Assembly (NCBI GenBank): GCA_947442625.1 | Contig: CANEWJ010000004.1 | Coordinates: 1-45,427, forward strand | Reading direction: 5' to 3' | Length of the DNA: 45,427 nucleotides | Source: Chitinophagaceae bacterium | GTDB lineage: Bacteria; Bacteroidota; Bacteroidia; Chitinophagales; Chitinophagaceae | Shown: positions 1 to 45,427 of the stretch, piece by piece | Numbering within the stretch: position 1 is the stretch's first letter | Layout of the letters: each line of letters opens with the position of its first letter | Program-made: the position numbers and the translations under genes | Notes under the pieces: model-generated | Seen by the model: the letters and a program-made list of their open reading frames with translations, nothing else | Databases searched by the model: none | Told to the model about the DNA's origin: nothing

Positions 1-2286
1 CTTCTGCAATGAATCACTCAAGGCCTCAACAGATCCATCCACATCACCCTTGATGATGATGTTGAGTTCCTTGAAGTTACCGAGTGCCAACCTGCGGCCA
101 ATCTCATCCAGCGTAATATGTTTCTTGGTCCTGATACCCTGCTCACGCATGATCTGGGCCCTTCTTCCTGCAATTTCCTTGGCATCAGACTCCTCTTGGT
201 AAACCTTGAACTTCTCACCTGCCTGCGGTGCACCATTCAGACCAAGAATCAGGACGGGTGATGAAGGTGGAATGGCGTCTACACGCTTGTTCCTTTCGTT
301 CATCATGGCCTTGACCCTTCCATAATGCTGACCACTCACCACCAGGTCACCCTGCTGAAGTGTTCCGTTCTGCACAAGAATGGTGGCCACATATCCACGG
401 CCCTTGTCGAGCGTTGCTTCAATGATGGTACCACTGGCTTCCCTTTCAGGATTGGCTTTCAAGTCGAGCAATTCTGCTTCAAGCAAAATCTTTTCTAGCA
501 GCTTATCAATGTTCAAACCAGATTTGGCAGCGATTTCTTGGCTCTGGAATTTTCCTCCCCACTCTTCCACAAGGATATTCATCCCGGCAAGCTGTTCGTA
601 TATCTTCTGGGAGTTGGCTCCGTCCTTATCTATTTTGTTGATTGCAAAAATCATGGGTACACCCGCCGCTTGTGCGTGGCTGATGGCCTCTTTTGTTTGA
701 GGCATCACCGCATCATCTGCTGCAATCACTATAACAGCAATGTCAGTGACCTTGGCACCACGGGCACGCATCGCCGTAAAGGCCTCATGACCAGGTGTAT
801 CCAAGAAGGTGATGGATTTTCCGGTAGGAAGATCAACATGGTAAGCACCAATGTGCTGGGTGATACCACCCGCCTCACCGGCAACCACATTTGCGTTGCG
901 GATATAGTCAAGCAAGGATGTTTTACCGTGGTCAACGTGACCCATGATGGTAACGATGGGAGCGCGGGGAAGCAGTTGCTCTGGAGCATCAACTTCTTCT
1001 TCCTCTTCCATCTCCATTTGCTTTTCCATGTCGATGAATTCCACTTCGAATCCGAACTCACCTGCAACCAGCTCAATTACTTCGGCATCAAGCCTTTGGT
1101 TGATGGAAACCATGATACCAAGGCTCATACACTTGCCAATGATTTCTGCAAAGTTGACATCCAGCAAACTGGCCAGTTCACTCACACTGATAAATTCAGT
1201 CAACTGGATTTTTTCATTCCCTTCTCCTTCTGCACCAGCTTCGATTTCCTCACGTTTTAGGCGACGAAGCTTGGACTTGGTTATCTTGGCTTTTGAGCCA
1301 CCACCGCCACCAGAGAGTTTGGCTTGTGTTTCCTTGATCTTGTTTTGGATTTCCTTCTCATCAATCTCCTTTACTTCTCCTCTCCTGACCACGCGAGGTC
1401 CACCTGCACGAGGTGCTGAAGGACGCTGAGGTGCTGCAGGTGCTCCTCCTTTTTGAATGGATGGTTTAGTTCTTTCCGGCTCCTTTTTCTCTATCGGAAT
1501 CCGAATTCGTTTTCTTTTCACATCAGCATTGCGGCTCCTGTCATCCATCTCAGGCTTGAGTTCAATCCTGCCTACAATCTTTGGACCTTCTAGCTCAGGA
1601 GCTTCTATTTTAACCCTATCAGGTTCTGCTGGTTTTGGTGCTTCTACAGACAGTATTTCTTCAGGTACAACTGGTGCAACCTCAGGAGCCTTCTCTTCAG
1701 GTTTTGCAACTGCTTTCTTCTTGGCTTCACCGCGTTTAGGCCGTGTAGACGCATTGATAGCATCAAGGTCAATCTTATCCAAAATTTTAGGACCATGCAA
1801 TTCAGGGGCCTCGATTTTTGTGATCTCCACTTCAGGCACAACAGGACTGACCACTTCTTCTGAAGGAGCGGGTGCCGGAGCATCCACTGCTGGTTCTTCT
1901 GCTGCCACCACTTCCGGCACTTCAATGGGAACAGGCACTGGTTCTGGCACAGGTGTAGGGGCAGGAGCAGGTTGCTCTACCACCACTTCAGGCTCTGCCT
2001 TTTTCTTGGTATCTTTTTTGAAAACAATCTCTTCTTCGTCCTTCTTTTTCTTCGCCTCGCCTGATGATCCCTTTGGGATTTCAATGGCATCACTTTTTGC
2101 TTTCGCTGCCTTATCAGAAGAGAATTCCTGTTGCAGGGAATGATACATGTCTTCCGTTAATTTGGAAGTTGGCTTTAGGTCATCCTTGCTGAATCCCTTA
2201 CTGACAAGAAAGTCCACCAACGTATCCTTACCGATGTTGAACTCCTTGGCCGCGGCCATTAACCTGGGTGTGTTTAATTCTGACAT
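1..2286 (-). CDS. infB: Translation initiation factor IF-2 (3' end truncated by window start)
   Basis: Open minus-strand frame from ATG at 2286 ([19 protein letters not shown]...) to the window edge; contains GTPase motifs [26 protein letters not shown]; long charged N-terminal region; follows nusA. Confidence 0.97.
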
Positions 2287-2336
2287 TTATCCTCCTGGGC
2301 TTTTTTTGCTTGTTTCTTATTTACTTGCTGTACTGA

Positions 2337-3584
2337 CTAGTCTTTCTCGAATTCTGCCCTCAAAACATTGCGAAGTTCCTCGATGGTTTCTTTTTCGAGA
2401 TCTGTCCTGCGTTCCAATTCTGTTGCAGTAAGATCCAACACACTGCGCGCAGTGTCACAACCGATGCGCTTCAATTCTTCAATAATCCATCCTTCAATCT
2501 CATCGCTAAATTCATCAAGATCGATATCGTATTCAGCCATTTCACCTTCATTGTCGCGGTACACATCAATATCAAAATCGGTAAGGTCTTCAGCCAATTT
2601 GATGTTTACCCCGCGCTTACCAATGGCCAATGAAACCTGGTCCGGTGATACAAATACTTCAGCACGCTTTCCTTCATTGTCAATGTTCATCCTGGTGATC
2701 TTCGCTGGTGTCAGAGAACGCTGGATGAGCAATTGAATATTGTTGGTGAAATTGATTACATCGATGTTTTCATTCTTCAGTTCACGCACAATGCCATGGA
2801 TCCGGCTACCCTTCATGCCCACACATGCACCCACCGGATCGATGCGGTCATCGTAGCTTTCAACAGCCACCTTGGCGCGCTCTCCCGGCTCACGAACGAT
2901 TTTACGGATCACGATGAGACCATCAAAAATTTCTGGCACCTCAATTTCAAGCAGTTTCGCAAGGAAAGATGGATGGGTCCTGGAAAGGATGATCACAGGT
3001 GCATTGTTTTTCAATTCCACCTTTTTGATCACCGAACGGATGCTTTCTCCTTTTTTGAAATAATCAGAAGGGATCTGCTCAGATTTTGGCAGGATCAACT
3101 CATTGCCATCTTCATCGATGAGCAAGACTTCTTTTTTCCATACCTGGTAAACTTCAGCGTTGATGATGTCTCCAACACGATCACCGTATTTTTTTACAAG
3201 AGCGTTCTTCTTGAGGTCTCCAATGCGGCTTGCCAATGTTTGCTTGGCAGCGAGAATGGCACGGCGGCCAAAATCCATGATGTCCACTTCTTCGTAGAGT
3301 TCTTCCCCAACTTCAAAATCTGGTTCGATCTTCACAGCTTCACTGTATTCGATCTCCATCAGTGGGTTTTCAACTGCACCATCTTCTACAATCATGCGGT
3401 GGCGCACGATTTCAAGGTCACCTTTTTCAGTATTGACGATTACGTCAAAACTTTCGTCGGATCCATATTTCTTGCGGAGCAGCGTCTTGAATACATCTTC
3501 AAGCACTTTCATGAGCGTGGGACGATCGATGTTCTCTGCATCTTTGAAGTCCTGGAAAGATTCGATCAGATTGATACTTGCCAT
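2337..3584 (-). CDS. nusA: Transcription termination/antitermination factor NusA
   Basis: MASINLIESFQDFKDAENID..., S1/KH-type segments (DPVGACVGMKGSRI, LAIGKRGVNIKLAEDLT); between rimP and infB. Confidence 0.97.
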   Translation of the reverse strand: MASINLIESFQDFKDAENIDRPTLMKVLEDVFKTLLRKKYGSDESFDVIVNTEKGDLEIVRHRMIVEDGAVENPLMEIEYSEAVKIEPDFEVGEELYEEVDIMDFGRRAILAAKQTLASRIGDLKKNALVKKYGDRVGDIINAEVYQVWKKEVLLIDEDGNELILPKSEQIPSDYFKKGESIRSVIKKVELKNNAPVIILSRTHPSFLAKLLEIEVPEIFDGLIVIRKIVREPGERAKVAVESYDDRIDPVGACVGMKGSRIHGIVRELKNENIDVINFTNNIQLLIQRSLTPAKITRMNIDNEGKRAEVFVSPDQVSLAIGKRGVNIKLAEDLTDFDIDVYRDNEGEMAEYDIDLDEFSDEIEGWIIEELKRIGCDTARSVLDLTATELERRTDLEKETIEELRNVLRAEFEKD

Positions 3585-3618
3585 AAAATATCCATTTAGT
3601 GTTCTTGTCTTTTATTTT

Positions 3619-4089
3619 TTAGAATACAATTTTAACCGTTGTCGTTTTAATGTCATCAAAAAGCAGGACATGTTTGATGACTTCAAGCTTTTTCCCCTTT
3701 CCTTTTTCCTCGTCCACTTCGATGCCTTTTTCGTCTGCTGCGAGCAATTTTCCTTCAAATGCACGGCCATCTTTCATTTCCAATTCAACAACCCTGCCAA
3801 TGTTCTTGGTAAACTGTCTTCGCAACAAAAGCGGTTCGTCAATCCCTGGAGAAGAGACCTCCAGTCCAAACTCACCATCCTTGCAAATCTCCTGCTCAAC
3901 AATTTCTTTGTACAATGCCCTGTTGAGCTTGACGCATTTTTCAATGGTCACACCCTCATCACCATCCACATAAACACTGATATTGTTGATAGGGCGAACA
4001 TTAACCCTCACCAAAAAGTATTGGGGCTCATCTTCGAGCAATTTTTCGGCCAATGCCTTAACCTGAACTGTTTTTTCTTCTGTTGCCAT
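3619..4089 (-). CDS. rimP: Ribosome maturation factor RimP
   Basis: ORF upstream of nusA; LEVSSPGIDEPLLLRRQFTKNIGR motif; internal ATG (MATEEKTVQ) preferred over the 4152 ORF start. Confidence 0.92.
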   Translation of the reverse strand: MATEEKTVQVKALAEKLLEDEPQYFLVRVNVRPINNISVYVDGDEGVTIEKCVKLNRALYKEIVEQEICKDGEFGLEVSSPGIDEPLLLRRQFTKNIGRVVELEMKDGRAFEGKLLAADEKGIEVDEEKGKGKKLEVIKHVLLFDDIKTTTVKIVF

Positions 4090-4167
4090 CTTCTGTGAAA
4101 TAAAGAAGGGAACGGCACCGTTCCCTTCATCTGTTTCATGTTTCCGAAGCAAAGATAGGGGTTTGGG

Positions 4168-4390
4168 GGGAAATGACCAAATTGTAGAGGTTTAGGGGTT
4201 TAGGGTGTAGGGGTGTAGAGGTTTAGGAGTGTAGGGGGGTAGAGGTTTAGGGGTGTAGGGGTTGAGGGGTTGAGGGGTTGAAGGTGTAGGGGTTTAGAGG
4301 TTTGGGGAATGAGGGGGTAGAGGTTTAGGGGTGTAGGGGGTGAAGGTGTAGAGGTTTAGGGGTGTAGAGGTTTGGGGAATGAGGGTGGAA
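4168..4390. repeat. Degenerate G-rich telomere-like tandem repeat array (units like GGTTTAGGGGTGTAGGGG)
   Basis: Many runs of GGG/GGGG in TTTAGGGG/TGTAGGGG/TTGAGGGG units; an internal 20-nt copy AGAGGTTTGGGGAATGAGGG at 4296-4315 and 4366-4385. Confidence 0.9.
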
Positions 4391-4462
4391 TCAATCAGTT
4401 GAGGTGATGACGAAGGTCATGTGTCGATGGTATTAATGAGATAACTTTAACGATTAATAAAT

Positions 4463-4509
4463 TCAACCCCTAAACCCCTAAACCCTTACACCCCAAACCC
4501 CTCAACCCC
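4463..4509. repeat. Inverted C-rich counterpart of the G-rich array (AACCCCTAAACCCCTAAACCC...)
   Basis: Reverse complement of the units at 4168-4390; ends immediately before the ATG at 4510. Confidence 0.88.
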
Positions 4510-4881
4510 ATGCCTTCCCCAGAAAACCTCAAAGACTTTTACAACGAAAACAGGAAACTGCTCACGGAATACCTTGAAACCAGGCTGCAGTTGCTCAAAC
4601 TGACTTCGGTCAGGAGTCTTTCCAGGACCCTGAGCATGCTGATCTTGATTGCGCTGATCAGTTTCATGGTACTTTTCTTCCTGCTCTTCCTTGTCATCGC
4701 TTTTTCCTGGTTCATGGCCAATTCGCTGGGAAGTGCCACACTGGGATTTCTTTGTGGAGGCGGCGTTTTTCTGCTGATCATTTTTCTTTCCGTCCTGTTC
4801 AGAAAACCATTATTTCTTAACCCCCTGATCCGCCTGTTCATTCATACATCAACACAGGAGGAAGAGGATGAAGACTACTAA
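4510..4881 (+). CDS. Small membrane protein, phage holin superfamily III / YqjE-like
   Basis: Soluble N-terminal helix followed by two hydrophobic segments (MLILIALISFMVLFFLLFLVIAF, FLCGGGVFLLIIFLSVLF), acidic C-terminus. Confidence 0.65.
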   Translation: MPSPENLKDFYNENRKLLTEYLETRLQLLKLTSVRSLSRTLSMLILIALISFMVLFFLLFLVIAFSWFMANSLGSATLGFLCGGGVFLLIIFLSVLFRKPLFLNPLIRLFIHTSTQEEEDEDY

Positions 4882-5164
4882 CATGAGCAAACCCATTCGC
4901 AGTATTCAGGCACTGAACATATCTATCAGGGAGTTGCACGACAAACAAAAGGCGCTGGAAAACAAAATGGACGAAAGCCTGATGAACCTGAAAGGAAATT
5001 ATTTCAACATGACCCTCAACTCCGTTTTTGGCGAAAAAAAAGCACGTACGCATTTCTGGGCAAGCATTCTTTCCCGGTTCATGGAAAGCGAAAAAGTGCA
5101 AAAGGGTATTGGCAACCTGATGGACAAAATAGCTGATAAGCTGGGCAATGCCTTCAAAAAGTGA
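4868..5164 (+). CDS. Hypothetical protein, translationally coupled to upstream holin-like gene
   Basis: ORF overlaps previous gene by 14 nt (alternative ATG at 4883); helical, charged protein. Confidence 0.7.
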   Translation: MKTTNMSKPIRSIQALNISIRELHDKQKALENKMDESLMNLKGNYFNMTLNSVFGEKKARTHFWASILSRFMESEKVQKGIGNLMDKIADKLGNAFKK

Positions 5165-5271
5165 TGGCGATAAAGGAAAAAATGCGTTGGGAGCAGTAAA
5201 ATATGATGACGTTACAGCAGGTTTCATGTCAATTCCAAAGCCCAACATTTAACCTGGCATTGATCCTGTTG

Positions 5272-5303
5272 TTTGTTAAGCGTTTCATATTTTACTAATT
5301 TTG
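5272..5303 (+). promoter_or_regulatory. Bacteroidota-type promoter (TTTG-N20-TAATTTTG)
   Basis: TTTG at 5272-5275 and TAATTTTG at 5296-5303, just upstream of ATG 5308. Confidence 0.55.
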
Positions 5304-5307
5304 CATC

Positions 5308-5553
5308 ATGTTGAGATACATCCTCCTTGCCTTTACCATCTATTTTGCCTACCGGTTTATTGTCAACTTTCTCATTCCTGTGGTGAAAACAACCAGGCAG
5401 GTGAAAAAACAATTTGACAGCGTAAGGGAACAACAAGCATACCAACAACAGGCGCAACAACCCCATCAACACCAACAGGCCAAGCCTTCACCGGTCCAAA
5501 AAAATAGTAAGGCGAGTGATGATGACTACCTGGAGTTTGAGGAAATCAAGTAA
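5308..5553 (+). CDS. DUF4834-like small membrane protein
   Basis: N-terminal hydrophobic helix MLRYILLAFTIYFAYRFIVNFLIPVV then Gln-rich segment; ends YLEFEEIK. Confidence 0.6.
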   Translation: MLRYILLAFTIYFAYRFIVNFLIPVVKTTRQVKKQFDSVREQQAYQQQAQQPHQHQQAKPSPVQKNSKASDDDYLEFEEIK

Positions 5554-5665
5554 TGCTTGATCATTCTAGAAGGTAAAATATACTTTCAATAAGTGATCTT
5601 ATTTAGATTTTAGAATGAATAGATTACTGGGCCATTACATTATTTCTGAAAGTCAATGACTGATA

Positions 5666-6844
5666 TCAAACAGGTATCAACGCCTTGAATAAAACGCCCT
5701 CGTTTTTATTTTTTTCCAGGTGAAAAGTACCACCAAAAAGATCACAGCGATTGACAATATTTTTAATGCGGAGATTGGCAGACAAGAGATTGATATTTAG
5801 TTTTTTATCATCGCAAAATACCTCAAGCATCATGAAATCATTGTTGCTTTCAAGACGAATGGTTGCGAACTGCGCAGCAGACTCATGAACAATGGCTTGC
5901 ATACATTCCTGTATGGCCCTCAGGATGGTCAACTCATGGTCCTTGTTCTTTTTCTTGGTGGGGGAAAAGCCGCTGTGATCAAAAATGATGGATATTGTTT
6001 TCCCTTTGTTCAACCGATTGACCAGGTCTGCTACCAGGTCTGTCAAAGGAATATGGAGCAGTGAATCCGGATTGATGTCATTGCAAATCTTGTTGACTTC
6101 GTCAACGGCACTGTACATGATCTGTTTTACTTTTTCTGTAAACTCTCCTATCGCCTTGTCCATGACCGGTAAAAATTCAAGCATCATCCTGCCTGCAGTA
6201 AGGATTTGATTGACATTTTCATGCAAAATACTGGCAATCTCTTTCCTGTCCAGTTCAGTTCGTTCAATGACAGCCTTTACAATTTCCTTGTGCTGCTGGT
6301 CCAAGAGAGAGGAAATCTTTTGCTGCAGTTCCTTTGTGGTTGTGATATCAACATGGGTTCCGACCACTAGAACAGGCTTTCCTTGTTCATCCTTCTCTAC
6401 CACCACACCCCTGTCCAACACCCAGTGCATCTTTCCCTTGTCGTCAAAAATCCTGTATTCCAAGGCATGGCGCTCCTGCTTCATGTTCTTGTAAGCATGA
6501 TCGTTCTCGTTTAGCAGGTGACGGTCATCAGGATGGGTGCTTCCCTTCCAGATATTGTCTGCCTGAGTAGCCTTAAGATCAGCAGGAATAAAACCAACAA
6601 ACGGATTGTGTTGTGAAGAGAACCAGGTAGTTTCTGTCCTGAAATCATGCGACCATGCACTGTCGCCGAGATTGCTCAAGATTTCCCGAACACGGCCATA
6701 GCCATCGGTTTGAGGTAAGGCCTCATTGACTAAAGGGAGCGTAGTTATGCTCTTGCTTTGTGTAGGTGGTGTTTTGGAGCTCATGGTAGTTGCAAATGCA
6801 ATATAGCTACTTTTAAAGGTAGCATTACTACTAATATGCAACAA
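5666..6844 (-). CDS. PAS domain sensor protein with HisKA_3-like helix and degenerate HATPase-like C-terminus
   Basis: PAS/PAC segment (HPDDRHLLNENDHAYKNMKQERHALEYRIFDDKGKMHWVLDRG), LHENVNQILTAGRMMLEF helix, C-terminal region without clear G-boxes. Confidence 0.75.
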   Translation of the reverse strand: MLHISSNATFKSSYIAFATTMSSKTPPTQSKSITTLPLVNEALPQTDGYGRVREILSNLGDSAWSHDFRTETTWFSSQHNPFVGFIPADLKATQADNIWKGSTHPDDRHLLNENDHAYKNMKQERHALEYRIFDDKGKMHWVLDRGVVVEKDEQGKPVLVVGTHVDITTTKELQQKISSLLDQQHKEIVKAVIERTELDRKEIASILHENVNQILTAGRMMLEFLPVMDKAIGEFTEKVKQIMYSAVDEVNKICNDINPDSLLHIPLTDLVADLVNRLNKGKTISIIFDHSGFSPTKKKNKDHELTILRAIQECMQAIVHESAAQFATIRLESNNDFMMLEVFCDDKKLNINLLSANLRIKNIVNRCDLFGGTFHLEKNKNEGVLFKALIPV

Positions 6845-6877
6845 CGATCAATTAACTTGTTCAATCATCCACTTTGG

Positions 6878-8416
6878 CTACTTGCTATCATTGAACACTT
6901 TCAGGGCTTCCTCATCCTTATACTCAAGAATAAGTGATTTCAATTGCCCTTTCAGGTCAGTGATCATCCCCTTCATTTTGGGGTCATCAATCAAGTTGTG
7001 TAGCTCTTGACGATCATTTTTAAGGTCGAACAGCTCCCATGTATCGTAAGGGCCATAAAAGCGGATCAATTTATACCGTTCTGTGCGCACGCCAAAATGA
7101 GGGGCAACATGGTGGGGCTGGGGAAATTCATAATAGTGATAAAACATGGCCTTTCTCCAATCCTTCGTATTGGGTTTTTCAGCCAGCAATGGCGCAAAAC
7201 TTTTGCCCTGTATGTCTTCGGGTACCTTTGCACCTGCCATGTCGATGATGCTTGGTGCAAAATCAATGTTAACCACCATGCCATCTACAACGGTTCCAGG
7301 TTTGACCTTTCCGGGATATTTCATCACAAAGGGCGTGCGCAGGCTTTCCTCATACATGAAGCGCTTGTCAAACCAACCATGCTCACCCATGTAAAATCCC
7401 TGGTCTGAAGTGTAAATAACGATGGTGTTTTGTGAAAGCCCTGTTGAATCAAGATAATTCAGTATCCGGCCAATATTCCTGTCCATTGATCGTGCAGTAG
7501 CGAGATAGTCCCTGAGGTAGCGCTGGTATTTCCATTTGAGCAGGGCAACACTATCATCCTTTACCTTTTTGTATTCAAGCTCGGCCTTGTCGTAATAATT
7601 TTTGTAAACAGCTTTCTCCTCAGGAGACATCCGGCCAAACATGCCCGGCCTGGTATAATCGACTCCCATTTTGAGGTCATCACGCAATACCATGGTTTTG
7701 TCAATCGTCATGTCTTGGTCTGCTGCTGCTCTTCTTCCCTTATAATCATCATTGAAATTGGCGGGAAAGGCAAATTCCCTGTTTTCAAACTCTGCAAGGT
7801 CTTGTGGATCAGGCATCCAGTTCCTATGTGTTGCCTTTTCTCCCACCACCATGAAAAATGGTTTCTGTTTGTCGCGGCCATCCAACCATTCCAAAGCAAA
7901 GTCACTGATCAGGTTGGTAACATATCCTTTGTGCCTCACCGTGTCCTTGTTCATGTGCACAAAATCTGGTTGAAAATAGTTCCCCTGGTCTGGCAATACC
8001 CTCCAGAAATCAAATCCACCTGGGAGGGTATTAAGATGCCATTTTCCAATCCAGGCTGTCTGGTAATTGTATTGGGAAAGCACGCGTTGGATCTGTTGCT
8101 GGTTGGAATCAAATGCACGGCGCGGACTGTTGTCACGCAAACCATTGACATGGCTGTATTTTCCTGTCAGGAGCACCGCTCGGCTCGGGGCACAGATTGA
8201 ATTGGTCACAAATACATTTTTGAACAAGGCCCCTTCTTTTGCAATCCGATCAATATTGGGCGTTTGCATCAACTTGCTTCCATATGCACTGATGGCCTGC
8301 TCGGTATGGTCGTCAGAAAAGATAACCAGGATATTGGGCCGCTTCTCCTGCGCAATTGACGCAAGTGAAAAAAGACAAAATGTCAATACCGAAAAGACCT
8401 GGCATGCTTTTTTCAT
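6878..8416 (-). CDS. Sulfatase (type I, formylglycine-dependent)
   Basis: CAPSR sulfatase signature (NSICAPSRAVLLTGKYSH), RPNILVIFSDDHTEQ, GKWHL; signal peptide from internal ATG (MKKACQVFSVLTFCLFSLASIAQ). Confidence 0.93.
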   Translation of the reverse strand: MKKACQVFSVLTFCLFSLASIAQEKRPNILVIFSDDHTEQAISAYGSKLMQTPNIDRIAKEGALFKNVFVTNSICAPSRAVLLTGKYSHVNGLRDNSPRRAFDSNQQQIQRVLSQYNYQTAWIGKWHLNTLPGGFDFWRVLPDQGNYFQPDFVHMNKDTVRHKGYVTNLISDFALEWLDGRDKQKPFFMVVGEKATHRNWMPDPQDLAEFENREFAFPANFNDDYKGRRAAADQDMTIDKTMVLRDDLKMGVDYTRPGMFGRMSPEEKAVYKNYYDKAELEYKKVKDDSVALLKWKYQRYLRDYLATARSMDRNIGRILNYLDSTGLSQNTIVIYTSDQGFYMGEHGWFDKRFMYEESLRTPFVMKYPGKVKPGTVVDGMVVNIDFAPSIIDMAGAKVPEDIQGKSFAPLLAEKPNTKDWRKAMFYHYYEFPQPHHVAPHFGVRTERYKLIRFYGPYDTWELFDLKNDRQELHNLIDDPKMKGMITDLKGQLKSLILEYKDEEALKVFNDSK

Positions 8417-8444
8417 AACTTGGTTTGAAGGGTAATACAATGAA

Positions 8445-9482
8445 TCAATAAGGCGAATTGTACCGTCCAATTTTTCTGCGGTAGGTAGGAAGATACTTCT
8501 TATACATGAAAGAGAGCTCTACGGATCTATAATTGACCGATCCTGTTTTCGAAGTGGTAGCACTCACATCATAACTCAATCCAAACTGGAACCCATTGAA
8601 GACATAGCCCACATAAGGGGTTATGGCATCGTTTACGCGGTAATAAAGACCAAGGTTGATCATCCTTACCTTATTCTCCTCAAATCCGCTGGCACCGTGT
8701 TGAATTCCCATGATGGCCCCCAGTGAAGTGACGGACATGCCATCCTGAATAAGGTGTAAAGCACTAAAATTAGCGCTGATGACCTCATTGATGGCTGCTC
8801 CAAAATCTGCATGGGCGCTGTATCTTGGAGAAATCTTTTTTGTGGGATCGTTCATCAGGCTCCGCTTGGTTTTGACAAACCGGTAACCGGAAATGCCAAT
8901 ATTCAAAAAAGAAAACTCAGCATCATAGGTGTACAAAAGACCTGCAGTTGCTGAGGTGAACGAAGTTGAATTTCCAAGATTCATTTCTGTTATGGGCAAG
9001 GCCTGATTGAATCCCCTGCTTGAAAGCTGTTGGTCAAATGTCAACCCGCCAAGATCCACCCTGGTGCTGTTATTGACTACGCCCAATGCAACAGAAATGC
9101 CATTTCCATTATCATCCAGTGCCTGATGGTAGCTTGCATTCAGGTTGATAAAATTGCTTTTGTACAATCCGTCCATGGCTTTTTCTGAAAGCACCATTCC
9201 TCCCAGGCCAAAATAACTTTGGTCTTCGAGTGTTCTCAATTTTCCATCAATCGAAATGGTTTGGGTGCTGTAAGGGGATATGTTTCCTATCCATTGGCGC
9301 CTGATATTGCTGACCGCTCGCCAGTCTGCATCACTTGATCCTGCCAAGGCAGGGTTGATGGACAAGGGAGAGGCAATGAACTGAGAAAAATTCGGTTCTT
9401 GCGCCAGCAATCCAGCAGGAAGGCATGCCATCAAAGCAAACCCAATGCATATACATCTTATATACTTACTTGATTTTTTCAT
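8445..9482 (-). CDS. PorP/SprF family type IX secretion system membrane protein
   Basis: Signal peptide then QEPNFSQFIASPLSINPALAGSSDADWRAVSNIRRQW, typical of PorP/SprF; adjacent to CHU_C protein. Confidence 0.93.
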   Translation of the reverse strand: MKKSSKYIRCICIGFALMACLPAGLLAQEPNFSQFIASPLSINPALAGSSDADWRAVSNIRRQWIGNISPYSTQTISIDGKLRTLEDQSYFGLGGMVLSEKAMDGLYKSNFINLNASYHQALDDNGNGISVALGVVNNSTRVDLGGLTFDQQLSSRGFNQALPITEMNLGNSTSFTSATAGLLYTYDAEFSFLNIGISGYRFVKTKRSLMNDPTKKISPRYSAHADFGAAINEVISANFSALHLIQDGMSVTSLGAIMGIQHGASGFEENKVRMINLGLYYRVNDAITPYVGYVFNGFQFGLSYDVSATTSKTGSVNYRSVELSFMYKKYLPTYRRKIGRYNSPY

Positions 9483-9483
9483 G

Positions 9484-12400
9484 TCATCGCATTAACAATA
9501 CGCTACCAGTTTGTTGAACCTTGTTTCCATTGATATCAATTCCCTCTGCTATCCAGAGGTAAGCATCCATCGGTTGTTGCCTTCCAAAACTCATTCCGTT
9601 CCATCCTTCTGCAGTTGTTCGGGTTTCGTAAACCAGTTTTCCGAATTTATTGAAAATCTTCATGTAGGTCAAAGATTTCATCCCTGCGATATAAGGATAG
9701 AGCACATCATTTACGCCATCTCCGTTTGGAGTGAAGGACTTGGGCACAAAAATATTCACCAGTGCTGAATCAAATACCAGCACCTTGATGGTGTCTACGG
9801 TTATACATCCTGCAGGCGAAGTCATTTTAATGTAATACGACTGGGTTTGGTTGTACGTGAAAACAGGATTGTTTATTCTGTAGAAATTAAGCCCCCACGA
9901 AGGTTGCCAATCATACGCATAATTGATGCCCTCAAACGTTCTGGCCTTGAGCTGAATAGGCCTGGCTGAGTTTGTACTCACCGTTTCCAGTTTCGCAGCA
10001 CGGATGGGCTCAGCAATCACGATCAGGCTGTCCTTTGAAATGGAATAGGTACAAGAAGGCACACTTGCCGAAAGGGTGATTTTCTTCAATCCTCCCCTCT
10101 TAAACATTGTTGTTGCATTGTATAACTTGGAGGAATCTTCTCCATTGAAATTCCATTTCCAGGTGATGTTTCTGACGGATGAAGTATCAGAATAATTGAC
10201 GAATTGTTTTACCGTATTGATACAATTGACAGGATCATTGGAGAATGAAATGCCAAACGTTTTCAGGTCTGCCATCCTGATGCTGTTGACGGTCATGTTG
10301 CTACAACCCAATGAATCAATCACCATTGCGGAATACTTACCCTCCATGTAGGCGTTGAAATTGACACTGTTGGCATTGTTGATCAGGGTATCATTCCTGT
10401 ACCATTGGTACACCTTGGCCAGTGGCGAGATAAACATGGGTTGGAACTGTCCAATACAGATAAGGGTTCCATTGGGCGCATTGATGGTATTCAATGGCAA
10501 TTTGTTCAATCGCTGAACAATGCTGGCAACCCCATTTGGAGATGAGCTTGTATCACTGGAGCAATACGCATCACTTACATTCATGATGGTCATCCGGTAT
10601 ACTGAATCTTTAGGGAGATTGGATTGAACAAAAATTGAATTGGGTTTTGAAAAGCCTCCAACCTGTGTAAGGAAGCCATCCTTGTTGTCAATATAACTGA
10701 TGGACCATGGGCCTGTTCCGGTAAAACTGAGGTTCAAGGTATCATTGGCATTAATGCAAACATTAGAAGGCCCTGTGAGCTTTACCCTTGGGGTTGGATT
10801 GACGGCAACCCTCAACTGGAAAGGATTACCCACACAGCCATTGGTGCTTGTCTGGACCTGATAACCAGCATATACAATGCTGTTGCCAGAATTGGACAAG
10901 GTTTGCGCTATACTTGACCTATAAGCGGTATCATTGGAAGTGTATCCGCCCAATGCAAACGAAGGATTCACTTCATTGAATTTCCATTTGTAAAGGGTAT
11001 TGCTGGGCACACCTGATGGGCTGAATATGATCTGTTTGCCATTACAACTGTTGGTATTCTGATCGCCAATTTTAGCAATGGGCTTAACAGTAACAAATAC
11101 ATTGAATGGTTTGAGTGCACAGACCGGATTAGAAGGAATGATGGTATACACCGCCAGTGCATTGGAGTTGATGCCGCTGTTCAGCGTATCATATACCAGG
11201 GTTTGCGGAGCAGTTTTCCGGGTGAAGCTGCTCAATGATCCTGATGGCAAAATGGTTGGAGCCTCCCAGGTATAGGTAGTGCGCATTGGCTCAAGATCAA
11301 CAGGCAGGCTGAACTGGCTTCCACTGCAAATGGTAATCTTCTGGTCTGGCACAATGGGTGCAGGATTAACGATGAAGGTTACAAACTGAGTACTGTCTGT
11401 ACATCCATTGAAAGTGGTCCTGTAGTTATAGGTAACCTTGACTGGATTGATGGTAGTATCCAGCAGGGTTTCATCAATTAGAAAACTTCCTCTTGAAGAC
11501 AGGTTGCTCAGTCCTGCTATATTGTCCCTGGTCCAGGTAAATATGGTACCTGGTGTCTTGCTGGTTGGGATATAGGTAAATGGTGTGCCACTGCATATAT
11601 CAGGCAATGATTTAGGACTGCTCAACACAGGGATAGGATTCACAACCACACTCAACTTGAATGGATTGCCCAAACACCCTCCTGAACTGGCTCCTGGAAT
11701 GATTGGCGTAAGGCTATACTCGGCAACTGATGGAAAATCGGTGAGGTTCTTGAGACTTCCTGTGACATTGGTTGCTGGGATGATGGTGTTTTCAGTTCCG
11801 CCAATCAATCCAACGCCCAGACTGGGCCTGCTCCATAGGAAAACAGCACCCACACTGTTGGGTGGGTTGATGTTGAAATTGGTGCCACTGCAAACAGGGG
11901 TTGTCTGGTCATTCAAGGTAAGTACAGGATTGACCACCTCATAAACAGTTTGCTGGTTGGTACATCCATTTGCCGTCATTGTAAATACATAGGGAACCTG
12001 CACCGTATTGAAAGTGGTATTGGTGAGCTTTTCGCTGATGCTGTTGAAGCCCTGTGTCAATGGTTCCGTTACCCCCACAACATAAGACCTGGACCAACTG
12101 AAACTCACATCCCTGGTGCTGCTGACAGGCGTATAATTAAAAAGGTTCTCAGAACAAATAGGCGTAGGCTTGATGGGGCTGGTAAGAATAGGCTGCGGAT
12201 TAACAACTACAGAAACAATTTGCGTTTTTGCATTCAAACATCCATTGTAAAGCAATGAAAACCGGTAGTTGACCGTAATCGGATCTCCTATGGAGTCTAT
12301 GAGCAATTCACTGATATCAGCATAGCCAGATGTAGCAGGATTTTGAAGCCCTGGTATCCCATCCCTTACCCAAATAAAGGCCGTTCCAGGAAAATTGCTG

Positions 12401-15228
12401 GTCGGCACATAATTCAAAGTGGTTCCACTACATATCGCAGGCAGGTTCAAGGGGCTGGTCAATGTTGCAGAGTTGGCTTTCACATTCACCTGTACAACAA
12501 AAGTACTGCCTACACAGCCGTTGGCAACAGGTGTGACACTGTAAAAGGCACGCCCGGTGGTTGTATCACTGTTGGTATTCCTAAGGGTCTGGCTGATCAA
12601 GTCCTGTAATGCATTTTGCGGAGAGCCTCCTGTTATTCCATTGCTGTAAGTAGGTTCTACCCATTTATACAATGATCCTGAAGGAAGATTGCTGGGCATG
12701 GCCACAGTGAATGGACTTCCGCTACAAACTGTTGAAACCAAGGTGTCTGTAATATAGGGGGATGCCTTCACTGTTACCACAATCGAAAATGGCTTTCCCA
12801 CACAATCACCAAACCTCGGCGTCATCTTGTAGGTGGACATCACATCAATGGAATTGGTAGTATTGGTCAATACCTGACTGAAACTGGGCACTGGCGTGGT
12901 TTGCGAACGGCCACCGAGTACGGCATTGGGTATATTGAATACCGGAGCATCCCAGGTATAGGTGGTGATAAAGGGCAAGGGAGATGGATTCATTGAAAAT
13001 GGATTCCCCGGACAAATAGTGGTATCCTTGTTCAAAATAGTAGGCGTTGGATTCACTGTCGCCACAAAAGTGAAAGGCTTACCCGGACAACCCTGTGCAA
13101 TCGGCGTAACAGTATAGGTGGCCTGTGAAATATTGTTGGAAACATCCAACAAATTTTGTGTTATGCTTTGTACTGGAGAGGTATTGGCAGAAGCGCCCAC
13201 CAGTGCATTGGCTGGAACAACCACAGGCAATCCCCAGGTATATGATGTGGTGATCCCAGTAAGATTACTGGTTGGAGAAGTGGAAAACTGTGCCCCACTG
13301 CAGGCAATCCTTGATGCAGTTGACACCACCGGCAAAGGCCTTACGGTAACCACCAAACTGAAAGGATTTCCTATGCAATTACCACTTTTGGGGACAACGG
13401 TGAATGAGGCATTTGCACCGGTACTTACACCAGTAAAATTCAAATTTCCAGTGATGGCTGTATCTCCCAAAAGATTGATATTCCTTTCTCCATCATTCAA
13501 AATAAGGCCTGTAGCAAGTGTAGGAGAACTCCAGGTATATGTAGTGCCTTGAGGAACAGGGTTGGGGGTAGAGATGAAATTATCATTGCTGCAGGCAACA
13601 AGGGTTTGTGTTCCTATAGCAACCACAGGATTTACCCTCATCACAATCTTGAAGGCAGGGCCTGCACAAGTGGTGGTAGGGCTGGGTGCAATGTTATAAA
13701 CAGTGCTAGGTGTTACCACATAGCTCGCAAAAGAGGTTGTTGTCCGCAAGTTGGTGAGGGAGGGAGCAAAAACAGTCTGGTTGGATTGGGCAGAAACACC
13801 TGTCCCTGCAAGCGATCCGGCAGGTTGTAACTGTGGCGTTGTCCAGTTATAAAAAGTAACCATCCCTGTCCCTGTTGGGGTGGGTGTGAGTGAACTGAAT
13901 ATGGGCAGCGATCCGCTGCATATCTGAAGTGTATCAGATGGGGGCGTGACCTTTGGCGTTGGGAAAACTGTCACAACAAGATCAAAAGGCTGGGAAGACT
14001 CACAATTTCCTGCTTTTGCAAAAATATTATATGTCGCGAATTGTGGCACCAAACCACGGTTGGTTAAAATTTGCGAAACAGGGGCATCCACATATTCGCC
14101 AGCTGCCTTGTTCAGCCCAGATCCACCCTTCAACAATGCTGTATCACTGTACTGCGGCGCTGACCAGGTATAAACAGTACTGGCTGGGATGATGGTACTC
14201 CCTGAAACACCCACAGGTGGAGAATACCGGAAAGGAGTTCCACTGCATGCCACTGTTGTCTGGGTTGCCAGCAACTGTGGCCTGGGGTTTACAGTAACAG
14301 TATACTGAATGGAAGAAGTAGCCGCACAGTAGGCAGTATTGCTTGTGAGGATATAGGGGTAAATGGGTGTCAGGCTGTACGTTACACTGATAGGAAGTGC
14401 TGTCGAATTGATAATCTTCTGTTGGTTAAAGTTACCCAACTTAGACACTGGATTGGTAACTTGATAGGTTCCGGCAGTTATCCCTGACAGCCCGGCTGCA
14501 AATGGGACAGCCCAAATCATGTTAACACCACTGCTGATCTGGGTTTTGGGGATGAAAGCCTTGATGCCTACATCACTACAAATAGTGTCATATATATTGA
14601 ATTCAGTAATGACTGGCGTAGGATTTATTTTATACGTCAGCGTATCCTGCACAAGACAACCAATGGCTGAATACATTGAAATAATAAAAGGAATATTGGC
14701 AACAGATCCAGTGGTGTCAATAATATTATCTGTGATGTTCTGAGAGTTTCCTCTTGCTTCCGGACTACCCCAAATGGTATTCCTTATCCAACTGAACCCT
14801 CCTGTTGTTTGCAATGCTCCAGAAACACCTACATTAAAGTTGATGCTGCCGCATCCATTGGCATAAGTACTCCAGGTACTTTTGTTATTAATAAAAGGAA
14901 GTGCGAGAATATCAATGGTAAGGTTATAAATTTTTGCATCCGATGCAGTTACCCTTAAGACCAATCGCCCATTACCAGCAGAGTTTACCAGCCCTATGTT
15001 TTGGGTTACGGTAGGCGAAGCCGTTGGTTGGGGGGTATGGTTTTTTACGTTGATAGCGCCTGCAACCGTCCAGGTAAAGGTAACTCCAGGTGCGAGTGTT
15101 CCAAAGGATGTGGAAAAGTCCCTGGACGTACCCGGACAATAATCACTCACGGTAACATTGATCTGCCCATTTATCGATGTAAAAGCAAAGGCAAAAATCA
15201 GGGGAAGTAAAAATTTACGTATCAGCAT
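9484..15228 (-). CDS. Giant (1914 aa) surface/adhesin-like protein with about 12 PKD-like repeats and gliding-motility-associated C-terminal (T9SS type B) domain
   Basis: Signal peptide; repeated segments VVNPxPxxxxxxxICSGxPF...GCxGxPF; C-terminal IFVPKSFTPNGDGVNDVLYPYIAGMKSLTYMKIFNKFGKLVYETRTTAEGWNG. Confidence 0.94.
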   Translation of the reverse strand: MLIRKFLLPLIFAFAFTSINGQINVTVSDYCPGTSRDFSTSFGTLAPGVTFTWTVAGAINVKNHTPQPTASPTVTQNIGLVNSAGNGRLVLRVTASDAKIYNLTIDILALPFINNKSTWSTYANGCGSINFNVGVSGALQTTGGFSWIRNTIWGSPEARGNSQNITDNIIDTTGSVANIPFIISMYSAIGCLVQDTLTYKINPTPVITEFNIYDTICSDVGIKAFIPKTQISSGVNMIWAVPFAAGLSGITAGTYQVTNPVSKLGNFNQQKIINSTALPISVTYSLTPIYPYILTSNTAYCAATSSIQYTVTVNPRPQLLATQTTVACSGTPFRYSPPVGVSGSTIIPASTVYTWSAPQYSDTALLKGGSGLNKAAGEYVDAPVSQILTNRGLVPQFATYNIFAKAGNCESSQPFDLVVTVFPTPKVTPPSDTLQICSGSLPIFSSLTPTPTGTGMVTFYNWTTPQLQPAGSLAGTGVSAQSNQTVFAPSLTNLRTTTSFASYVVTPSTVYNIAPSPTTTCAGPAFKIVMRVNPVVAIGTQTLVACSNDNFISTPNPVPQGTTYTWSSPTLATGLILNDGERNINLLGDTAITGNLNFTGVSTGANASFTVVPKSGNCIGNPFSLVVTVRPLPVVSTASRIACSGAQFSTSPTSNLTGITTSYTWGLPVVVPANALVGASANTSPVQSITQNLLDVSNNISQATYTVTPIAQGCPGKPFTFVATVNPTPTILNKDTTICPGNPFSMNPSPLPFITTYTWDAPVFNIPNAVLGGRSQTTPVPSFSQVLTNTTNSIDVMSTYKMTPRFGDCVGKPFSIVVTVKASPYITDTLVSTVCSGSPFTVAMPSNLPSGSLYKWVEPTYSNGITGGSPQNALQDLISQTLRNTNSDTTTGRAFYSVTPVANGCVGSTFVVQVNVKANSATLTSPLNLPAICSGTTLNYVPTSNFPGTAFIWVRDGIPGLQNPATSGYADISELLIDSIGDPITVNYRFSLLYNGCLNAKTQIVSVVVNPQPILTSPIKPTPICSENLFNYTPVSSTRDVSFSWSRSYVVGVTEPLTQGFNSISEKLTNTTFNTVQVPYVFTMTANGCTNQQTVYEVVNPVLTLNDQTTPVCSGTNFNINPPNSVGAVFLWSRPSLGVGLIGGTENTIIPATNVTGSLKNLTDFPSVAEYSLTPIIPGASSGGCLGNPFKLSVVVNPIPVLSSPKSLPDICSGTPFTYIPTSKTPGTIFTWTRDNIAGLSNLSSRGSFLIDETLLDTTINPVKVTYNYRTTFNGCTDSTQFVTFIVNPAPIVPDQKITICSGSQFSLPVDLEPMRTTYTWEAPTILPSGSLSSFTRKTAPQTLVYDTLNSGINSNALAVYTIIPSNPVCALKPFNVFVTVKPIAKIGDQNTNSCNGKQIIFSPSGVPSNTLYKWKFNEVNPSFALGGYTSNDTAYRSSIAQTLSNSGNSIVYAGYQVQTSTNGCVGNPFQLRVAVNPTPRVKLTGPSNVCINANDTLNLSFTGTGPWSISYIDNKDGFLTQVGGFSKPNSIFVQSNLPKDSVYRMTIMNVSDAYCSSDTSSSPNGVASIVQRLNKLPLNTINAPNGTLICIGQFQPMFISPLAKVYQWYRNDTLINNANSVNFNAYMEGKYSAMVIDSLGCSNMTVNSIRMADLKTFGISFSNDPVNCINTVKQFVNYSDTSSVRNITWKWNFNGEDSSKLYNATTMFKRGGLKKITLSASVPSCTYSISKDSLIVIAEPIRAAKLETVSTNSARPIQLKARTFEGINYAYDWQPSWGLNFYRINNPVFTYNQTQSYYIKMTSPAGCITVDTIKVLVFDSALVNIFVPKSFTPNGDGVNDVLYPYIAGMKSLTYMKIFNKFGKLVYETRTTAEGWNGMSFGRQQPMDAYLWIAEGIDINGNKVQQTGSVLLMR

Positions 15229-15249
15229 TTCAGCAAATTGTCGTTAATA

Positions 15250-16170
15250 TTATTTCGCAGGAGTGATGATGATATTCCTGTATTCAATCGGTCCATGATC
15301 TCCTTGCAACATGATGGGTCCGGGTTCGCCTTCCTTGCTGTCCAAGGCCCCACCGGTGATGCCGGGAATGATCTGGTCGGTGATGATCTTTTTTCCATTC
15401 GCCACAACCGTCACCCTTCTTCCAACCAGTGTTATATCGTAGGTCTGCCACTCTCCTGGTGCTTTTGCGGCCATTTCATTGGGTGTGATGAACCCATAAA
15501 TGCCTCCGAAAAAGGTTGAGGAGGGTTCTTGTCCCCTGCTATCCTCCACTTGAATCTCATACCTACCCCTCAGGTAAACGCCACTGTTGCTGCCTTCAGG
15601 ATACCTGAACTCAATATGCAATATAAAATCATTGAATTTCTGATCGGTGATGATATTGGCGCCTGATTGGGGGCTTTTCATGATGCCGTTTTCTGCAACC
15701 CACTGATTTTTCTTTTTAGACGCATGCCAGCCATCAAGGTTTAATCCGTTGAAAATGTTAATGGGTTCACCCCAGGTCACGGGTGACGTTCTTTTGAGCA
15801 AAGGAGCCCTTTCTCCGATAAGCGTTTGCCGCTGTCCCTTGCTGCTTAAGATGGTTCCAGTCAATTTATCGTCCTTTAGTACTGCTTCAAAAGCCATGTC
15901 CTTATCGGTATCTTCCCACTGTGGAGGTATGCTGAAGCTGATTTTACCATCAACAAAATTCACTTTGGATATGGGCCTTGCACTGCCCCCTTCGGCAACA
16001 AAATAACCCACAAGGGTCTTGATGCCAGAAAGCTTTACCTCAAGCCATGATGGTACCACTTTATCACCTAAATCCACCATCAGATCCCAGCGACCAATCG
16101 GTGATTCATTTTGGGCACTGACACAAGAAATGGTTGATGAAAGCAAAAAAACCACCATCAATCTGCGCAT
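15250..16170 (-). CDS. DUF1080 (3-keto-disaccharide hydrolase-type, concanavalin-like fold) secreted protein
   Basis: WGEPINIFNGLNLDGWHASKKKNQWVAENGIMKSP...SNSGVYLRGRYEIQVEDS; start taken at internal ATG with signal peptide. Confidence 0.88.
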   Translation of the reverse strand: MRRLMVVFLLSSTISCVSAQNESPIGRWDLMVDLGDKVVPSWLEVKLSGIKTLVGYFVAEGGSARPISKVNFVDGKISFSIPPQWEDTDKDMAFEAVLKDDKLTGTILSSKGQRQTLIGERAPLLKRTSPVTWGEPINIFNGLNLDGWHASKKKNQWVAENGIMKSPQSGANIITDQKFNDFILHIEFRYPEGSNSGVYLRGRYEIQVEDSRGQEPSSTFFGGIYGFITPNEMAAKAPGEWQTYDITLVGRRVTVVANGKKIITDQIIPGITGGALDSKEGEPGPIMLQGDHGPIEYRNIIITPAK

Positions 16171-16290
16171 ACTTAGAAAGGAAGCATTTTGGAAAATACT
16201 CATATTGCTTTGGTTATTGGGAGAACAAGTTAATGAAATCAGTCGAAAAACCATAAAAATCAAATCTTAATGTATCTTACTTTTCCGAAT

Positions 16291-19200
16291 ATGAAGATCT
16301 CAGGTAAAATCATCATAACAGTCCTGCTCTATATTGGCTCCATCAAGGGCTATTCACAGGCAGATACCCAGTTCTGGTTTGCAGCACCCGACCTGCAACA
16401 GGCCCATGGAGACAGGCCGATTTTCCTTAGGATGGCGGCCTCCAAGCTTGCTGCAACCGTCACAATTTCCATCCCCGCCAATGCAGGGTTCATACCCATT
16501 TCAATAAACATTGCCGCCAACAGTTCCCAGTCTGTAGACCTCACCCCATTTATTGGAATCATTGAAAATGGGCTACCCAACACTGTATATCAAAGAGGTC
16601 TGTTGATCACGGCAACTGTTCCCATTGCCTGTTATTATGATATTGCCCATAACAACAATGGTGATATCTATGCCCTAAAAGGCAAAAATGCCCTGGGGAA
16701 AAAGTTCACCATCCCTTTACAGATGGATTTCAACAACAGAATAGCGCCAAATACAACCTATACAACAGATTTTATCATTGTTGCCACTGAAGACAATACG
16801 AACATCACCATCAGCCCCAAAAATGCACTGATTGGAAGGGCCGGGCCTTTTACCATCGTACTCAACCGAGGAGAGACCTATGTGTGTAGCTCTACAAGCA
16901 ACGTAGGGTCTTTGAAACCAGGTGGAACAACCGTGGTTTCAAACAAGCCCATTGCCATATCCACAAAAGATGATTCCATTGCTCTACCCAGCCAAGGCTG
17001 TTCTGACACAGCGGGCGACCAATTGCTGCCGGATGATCTTGCAGGAAATGAGTTCATCGTTGTCAAAGGATACCTGAACAGCACCCCAGACCACTACTAT
17101 GTATATGCCACAAGCAATGCAACAACCATTAAAATCAACGGCAACAATGTTGGCACCATCAATGCTGGGGAATACTACACGGGCAAGCTGACGGATGTTT
17201 CTTGTTATATAGAATCCGATAAGCCAACCCATGTATTTCACATCACGGGTTTTGGGTGTGAAGTGGGAGGTGCCGTCATTCCTCCTATCAGGTGTACAGG
17301 CTCCACATCTGTCAATGTTACAAGGGCAACCTCAACAGATGCATTTTATGTGAATGTCATTTCACCGTCAGACATCATCAACAGTTTCAAATTGAATGGG
17401 TCTTCAACACTGATTGACGCATCACAATTTCAAGCCATCCCGGGAACAGGAGGAAAATGGTTGGCATCAAGGATTACCATACCTACAAATGTGGCCGGTG
17501 CAGGACAGACAGTGACGGTGGAAAACCCCAACGGTAAATTCCATGTTGGCATCATCCATGGAAGCCCCACAGGTACCACCCGGTATGGCTTCTTCTCAGA
17601 TTTCAGCAGCAATACCATTGTGCTCAAGAACCAGGAAGATTCAACAAAAGAATTGAGTGATAGCATCACACTTTGCAACAGGAGCAATACCAGGATCAAT
17701 GCCAAGAATTTCAGTGCAGACACCTATCGCTGGACGGGGCCCAATGGTTTCAGCAGCGACAGTTCCATGCTGATCATCAATCCCTACCAGTCTAAGGATA
17801 CAGGGATGTATACCATCACCACATCAGGGGCTGGTTGTGGCACGGCTGTGGACAGCATCAGGCTCTTCATCGATCAGCCGCTTGCCGATTTTCAGCTATC
17901 TACCAATGGTTGCGCTCAGGATGGTGTATCCTTCACAACGCCCGCCAGTGCCGGTGTGCGGTGGGTATGGGATTTTGGCAATGGAAAAAAACTCGATACC
18001 AACAGTGCACTGATTCCACCAGTGGTGCTCGGACTTGCGGGTGATGTCCCCGTCAAACTCAAGGTGGGTTCCCCACGAGGATGCTTCTCTGATGATGTCA
18101 CAAAAACAGTTAAGTTGTCATCCAAACCGCTGCCCGCCTATACGGTGCCGAGCATCACCTGCATCAATACCAATATCACTTTCAAAGACGCTTCCACCAT
18201 CCAGTCCGGCACTATTGTAAAGTGGAGATGGAACCTCGACAATGGGGCTGGGTTCAAAGAGTATACAAACAACGGTGATCAGGTCAGTCCTTATTCTAGC
18301 TTCGGGGCCAAAAATGTGCGGCTCGTGGCGGAGTCCCAAACAGGTTGCGTCAGTGATACCTTCAGGCTCAACAGCTTTGTCGTGAACCCATTGCCTGTTC
18401 CGGGTTTTGTCGTCCCAGAAGTTTGTCTCGATGATGCAAAAGCAAAATTCATTGACAGCACCAAAAGCCCCGATGGCTTTACCGGGTTTTCATACAAGTG
18501 GGCCTTCAACACAGGCAATCCGCCTGTTGCCAATGGCCCAACCTTTACAGCAGCCAATACTACAGAAAAAGATCCTTCGATAAAGTACAATGCCACAGGG
18601 CAGTACCTGGTGAAGCTGGTGGTTGAGTCAAGGGGTTGCAGCGATTCCATCAGCCAATCGTTTAAAGTTTTTGGCACCAACCCAACACCGGCCTTTGACA
18701 TCCTTGCGCCAGACTCGCTCTGTGGCAACGACTCCGTAAGAATCGTCAACCGATCTACCATTGATTTTGATAACGTCACAAGACTGGAGATCTACTGGGA
18801 CCTCAACAATCCTGCATTGAAAACCATTGATGAGAACCCTTTCGTTGGCAAGGTCTATGCCTTCCGGTATACCGACTTCCAGTCGCCCCTCACAAAATCA
18901 TTTGGCGTAACCCTCAGGGCCTTCTCCGGAAATGCTTCCTCCTGCAGCAAGGCCATCACCAAAACAATCACCGTCAATGCCAGCCCCAGGGTAGGTTTTA
19001 CTCCCATGCCGGGCATCTGTCTTGATGCTGTGCCAAGACAGATCACGCAAACATCATTTGATCCCATTGTGCCGGGAACATTTGTTTTTGCAGGAAAGGG
19101 GGTCAGCAATACTGGCCTTTTTGATCCGGCTGCTGCAGGTGTGGGAACGCATATGATTAAATATGTTTACAGTTCTTCAGCAAGCGTTTGCAAAGACTCT

Positions 19201-20514
19201 GCTTCCCGCAACATCACCGTATGGCCCTTGCCCACAGCAGACTTTACCATATCAACCCTCAACTGTGAGAAGAACCCCATCAGCTTTACCAGCACCGCAA
19301 CCACTGCCGTTGGCAAGCTTGCCAAATGGGTATGGAACTTTGGGGATGCAACAACACCTGTCAATGCCCTCAATGGTAATCCTGTGCCGCATGCCTTTGC
19401 CGTGTATGGAAAATACACCATCTCCCTTGTTGTTACTTCGGATAGTGGTTGTGTGAGCCAGCCAAAAAACATCCCCCTTGATGTGTTTGCGTTGCCAAGG
19501 CCAGCCTTCGATCTGCCCAACGTCTGTCTGCCTGAAGGAAGGGCCCTGTTCAACAACAATACCACCATCCCCGATGGTACCGATAACCTCCTGACCTACC
19601 GATGGAACTTCGGTAATCCACGCAACAGCAATCCTGCTGTGGTAAAAAATGGCCTCCACAATTACAGTGCAACAGGGCCCTACAATGTGCAGCTCATCGT
19701 TACCAGCAACAAAAACTGCAAAGACTCCCTGACCCAACAACTGGTAACGGTGTACGAGCAACCCAAGGCAGGCTTCGCTTCCGAAGACTCCCTCTGTCTG
19801 GGAAACATCCTACGCTTTACAGACAGCAGCAAAACAAAAAATGGTGTCTTCAACAAATGGTTCTGGAACTTCGGGGACGCAGCAACAGCAACTCTACAAA
19901 ACCCTGCACACCGCTACACCACAGCCTCCATCAATACCATCACCTTCTTCGCTCAAACAGACCTGGGGTGTTATACCGATACCATCAAAAAACAAATCGA
20001 AGTATTTGCTTATCCTGTCATCTCTGCAGGACCAGACCTCTTCGTCCTTGATGATGGACAGAAAAAAACAAAAGCCACTGCAACAGGAAGAATCATCTCC
20101 TACACCTGGACACCGTCCATCTACCTCAGCGATACCACCATCCTGCAACCCACCATCATCAAACCAAAAGAAGATACCTACTACTACCTCGCCGTAAAAG
20201 GAAGAGGCGACTGCATCAGCCATGATACACTCTTCATCGTATCACTGGCCATGCCTAAACCACCCAATACCTTCACACCAAACGGCGATGGCATCAACGA
20301 CACTTGGGAAATCAAATACCTCGATCAGTATGAAGGATGTGTGGTGGAAATTTATTCAACAACAGGTCAGCTGGTGTTCAGGGATACGGGATATACCCAA
20401 CCTTGGAACGCCACATACAAAGGCCAGGCTGTTCCTGCAGGAACCTATTACTACGTCATCGATCCAAAGAATGGAAGAAAGAAAGTTGCAGGGTATGTGA
20501 CAATTTTACGGTAA
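16291..20514 (+). CDS. Giant (~1400 aa) IgGFc-binding-N-like / PKD-repeat protein with gliding-motility-associated C-terminal domain
   Basis: N-terminal TQFWFAAPDLQQAHGDRPIFLRM...; PKD motifs WVWNFGDATTP, YRWNFGNP, KWFWNFGDAATATLQNPAHRY; C-terminal PPNTFTPNGDGINDTWEIKYL...VEIYSTTGQLVFRD (ORF may begin at 16270). Confidence 0.92.
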   Translation: MKISGKIIITVLLYIGSIKGYSQADTQFWFAAPDLQQAHGDRPIFLRMAASKLAATVTISIPANAGFIPISINIAANSSQSVDLTPFIGIIENGLPNTVYQRGLLITATVPIACYYDIAHNNNGDIYALKGKNALGKKFTIPLQMDFNNRIAPNTTYTTDFIIVATEDNTNITISPKNALIGRAGPFTIVLNRGETYVCSSTSNVGSLKPGGTTVVSNKPIAISTKDDSIALPSQGCSDTAGDQLLPDDLAGNEFIVVKGYLNSTPDHYYVYATSNATTIKINGNNVGTINAGEYYTGKLTDVSCYIESDKPTHVFHITGFGCEVGGAVIPPIRCTGSTSVNVTRATSTDAFYVNVISPSDIINSFKLNGSSTLIDASQFQAIPGTGGKWLASRITIPTNVAGAGQTVTVENPNGKFHVGIIHGSPTGTTRYGFFSDFSSNTIVLKNQEDSTKELSDSITLCNRSNTRINAKNFSADTYRWTGPNGFSSDSSMLIINPYQSKDTGMYTITTSGAGCGTAVDSIRLFIDQPLADFQLSTNGCAQDGVSFTTPASAGVRWVWDFGNGKKLDTNSALIPPVVLGLAGDVPVKLKVGSPRGCFSDDVTKTVKLSSKPLPAYTVPSITCINTNITFKDASTIQSGTIVKWRWNLDNGAGFKEYTNNGDQVSPYSSFGAKNVRLVAESQTGCVSDTFRLNSFVVNPLPVPGFVVPEVCLDDAKAKFIDSTKSPDGFTGFSYKWAFNTGNPPVANGPTFTAANTTEKDPSIKYNATGQYLVKLVVESRGCSDSISQSFKVFGTNPTPAFDILAPDSLCGNDSVRIVNRSTIDFDNVTRLEIYWDLNNPALKTIDENPFVGKVYAFRYTDFQSPLTKSFGVTLRAFSGNASSCSKAITKTITVNASPRVGFTPMPGICLDAVPRQITQTSFDPIVPGTFVFAGKGVSNTGLFDPAAAGVGTHMIKYVYSSSASVCKDSASRNITVWPLPTADFTISTLNCEKNPISFTSTATTAVGKLAKWVWNFGDATTPVNALNGNPVPHAFAVYGKYTISLVVTSDSGCVSQPKNIPLDVFALPRPAFDLPNVCLPEGRALFNNNTTIPDGTDNLLTYRWNFGNPRNSNPAVVKNGLHNYSATGPYNVQLIVTSNKNCKDSLTQQLVTVYEQPKAGFASEDSLCLGNILRFTDSSKTKNGVFNKWFWNFGDAATATLQNPAHRYTTASINTITFFAQTDLGCYTDTIKKQIEVFAYPVISAGPDLFVLDDGQKKTKATATGRIISYTWTPSIYLSDTTILQPTIIKPKEDTYYYLAVKGRGDCISHDTLFIVSLAMPKPPNTFTPNGDGINDTWEIKYLDQYEGCVVEIYSTTGQLVFRDTGYTQPWNATYKGQAVPAGTYYYVIDPKNGRKKVAGYVTILR

Positions 20515-20535
20515 TTTTTTGCGCTGGAACAACAC

Positions 20536-21264
20536 TCAGTTGTACGCCTTCTCCAGCAACCGATCCAACTGCTCAACCTCTGCAGGAGTAAGGTATCTCC
20601 ATTTGCCAACTGCCAGGTTGCCCAACTGGATGTGCATGATGCGGATGCGTTTGAGGTCTTTTACCTTATAGCCAAACTCTGCGCACATTCTCCTGATCTG
20701 CCGGTTCAGCCCTTGTTTCAGGATGATGCGAAATTTTCTTGGAGCTTCTTGCCTGATATAACAAGGCTTGGTGCGTTCTCCCAAAATTTTCACACCACTG
20801 CCCATCTGACGTATCATTTCTGGTGTGAGTTCCTTGTCTACTGACACAACATATTCCTTTTCGTTGTTGTTGCCTGCACGCAAAATCTTGTTGACAATAT
20901 CGCCATCATTGGTGAGCAAAATCAATCCCTCCGAATCCTTGTCCAGACGGCCTACGGGGAAAATGCGTTTGGGATGGTTCATGAAACGGATGATATTGGA
21001 CTTGTCCGTTTCATCGGTGGTGGAGGTAACGCCAACCGGTTTGTTGAGGGCTATGTAAATCGGCTTTTGCTTGTTCTTGATTTTCTCTCCATCAATGGCC
21101 ACAACATCTCCCGGGAAAACACGGGCAGTGAGAAGCACCATTTCATCATTGATCGTCACACGGGCCTGTTCAATCAGTTTTTCCGCTTCCCTTCGGGAAC
21201 AGAAACCTGAATTGCTGATGTACTTGTTGATTTGAATCCCATCTTCCTTTTGAACAGATTTCAT
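20536..21264 (-). CDS. rluF: 23S rRNA pseudouridine synthase, RluF/RsuA family
   Basis: S4 domain (INKYISNSGFCSRREAEKLIEQARVTIND) and GRLDKDSEGLILLTNDG catalytic motif; GLNRQIRRMCAEFGY. Confidence 0.92.
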   Translation of the reverse strand: MKSVQKEDGIQINKYISNSGFCSRREAEKLIEQARVTINDEMVLLTARVFPGDVVAIDGEKIKNKQKPIYIALNKPVGVTSTTDETDKSNIIRFMNHPKRIFPVGRLDKDSEGLILLTNDGDIVNKILRAGNNNEKEYVVSVDKELTPEMIRQMGSGVKILGERTKPCYIRQEAPRKFRIILKQGLNRQIRRMCAEFGYKVKDLKRIRIMHIQLGNLAVGKWRYLTPAEVEQLDRLLEKAYN

Positions 21265-21311
21265 AGAACCCCGAAGATAGATAAGAAAGGAAAAACCAAT
21301 ATATTTATGTT

Positions 21312-23765
21312 ATGCAAAAACTCATATCGAACAGTTTCATGGGATTGTGTTGTCTTTTCACCGTTGCACTGAACGGACAAGCAAAGTATTTATTTCCTGA
21401 AGGATTGGCCATTGGCAGTGTACATCAGTACGGCAGAGAGGCCTTGTACAGTGATGGATTGGCCTTCCAACTCTACAATGCAGGTATACAACCAGCAGCT
21501 GGCGGATCCCTTTCTTTTGCAGGAGGAAGCAAGAAAGCTGAATGGACAGCCATCAAACCCGATAGCGCAGGAAATTTCAGGAGCGCAGCCCTTGGCAGCG
21601 GATACCTTTACCTCACCTATACATCCCCCAAAAACCAAACGGCTGTACTTGTTGCTACTGGACATTCGATGGTCTATGTGAATGGCGCGCCACATGCCGG
21701 AGACATGTACAGGTATGGATGGATGAACATTCCGGTGCAATTGAAAAAAGGGGTGAATGAAATCTATATCAGGTCTGCAGGGATGGGAAGGTACGCGATG
21801 ATCAACGCCAGGCTTGAGTTTCCGAGCAAACAATTGTCGATATTGAAAACAGACCCCACCCTTCCCTTCCTTGTAAAAGGTGAATCAAAAGGAGAGCTGG
21901 TGGGCGGTATTGTGGTGCTGAACACTTCAACCACCAACGCAAAAAACCTGAGCATCAAAACCAGCCTGGCAGGCAAGACCGCTGTTTCCATCCTGCCATC
22001 CATTCATGCATTGTTGAGCAGAAAAGTGGCCATCACCATACCTGTGCCAGATGCCATCAACAAAGGAATATATGACATGCAGCTGAGCCTTTATGACGGC
22101 AACAAACTCATTGATTCAACCTCCATGCCCATCACTGCTGTGAACCAGGGAGAACATGCCAGCTATACTTTTGTCAGCAAGATTGATGGTTCAGTGCAGT
22201 ATTATGCAGTTGCTCCACAAACAGTACCCACAAAAAACCCATCGCTGTTCTTCTCTGTGCATGGTGCGGAAGTGGAAGCCATTTCACAGGCAAGGGCTTA
22301 TGCACCAAAGGCAGAGGGCCCTGTGGTAGCGCCGACCAACAGAAGACCAAGGGGGTTCAATTGGGAAGACTGGGGCAGGATGGATGCACTGGAAGTGCTG
22401 GATATTGCCAAGAGCAGGTTCAGCCCAGATCCGCAACGGGTCTATCTTACTGGACATTCCATGGGAGGCCATGGCACCTGGTACCTTGGCGCCACCTATG
22501 CAGGAAATTGGGCCGCGATTGCCCCTTGCGCAGGTTATCCTACCCTTGCAGAATACGGGTCGCATGATGGAAAGGTTCCTACAGAAGCCACAACGGATAC
22601 CAAAAAATTATTGATCAGGGCCAGCAATACCGGCAATGTCATCAATCTTTCAAAAAACTACAAAGCAGGCGGAGTATATATTTTCCATGGGGATGCTGAT
22701 CCAACCGTATCCGTGGAATATGCCAGGCAAATGAGAAAGGTATTGGCTGAATTCCATCCTGATTTCAGCTACAAGGAATATCCCGGCGGCTCACATTGGT
22801 TTGGCAACGAAAGTGTGGACTGGCCTCCGATATTTGAATACTTCAAACAACATACCATTCCAACAAGCGATGCCGTCAATGAAATTGATTTTACCACGGC
22901 TTCAGTTGGCATTTCATCCACACACCATTGGATAAGATTGCTGCAACAAAACCAACAGTACCAATTCAGCAAGGTGATGTTGAAGCGGGACATGAAATTG
23001 AAATCCATCAAGGGTAACACCAGCAACCTGAAGAGATTACAGTTTGACCTGAAAGACTTCAAGGCTGGAGATACCGTCAACATTGAGTTGGATGGCCAAT
23101 CCATCACAACCATTGCAACAAAAAATGCACCACTGGTCTTGTTGAAATTTGAAGACAAGTGGGTAAAAAATGAGATTGCTCCATCGAATGAAAAAGGGGA
23201 AATGAGGAATGGCGGATTCAAGGAAGCCTTCCAGCACAAGATGGTTTTTGTGTATGGAACAAAAGGAAATGCAGAAGAAAATGCATGGATGCTGAACAAG
23301 GCCAAATACGATGCAGAAACCTGGTACTACCGTGGAAACGGCGCGATTGATATCATTGCAGACAATGAATTTGATTCAGTGAAATATGCGGGAAGAGGCA
23401 TCATTCTTTTTGGCAATATGACTACCAATGCCGTTGCTGGAAAGTTATTGAGTGATTGCCCCATCAAGATCAACAGCGGTTTCGCTGTTGTTGGTGCAGA
23501 TACGTTGAAGGGAGCTGATCTTGGCAGTTACCACCTCTGGCCCAACAAGAACAATGGTTTCAGCTCGATTGCCCTGATCGGTGGTACAGGATTGAAAGGC
23601 ATGCGGGCAGCCGAGGCCAACCAGTATTTCGCAGGAGGCAGTGGATTCCCAGACTTCATGATTTTTTCATTGGACATGTTGGAAAAAGGCGAAACTGCTG
23701 TTAAAGCGGCCGGCTATTACAACAACAAATGGCAGCTGGGAAAAGACATGACCGTCTCGCGTTAA
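21312..23765 (+). CDS. Secreted alpha/beta hydrolase, prolyl-oligopeptidase/esterase-like
   Basis: Nucleophile motif YLTGHSMGGHGTWYLGATY, FHGDADPTVSVEYARQM, YPGGSHWF; N-terminal signal peptide. Confidence 0.85.
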   Translation: MQKLISNSFMGLCCLFTVALNGQAKYLFPEGLAIGSVHQYGREALYSDGLAFQLYNAGIQPAAGGSLSFAGGSKKAEWTAIKPDSAGNFRSAALGSGYLYLTYTSPKNQTAVLVATGHSMVYVNGAPHAGDMYRYGWMNIPVQLKKGVNEIYIRSAGMGRYAMINARLEFPSKQLSILKTDPTLPFLVKGESKGELVGGIVVLNTSTTNAKNLSIKTSLAGKTAVSILPSIHALLSRKVAITIPVPDAINKGIYDMQLSLYDGNKLIDSTSMPITAVNQGEHASYTFVSKIDGSVQYYAVAPQTVPTKNPSLFFSVHGAEVEAISQARAYAPKAEGPVVAPTNRRPRGFNWEDWGRMDALEVLDIAKSRFSPDPQRVYLTGHSMGGHGTWYLGATYAGNWAAIAPCAGYPTLAEYGSHDGKVPTEATTDTKKLLIRASNTGNVINLSKNYKAGGVYIFHGDADPTVSVEYARQMRKVLAEFHPDFSYKEYPGGSHWFGNESVDWPPIFEYFKQHTIPTSDAVNEIDFTTASVGISSTHHWIRLLQQNQQYQFSKVMLKRDMKLKSIKGNTSNLKRLQFDLKDFKAGDTVNIELDGQSITTIATKNAPLVLLKFEDKWVKNEIAPSNEKGEMRNGGFKEAFQHKMVFVYGTKGNAEENAWMLNKAKYDAETWYYRGNGAIDIIADNEFDSVKYAGRGIILFGNMTTNAVAGKLLSDCPIKINSGFAVVGADTLKGADLGSYHLWPNKNNGFSSIALIGGTGLKGMRAAEANQYFAGGSGFPDFMIFSLDMLEKGETAVKAAGYYNNKWQLGKDMTVSR

Positions 23766-23799
23766 AACATATAAATTTTATCCGTGCAGGGATGAAGGG

Positions 23800-24870
23800 T
23801 CATTTCAAGATCTGCTTCAATTCCTTTTCAATGGCATTGGCTATGCGATAAAAACCAAGATCAGTCATGTGAACACCGTCCACTGTGGCTTCTCCGTCAT
23901 CACCAATCAATCCGGTTGAAGGAAGAAAATAGATGCCCTTGTACCCTTCTTTCTTCATGGCATTGAAGGCATCCAGAAAATGTGCATTGACTTCTTTGGT
24001 TTTTTTGGCTACCGTGGCATTGAACCTTGCATGAGGATAGTCAATGTTGGAGACCAATAAAATTGGTGTGCTTGGTTTCAGTTTTTTGAGTTGCTTCAGA
24101 AAGGGAAGCGTGCGTGCTGCAGCCATTTCCGGACTGAGGTTAGGACCACAATCCACCACATAACAGGCCGCATCAATCGTAGACATGATCACCGCCAGCA
24201 TGGAGTCCAACTGTCCATTACCACTGAAGCCTAGGTTGATGGTTTCGGTCTGCAACCTTCTTTCAAGGATGGCAGGATAGGCCATTCCCGGACGCATGGC
24301 AGAAGCTCCTTGCAGGATGCTGGTGCCATAAAAAACAATGGGAAGGGCTGAAGCCATCACTGGTGCAGCAGGCATTTGCAGGATGGCATGCTCATCAATG
24401 CCAATCTCCACTGAATCAGTATTGTCATAACAAGGCAGGTACAATACATACTGGCGCATGGCACCATCAAGGCCTTTGATGATGGATGATTCATGGCGCG
24501 TGCCGTTGGAAGGACGACCAATCCCGGCATAATACCATTTGTTGCCATCCAGCCCATACAAATCAACCCCCTTCACCAATGTTCCTGCAACGTGCTGAAA
24601 ACTCACCTCACCACCAGTCTTCCATTTGGCAGCCACCTGGGTTGAATTGGTCTCAAAATAAATGGCGATCCCTGCACTGTTCTTGCTGAGGCTCCAGACG
24701 GGTTTGCGCAGGTGCATTTCAAGGCTGTCAGGGAAGCGCTTATAGATGGTTTGCTGAGGGAAAGGCCTGCCCAAGATCTTCAACATTGAAGCAGCATGGT
24801 ATTGGAGTTTAGGCTGCGAAAAGGCCGAAACATTGGCCACAAGAAGCAGAATACATATCATCCTTTTCAT
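23800..24870 (-). CDS. SGNH/GDSL-type hydrolase, secreted
   Basis: IVFYGTSILQGASAMRPGMAYPAILERRL, GFSGNGQLDS, DGVHMTDLGFYRIA; internal start MKRMICILLLVANVSAFSQ chosen because longer ORF overlaps neighbouring gene. Confidence 0.87.
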   Translation of the reverse strand: MKRMICILLLVANVSAFSQPKLQYHAASMLKILGRPFPQQTIYKRFPDSLEMHLRKPVWSLSKNSAGIAIYFETNSTQVAAKWKTGGEVSFQHVAGTLVKGVDLYGLDGNKWYYAGIGRPSNGTRHESSIIKGLDGAMRQYVLYLPCYDNTDSVEIGIDEHAILQMPAAPVMASALPIVFYGTSILQGASAMRPGMAYPAILERRLQTETINLGFSGNGQLDSMLAVIMSTIDAACYVVDCGPNLSPEMAAARTLPFLKQLKKLKPSTPILLVSNIDYPHARFNATVAKKTKEVNAHFLDAFNAMKKEGYKGIYFLPSTGLIGDDGEATVDGVHMTDLGFYRIANAIEKELKQILK

Positions 24871-24895
24871 ACAATGCAATTGGGTTGATTCAACC

Positions 24896-25447
24896 TCAAG
24901 ATAGCATTTCGATGACCTTTTGGGATGAGATTTCACAGTTTTCCTTCCACTTGCTGAAATCGCCATCATCTGAAACCCATTTGTAGGAGGAAAGACCAAC
25001 CCCGTGGCGTAAACAGGTCTTCGCAATAGCATACAATTCCATGTCAAAAACAGAGCAAGATTTGATCATCTCCAGATAGGCCGGAGCATACTTGCTGTGC
25101 TGGGAATGGTCAAAAAAATAGTCTGTCGTGAAACAGGAAAAAGGAGACAATTCATCCAGGGTGATGCAATGGCTTTCGGCTTCAAATGGAGTATGCCCAT
25201 AGGGGCTGATGGGTGTTCCATCAATATCCTGGAATACTTTCCCCACTTTGATGATCTCACCAAGCTTGTGTTGTGTTGAACCGCATGAACCAACATTGAT
25301 GATTTCGGTTGCGCCCTGTTGGATCAGGGTATATGCACCAATGGTAGCATTGATCTTTCCGACGCCTGAGTAAAGCACCATTGCCCCATTGATGGTTGCT
25401 ACATGGTTCACCTCTTCACCCAATGCGATGATAAAGGCCTTTTTCAT
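24896..25447 (-). CDS. Nucleoside phosphorylase / MTA-SAH nucleosidase-like protein
   Basis: MKKAFIIALGEEVNHVATINGAMVLYSGVGKINATIGAYTLIQQGATEIINVGSCG...VFDMELYAIAKTC. Confidence 0.85.
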   Translation of the reverse strand: MKKAFIIALGEEVNHVATINGAMVLYSGVGKINATIGAYTLIQQGATEIINVGSCGSTQHKLGEIIKVGKVFQDIDGTPISPYGHTPFEAESHCITLDELSPFSCFTTDYFFDHSQHSKYAPAYLEMIKSCSVFDMELYAIAKTCLRHGVGLSSYKWVSDDGDFSKWKENCEISSQKVIEMLS

Positions 25448-26610
25448 TTGTCAGTTCTTTTTGTACCTGCATACAATTCAAATTCCAGCAACCTGCAATC
25501 AATGGTAGCATTGAAGAACTCAATGCGCCTGCTTGTTTTCAGGCGAATGGCCTTTGCAAGATCCAGGTTGCCAGTAAATACATAGCCCGTCTTGCCCTTG
25601 CACCGCTGCTTCAGAAAATCACCGATCCTGGCATAGGTGGCATTCAGCTCAACCTCATCACCCAAGCGTTCTCCATACTCAGGATTGAACATCACCACAC
25701 CCTCTCCTTCCGGAATGTTGGTGTCTTCAAAATCACAGACTTCAAAATCAATCAGGTGGTCTACCCCTGCCGCTGCTGCATTGATCCTGGCAATATCAAT
25801 GGCCCGCTCACTCATGTCTGAGGCAATGATGTTCATGCCAGGCAGCTCAACCACCTGCTCATCCAGCTTGATTCTTTCACTGGTATACATTTCTGTTTCA
25901 TAGCCCAAGATATGCATGAAGGCATAATTGTTGCGCAGCAGTCCCGGAGCTCTTTTGGTGGCCATCAGCGCAGCTTCAATGGCCAGTGTTCCTGAGCCAC
26001 ACATCGGATTGATGAAGGGTGTGGCATGATCCCACTTCGTGGAAAAAATGGTGCCGGCTGCAAGGGCCTCCAACATGGGTGCCTGACCGGGTAACTTTCT
26101 ATAGCCATGCTTGGCAAGGGTTTCGCCTGAGGTATCGATGAATATTTCTGCCTGATCGTTCTTCCAATAGAGATAAATGACCGCACCCAATAAATCGGAT
26201 CCGGTGGTTGGGCGACGCCTGATGGTATCGCGCATCCGGTCAACAATGGCATCCTTAACCCTTAGGTTGGCAAAAAGATTGGTTGAGATACTGGGATGAA
26301 AAACATTGCTGGTAACAGAGAAATAGCCGTTGGGAGGGATGAGCTTTTCCCAGTGCAGGGTCACCAGGTTCTGGTGAAGTTCGTCAGGATCTTCGCAGAG
26401 GAAGGATTTGAGCGAATACATGACTTGACTGGCACAGCGCAGGTGAAGGTTCAACCGAATACAATCCTGCATGGTGCCCATGAGCTCAACGCCTGTTTGA
26501 AAAACACGCTCGGGAGTAAAACCAAGCGCAATAACTTCTTTTTCAAGGGATGGGGCCAGCCATTTGTGGCAGGTAATGATGATTTTTCGTCTGTAGGTGA
26601 ATACGTGCAT
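25444..26610 (-). CDS. THUMP-domain class I SAM-dependent RNA methyltransferase (RlmL/YpsC-like)
   Basis: FINPMCGSGTLAIEAALMATKRAPG, VVMFNPEYGERLG; overlaps downstream gene by 4 nt. Confidence 0.9.
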   Translation of the reverse strand: MHVFTYRRKIIITCHKWLAPSLEKEVIALGFTPERVFQTGVELMGTMQDCIRLNLHLRCASQVMYSLKSFLCEDPDELHQNLVTLHWEKLIPPNGYFSVTSNVFHPSISTNLFANLRVKDAIVDRMRDTIRRRPTTGSDLLGAVIYLYWKNDQAEIFIDTSGETLAKHGYRKLPGQAPMLEALAAGTIFSTKWDHATPFINPMCGSGTLAIEAALMATKRAPGLLRNNYAFMHILGYETEMYTSERIKLDEQVVELPGMNIIASDMSERAIDIARINAAAAGVDHLIDFEVCDFEDTNIPEGEGVVMFNPEYGERLGDEVELNATYARIGDFLKQRCKGKTGYVFTGNLDLAKAIRLKTSRRIEFFNATIDCRLLEFELYAGTKRTDK

Positions 26611-26670
26611 GGCGACAAACTTAAGCCAATCTTGAAAACAGGCTTGATTTATTTGCTGAAGACTAGTTCA

Positions 26671-27645
26671 CTATGTATAAATCCAGTTGAACTTGTAATC
26701 CAACGGCGCTTTGATGGAAACGCGCTCTGATATTTTTTTGAACCTTTCGGGTAAGGTCATCAGGTAATCTCTTCCTTTTTCTGCAACATCAGTGAGTTTA
26801 CAGATGTTGCCGATATTCCACTCCTTGATCAGTGAATCCAGGATATTGGCATAGTCCATGCTGGTGTATACTCCCAGGCGTTGGGCGGCATCGCTGAAAT
26901 GGGCCCAGCTCTGCCCAATTTTCTCCCCCTGTTGACGCATGAAATGTGCCGGCATGACAATTTTTTTCCTCATCATGTCTTCAAAAGCCAGCATCATCTG
27001 GCTGGGATCCAATTCAAATATTTTGGCTACAAAACTTTTATATGCCCGGGCATGCCGCAATTCATCTGCAGCAATCACACCACAAATTTTTGAGAGCTGT
27101 AGATTGTCATGCTGTTTGGCAATGGTGGCTGTTCTCCTGTGAGAAATATTGGTGGCCAGTTCCTGAAAAGAAGTGTACACAAAATTGCGGTAAGGATCCC
27201 GTGCCGTGCCAATCTCCATACCATCCGCAATCAAGTGCTGTGTGGTGATTTCCATTTGTTGCATGTTCACCCGCCCTGAGAGGTAAATATATTTGTTCAA
27301 AAGGTCGCCATGGCGGTTCTCTTCTGCCGTCCACCTTCTGATCCATTTGCTCCAGCCCTGGGGTTCCTCTTTGCTGATGCCTTCAATATCAATCAACCAG
27401 CTTTCATAGGTAGGCAAAGCTTCTTCTGTTATGATATCGCCTACCAAAACCGCCATGTAATCATAGGGAAGTTCCTTACACTGCTCCTGGATTTCCTTGA
27501 TTTCTTTCACAAAATCAGGATGATTGCTTTCAGGCAAAAAATCGGAGGGTTGCCAATTGGTGTCGATATCCTTCAGGTATTCATCAATCTCCTGATCAAT
27601 CTGCTTCGCTAAAAACTGCATTACTTCAATCCTACTTGAATTCAT
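26671..27645 (-). CDS. Acyl-ACP desaturase (fatty acid desaturase type 2)
   Basis: Di-iron motifs WTAEENRHGDLL and ADELRHARAY; WSKWIRRW. Confidence 0.93.
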   Translation of the reverse strand: MNSSRIEVMQFLAKQIDQEIDEYLKDIDTNWQPSDFLPESNHPDFVKEIKEIQEQCKELPYDYMAVLVGDIITEEALPTYESWLIDIEGISKEEPQGWSKWIRRWTAEENRHGDLLNKYIYLSGRVNMQQMEITTQHLIADGMEIGTARDPYRNFVYTSFQELATNISHRRTATIAKQHDNLQLSKICGVIAADELRHARAYKSFVAKIFELDPSQMMLAFEDMMRKKIVMPAHFMRQQGEKIGQSWAHFSDAAQRLGVYTSMDYANILDSLIKEWNIGNICKLTDVAEKGRDYLMTLPERFKKISERVSIKAPLDYKFNWIYT

Positions 27646-27794
27646 TGTGTTAAAGGTTAGGGATTGTTGGCAATTTTTAGGAAATCACGGAAATCCGGTC
27701 AACGATAAGCTTCGGTGAAAATATCTATTTATTTTGATATTCAGGGGATTAGCGACTATTCCCTTGCATGAATAGTTGAGATTTATCAAAAAGA

Positions 27795-28796
27795 TTAATG
27801 CTCTTTGCCTAAAAAATCCTCCAGCATTTCCACCATCCGGAGGGAGCCGATGAACAGGGGAGATTTTTGGTGTATTTGGGTGGGTTCTATATCAAGTATT
27901 CTTGTTTCGCCATCAGTAGCCTTTCCGCCCGCCTGCTCAACAACAAAAGCAAGGCTGTTGGCTTCAAACATCAACCTGAGCTTTCCTTTAGGGTGATGGA
28001 TGGTGGCAGGATAGAGGTAGATTCCACCTTTCAACAAATTGCGGTGAATGTCTGCCACCAAAGAGCCAATGTACCGGGCAGCAAAATGTTGATCTTTGCA
28101 TTGGTTCAGGTAATCATGAATGCCTGGCTGGACAAATGATTTTGAAATGCCTTCATTGATGGAATAGGTGTTGGCATCGGCCTTGATGTGCATATCGGGA
28201 TGAGACAAAACATACTCTCCCAATGTTGCCTCATACGTAAAACCGTTTACGCCCTGTCCTGTAGTATAGACCAACATGGTAGAAGATCCGTATAAAATAT
28301 AACCAGCAGCAACCTGTGCTGAACCGCGCTGCAAACAATCTTCCTGGGTAATGGCCGTTCCAACCAATGATTTCCTTCTGAAAACAGAAAAAATTGTGCC
28401 GATGGATACATTGACATCAATGTTGCTGGAACCATCCAAAGGATCGATGGCGACGATGTATTTCGCATCTGGATTGAGCTGAACAATACCTTCTTCTTCC
28501 TCTGAAATGATGGCACAGGCTGCACCACCTTTTGAAAGAGCCCTTGTGAAACGAATATCAGCCAATACATCTAGTTTTTGCTGTTCGTCCCCTGCGGCAT
28601 TTTGATTGCCCACAGCGCCCATGATATCAATCAGGCCTGCCTTGTTGATCTCACGATTCACCACTTTTGATGCAAGGGCAATATCCCTTAACAACTGTGA
28701 AAACTCACCAACAGACTGAGGATATTGTTTCTCGTTGCTGCGGATGAATCGATCCAAAGTCACGCCAATTGAAATGGCAATGCGGGATGATTCCAT
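27795..28796 (-). CDS. fbp: Fructose-1,6-bisphosphatase class 1
   Basis: AIDPLDGSSNIDVNVSIGTIFSVFRR and YIGSLVADIHRNLLKGGIYLYP. Confidence 0.97.
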   Translation of the reverse strand: MESSRIAISIGVTLDRFIRSNEKQYPQSVGEFSQLLRDIALASKVVNREINKAGLIDIMGAVGNQNAAGDEQQKLDVLADIRFTRALSKGGAACAIISEEEEGIVQLNPDAKYIVAIDPLDGSSNIDVNVSIGTIFSVFRRKSLVGTAITQEDCLQRGSAQVAAGYILYGSSTMLVYTTGQGVNGFTYEATLGEYVLSHPDMHIKADANTYSINEGISKSFVQPGIHDYLNQCKDQHFAARYIGSLVADIHRNLLKGGIYLYPATIHHPKGKLRLMFEANSLAFVVEQAGGKATDGETRILDIEPTQIHQKSPLFIGSLRMVEMLEDFLGKEH

Positions 28797-28808
28797 ATAT
28801 GCGGTATT

Positions 28809-29684
28809 TTATTTTTCAAACTTGTACGTATACCCAACAACCGGAATAAAAGGAGCCCCTCCCATACCGGATGCAGCAATACTCCATATCCCCAAATCGA
28901 AGGATGATTTTCTTCTGTTGTTATTGAATATCCGCAAACAGGGTCCGCCAAAAAACACACCAACCTCAGGCAGGTACCAGAGCTCCCCCATGAGGCTCAG
29001 GTTTCTGGAAAGCCGCTGATTGCCTGAAAGGCTCATTACCGGTGAATTTCCCCCTCTGTCGTTTTGTTGATTGATCCAAGCATATCCTCCTGCAATGGTA
29101 AGGTTGGACTCTCTGGTACCATGGGTAAAGGCCCCAAATCCTATCCCCAGATTGGTCTGTGTTCCCCAACCAACCACGCCGGCCAAACCACCAAAGGCCA
29201 GTGTATTTTTCTCGTCAATCTTGATAGAATACTTGGCTGTGAGGGCCAAGGGTGTACCCACAATGGTGGTGGTGGCGCCTAATGAGAAGTTTTCGGTTAC
29301 CCCAAACTGCACCTGGTAGGCCACGGCATAGAGGGTTTGGATATAGATTTCCCCCTTGTCCATGGGGATGGCAGAGGGGGTATAAAAATATCGGGAAGGA
29401 TGTGGGTTGGCGAACACAGGCTTACCTTTGATAAGGGTGGAGCCAGAAAGTTTTTTGATTGATTTGACGGTGTAAGTGGGGATGATGAGCAATTTTCCAT
29501 TTTGCAAACGGATCGACACCTCTCTGGCATCTTCTGAAACAATGGTACCGACAAATTCCTCACCGGAGTTGGTTGTCAAAACAACAAGTCCTGAATCAGG
29601 ACTCGATTTTTGTTCTTTATCTTGTGCAACAGTGGTTGAAAGGAAAGAGAATGACAAAAGCAGGCAGATGATGATTCTTGTCAT
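28809..29684 (-). CDS. Hypothetical secreted/outer-membrane beta-barrel-like protein
   Basis: Signal peptide MTRIIICLLLSFSFLSTTVAQD; alternating beta-strand-like C-terminal half ending YTYKFEK. Confidence 0.7.
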   Translation of the reverse strand: MTRIIICLLLSFSFLSTTVAQDKEQKSSPDSGLVVLTTNSGEEFVGTIVSEDAREVSIRLQNGKLLIIPTYTVKSIKKLSGSTLIKGKPVFANPHPSRYFYTPSAIPMDKGEIYIQTLYAVAYQVQFGVTENFSLGATTTIVGTPLALTAKYSIKIDEKNTLAFGGLAGVVGWGTQTNLGIGFGAFTHGTRESNLTIAGGYAWINQQNDRGGNSPVMSLSGNQRLSRNLSLMGELWYLPEVGVFFGGPCLRIFNNNRRKSSFDLGIWSIAASGMGGAPFIPVVGYTYKFEK

Positions 29685-29723
29685 AAAATCTATTTGATTT
29701 GAATGTAAACATAAATTGAAAAA

Positions 29724-31031
29724 ATGAATACGCCTTTACAAAATCTACAAACAGGCATTTTTTGTGCAATCCTGATGATGTCAATTTCAGCGAATGCACA
29801 ACAAAACGATTCAACCATTGCGCGAATTTTGGCCAAGATCCAACATGAACAAGCAAAAAAAATCATTGCGGACCCCCATCACTACCGCTGTCAGGTGATT
29901 TACACCCAAATCGACAGAAATGAAAAAGGGTCTCCCCGCTTCACCCACCACCGGTTCAATGTTGACAGCAACCTCTATTTCAACCCCGCCTCGATGGTCA
30001 AAATGCCTTTGGCATTTCTTTCCCTGGAGAAGTTGAACGAATTAAAAATACCTGGTCTGGATAAATTCACTACCATGGCCTTTGACAGCAGCCATGAAAA
30101 ACAGGTGGCCTTGATGACCGATTCATCTGCCAAAAATTTCAAGCCCTCGATTGCACAGTTCATCAGAAGGGCCATGCTGATCAGCGAAAATGATCCTTAC
30201 AACAGGATGTACCAGTTTGTAGGACAGGAAGCCGCCAACCGAAAACTGATTGAAAAAGGCTATACTTCTTCGAGGATTACCAGGCAGTTCATGGGATATA
30301 CCGAAGAGCAGAACAGGCATACCAATGGCATTCGGTTTTTTGATGCTCTAGGAAAATTGGTCTATCACCAACAACCTGCCTACAACAAAGACAGCTTTCT
30401 TTTCCCCTCTCCTATCCTGATCGGCGACAAACACATCAACAGAAACGATGAACTGGTCAATGGCCCTTTTGATTTCACCAGACATAACAATATTTCATTG
30501 GATGACATGCGGCAAATGCTGCAGGCCATGATTTATCCATCATCGGTTCCTAAGCATCAACGGTTCAATATTACTGAAGCTGACAGGCTATTTATGCTAC
30601 AGTACATGTCTCAGTATCCGTCAGAAACCCCTTACCCCAACTACGATTCAATCATCTTTTATGATAGCTATGTGAAGTTCTTTTTCCAGGATTCAACACA
30701 TAAAATACCTCCGCAAATCAGGGTTTTCAACAAGGTGGGATGGGCCTATGGATTTTTGACCGATGTATCCTATGTGATAGACACCAAACACAATATCGAC
30801 TACATGCTGTCCGCAACTGTTTATGTAAACAGCGATGGTGTCATCAACGATTCAAAATATGATGAAGAGAGCATGGGCTTTCCTTTTTTCAGGGAATTGG
30901 GCAAAGCGGTTTATCAACATGAACTTCAAAGGCCCAGATCACATCAGCCCCCGCTGAAGATGAAAAGCATAGTATACGAAAAACGCGACCCCAAAGACAA
31001 AAGACCCACCATCAAAATGGCAGACAATTAG
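29724..31031 (+). CDS. Serine hydrolase, class A beta-lactamase-like fold
   Basis: SxxK motif NPASMVKMPLAFLSLEKL, SENDPYNRMYQFVG; signal peptide. Confidence 0.8.
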   Translation: MNTPLQNLQTGIFCAILMMSISANAQQNDSTIARILAKIQHEQAKKIIADPHHYRCQVIYTQIDRNEKGSPRFTHHRFNVDSNLYFNPASMVKMPLAFLSLEKLNELKIPGLDKFTTMAFDSSHEKQVALMTDSSAKNFKPSIAQFIRRAMLISENDPYNRMYQFVGQEAANRKLIEKGYTSSRITRQFMGYTEEQNRHTNGIRFFDALGKLVYHQQPAYNKDSFLFPSPILIGDKHINRNDELVNGPFDFTRHNNISLDDMRQMLQAMIYPSSVPKHQRFNITEADRLFMLQYMSQYPSETPYPNYDSIIFYDSYVKFFFQDSTHKIPPQIRVFNKVGWAYGFLTDVSYVIDTKHNIDYMLSATVYVNSDGVINDSKYDEESMGFPFFRELGKAVYQHELQRPRSHQPPLKMKSIVYEKRDPKDKRPTIKMADN

Positions 31032-31039
31032 GCCATGGT

Positions 31040-31537
31040 TTAAACATCTTTTGCATCAAATGAAAGCACAATCCGGTCAACCGATGCCACCACTTTTCGG
31101 TAGGCAATTCCTGCCTTGTCCAGCATCAGTTTGGAGGCCCTGGCCGCGTCTGATTGCTCATACTTGTCAGACAAATACACCACGGTAGAAATGCCCGATT
31201 GAATGATGGCCTTGGTGCATTCGTTGCAAGGAAACAAAGCTGTATAAATGGTACAACCCTTCAGGTCCATACCAATATTGTTCAGGATGGCATTGAGTTC
31301 TGCATGACAAACGAAGGGATACTTGGTATCCATAAAATCTCCCTCCTTGCTCCATGAAAATTCGTCATCATGGCAGCCTATGGGAAGCCCGTTATAGCCG
31401 GCACCTACGATCTTGTTCTTGTCATTTACAATGCAGGCCCCTACCTGTGTGTTGGGATCCTTGCTCCGCTGCGCAGAAAGCAAGGCAACCCCCATAAAAT
31501 ATTCATCCCAGGAAATATAATTGGTCCGTTTTTTCAC
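31040..31537 (-). CDS. dCMP / cytidine deaminase
   Basis: Zn motifs CHAELNAILNN and PCNECTKAIIQSGI; SKDPNTQVGACIVN. Confidence 0.95.
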   Translation of the reverse strand: MKKRTNYISWDEYFMGVALLSAQRSKDPNTQVGACIVNDKNKIVGAGYNGLPIGCHDDEFSWSKEGDFMDTKYPFVCHAELNAILNNIGMDLKGCTIYTALFPCNECTKAIIQSGISTVVYLSDKYEQSDAARASKLMLDKAGIAYRKVVASVDRIVLSFDAKDV

Positions 31538-31624
31538 TTGTTCGATATGTTATTGTTAAGAAGCCTTGATATTTTTTAAGATTTATAAAATAAAGCATAA
31601 GTTCACATTTTAAAAATATTATTT

Positions 31625-32248
31625 ATGAGCAAGGCCCTTTTGTCCATTTCATTGATTGTTTGCATCTTGTTTTCTTCCTTTGGATTCGCTCAGGATTCAA
31701 GCCTCAACCTGCAGTCTTATGCTGCGAATTTTAAAATGGCAGAAAACCAATACATCAAGAAACTTTCAGTTTCAGTAAAAGACAATAAACTGGTGGCCAC
31801 TTCAGATGCAAGCCCCAATGAATTTGTGGAATTGGCTCCATCTGGCACCAAAGACTTGTTTAAGACAAAGATCCAAAGCTATGATGCCGAATTCCTGTTC
31901 ACCCGTACTGAAGGAGGCGTCAATGCTGTGAAAATATCCATTGCAGGTGGTCAAGTGGTATTGTCTGGCAATAAAGAAGTTTCTGATTATGCCTCTACTT
32001 TCAAGATGGCAGAAAACCAATATTGCAAAAAGATTTTCATCATAGAAAAGGATGGCAAGTTGTTTGCACAATCTGACGCCAGCCCCGGCGAATCATGGGA
32101 ATTGAAAAGCAAATCAACAGATGCTTTCAGCGCTACCATCCAAAACTACCCAGCTGAACTGGTGTTCATCAGGGATGGCGGAAAAATCAAATCCATCAAG
32201 TTGTCTGTGGCTGATGGACAGGTTGTCTTGACTGGGGAGAAGGAATAA
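31625..32248 (+). CDS. Secreted hypothetical protein made of two tandem ~85-aa repeats (DUF3471-like?)
   Basis: SYAANFKMAENQYIKKLSV...GGQVVLSGNKE followed by DYASTFKMAENQYCKKIFI...DGQVVLTGEKE; signal peptide. Confidence 0.8.
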   Translation: MSKALLSISLIVCILFSSFGFAQDSSLNLQSYAANFKMAENQYIKKLSVSVKDNKLVATSDASPNEFVELAPSGTKDLFKTKIQSYDAEFLFTRTEGGVNAVKISIAGGQVVLSGNKEVSDYASTFKMAENQYCKKIFIIEKDGKLFAQSDASPGESWELKSKSTDAFSATIQNYPAELVFIRDGGKIKSIKLSVADGQVVLTGEKE

Positions 32249-32393
32249 GGCTTACAGAGCTGATTTAACTTCTCCGTCCACAATAAGAATTGGTCTAACT
32301 TGTGGGATTTCAATGGTGATGAATAACAACGAATGTTATTTGATCCGGTAAAAATACAATCCAGGTAAAAAGATGAATTGGTTGAATACCCAT

Positions 32394-33440
32394 TTATACC
32401 GAATAATATCCCGTTGCCCTGCCTACACCTTCTTTGGTAATCACTTTCTTTTCCAGTAGTTCCATGAGCGATTTTTTCACTGTTGGAAGGGGGATATCCA
32501 ATTTAGCTGAAATATTTCCTGAACTACATCCTGCGTGATGCTGAATGAAAAAACGAATTCTTTCTTCACGAGGAGATAGGTTTTCACTTGCTTTTTTATT
32601 TTCTTCTAACTTCAATAATAAGTTGGTTTGAATGGTATTGAGACAGCTCAAAAAAAATGTAAGCCATTGTGTAACATTTTCACCAGGCCTGTTTTTTTGG
32701 GTGTCCATCAGGACCTTGTAATATGCTGATTTTCTATTTTCAATTTCATGTTCGAAACTCACGTATTGTATCCAGGAGTATCCATTCTTTAATAACAATA
32801 AACTGGCCAATAATCTACTCAATCTGCCATTGCCATCCTGAAATGGATGGATGCTTAAAAATTCATATACAAACAAGGCATCCTTAACAAGTGGCAAGGT
32901 CTCCTCATCACTGTTGTACCATTCAATCAAACGCATCATTGCATCATTGGTTTGAAGTCCGGGTTCAGTTGTATTAAAGATTGTTCGCCTGGTACCGTCT
33001 GACAAATTGGCTTCAACCGCGTTTGTTACTTGTTTGTATTCACCTTTGTGCCAAGCATCCTTTATGCTATGCTTCATTAATAAATTATGCAGGCTCTTAA
33101 TTTGGCTTTCTGTAATTCCGATTCTTGTATAATTTTCAGCAATGGTGTCCAAGGTTTCAAAATAGCCTGCTACTTCTTGCTGATCTCTTTCTTCAAATGA
33201 AGAGATGTTTATGTTTTCAATTAAAACACTCACCTCATCATCTGTCATTTTAGATCCCTCAATTCTTGTAGAGGCTCCAACACTTTTAACTGTTGCAATA
33301 CTTTTTAATTGCTTTAATGTAGAACCCTCCCTTTTTTCAATGCTCGCCCATCTGGCATCAAAACGGTCAATTGTAGACAGTTCAGACATGATTCTCATGC
33401 TTAGGTCAAGTTCGAGATTGTTTATTTTTAAACTCGTCAT
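32394..33440 (-). CDS. Fic family protein (class II-like inhibitory motif; C-terminal winged helix)
   Basis: Fic motif HPFQDGNGRLSR; STRIEG fits (S/T)xxxE(G/N); C-terminal GCSSGNISAKLDIPLPTVKKSLMELLEKKVITKEG. Confidence 0.95.
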   Translation of the reverse strand: MTSLKINNLELDLSMRIMSELSTIDRFDARWASIEKREGSTLKQLKSIATVKSVGASTRIEGSKMTDDEVSVLIENINISSFEERDQQEVAGYFETLDTIAENYTRIGITESQIKSLHNLLMKHSIKDAWHKGEYKQVTNAVEANLSDGTRRTIFNTTEPGLQTNDAMMRLIEWYNSDEETLPLVKDALFVYEFLSIHPFQDGNGRLSRLLASLLLLKNGYSWIQYVSFEHEIENRKSAYYKVLMDTQKNRPGENVTQWLTFFLSCLNTIQTNLLLKLEENKKASENLSPREERIRFFIQHHAGCSSGNISAKLDIPLPTVKKSLMELLEKKVITKEGVGRATGYYSV

Positions 33441-33467
33441 ATCCGTATTTATCCGTAAATATACGAA
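33439..33467. promoter_or_regulatory. Putative Fic operator copy 1 (atatccgtatttatccgtaaatatacgaa)
   Basis: 29-nt element with 24/29 identity to 33492-33520; partly palindromic; overlaps fic start codon. Confidence 0.65.
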
Positions 33468-33491
33468 AAGACAATCAATCTCTCAATCAAA

Positions 33492-33520
33492 ATATTCGTA
33501 TATATCTGTAAATATCCGGA
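33492..33520. promoter_or_regulatory. Putative Fic operator copy 2 (atattcgtatatatctgtaaatatccgga)
   Basis: Direct repeat of 33439-33467, offset exactly 53 bp. Confidence 0.65.
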
Positions 33521-33557
33521 GAGGTCTCCATAAATGAGTAAATACCCTTCGCATTTG

Positions 33558-34481
33558 TTATTTGCCTTCTTCTTTTTTTATAAGTAAACCCATCATTTGT
33601 TTCATCGTCTTATCCATCCCATCAGGACTGCCATCTAAGAATATCACATTGCCTTTGCCATATTCAGCAAAATTCTTGATAGCCTCAGTCCACATACTGA
33701 AAAGTATAACGTTTGTATCCAAATTTGCTTGTTTCATTTCTTCTGCAGCCTCAGTCATCCCCTTAGCAACTTCTTGTCTAAACAGCGCAACGCCTTGTCC
33801 TCTTAATTGAGCAGCTTCTTTCTCTGCTTGTGCAGATATTTTGATTGAATTCCCTTCTGCTTCAGCAGCTTTGGTCTTTGTAATCAATAATGCCTGTCCT
33901 TCATTTTCGGCAGCAGCTTTTAAATTATTGCTTGCCACTACCTTGCTCATGCTTTCCATGACCACTTGATCAAAAGTGATGTCATTAATTTGAAGATCTT
34001 GCAAATGATATCCCCATTCTTCCAAACTATTATCGATCTGCTCTTTTACGAAGTCTACAATTTCCCTTCTTGCTGTCAAAACCTCTGCTTGTCTCTTTGT
34101 TGCAACATAAGCCCTGATACTTCCCTCAACCGTTCTTACTAATGCCTGCATCAAATCTTTGTTACTAATAAATTTGAAAGCAACCTTTTTCATGGTTTCT
34201 TCTTCAGAGTTTTGAACAGAATACAACAACATACTCTTGAAGTATACATTCGCTTGGTCGATAGTAACAGCCTGAAATTCGAGCTCTATGCTTTGGTTCT
34301 GAATACTTACTCTTCGAAATATACTCTCAATCAAAGGGATCCTAAATCTCAATCCTGGTTGCAATATTCTTCGATACTTGCCAAACATTGTAATAATGGC
34401 AATTGTACCTTGATTTACAGTTACTAGTCCTAAAAAAACCAGAATCAGTACTATGCTAAAAAAGATTATTGTACCTAACAT
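33558..34481 (-). CDS. SPFH/Band 7 (stomatin/prohibitin-like) membrane protein
   Basis: N-terminal TM, GTIAIITMFGKYRRILQPGLRFRIPLIESIFRRVSIQNQSIELEFQAVT; coiled-coil KTKAAEAEGNSIKISAQAEKEAAQLRG. Confidence 0.92.
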   Translation of the reverse strand: MLGTIIFFSIVLILVFLGLVTVNQGTIAIITMFGKYRRILQPGLRFRIPLIESIFRRVSIQNQSIELEFQAVTIDQANVYFKSMLLYSVQNSEEETMKKVAFKFISNKDLMQALVRTVEGSIRAYVATKRQAEVLTARREIVDFVKEQIDNSLEEWGYHLQDLQINDITFDQVVMESMSKVVASNNLKAAAENEGQALLITKTKAAEAEGNSIKISAQAEKEAAQLRGQGVALFRQEVAKGMTEAAEEMKQANLDTNVILFSMWTEAIKNFAEYGKGNVIFLDGSPDGMDKTMKQMMGLLIKKEEGK

Positions 34482-34653
34482 TGTTGCTAAATTTTATGAT
34501 TGAAGCTACGGATTCTTTCTCTAGTCTATTTACAATAATTGATATTCCAAAGCTACATTAGCTTTTTCCATAGAGCCGAGTACTATAACGTACTTTCCTT
34601 CCTGTTTTCTTCTTAAAAATTCAAAACCTGGCCAGAACTTGGCTAAAATAAAA

Positions 34654-34683
34654 AACCACCTATGAAACAAATCATAAGTGGTT
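34654..34683 (-). terminator. Intrinsic terminator-like hairpin downstream of tRNA 3'-end remnant
   Basis: Plus strand aaccacctatga-aacaaa-tcataagtggtt (12-bp stem, one mismatch) followed on the minus strand by a T-rich tract. Confidence 0.65.
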
Positions 34684-34716
34684 GATTTTCAAGTGGGCCC
34701 ACCTGGACTTGCACCA
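34682..34716 (-). repeat. Duplicated 3' end of the CAU tRNA gene (putative att half / tRNA remnant)
   Basis: ttgattttcaagtgggcccacctggacttgNacca, 34/35 identical to 35547-35581. Confidence 0.9.
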
Positions 34717-34793
34717 AGCCTAATATCCATCAGAGCTATGATTGTGAGGTATATTTTGCCTTATTTTTAGTAACTTTATTGTCAATCCAGGTT

Positions 34794-34988
34794 ATGAATA
34801 TTGCTCCAGTTGTACACAAAGCACCAATCAAAGCATTTGACGAAAAAATGAATGATTTGAAATATTGGTTAGCTCAACCTTTGGTTAAACGACTTGAAGC
34901 AGTGACATTCTTAATATCTCAAACTGTAGATCTAACTACTACCAGAATGGACAAAACACATGTTGTCAGAAGAAAACTGAAAGCATGA
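34794..34988 (+). CDS. Small protein, partner of downstream nucleotidyltransferase (putative antitoxin-like component)
   Basis: MNIAPVVHKAP...DLKYWLAQPLVKRLEAVTFLISQ...RMDKTHVVRRKLKA; 4-nt ATGA overlap with next ORF (ORF may start at 34779 TTG). Confidence 0.7.
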   Translation: MNIAPVVHKAPIKAFDEKMNDLKYWLAQPLVKRLEAVTFLISQTVDLTTTRMDKTHVVRRKLKA

Positions 34989-35443
34989 CATTGGCCCAAG
35001 ATTTTGAAGATTTTGTTAAACTCCTCAACAAACACCAAGTTGATTATTTGGTAGTTGGTGGTTATGCCTTGGCATTTCATGGCAAACCAAGACATACGGG
35101 TGATTTAGATATATGGATCAACAGTTCGGAATCCAATGCAGAAAAATTGGTCAATGTTATTAAAGAATTTGGACTGGCAAGTTTAGGCTTAACCAAGTCA
35201 GATTTTATGCAAGAGGGTTATGTCACTCAAATAGGATATCCGCCATTGAGAATTGCTATTTTGAATACTATTGATGGTGTGAAATTCGAAAATGCATATC
35301 CAAACAAATTGCTTGTAGATGTCAATGGTATTGAAGTAAGGTATATTGGTTTAAAAGAATTTATAGAAAACAAAACTGCATCAGGCAGAAGTCAGGACAT
35401 TGCCGACTTAAAAGAAATCAAGAAAATCAATAAGGGACAATAA
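34985..35443 (+). CDS. Nucleotidyltransferase (DUF6036/MNT/AbiEii-like)
   Basis: Signature VGGYALAFHGKPRHTGDLDIWINSSESNAEKLVNVIKEFG. Confidence 0.87.
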   Translation: MTLAQDFEDFVKLLNKHQVDYLVVGGYALAFHGKPRHTGDLDIWINSSESNAEKLVNVIKEFGLASLGLTKSDFMQEGYVTQIGYPPLRIAILNTIDGVKFENAYPNKLLVDVNGIEVRYIGLKEFIENKTASGRSQDIADLKEIKKINKGQ

Positions 35444-35514
35444 AGTCCTATCCTCCCACTGAATTTTCCCCTTCGGAAAAGTACAATCTTTGTCAAAGAC
35501 TTACCTCAAATAAA

Positions 35515-35548
35515 AAGGGTCTACGAAGTTTTACCTTCATAAACCCTT
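35515..35548 (-). terminator. Intrinsic terminator-like hairpin of the CAU tRNA gene
   Basis: aagggtctacgaag-ttttac-cttcataaaccctt imperfect hairpin; minus strand continues TTTTTATTT. Confidence 0.65.
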
Positions 35549-35581
35549 GATTTTCAAGTGGGCCCACCTGGACTTGAACCA
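35547..35581 (-). repeat. Direct repeat partner of 34682-34716 (overlaps tRNA 3' end)
   Basis: 34/35 nt identity, 865-bp offset. Confidence 0.9.
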
Positions 35582-35632
35582 GGGACCCTCTGATTATGAG
35601 TCAGATGCTCTAACCAGCTGAGCTATAGGCCC
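35559..35632 (-). tRNA. tRNA with CAU anticodon (tRNA-Met or tRNA-Ile2)
   Basis: GGGCCTATAGCTCAGCTGGTTAGAGCATCTGACTCATAATCAGAGGGTCCCTGGTTCAAGTCCAGGTGGGCCCA; full cloverleaf, anticodon loop CTCATAA. Confidence 0.95.
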
Positions 35633-35879
35633 AAAGAACATTGCTGTTCTTTTAGGACTGCAAATTTAGGTAATTATTTTAATTCTTCCGAGTTCCAATG
35701 GCCCAACTGTTAAAGCAGCCAGTGGACAAGCAAAGCATTACCTGATAAAATGGCAACCTGGAATTCTCAAACTAATGGTGCAAGTCGCCAATATTCCCCA
35801 AACTAAACTACCTTTACCCCCTGAATCTTAACCTTTCATTAACCCGTTAGGAGATACTTTTGACCACACAAAATTGATT

Positions 35880-36629
35880 ATGAAGCAGATACTAGGAATG
35901 CTGATGCTGATGGTTTCCCTCAGCGCCGTTGCACAAGATAAAAAAGCCAAGGTAAAGGTTCAAGAGCCCAAGGCGCCCAAGGTTAAGCCAGATTATAGCA
36001 AAATCGACCTTTCAAAGCGTGCGTCAGACCATTTCATGCTCCAGTTCGGGATCGCAGGATGGGGCAACAAAGACGAAAACAAGATAACCACCAAGGGCTT
36101 CAACAGGAGCTTTAACGGATATTTTCTGTTTGATTTCCTTTTCAAATCCAATCCACACCTTAGTGTTGCGGTGGGGCCTGGTGTCGGATCAGACAATATA
36201 TACTTCGACAACATGACCGTGGACCTCAACACCAGAAACGGTGCAACCTTCAGGCGTGACACCATCACCCAATACAAAAAAAACAAGCTGGAAACCAGCT
36301 ATCTTGAGGCACCTATCGAGCTCAGGTACTCTGCCAGCCCAGGCAACATGAACAAAGGCTGGAAGTTTGCTTTCGGTGCAAAAATTGGAACCCTTGTGAG
36401 CTCCAAGGTAAAATCCAAAGTAGACCTGGATGCTACCGGTACTGGCGGTTACATCAGCAAGGAAAAAGACAAGCGCTACCTCAATACCACCCGCTTTGCC
36501 CTCACAGCAAGGGCCGGCTTGGGTAATCTGAGCTTTTTTGGAACTTATACGGTTACCAGCTTCTTCAAAGAAGGACTTGGGCCATCAGTAAGGCCTTTCT
36601 CGTTTGGATTGGCTTTAAGCGGACTATAA
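35880..36629 (+). CDS. Outer membrane beta-barrel (porin-like) protein
   Basis: Signal peptide MKQILGMLMLMVSLSAVAQ, barrel-like strands, C-terminal FSFGLALSGL. Confidence 0.75.
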   Translation: MKQILGMLMLMVSLSAVAQDKKAKVKVQEPKAPKVKPDYSKIDLSKRASDHFMLQFGIAGWGNKDENKITTKGFNRSFNGYFLFDFLFKSNPHLSVAVGPGVGSDNIYFDNMTVDLNTRNGATFRRDTITQYKKNKLETSYLEAPIELRYSASPGNMNKGWKFAFGAKIGTLVSSKVKSKVDLDATGTGGYISKEKDKRYLNTTRFALTARAGLGNLSFFGTYTVTSFFKEGLGPSVRPFSFGLALSGL

Positions 36630-36641
36630 AAACATTCATTT

Positions 36642-37856
36642 TTGTTAGAAAAATCAAGCCTATTCCAACAAGCTGAAAGAGCCATCCTGGTTGGGGTTGG
36701 ACTAAAAGAACAAAAAGATCTTCAGGTTAGGGAATACCTTGAGGAACTTGAATTTCTTGCCACTACCGCTGGGGCAACTACCGTAAAAACGTTCATCCAA
36801 AAGTTGCAACACCCAGATTCCAAAACCTATATTGGAAAGGGAAAACTCGAAGAGATAAAGCAATATGCTGCAGGCAAAGACATCAGCCTCCTGATCTTTG
36901 ACGATGAACTCAGTGGCGCACAGATCGGCAACATCGAAAAGGCCGTCAACATTAAAACCATCGACCGCAGTGACCTGATTCTCGATATTTTTGCCCATCG
37001 TGCCAAAACAGCTCAGGCAAAGGCCCAAGTTGAACTGGCGCAATACCAATACATTTTGCCCCGATTGCGCGGGATGTGGAAACATCTTGAGCGCCTTGGT
37101 GGCGGTATCGGTACCAGGGGTCCGGGTGAATCTGAAATTGAAACAGATCGTAGGATTGTCCGCGAAAAAATCAACCTGCTGAGAAGAAAGTTAGGTGAGA
37201 TTGAGAAGCAGGCCTTCACCCAAAGAAAAGAGAGGGGCGAATTCATCCGCGTAGCGCTGGTTGGGTATACCAATGTTGGAAAGTCAACACTGATGAACCT
37301 CTTGAGCAAGAGTGAAGTGTTGGCTGAAAACAAACTCTTTGCAACGCTGGACACCACAACTAGAAAAATCGTTTACGAAAACACACCTTTCTTATTGAGC
37401 GATACCGTAGGTTTCATCAGAAAACTCCCCCATCACCTCATTGAAAGTTTCAAGAGCACGCTGGATGAGGTGAAGGAAAGTGACATCCTCATGCATGTAG
37501 TAGACATCTCGCATCCGCAATACGAAGACCAGATGAAGGTGGTCAATACAACCCTTGCAGAATTGGGTTGTGCAGACAAGCCCATGATCACCATTTTTAA
37601 CAAGATGGATCAATACGAGGACAGGACTTTTGACGAATGGCTTGAGCCTGAAGTGAAAGAGAACCTGCTCAGCGAATTGTATAAACGCTGGCAAAATGAA
37701 ACCCGCTCCAGCTGTGTTTTTGTATCCGCAACGCAGAGAAGGGAAATCGATAAACTTCGCACCACCATCCTCAACCAGGTCCGCGAAATGTACGCCAAAC
37801 GCTACCCTTATAAAACAGGATATCAGTCAATCGACTATGGCAACCAAGGAATATAA
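36642..37856 (+). CDS. hflX: GTPase HflX
   Basis: RLGGGIGTRGPGESEIETDRR and GYTNVGKSTLMNLLSKSEVLAENKLFATLDTTTR, DTVGFIRKLPHHLIESFKSTLDE; TTG start. Confidence 0.96.
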   Translation: MLEKSSLFQQAERAILVGVGLKEQKDLQVREYLEELEFLATTAGATTVKTFIQKLQHPDSKTYIGKGKLEEIKQYAAGKDISLLIFDDELSGAQIGNIEKAVNIKTIDRSDLILDIFAHRAKTAQAKAQVELAQYQYILPRLRGMWKHLERLGGGIGTRGPGESEIETDRRIVREKINLLRRKLGEIEKQAFTQRKERGEFIRVALVGYTNVGKSTLMNLLSKSEVLAENKLFATLDTTTRKIVYENTPFLLSDTVGFIRKLPHHLIESFKSTLDEVKESDILMHVVDISHPQYEDQMKVVNTTLAELGCADKPMITIFNKMDQYEDRTFDEWLEPEVKENLLSELYKRWQNETRSSCVFVSATQRREIDKLRTTILNQVREMYAKRYPYKTGYQSIDYGNQGI

Positions 37857-38175
37857 TTGGGAATTTGTTGCCGATTCTGTTGAACAACTTGGTTTTGGCA
37901 AGTATGATATCGTTCAAGCCGAGATTGGCGAACGCACCATTTGCATTGCCCGTTTCAAAAACCAGCTTTATGGCTTTCAATCCAAATGCCCGCATGCAGG
38001 GGCCAAGATGGTCATGGGCTATATCGATGCGCAGGGCAATGCCGTTTGCCCGCTTCACCGCTTCAAGTTTGCACTGCGCAATGGATACAATGTAACTGGC
38101 GAAGGATACAACATGAAAACCTTCCCCATTGAATTGAGGGAAGACGGCGTATTCGTTGGTTTTTTAAAATTATAA
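37837..38175 (+). CDS. Rieske [2Fe-2S] domain protein (NirD-like ferredoxin subunit)
   Basis: SKCPHAGAKMVMGYIDAQGNAVCPLHRFKF; start at MATKEYNW, overlapping hflX end. Confidence 0.9.
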   Translation: MATKEYNWEFVADSVEQLGFGKYDIVQAEIGERTICIARFKNQLYGFQSKCPHAGAKMVMGYIDAQGNAVCPLHRFKFALRNGYNVTGEGYNMKTFPIELREDGVFVGFLKL

Positions 38176-38185
38176 ACATAGATTG

Positions 38186-40108
38186 ATGAAAAGAACGCTG
38201 ATTGTGTTGATCTTGATGGCAGGTTTTTCCATCACTTCATTTTCTCAGGTGCCTGAACTGGATCCAGTGTTGATCTCCTCGTCAGTGCAGCAAAAAAGGA
38301 TCAGGGAAACGGGAAGAAATATTGCCATCCTCACCAAAGAAGACATCAAAAATATTCCTGCCAATTCATTGGATGAGCTGCTGCGTTTTGTTCCCGGAAT
38401 TGAAGTGCAGCAAAGGGGTCCGCAGGGAGCACAGGCAGACCTGATCATCCGCGGAGGCACTTTTCAACAGGTCTTGGTGGTGATTGATGGGATGCGGGCC
38501 AATGAGCCGCTGACTGGGCATTTCAATGCCTACATCCCCATTCATCCAGAGGAGATTGAAAGGATTGAAGTCATCAAAGGCGCTGCAGCAGCCATTTTCG
38601 GGCCAGACGCAGTCGGTGGGGTCATCCATGTCATCACAAAAGCGTTTGCACAAGAATTTGCAGCAAAAAACAAAACAGTGTTTGCTGCCCTTCAAACCGG
38701 ACAATACAATTTGTTCAATGGTAAAATTGGGTTTACTGCCAGCAATGAAAAATCTTACCTCTCAGTAGGGTTGCAACAACAGAAAGCAAAGGGCATGCCA
38801 CTGAGGGGAACCACGGGGTATTTTGACAATGACCTGGGATCCATCAGCTATTCAAGAAAGTTGAACAAGCAGTGGAGGTTGATGTTGCGGGGTGCTGCAG
38901 ACAAACGCGATTTCAATGCACAGAATTTTTACACCAGCTTTCTCAGCGATACGGCAAATGAAACGGTTAGTTCCACATGGCAACAGATGGCATTGACAAA
39001 AACAGCAGAAAAATCCAGCTTTTCGTTCCTGGTCAATGCACGTCAATTGAAGGACCGTTATGCATTTCGACCAGCTGCCATCCCCAACCAAAACAGCACA
39101 GCACTGCTCAACATCGATGCCCGAAACAGTGTTCGCCTCAAGTGGCAACAAGCAAGGTTGACGACGGGCGTACAAGTGTTCAGCAAGCAGATCAAATCCA
39201 ATGACAGGGGCAATCACCAGCACCTGCACACGGGCATCTATGCCAACCTTCAACACCAATTGTTGAACAGGCTTTTTCTAACCGAGGGTATCCGCGCAGA
39301 TTGGGACCAAAGCTACAAATGGGCACTGATCCCTCAACTCAATCTTGCCTATACCGGATCGATGGCAACCATCAGGGCAAGCATCAGCAAAGGCATGAGG
39401 GATGCTGATTTTACTGAACGGTACAACAATTACAACAAAAAATTGGTTACCGGCGGAAGCATTGGCAACCCCGCACTGGAAGCCGAAAGAAGCCTCAACA
39501 TGGAAATGGGTGCAGACCTTTTCCTGGATAAACCTGTTCAAATCCATGCAACGCTCTTCCAACGGAACCAGGCCTCTCTGATCGATTGGGCTCCCACCGT
39601 TTATGCAGACATGCCCATCCGGAACAACCTGATTCCAACGGGCATTTATGCCTTGGCCAGCAATATTGCCAATGTCAAAACCAGGGGGGCTGAATTGGAC
39701 CTTTCTGGTGATCACGGCCTGGGCAAGGGAACCCGATTAAAATGGAACAGTGGAATCACGCGCCTGAGGTCTACAGGCAAAGGCAATACCCTGCCCTCCT
39801 TTTACCTTTCATCCCACGCAAAACTCTTGTGGAATACCAACCTCCGGATCATGAACAAAGCAGGATCCATCTCTGTGGGAACGGTCTACAAAGAGCGAAA
39901 CAAACAAACCGCCAATGCGATCAATGCCAAGATCAGTCCGGAGTATTTAACGGTCAACCTCCGCATCGAAAAATACCTGTTCAAGAAAAAAGCAGGGTTG
40001 ATGCTTCAGGTAGATAACCTGACCGATGTTGCGTATTCAGACCTGCTTGGATCCATCATGCCCGGAAGATGGATGCAGGCTGGGGTTTGGATGAATTTAA
40101 GTCGGTAG
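38186..40108 (+). CDS. TonB-dependent outer membrane receptor
   Basis: Plug domain NIAILTKEDIKNIPANSLDELLRFVPGIEVQQRGPQGAQADLIIRGGTFQQVLVVIDGMR; barrel ending YSDLLGSIMPGRWMQAGVWMNLSR. Confidence 0.94.
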   Translation: MKRTLIVLILMAGFSITSFSQVPELDPVLISSSVQQKRIRETGRNIAILTKEDIKNIPANSLDELLRFVPGIEVQQRGPQGAQADLIIRGGTFQQVLVVIDGMRANEPLTGHFNAYIPIHPEEIERIEVIKGAAAAIFGPDAVGGVIHVITKAFAQEFAAKNKTVFAALQTGQYNLFNGKIGFTASNEKSYLSVGLQQQKAKGMPLRGTTGYFDNDLGSISYSRKLNKQWRLMLRGAADKRDFNAQNFYTSFLSDTANETVSSTWQQMALTKTAEKSSFSFLVNARQLKDRYAFRPAAIPNQNSTALLNIDARNSVRLKWQQARLTTGVQVFSKQIKSNDRGNHQHLHTGIYANLQHQLLNRLFLTEGIRADWDQSYKWALIPQLNLAYTGSMATIRASISKGMRDADFTERYNNYNKKLVTGGSIGNPALEAERSLNMEMGADLFLDKPVQIHATLFQRNQASLIDWAPTVYADMPIRNNLIPTGIYALASNIANVKTRGAELDLSGDHGLGKGTRLKWNSGITRLRSTGKGNTLPSFYLSSHAKLLWNTNLRIMNKAGSISVGTVYKERNKQTANAINAKISPEYLTVNLRIEKYLFKKKAGLMLQVDNLTDVAYSDLLGSIMPGRWMQAGVWMNLSR

Positions 40109-40110
40109 AA

Positions 40111-40656
40111 TCAACAGAAAGCATCAGCAGGCCTTCTGATTTCATAAACAAAGTTCCACCGCGAAGGCTCCCCAAAATAAGCAACCTCCTCCTCCCCTGT
40201 TTTGACGGCGCCTAATTTCTCCATGGCTTTTTGAGACCGGATGTTGGAAGCGCCTACATGAAATACGACCCTTTCTACAAAAATGAAGGCATGGGCCAGC
40301 ATCAGCTGTTTTACATTACTGTTAAAGGGCTTTCCCCAGCATGAACGGGCAAAAAAAGTATAGCCAATCTTGATCTGGCGATGTTCCGGTTCATGGTCAT
40401 AAAACCTGGAGGAGCCGATGACAGCACCCGAGATGAGGTCGCGGATCAGGAAAGCACCTCTGGATTCGATGGCTCCGGTAAAATAATTCGAAAAAACCGG
40501 TCTTTGGTATCGGTCAGGATTGGGATGCTGCTCCCAGATCAAAGGATCAGAAGCCACGGCATAAAGCTTCTCAAAATCAGCTATAGACAATGGTGTCAAC
40601 TGAACCAGTTCGTTCTGAAGGTGGATGGGCTGTAAGTTCACAGATACTATAGGCAT
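40111..40656 (-). CDS. GNAT family N-acetyltransferase
   Basis: LTPLSIADFEKLYAVASDPLIWEQHPNPDRY...FHVGASNIRSQKAMEKLGAVKTGEEE. Confidence 0.92.
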   Translation of the reverse strand: MPIVSVNLQPIHLQNELVQLTPLSIADFEKLYAVASDPLIWEQHPNPDRYQRPVFSNYFTGAIESRGAFLIRDLISGAVIGSSRFYDHEPEHRQIKIGYTFFARSCWGKPFNSNVKQLMLAHAFIFVERVVFHVGASNIRSQKAMEKLGAVKTGEEEVAYFGEPSRWNFVYEIRRPADAFC

Positions 40657-40742
40657 AATGGCCTAAAATTAATGCCTAAAGGATGAAATCGTGTCAATAA
40701 GAGCGCAGGAATGATAATTTAGATATTACGGCAGTTTTTTCT

Positions 40743-40772
40743 TTTGAAAAATGTTGAAAAACCCTATTTTTG
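40743..40772 (+). promoter_or_regulatory. Bacteroidota-type promoter of tRNA-Asn (TTTG-N18-TATTTTTG)
   Basis: TTTG 40743-40746, TATTTTTG 40765-40772, tRNA starts at 40791. Confidence 0.7.
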
Positions 40773-40790
40773 CATCCCCATAAGGGAAAT

Positions 40791-40864
40791 TCCTCAGTAG
40801 CTCAGTTGGTTAGAGCATCTGACTGTTAATCAGAGGGTCACTGGTTCAAGTCCAGTCTGAGGAG
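40791..40864 (+). tRNA. tRNA-Asn (GUU)
   Basis: TCCTCAGTAGCTCAGTTGGTTAGAGCATCTGACTGTTAATCAGAGGGTCACTGGTTCAAGTCCAGTCTGAGGAG; cloverleaf intact, anticodon GTT. Confidence 0.96.
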
Positions 40865-40877
40865 CAGATATAAAAGT

Positions 40878-40916
40878 AAAAGGGTTATACTTTGATAGTA
40901 TGACCCTTTTTTATTT
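40878..40916 (+). terminator. Intrinsic terminator of tRNA-Asn
   Basis: aaaagggttatact-ttgat-agtatgaccctttt + ttattt, 14-bp stem. Confidence 0.85.
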
Positions 40917-40930
40917 GGATTCTTTTTAAA

Positions 40931-40962
40931 ATGTACATATTTTTGTACAAATAAAAGTACAC
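40931..40962 (+). promoter_or_regulatory. YefM-YoeB-type operator: three GTAC cores at exact 12-bp spacing
   Basis: GTAC at 40933-40936, 40945-40948, 40957-40960 (atGTACat, ttGTACaa, aaGTACac) immediately upstream of the antitoxin ATG 40965. Confidence 0.8.
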
Positions 40963-40964
40963 AA

Positions 40965-41219
40965 ATGTTAACGACAACACTCTCAGACTTTCGTAGAGAT
41001 ATCAAAAGTTACCTAGATAAGGTTACTCAAAGCTTTGAAACATTGATTATTAACCGGGGAAAAGATACCGGTGTAGTAGTTATTTCTCTAGAAGAGTATA
41101 ATGCTCTGAAAAGCACCCAGCACGAATTGTCTTCACGTATTAATCAACAACGTTTGGATGCATCTATAGAAGCCCTTAAATCCGGGAAGAAAATGATCAA
41201 AAAACTGGATGAGCAATGA
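40965..41219 (+). CDS. yefM: Type II antitoxin, Phd/YefM family
   Basis: MLTTTLSDFRRDIKSYLDKVTQSFETLIINRGKDTGVVVISLEEYNALKST. Confidence 0.93.
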   Translation: MLTTTLSDFRRDIKSYLDKVTQSFETLIINRGKDTGVVVISLEEYNALKSTQHELSSRINQQRLDASIEALKSGKKMIKKLDEQ

Positions 41220-41473
41220 AATTAGTATTCACGGAATTATCCTGGGAAGATTATCTTTTCTGGCAAAAAAACGATAAACAAAAATTAAAGCGTGTCAATG
41301 AGTTGTTGAAAGATATCTCACGTAGCCCATATGAAGGAATAGGCAAACCCGAACCATTGCGTTTTAATTATTCCGGCTTCTGGTCAAGAAGAATTGATGA
41401 GGAACACCGATTGATTTACAGAGTTGTGGACGATGAGATCCAAATTGCTAAATGCAGATTTCATTATGATTAA
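41216..41473 (+). CDS. yoeB: Type II toxin, YoeB/Txe family mRNA interferase
   Basis: ELSWEDYLFWQKNDKQKLKRVNELLKDI...GIGKPEPLRFNYSGFWSRRIDEEHRLIYRV...CRFHYD; 4-nt overlap with antitoxin. Confidence 0.95.
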   Translation: MKLVFTELSWEDYLFWQKNDKQKLKRVNELLKDISRSPYEGIGKPEPLRFNYSGFWSRRIDEEHRLIYRVVDDEIQIAKCRFHYD

Positions 41474-41478
41474 AGGGT

Positions 41479-41590
41479 AATATAGCTGCATCTTTCGTTG
41501 AAAAGGGGAGCCACACTGGACAAGCCATCCCGATTAATCGGGGTGGCTTTTTCTTTGTCCATCAGTGAGTTAGGGTAGTTGCATCTTTTA
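41479..41590 (+). repeat. Structured intergenic repeat A (putative cassette boundary / attC-like)
   Basis: 40-nt left segment 41479-41518 matches 42254-42293 at 38/40; central hairpin gccatcccgatt/aatcggggtggc; right end similar to element C (28/37). Confidence 0.75.
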
Positions 41591-41682
41591 GTTATTAGAG
41601 GTATATATTTTTTGAAAAGCTACAACTCAATATCTTTGTTTTTATAGTGGGATTTCCAATAAATCAACTCATCTCCCTAAAT

Positions 41683-42210
41683 ATGACAAACTATTTAATT
41701 GTTCCTGGTCTGGGTAATTCAGGCCCAGAACATTGGCAAACTTATTTCCAAAACTCCGCTGCTAATTTTTCCCGAATTGAACAGGCCGATTGGGATACCC
41801 CAACTTGTGAAGATTGGATTAGAAATATGGATGCTATGATAACATCGTATGAATTATCATCTGTCGTTTTAACTGGACATAGCCTAGGTTGTTCAACCAT
41901 TGCACATTGGTCTGCCAAGTATAAAAGAAATATTAAAGGAGCTATGCTAGTAGCACCGAGTGATTTGGAAGCACCCAATTATACTTTTCCCACAAAAGGA
42001 TTTTCACCGATACCACTAGATAAATTAAATTTCAAATCTATTGTTGTAGCCAGTTCAAATGATATTTGGGTTTCTTTAGACAGAGCAAAATATTTTGCTG
42101 AAAATTGGGGCAGTGAATTTATAAACATTGGCGATGCCAGTCACATAAATACATCTTCTGGTCATACGAATTGGGAAGAGGGATTAACGATATTGAAAAA
42201 ACTGGGATAG
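41683..42210 (+). CDS. RBBP9/YdeN family alpha/beta hydrolase
   Basis: MTNYLIVPGLGNSGPEHWQTYFQ...VVLTGHSLGCSTIAHW...SSNDIWVSLDRAKYFAENWGSEFINIGDASHIN. Confidence 0.92.
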   Translation: MTNYLIVPGLGNSGPEHWQTYFQNSAANFSRIEQADWDTPTCEDWIRNMDAMITSYELSSVVLTGHSLGCSTIAHWSAKYKRNIKGAMLVAPSDLEAPNYTFPTKGFSPIPLDKLNFKSIVVASSNDIWVSLDRAKYFAENWGSEFINIGDASHINTSSGHTNWEEGLTILKKLG

Positions 42211-42253
42211 TTTACCCCTTTAATTTCCTGATAGATACGTACTCAATCATAGC

Positions 42254-42362
42254 ATTATAGTTGCATCTTTCGTTGAAAAGGGGAGCCACACTGAAAAATC
42301 CATTCGCAGCGCCGTATGGATTGTCTGTATCTATCAATGATTTATGGTAAATTCTTCTTTTG
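42254..42362 (+). repeat. Structured intergenic repeat B
   Basis: Shares left 40 nt with A, different central hairpin (aatccat/atggatt), divergent right end atctatcaatgatttatggtaaattcttctttt. Confidence 0.75.
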
Positions 42363-42633
42363 AAAGTCAGCAAATTAGATATGTCTAATAGCTTTATCTT
42401 AATTTTTACATATAATCACCTTCGGGAAGCAAAATGACGCAGACAGAAGGACTTTGTGTAAATAATTTAATCAATTAACAATATGATACTTGTAATATTA
42501 AAATTGGTGCAAGAAAATATTAGAATAATTAATTTTATTATTATCTATAAGATATTTTATAACAAATAAATTAAACAACTATAATAATTGAATGGTTATT
42601 TGGAAATATAATTCAAATAAAATTTCGTTTATG

Positions 42634-43542
42634 AAAAAGATTATTGTCTTATTTACATCATTTTTTGTAACACTTTCCTCATGCACAATTATACGTCAAG
42701 GTGAGGTAGGTGTGAAAAGACGTTTAGGAAAGATTGATCCAGAGTATATTCAACAGGGGCCCAACGGATATAATTTTTTGACGACTACAATTATAAAAGT
42801 CCCAACCAGAACAGTTAACATTGAAGTAAAACCAGATCTGCCATCAAAAGAAGGACTAACCATCAGATCTGAAATTTCAATCTTATACAGGATGAAGCCA
42901 GAAGCAGCTCCAAAAATCGTACAAAATATCGGCCTCAATTATGAAAGTGAAGTAATCTTACCCGTATTCAGATCAGCAGCGGCAGATGTAACTGCAAAAT
43001 TTCTTGCAAAGGATATGCACAGTGGAGAAAGAACACAAATAGAACAGGCTATACGCAAGGAAATGACAGAAATTCTTGAGCCCTCAGGATTTGTAATTGA
43101 TAATGTACTTATGAAAAGTATAAAGCTGCCTGATGGACTAGCAAAAACAATCGAAGAAAAACTACAAGCAGAACAAGAAGCACAAAGAATGGAGTTTGTA
43201 AAAGAAAGAGAGAAAAGAGATGCAGAAAGAAGAATAATTGAAGCGGAAGGGAAAAAAGAAATAGCTCGTATTCAAGCAGAAGGAGAAAGGAATGCTTCAA
43301 TTATTCAAGCGGAAGGAAGAAAATCAATACTGGAAATTGAAGCCCAGGGTAAAGCAAATGCGATGAAAATTGAAGCTACGGCGATAAAGATGGCAAATGA
43401 CACCATAAACAAAACGCTTACCCCTTCAATTTTAAAATTAAGACAAATTGAAGCTTTTCGTTCCCTATCAAACAGCAATAACTCAAAACTAATCATGACT
43501 GATGGAAAAACACCATTCCTATCACTACCAGATAAATTTTAG
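42634..43542 (+). CDS. SPFH/prohibitin-family lipoprotein-like protein
   Basis: Lipobox-like MKKIIVLFTSFFVTLSSC; VGVKRRLGKIDPEYIQQGPNGYNFLTTTIIKVPTRTVNIEV; long E/K/R coiled coil. Confidence 0.88.
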   Translation, partial: KKIIVLFTSFFVTLSSCTIIRQGEVGVKRRLGKIDPEYIQQGPNGYNFLTTTIIKVPTRTVNIEVKPDLPSKEGLTIRSEISILYRMKPEAAPKIVQNIGLNYESEVILPVFRSAAADVTAKFLAKDMHSGERTQIEQAIRKEMTEILEPSGFVIDNVLMKSIKLPDGLAKTIEEKLQAEQEAQRMEFVKEREKRDAERRIIEAEGKKEIARIQAEGERNASIIQAEGRKSILEIEAQGKANAMKIEATAIKMANDTINKTLTPSILKLRQIEAFRSLSNSNNSKLIMTDGKTPFLSLPDKF

Positions 43543-43699
43543 TAAAGGACATGATTGAGAACCTTCCTGTTTGTGAAAGAGATATATCAATTGGGGAGAT
43601 AGAAATAAATGCATTTGCCCGGCTTGCTGATAAGTTCAAGCCAAAAATTTCTATTTCCTGATACACAAAACTAAAAGAAAGAGATCATTTAAATTTCAA

Positions 43700-43808
43700 A
43701 GATTGATGCAAATCTACGCAGTAATAAGCGTCAAACTGTACAAGCCATTCGCCGAGTTGAATGGCTTGTACTTTGTCAATCAATGATATAGCGTAGATGT
43801 GTCTTTGA
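43700..43808 (+). repeat. Structured intergenic repeat C (nested inverted repeats)
   Basis: Outer atctacgc (43712-43719)/gcgtagat (43791-43798); inner tacaagccattc (43739-43750)/gaatggcttgta (43759-43770), perfect 12 bp. Confidence 0.75.
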
Positions 43809-43851
43809 ATTTATTAATTAACTTTAACGTTATAAGACATCAATCCAAAAA

Positions 43852-44163
43852 ATGAAAAAGATTATACTCCTATTTCTGATTATTGCACCATTTCTTGCTT
43901 TTACTCAAAATATTCCAATGACTTTTCATAATGGTTCATTCGTCTCAATTTATTTAAGTATTCCTGGCGTTATGAATCCTAATTTATCACCCAAATCTAA
44001 TAGTGGAGTAAGTCTAGATGCGGGTCAGGTAGTCTATTTCTTTCCAAAAGGTAAAAATGGTAAAAAGGAAATTTTATTTACAGTAACTCCCACTTGGAAA
44101 AAGGACACCATTTTACAAATAGATAAAATCGTCAAAACACGCAAGAAAGCTTTAGGGTATTAA
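43852..44163 (+). CDS. Small secreted hypothetical protein
   Basis: Signal peptide MKKIILLFLIIAPFLAFTQN, 103 aa, basic C-terminus. Confidence 0.7.
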   Translation: MKKIILLFLIIAPFLAFTQNIPMTFHNGSFVSIYLSIPGVMNPNLSPKSNSGVSLDAGQVVYFFPKGKNGKKEILFTVTPTWKKDTILQIDKIVKTRKKALGY

Positions 44164-44173
44164 TCAAATTGTC

Positions 44174-44256
44174 ACCTCCTGCAAACTTGCATGAGGTACA
44201 ACCTTTTTATCTCCTAATAGTCACATACTCAATCATCGTATTTCAGTTGTACCTTT
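44174..44256 (+). repeat. Structured intergenic repeat D
   Basis: Hairpin acctcctgcaa-ac-ttgcatgaggt (44174-44197) and 9-bp inverted ends aggtacaac (44194-44202)/gttgtacct (44246-44254); internal catactcaatcat resembles 42236-42250. Confidence 0.65.
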
Positions 44257-44271
44257 TTTGTATTATTGTAT

Positions 44272-44856
44272 ATGATTATTAAATCGCTTGAGATAACAAG
44301 GGTATCAGGCCCAAGTGAGATAATTGGCATCAGGGATTTGCAATCATTGAATTTAAGGCAGAATATAACAGCTGAAGAGGCCATTGAACAGGGTTTTCTT
44401 ACTGCCGCCTACACAATAGACTATTTGCAGGAGATGAATTCAGCTTCTCCTTCGATCATTGCAAAGGATGGCGACAAAGTCGTTGGGTATGCGTTGGTTG
44501 CAACAAAAGGTAGCAGAAAGGGACATGACCTTATTGAAGGTCTTTTTGACGCCATTGATGAATGCGAATACAACGGGAAAACATTAAAAGATGTTAACTA
44601 TGTGGTTGTTGGTCAACTGTGTGTAGCAAAAGAATACCGTGGGCAGGGTCTCGTGCAAAAACTATACGGACATTTCAGGGATTGTCTTTCAAATGAGTTT
44701 ACTTACCTCGTTACAGATGTAGCACAAGCAAATGTTCGTTCTCTTAAAGCACATAAGAAAAGGGGGTTTAAAGTCATCAATGAATTGATGTATGGTGGTT
44801 TTGGATGGGATATTGTACTTTGGGATTGGAATGAAGATGATCAGCTTCTATCTTAA
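44272..44856 (+). CDS. GNAT family N-acetyltransferase
   Basis: VVGQLCVAKEYRGQGLVQKLYGHFRDCLSNEFTYLVTDVAQANVRSLKAHKKRGFKVI. Confidence 0.9.
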   Translation: MIIKSLEITRVSGPSEIIGIRDLQSLNLRQNITAEEAIEQGFLTAAYTIDYLQEMNSASPSIIAKDGDKVVGYALVATKGSRKGHDLIEGLFDAIDECEYNGKTLKDVNYVVVGQLCVAKEYRGQGLVQKLYGHFRDCLSNEFTYLVTDVAQANVRSLKAHKKRGFKVINELMYGGFGWDIVLWDWNEDDQLLS

Positions 44857-45003
44857 GAATACGTTATTATTTTATTATTAAATAGGCAATTTTTACATTG
44901 TAAATGGCTTAGTAGAAGAAAAGAAGATCAAACTATAGCCAATCAGTAACTTATAAAAAAATAATCTAACTTTACTTGAAAATTGGAAGTAATTGATCAA
45001 AAT

Positions 45004-45427
45004 ATGTTAAATACTACGAAAGTATCTGTATTAATGACGGTTTTTAATACGGATTTTTCTTACACGAAAAGAGCTATTGACTCGGTCTTAAATCAGGATT
45101 TCCAAGATTTTGAGCTAATTATCATTGACGATGGCAGCAAGGGAAATGATAGGGAATTGTTAATGGATTATGTAGAAAAAAAAGAGGACAAAATTAGCTA
45201 TATCCGACACAACAATCGCGGTCAATCTGAATCAATCAATCGTGGCGTTTTATATAGTTTGGGTGAATATATTACAATAATTGATAGTGACGATGAATAC
45301 AAATACAATCATTTGAGCAGTTGCTTAATGGAAATAAATGACTTGGACTTGATTTGCTCAACCTCGGAAACAATCGTGGATAACGACAACGATTACTATG
45401 TACCCGATAAAAACGACTTAAGTAAAC
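45004..45427 (+). CDS. Family 2 glycosyltransferase, N-terminal part (truncated by window end)
   Basis: Read directly: MLNTTKVSVLMTVFNTDFSYTKRAIDSVLNQDFQDFELIIIDDGSKGND...GEYITIIDSDDEYKYNHL; open to the window end. Confidence 0.9.
   Translation, partial: MLNTTKVSVLMTVFNTDFSYTKRAIDSVLNQDFQDFELIIIDDGSKGNDRELLMDYVEKKEDKISYIRHNNRGQSESINRGVLYSLGEYITIIDSDDEYKYNHLSSCLMEINDLDLICSTSETIVDNDNDYYVPDKNDLSK

Follow-up and report, generated by a model that had tools for sequence, protein, structure and literature searches.

The window, a stretch of 45,427 nucleotides from a Chitinophagaceae bacterium, very probably includes, at tRNA-Asn, one end of an array of mobile gene cassettes. We compared it with about 130 related loci and found the same genes elsewhere, cut exactly at the repeated tag or at the tRNA end; the whole therefore looks like an integron-like gene-shuffling system that uses different sites. 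The hosts are nearly all Bacteroidota, many of them represented by freshwater MAGs, and since the arrays are present in isolate genomes too, they are not a MAG artefact. No description of a tRNA-Asn cassette system was found in the open-licence literature searched.

The array downstream of tRNA-Asn

The array is anchored at a tRNA-Asn(GTT) gene (40791..40865, predicted by ARAGORN), whose 3' end, GAGGAGC (40859-40865), constitutes an attB/attI-like core. This gene and all the features described below lie on the plus strand, and the genes past the tRNA are mutually unrelated according to Pfam, as the earlier note had proposed for this region. Cassette 1 (40866..41511) comprises a terminator hairpin right after the tRNA (40878..40910, terminator scan), an antitoxin of the Phd/YefM family (40965..41219; PF02604, E=1.1e-15), a toxin of the YoeB family (41216..41473; PF06769, E=1.7e-38), a decayed left arm and core A. 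Hairpins resembling the one at its start follow array cores in four other loci (L041, L080, L109 and L131). Element A (41481..41592) retains the core AGCTGCATCTTTCGTTGAAAAGGGGAGC, ending at 41511, and a right part with a terminator hairpin (41522-41549, terminator scan) and the repeat AGTTGCATCTTTT (41577-41589). Cassette 2 (41512..42286), delimited by cores A and B, encodes an RBBP9-type serine hydrolase (41683..42210; PF06821, E=2.3e-54), and its homolog in Sediminibacterium sp. C3 (L234; 81% at the aa level) is also found downstream of tRNA-Asn, there with other neighbours. Element B (42209..42365; E=2e-24) is the sole complete element of the window: its left arm (42209-42286) terminates in the core AAGGGGAGC and its right part contains a terminator-like palindrome and a decayed repeat.

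Cassette 3 (42287..43731) encodes an SPFH/Band_7 lipoprotein (42631..43542; PF01145, E=5.4e-26) and its right boundary is approximate because core C is decayed. The right part of element C (43705..43810; nhmmer 1.6e-10) is intact, with a strong palindrome and a GTGTCTTT repeat, and the element folds as ssDNA (z=-5.1). Cassette 4 (43732..44256), truncated at its 3' end ahead of the core, encodes a small secreted protein of 103 aa (43852..44163) that has no Pfam match and a 75.5% aa homolog in the array of a Flavobacteriaceae MAG (L143); at the DNA level the cassette matches positions 742-1093 of that locus (74.5%), with the same arm at the end. Element D (44164..44256; E=2e-13) consists of a left arm only, its core having been lost. 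The GNAT acetyltransferase gene that follows (44272..44856; PF00583) is probably a former cassette without a recognisable element, and the gap between it and the GT2 glycosyltransferase gene (45004..45427; PF00535), which is cut by the contig end, was correctly described beforehand as lacking an element copy. Homologs of both proteins occur in other array loci (GNAT, 82-86% aa, in L120, L128, L186 and L234; GT2, 86-88% aa, in L183 and L091), and for most cassette genes of the window, array loci of other genera contain a 75-93% aa homolog. The window array is partly decayed, with A, C and D damaged; the four intergenic elements noticed earlier are real and related, yet instead of repeating a single unit they comprise one complete element, B, and three partial ones.

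Element structure and recurrence of cassettes

A full element is made up of a left arm, the core GGGGAGC and a right part. Across the about 130 loci compared, the left arm is a conserved stretch of ~80 bp terminating in AGTTGCATCTTTCG-N5-AAGGGGAGC, and its final 7 bp, the core, copy the 3' end of tRNA-Asn. Conservation is mostly 1.5-2 bits as far as the core's last C but 0.6 bits or less beyond it, a sharp boundary after which comes the variable terminator hairpin that opens the next cassette; the strong hairpins sit in this variable part, not in the left arm. As the tRNA core of the window reads GAGGAGC vs GGGGAGC in the array, the core is not always identical between partners. Arms are often 85-95% alike, one arm sequence is common to different Bacteroidota families, and the sites within one array are in direct orientation. 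Repeats of AGTTGCATCTTT flank the core on both sides and resemble arm-type sites.

Cassettes, joined head to tail, are laid out as a terminator hairpin, usually one gene and the left arm ending in the core. We delimited 129 of them, with a median of 900 bp and mostly one gene; 105 have one or two ORFs and their cargo is unrelated. Co-orientation, which holds in the window, is a tendency and not a general rule, with 155 co-oriented and 40 opposed ORFs in these cassettes. The window's genome has a second cluster, located where contig C175 ends, and its hydrolase is opposed. No elements were detected in that genome outside the window array and the C175 cluster, and 10 genomes had only one or two element clusters each. 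Arrays start at tRNA-Asn or at a displaced fragment of its 3' part; of the 43 sites near an intact tRNA-Asn, 42 are located downstream on the same strand. The cassettes are bounded by cores at both ends, with tRNA-Asn as anchor, which corresponds to the attL/attR arrangement of CIME-type elements.

Versions of the same cassette were found in different genera, right after tRNA-Asn in one genome and in the middle of an array in another. The breakpoints of recurring cassettes fall inside a common stretch of 5-9 bp, and in 30 of 35 homologous pairs (tRNA-proximal vs mid-array) the left breakpoint was at most 12 bp from the core in both members, mostly at -4 to -9; these pairs represent perhaps a dozen cassette families and hence are not 35 independent events. 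The pair L178/L126 shares a stretch of 2013 bp at 94.6% identity, with each end falling within 5 bp, and 98.5% identity over 809 bp links Aquirufa aurantiipilula (L231) and Sandaracinomonas limnophila (L226). The YefM/YoeB cassette of the window matches a homolog situated behind an array core (L142; 80.6% over 731 bp), with a breakpoint that lies 4 bp into the tRNA end and within the core. More generally, co-oriented cores terminated 72 of 359 shared segments in both loci, against a null mean of 0.03 and a maximum of 1 in 200, and shared segments span from core to core, gene included. Among the possibilities raised at the outset, these shared cassettes breaking at the core in different genomes, together with the clustering of the elements and the turnover of gene content, strongly support an undescribed system analogous to integron cassettes. 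A conserved operon of fixed gene order does not fit, as gene content turns over even between congeners.

Competing explanations and the search for a recombinase

A chromosomal integron or CALIN, in which an integron integrase would mobilise the elements as divergent attC sites, was the other branch of the original proposal and would account for the single-gene cassettes, head-to-tail array, toxin-antitoxin cargo and repeats at gene ends; moreover, many real integron arrays lack intI (CALIN; PMC8618304). Nevertheless, this explanation is extremely improbable, being refuted by motif count, fold, breakpoint position and absence of the integrase. The canonical R'' (RYYYAAC)/R' (GTTRRRY) pair was present in 1 of 219 sites and in none of the window array; the left arm gave an RNAalifold energy of -2.1 kcal/mol with 0 covarying pairs (32 sequences), and two left arms folded no better than shuffles. 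Breakpoints lie at GGGGAGC, ~25 bp from the GTT-like motif, instead of at G|TT in R', and that motif reads GC, not GT, in 36 of 95 arms. No integron integrase (TIGR02249) scored above the cut-off in 23 array-bearing genomes, and no Rfam family matched the elements. The arrays do share with integrons and CALIN the head-to-tail order of mostly single promiscuous genes with a site at every gene end, the one fixed entry site, the toxin-antitoxin cargo and the separability of array and recombinase. They differ in that conservation of the site lies in its sequence, with neither a common hairpin fold nor R''/R' boxes, exchange would take place in GGGGAGC with the 3' end of tRNA-Asn as entry site, there is no integron integrase, and cassettes open with a terminator hairpin. 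Even less credible is a dispersed family of MITE or REP-like repeats lying between genes by chance: the palindromes inside the elements and the lack of a transposase would suit it, but the one or two clusters per genome lie at tRNA-Asn wherever that gene is in view, without genome-wide dispersal, and the shared segments include the gene. Homologous recombination between arms, shuffling genes with no dedicated recombinase active, is very unlikely; arms of this length and similarity are perhaps enough for occasional exchange inside arrays, but the 5-9 bp common to tRNA-Asn and array junctions are far too short for it.

No recombinase tied to the arrays emerged from the candidates tested. Tyrosine integrases of 408-434 aa (L041, L116, L225 and L226) adjoin a duplicated ~47-bp 3' half of tRNA-Asn and were therefore assigned to ordinary islands that use a different crossover. 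Tyrosine recombinases of 174-204 aa (L046, L169 and L117) have relatives elsewhere that are not near arrays, and a 345-aa Xer-like family similar to the integron integrase shows no evident association with arrays, its strong members being widespread in the family (5 of 14 array genomes). The serine recombinases located close to arrays (L224, L155, L230 and L228; 217-240 aa) belong mostly to plasmid-like Rep/ParB backbones, their conserved upstream sequence looking like a res site, and G206, G053, G140, G094 and G188 have no serine recombinase at all. The only tyrosine recombinases found in the window's genome and in the isolate Aquirufa antheringensis are XerC- and XerD-like. This last finding favours movement of the cassettes by host XerC/XerD, as in the dif (pdif) modules of Acinetobacter plasmids (PMC12907356, PMC13141974), where site-specific recombination sites likewise border small gene modules that are shuffled without a resident integrase. 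We consider it unlikely, since no dif-like arm pair was recognised at the core, which is conserved on one side only, and the sites of an array all have the same orientation. The arrays also differ from pdif modules by their chromosomal tRNA-Asn anchor.

A CIME-like accretion, in which cassettes are remnants of an ICE, IME or prophage that targeted tRNA-Asn, keeping only their att sites and relying on a helper integrase in trans, is possible though doubtful. It is in line with the tRNA 3' end as target, with the arm-like AGTTGCATCTTT repeats either side of the core and with the real IMEs, integrases included, that occupy the same tRNA-Asn genes; known accretion of this kind (PMC5704250) also keeps the tRNA whole and yields tandem elements without recombinase genes. 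Against it, the cassettes, 105 of 129 of which have one or two ORFs with unrelated cargo, are unlike remnants of larger elements, and the IME integrases detected are associated with another crossover and a ~47-bp tRNA block that extends onwards from the anticodon loop. The arrays also differ from known accretions in their one-gene units of ~0.9 kb, their identity block of ~7 bp and their single arm across Bacteroidota families. Searches of 50,697 phage and 72,556 plasmid records yielded no match to the left arm, and no larger relative or complete element joining it to its own integrase was found, although this absence does not disprove a parent element. The accretion scenario overlaps the best explanation and differs from it mainly in origin. 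Tycheposons have their own tyrosine recombinase and larger cargo, and are not known to form single-gene arrays with a common arm. Like the present arrays, they are tRNA-associated cargo elements of aquatic bacteria (named in PMC10872708).

Proposed mechanism and significance

A far-reaching reading, about as likely as not, is a third gene-cassette platform besides integrons and dif modules: arrays throughout the Bacteroidota that use the 3' end of tRNA-Asn for entry and have, in place of attC, a double-stranded arm of ~80 bp whose 7-bp core mimics the tRNA, with a recombinase that has so far not been connected with this role. In the best explanation, that of a mobile cassette array as such, a site-specific recombinase, most probably of the tyrosine type, would bind the left arm, exchange strands within the core and excise the cassette as a circle, which may then insert either at the 3' end of tRNA-Asn, as the attI/attB analogue, or at another core. 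With the cut behind tRNA base 74, the tRNA would remain intact, and every incoming cassette would provide the tRNA or the upstream gene with a new terminator. Against this explanation weigh the lack of a recombinase tied to the arrays, the core differences between partners and the fact that no cassette was seen in circular form. In the window's genome the recombinase is absent or not recognised; as some array hosts have only XerC/XerD-like tyrosine recombinases, it probably acts in trans.

Aquirufa, Sandaracinomonas and Sediminibacterium are carriers available in culture, so excision and insertion are testable. The element provides a simple DNA signature for finding hundreds of unknown cassette genes, and the recombinase can be searched for directly. 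Among the known platforms for the capture and shuffling of single genes by bacteria, integrons are the principal one; if the proposed system is real, a convergent platform in the Bacteroidota would explain the exchange of single genes across families, many of whose members are freshwater bacteria with small genomes.

Structure of the array elements

The stretch 3′ of the tRNA-Asn gene (40791-40865, + strand), the array anchor in the window, had been described in the earlier note as a run of co-oriented, functionally unrelated genes with related elements in the gaps. Gene calls and domain matches bore out the first statement for all the window genes 3′ of the tRNA, and sequence comparison the second. 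The full element comprises an ~80-bp left arm, the core GGGGAGC and a right part; among the window copies, all on the + strand, B (42209-42365) is the sole complete one, A (41481-41592) and C (43705-43810) have no left arm and D (44164-44256) has no core. A search of the whole 2.6-Mb MAG (211 contigs), in which the window is contig C4, found the elements clustered rather than scattered, the only ones beyond the window array forming a second cluster, with a nearly undamaged copy, at the end of another contig (C175).

A left-arm profile search recovered 228 copies in 129 loci, a partly redundant set. The left arm reads [AACTTCCTGCAAATTTGCACGAAGTT]CAACCCTTTAATTTCCTGATAGTCACATACTCAATCATCGCATTATAGTTGCATCTTTCGTCTGTAAGGGGAGC and conservation stops abruptly after it, per-base values being mostly 1.5-2 bits through the last C of GGGGAGC, whereas no position beyond it exceeds 0.6 bits. 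A variable A-rich stretch follows 3′ of the conserved end, then a terminator-like hairpin and, often, the repeat AGTTGCATCTTTT. The hairpins attributed to the elements in the earlier note are indeed present, but the terminator scan and the conservation profile show that they open the following cassette and resemble terminators; the strict terminator pattern was found in the window only in element A and the tRNA terminator. In the right parts of several Aquirufa/Cytophagaceae cassettes (L122, L099, L130, L135, L140), a second, partial tRNA-Asn T-arm (GGTTCGAGCCCAG..AGAGG) lies ~80 bp past the core. The palindrome AAGCCATTCGCCGCGGCGAATGGCTT recurs, at L051:58-92, L026 around 1501 and L005:4231-4274, in genomes that yielded no arm (G048, G134).

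The possible identity with integron attC sites did not hold. An R″/R′ pair was detected in just 1 of 219 sites. The left arm showed no covariation and its undamaged copies folded no better than random; cassette breakpoints fall at GGGGAGC, and none of 23 array genomes yielded an integron integrase above the cut-off. By these criteria the array system is not an integron. Being conserved on one side only, the element is closer to attC than to a symmetric phage core, and its double-stranded arm, which carries repeated AGTTGCATCTTT motifs, is like an integrase arm site.

The tRNA-Asn anchor and the proposed recombination

We conclude that the arrays are anchored at the tRNA-Asn 3′ end because the right part of the element directly abuts it in relatives, with zero gap; because all the tRNA-Asn ends inspected terminate in the core bases GGAGC, with an added CA or CCA in some; because 42 of the 43 array sites near an intact tRNA-Asn are downstream on the same strand; and because a tRNA-Asn 3′ fragment, with no intact gene there, precedes the first array site in seven loci. 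Judging from tRNA structure, the core would correspond to the acceptor strand extended by bases 73 and 74, and insertion would therefore leave the tRNA intact. The only other recurrent tRNA near arrays, tRNA-Met, is found at their far side, which was attributed to host synteny. The same tRNA-Asn genes also harbour ordinary integrative islands with tyrosine integrases of 408-434 aa (L041:2984-4501, L116:712-2151, L225:7690-10806, L226:10165-12456), marked by a duplicated ~47-bp tRNA 3′ half that starts in the anticodon stem-loop. These islands stand between the arrays and the intact tRNA, and in all four loci the displaced tRNA-Asn 3′ fragment is close to the integrase island.

In the simplest model, a circular cassette (arm, core and its own 5′ end) would recombine with the tRNA-Asn core or another core by conservative site-specific recombination. 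All the recombinase candidates examined were rejected for their position or distribution, and no helper element for the arrays was seen in the loci and genomes compared. The array host A. antheringensis shows only XerC- and XerD-like tyrosine recombinases; with no others seen in such hosts, the activity would come from a visiting element, or the arrays would be relics, or the host Xer pair would be responsible. We lean towards a visiting tyrosine recombinase as the enzyme moving the cassettes. Possibly, arrays are instead often relics, in which respect they would resemble CALINs. Recombination by the host Xer pair is another possible, less likely explanation.

Among the rejected candidates, a stand-alone Xer-like tyrosine recombinase family (L062, L063, L073, L075, L202, L250) is widespread and shows no array link. 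Its members, of about 345-410 aa with an N-terminal WS..WH motif, are unusually similar to integron integrase without the latter's extra domain region. Serine recombinases of 217-240 aa occur near arrays in L155, L224, L230 and L228, mostly on plasmid-like backbones with Rep-/ParB-like genes, and the region 5′ of the gene shows res-site-like conservation between L224 and L155.

Distribution and mobility of the cassettes

An exact 25-base pattern scan of one genome per GTDB species returned at least 114 stretches, named Bacteroidota or uncultured bacteria apart from three contigs of a 'Bacilli' MAG and an 'Acidobacteria' MAG, probably mis-binned. Matches were present in 14 of 247 genomes of the window's family, probably Chitinophagaceae to judge by similar records, and in 2 of 396 genomes sampled evenly across the phylum. 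None turned up among the plasmids of PLSDB or the phages of INPHARED. Arrays were also found on plasmid-like contigs with Rep-/ParB-like genes, as assigned by sequence reading. Many carriers are MAGs with isolate names that point to lakes and ponds; carriers that are isolates include Aquirufa rosea, A. aurantiipilula, A. antheringensis, Sandaracinomonas limnophila and Sediminibacterium sp. C3.

When each array site or tRNA end was treated as a boundary, 129 cassettes were delimited; their median length is 900 bp, and the quartiles are 605 and 1422 bp. Counting ORFs of ≥70 aa, 73 cassettes have one and 32 have two, 155 ORFs being co-oriented and 40 opposed, counts that are approximate because genes in the comparison loci were chosen greedily as the longest ORFs. 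The cargo includes alpha/beta hydrolases, GNAT, glyoxalase, DUF2975, toxin-antitoxin and two-component regulator proteins, and a small number of the proteins gave single hits to candidate defence models of PADLOC.

All-against-all comparison of the loci revealed the same cassettes in differing company. In 35 homologous pairs, which are not independent events because a limited number of cassette families is involved, one copy lies 3′ of tRNA-Asn and the other 3′ of an array site; the left breakpoint was within 12 bp of the core in both copies in 30 of them, most commonly 4-9 bp inside it. Breakpoints were checked base by base for L178/L126 (94.6% identity, 2013 bp), for L231/L226 from the isolates A. 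aurantiipilula and S. limnophila (98.5%, 809 bp) and for the window YefM/YoeB cassette against L142 (80.6%, 731 bp). In a tRNA-independent test on shared segments (≥300 bp, ≥75% identity), 72 of 359 segments had a right end no more than 12 bp from a co-oriented site in each of the two loci, against a mean of 0.03 and a maximum of 1 in 200 trials with randomly rotated sites.

Among the window genes, YefM and YoeB have relatives of 85-93% identity in L142, L044 and L180. Sediminibacterium sp. C3 (L234) encodes a relative of the hydrolase (81% over 132 aa), and a Flavobacteriaceae MAG (L143) one of the secreted protein (76%); GNAT has relatives of 82-86% in four array loci and GT2 of 86-88% in two. 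In every case the neighbours were different; the SPFH gene had no relative among the comparison loci. A Haliscomenobacteraceae MAG, which represents a different lineage of the phylum provided that it was binned correctly, has the C175 hydrolase cassette at 95.8% identity across 909 bp. Little array content is common to the window's genus mates. These sequence comparisons indicate that the cassettes move.
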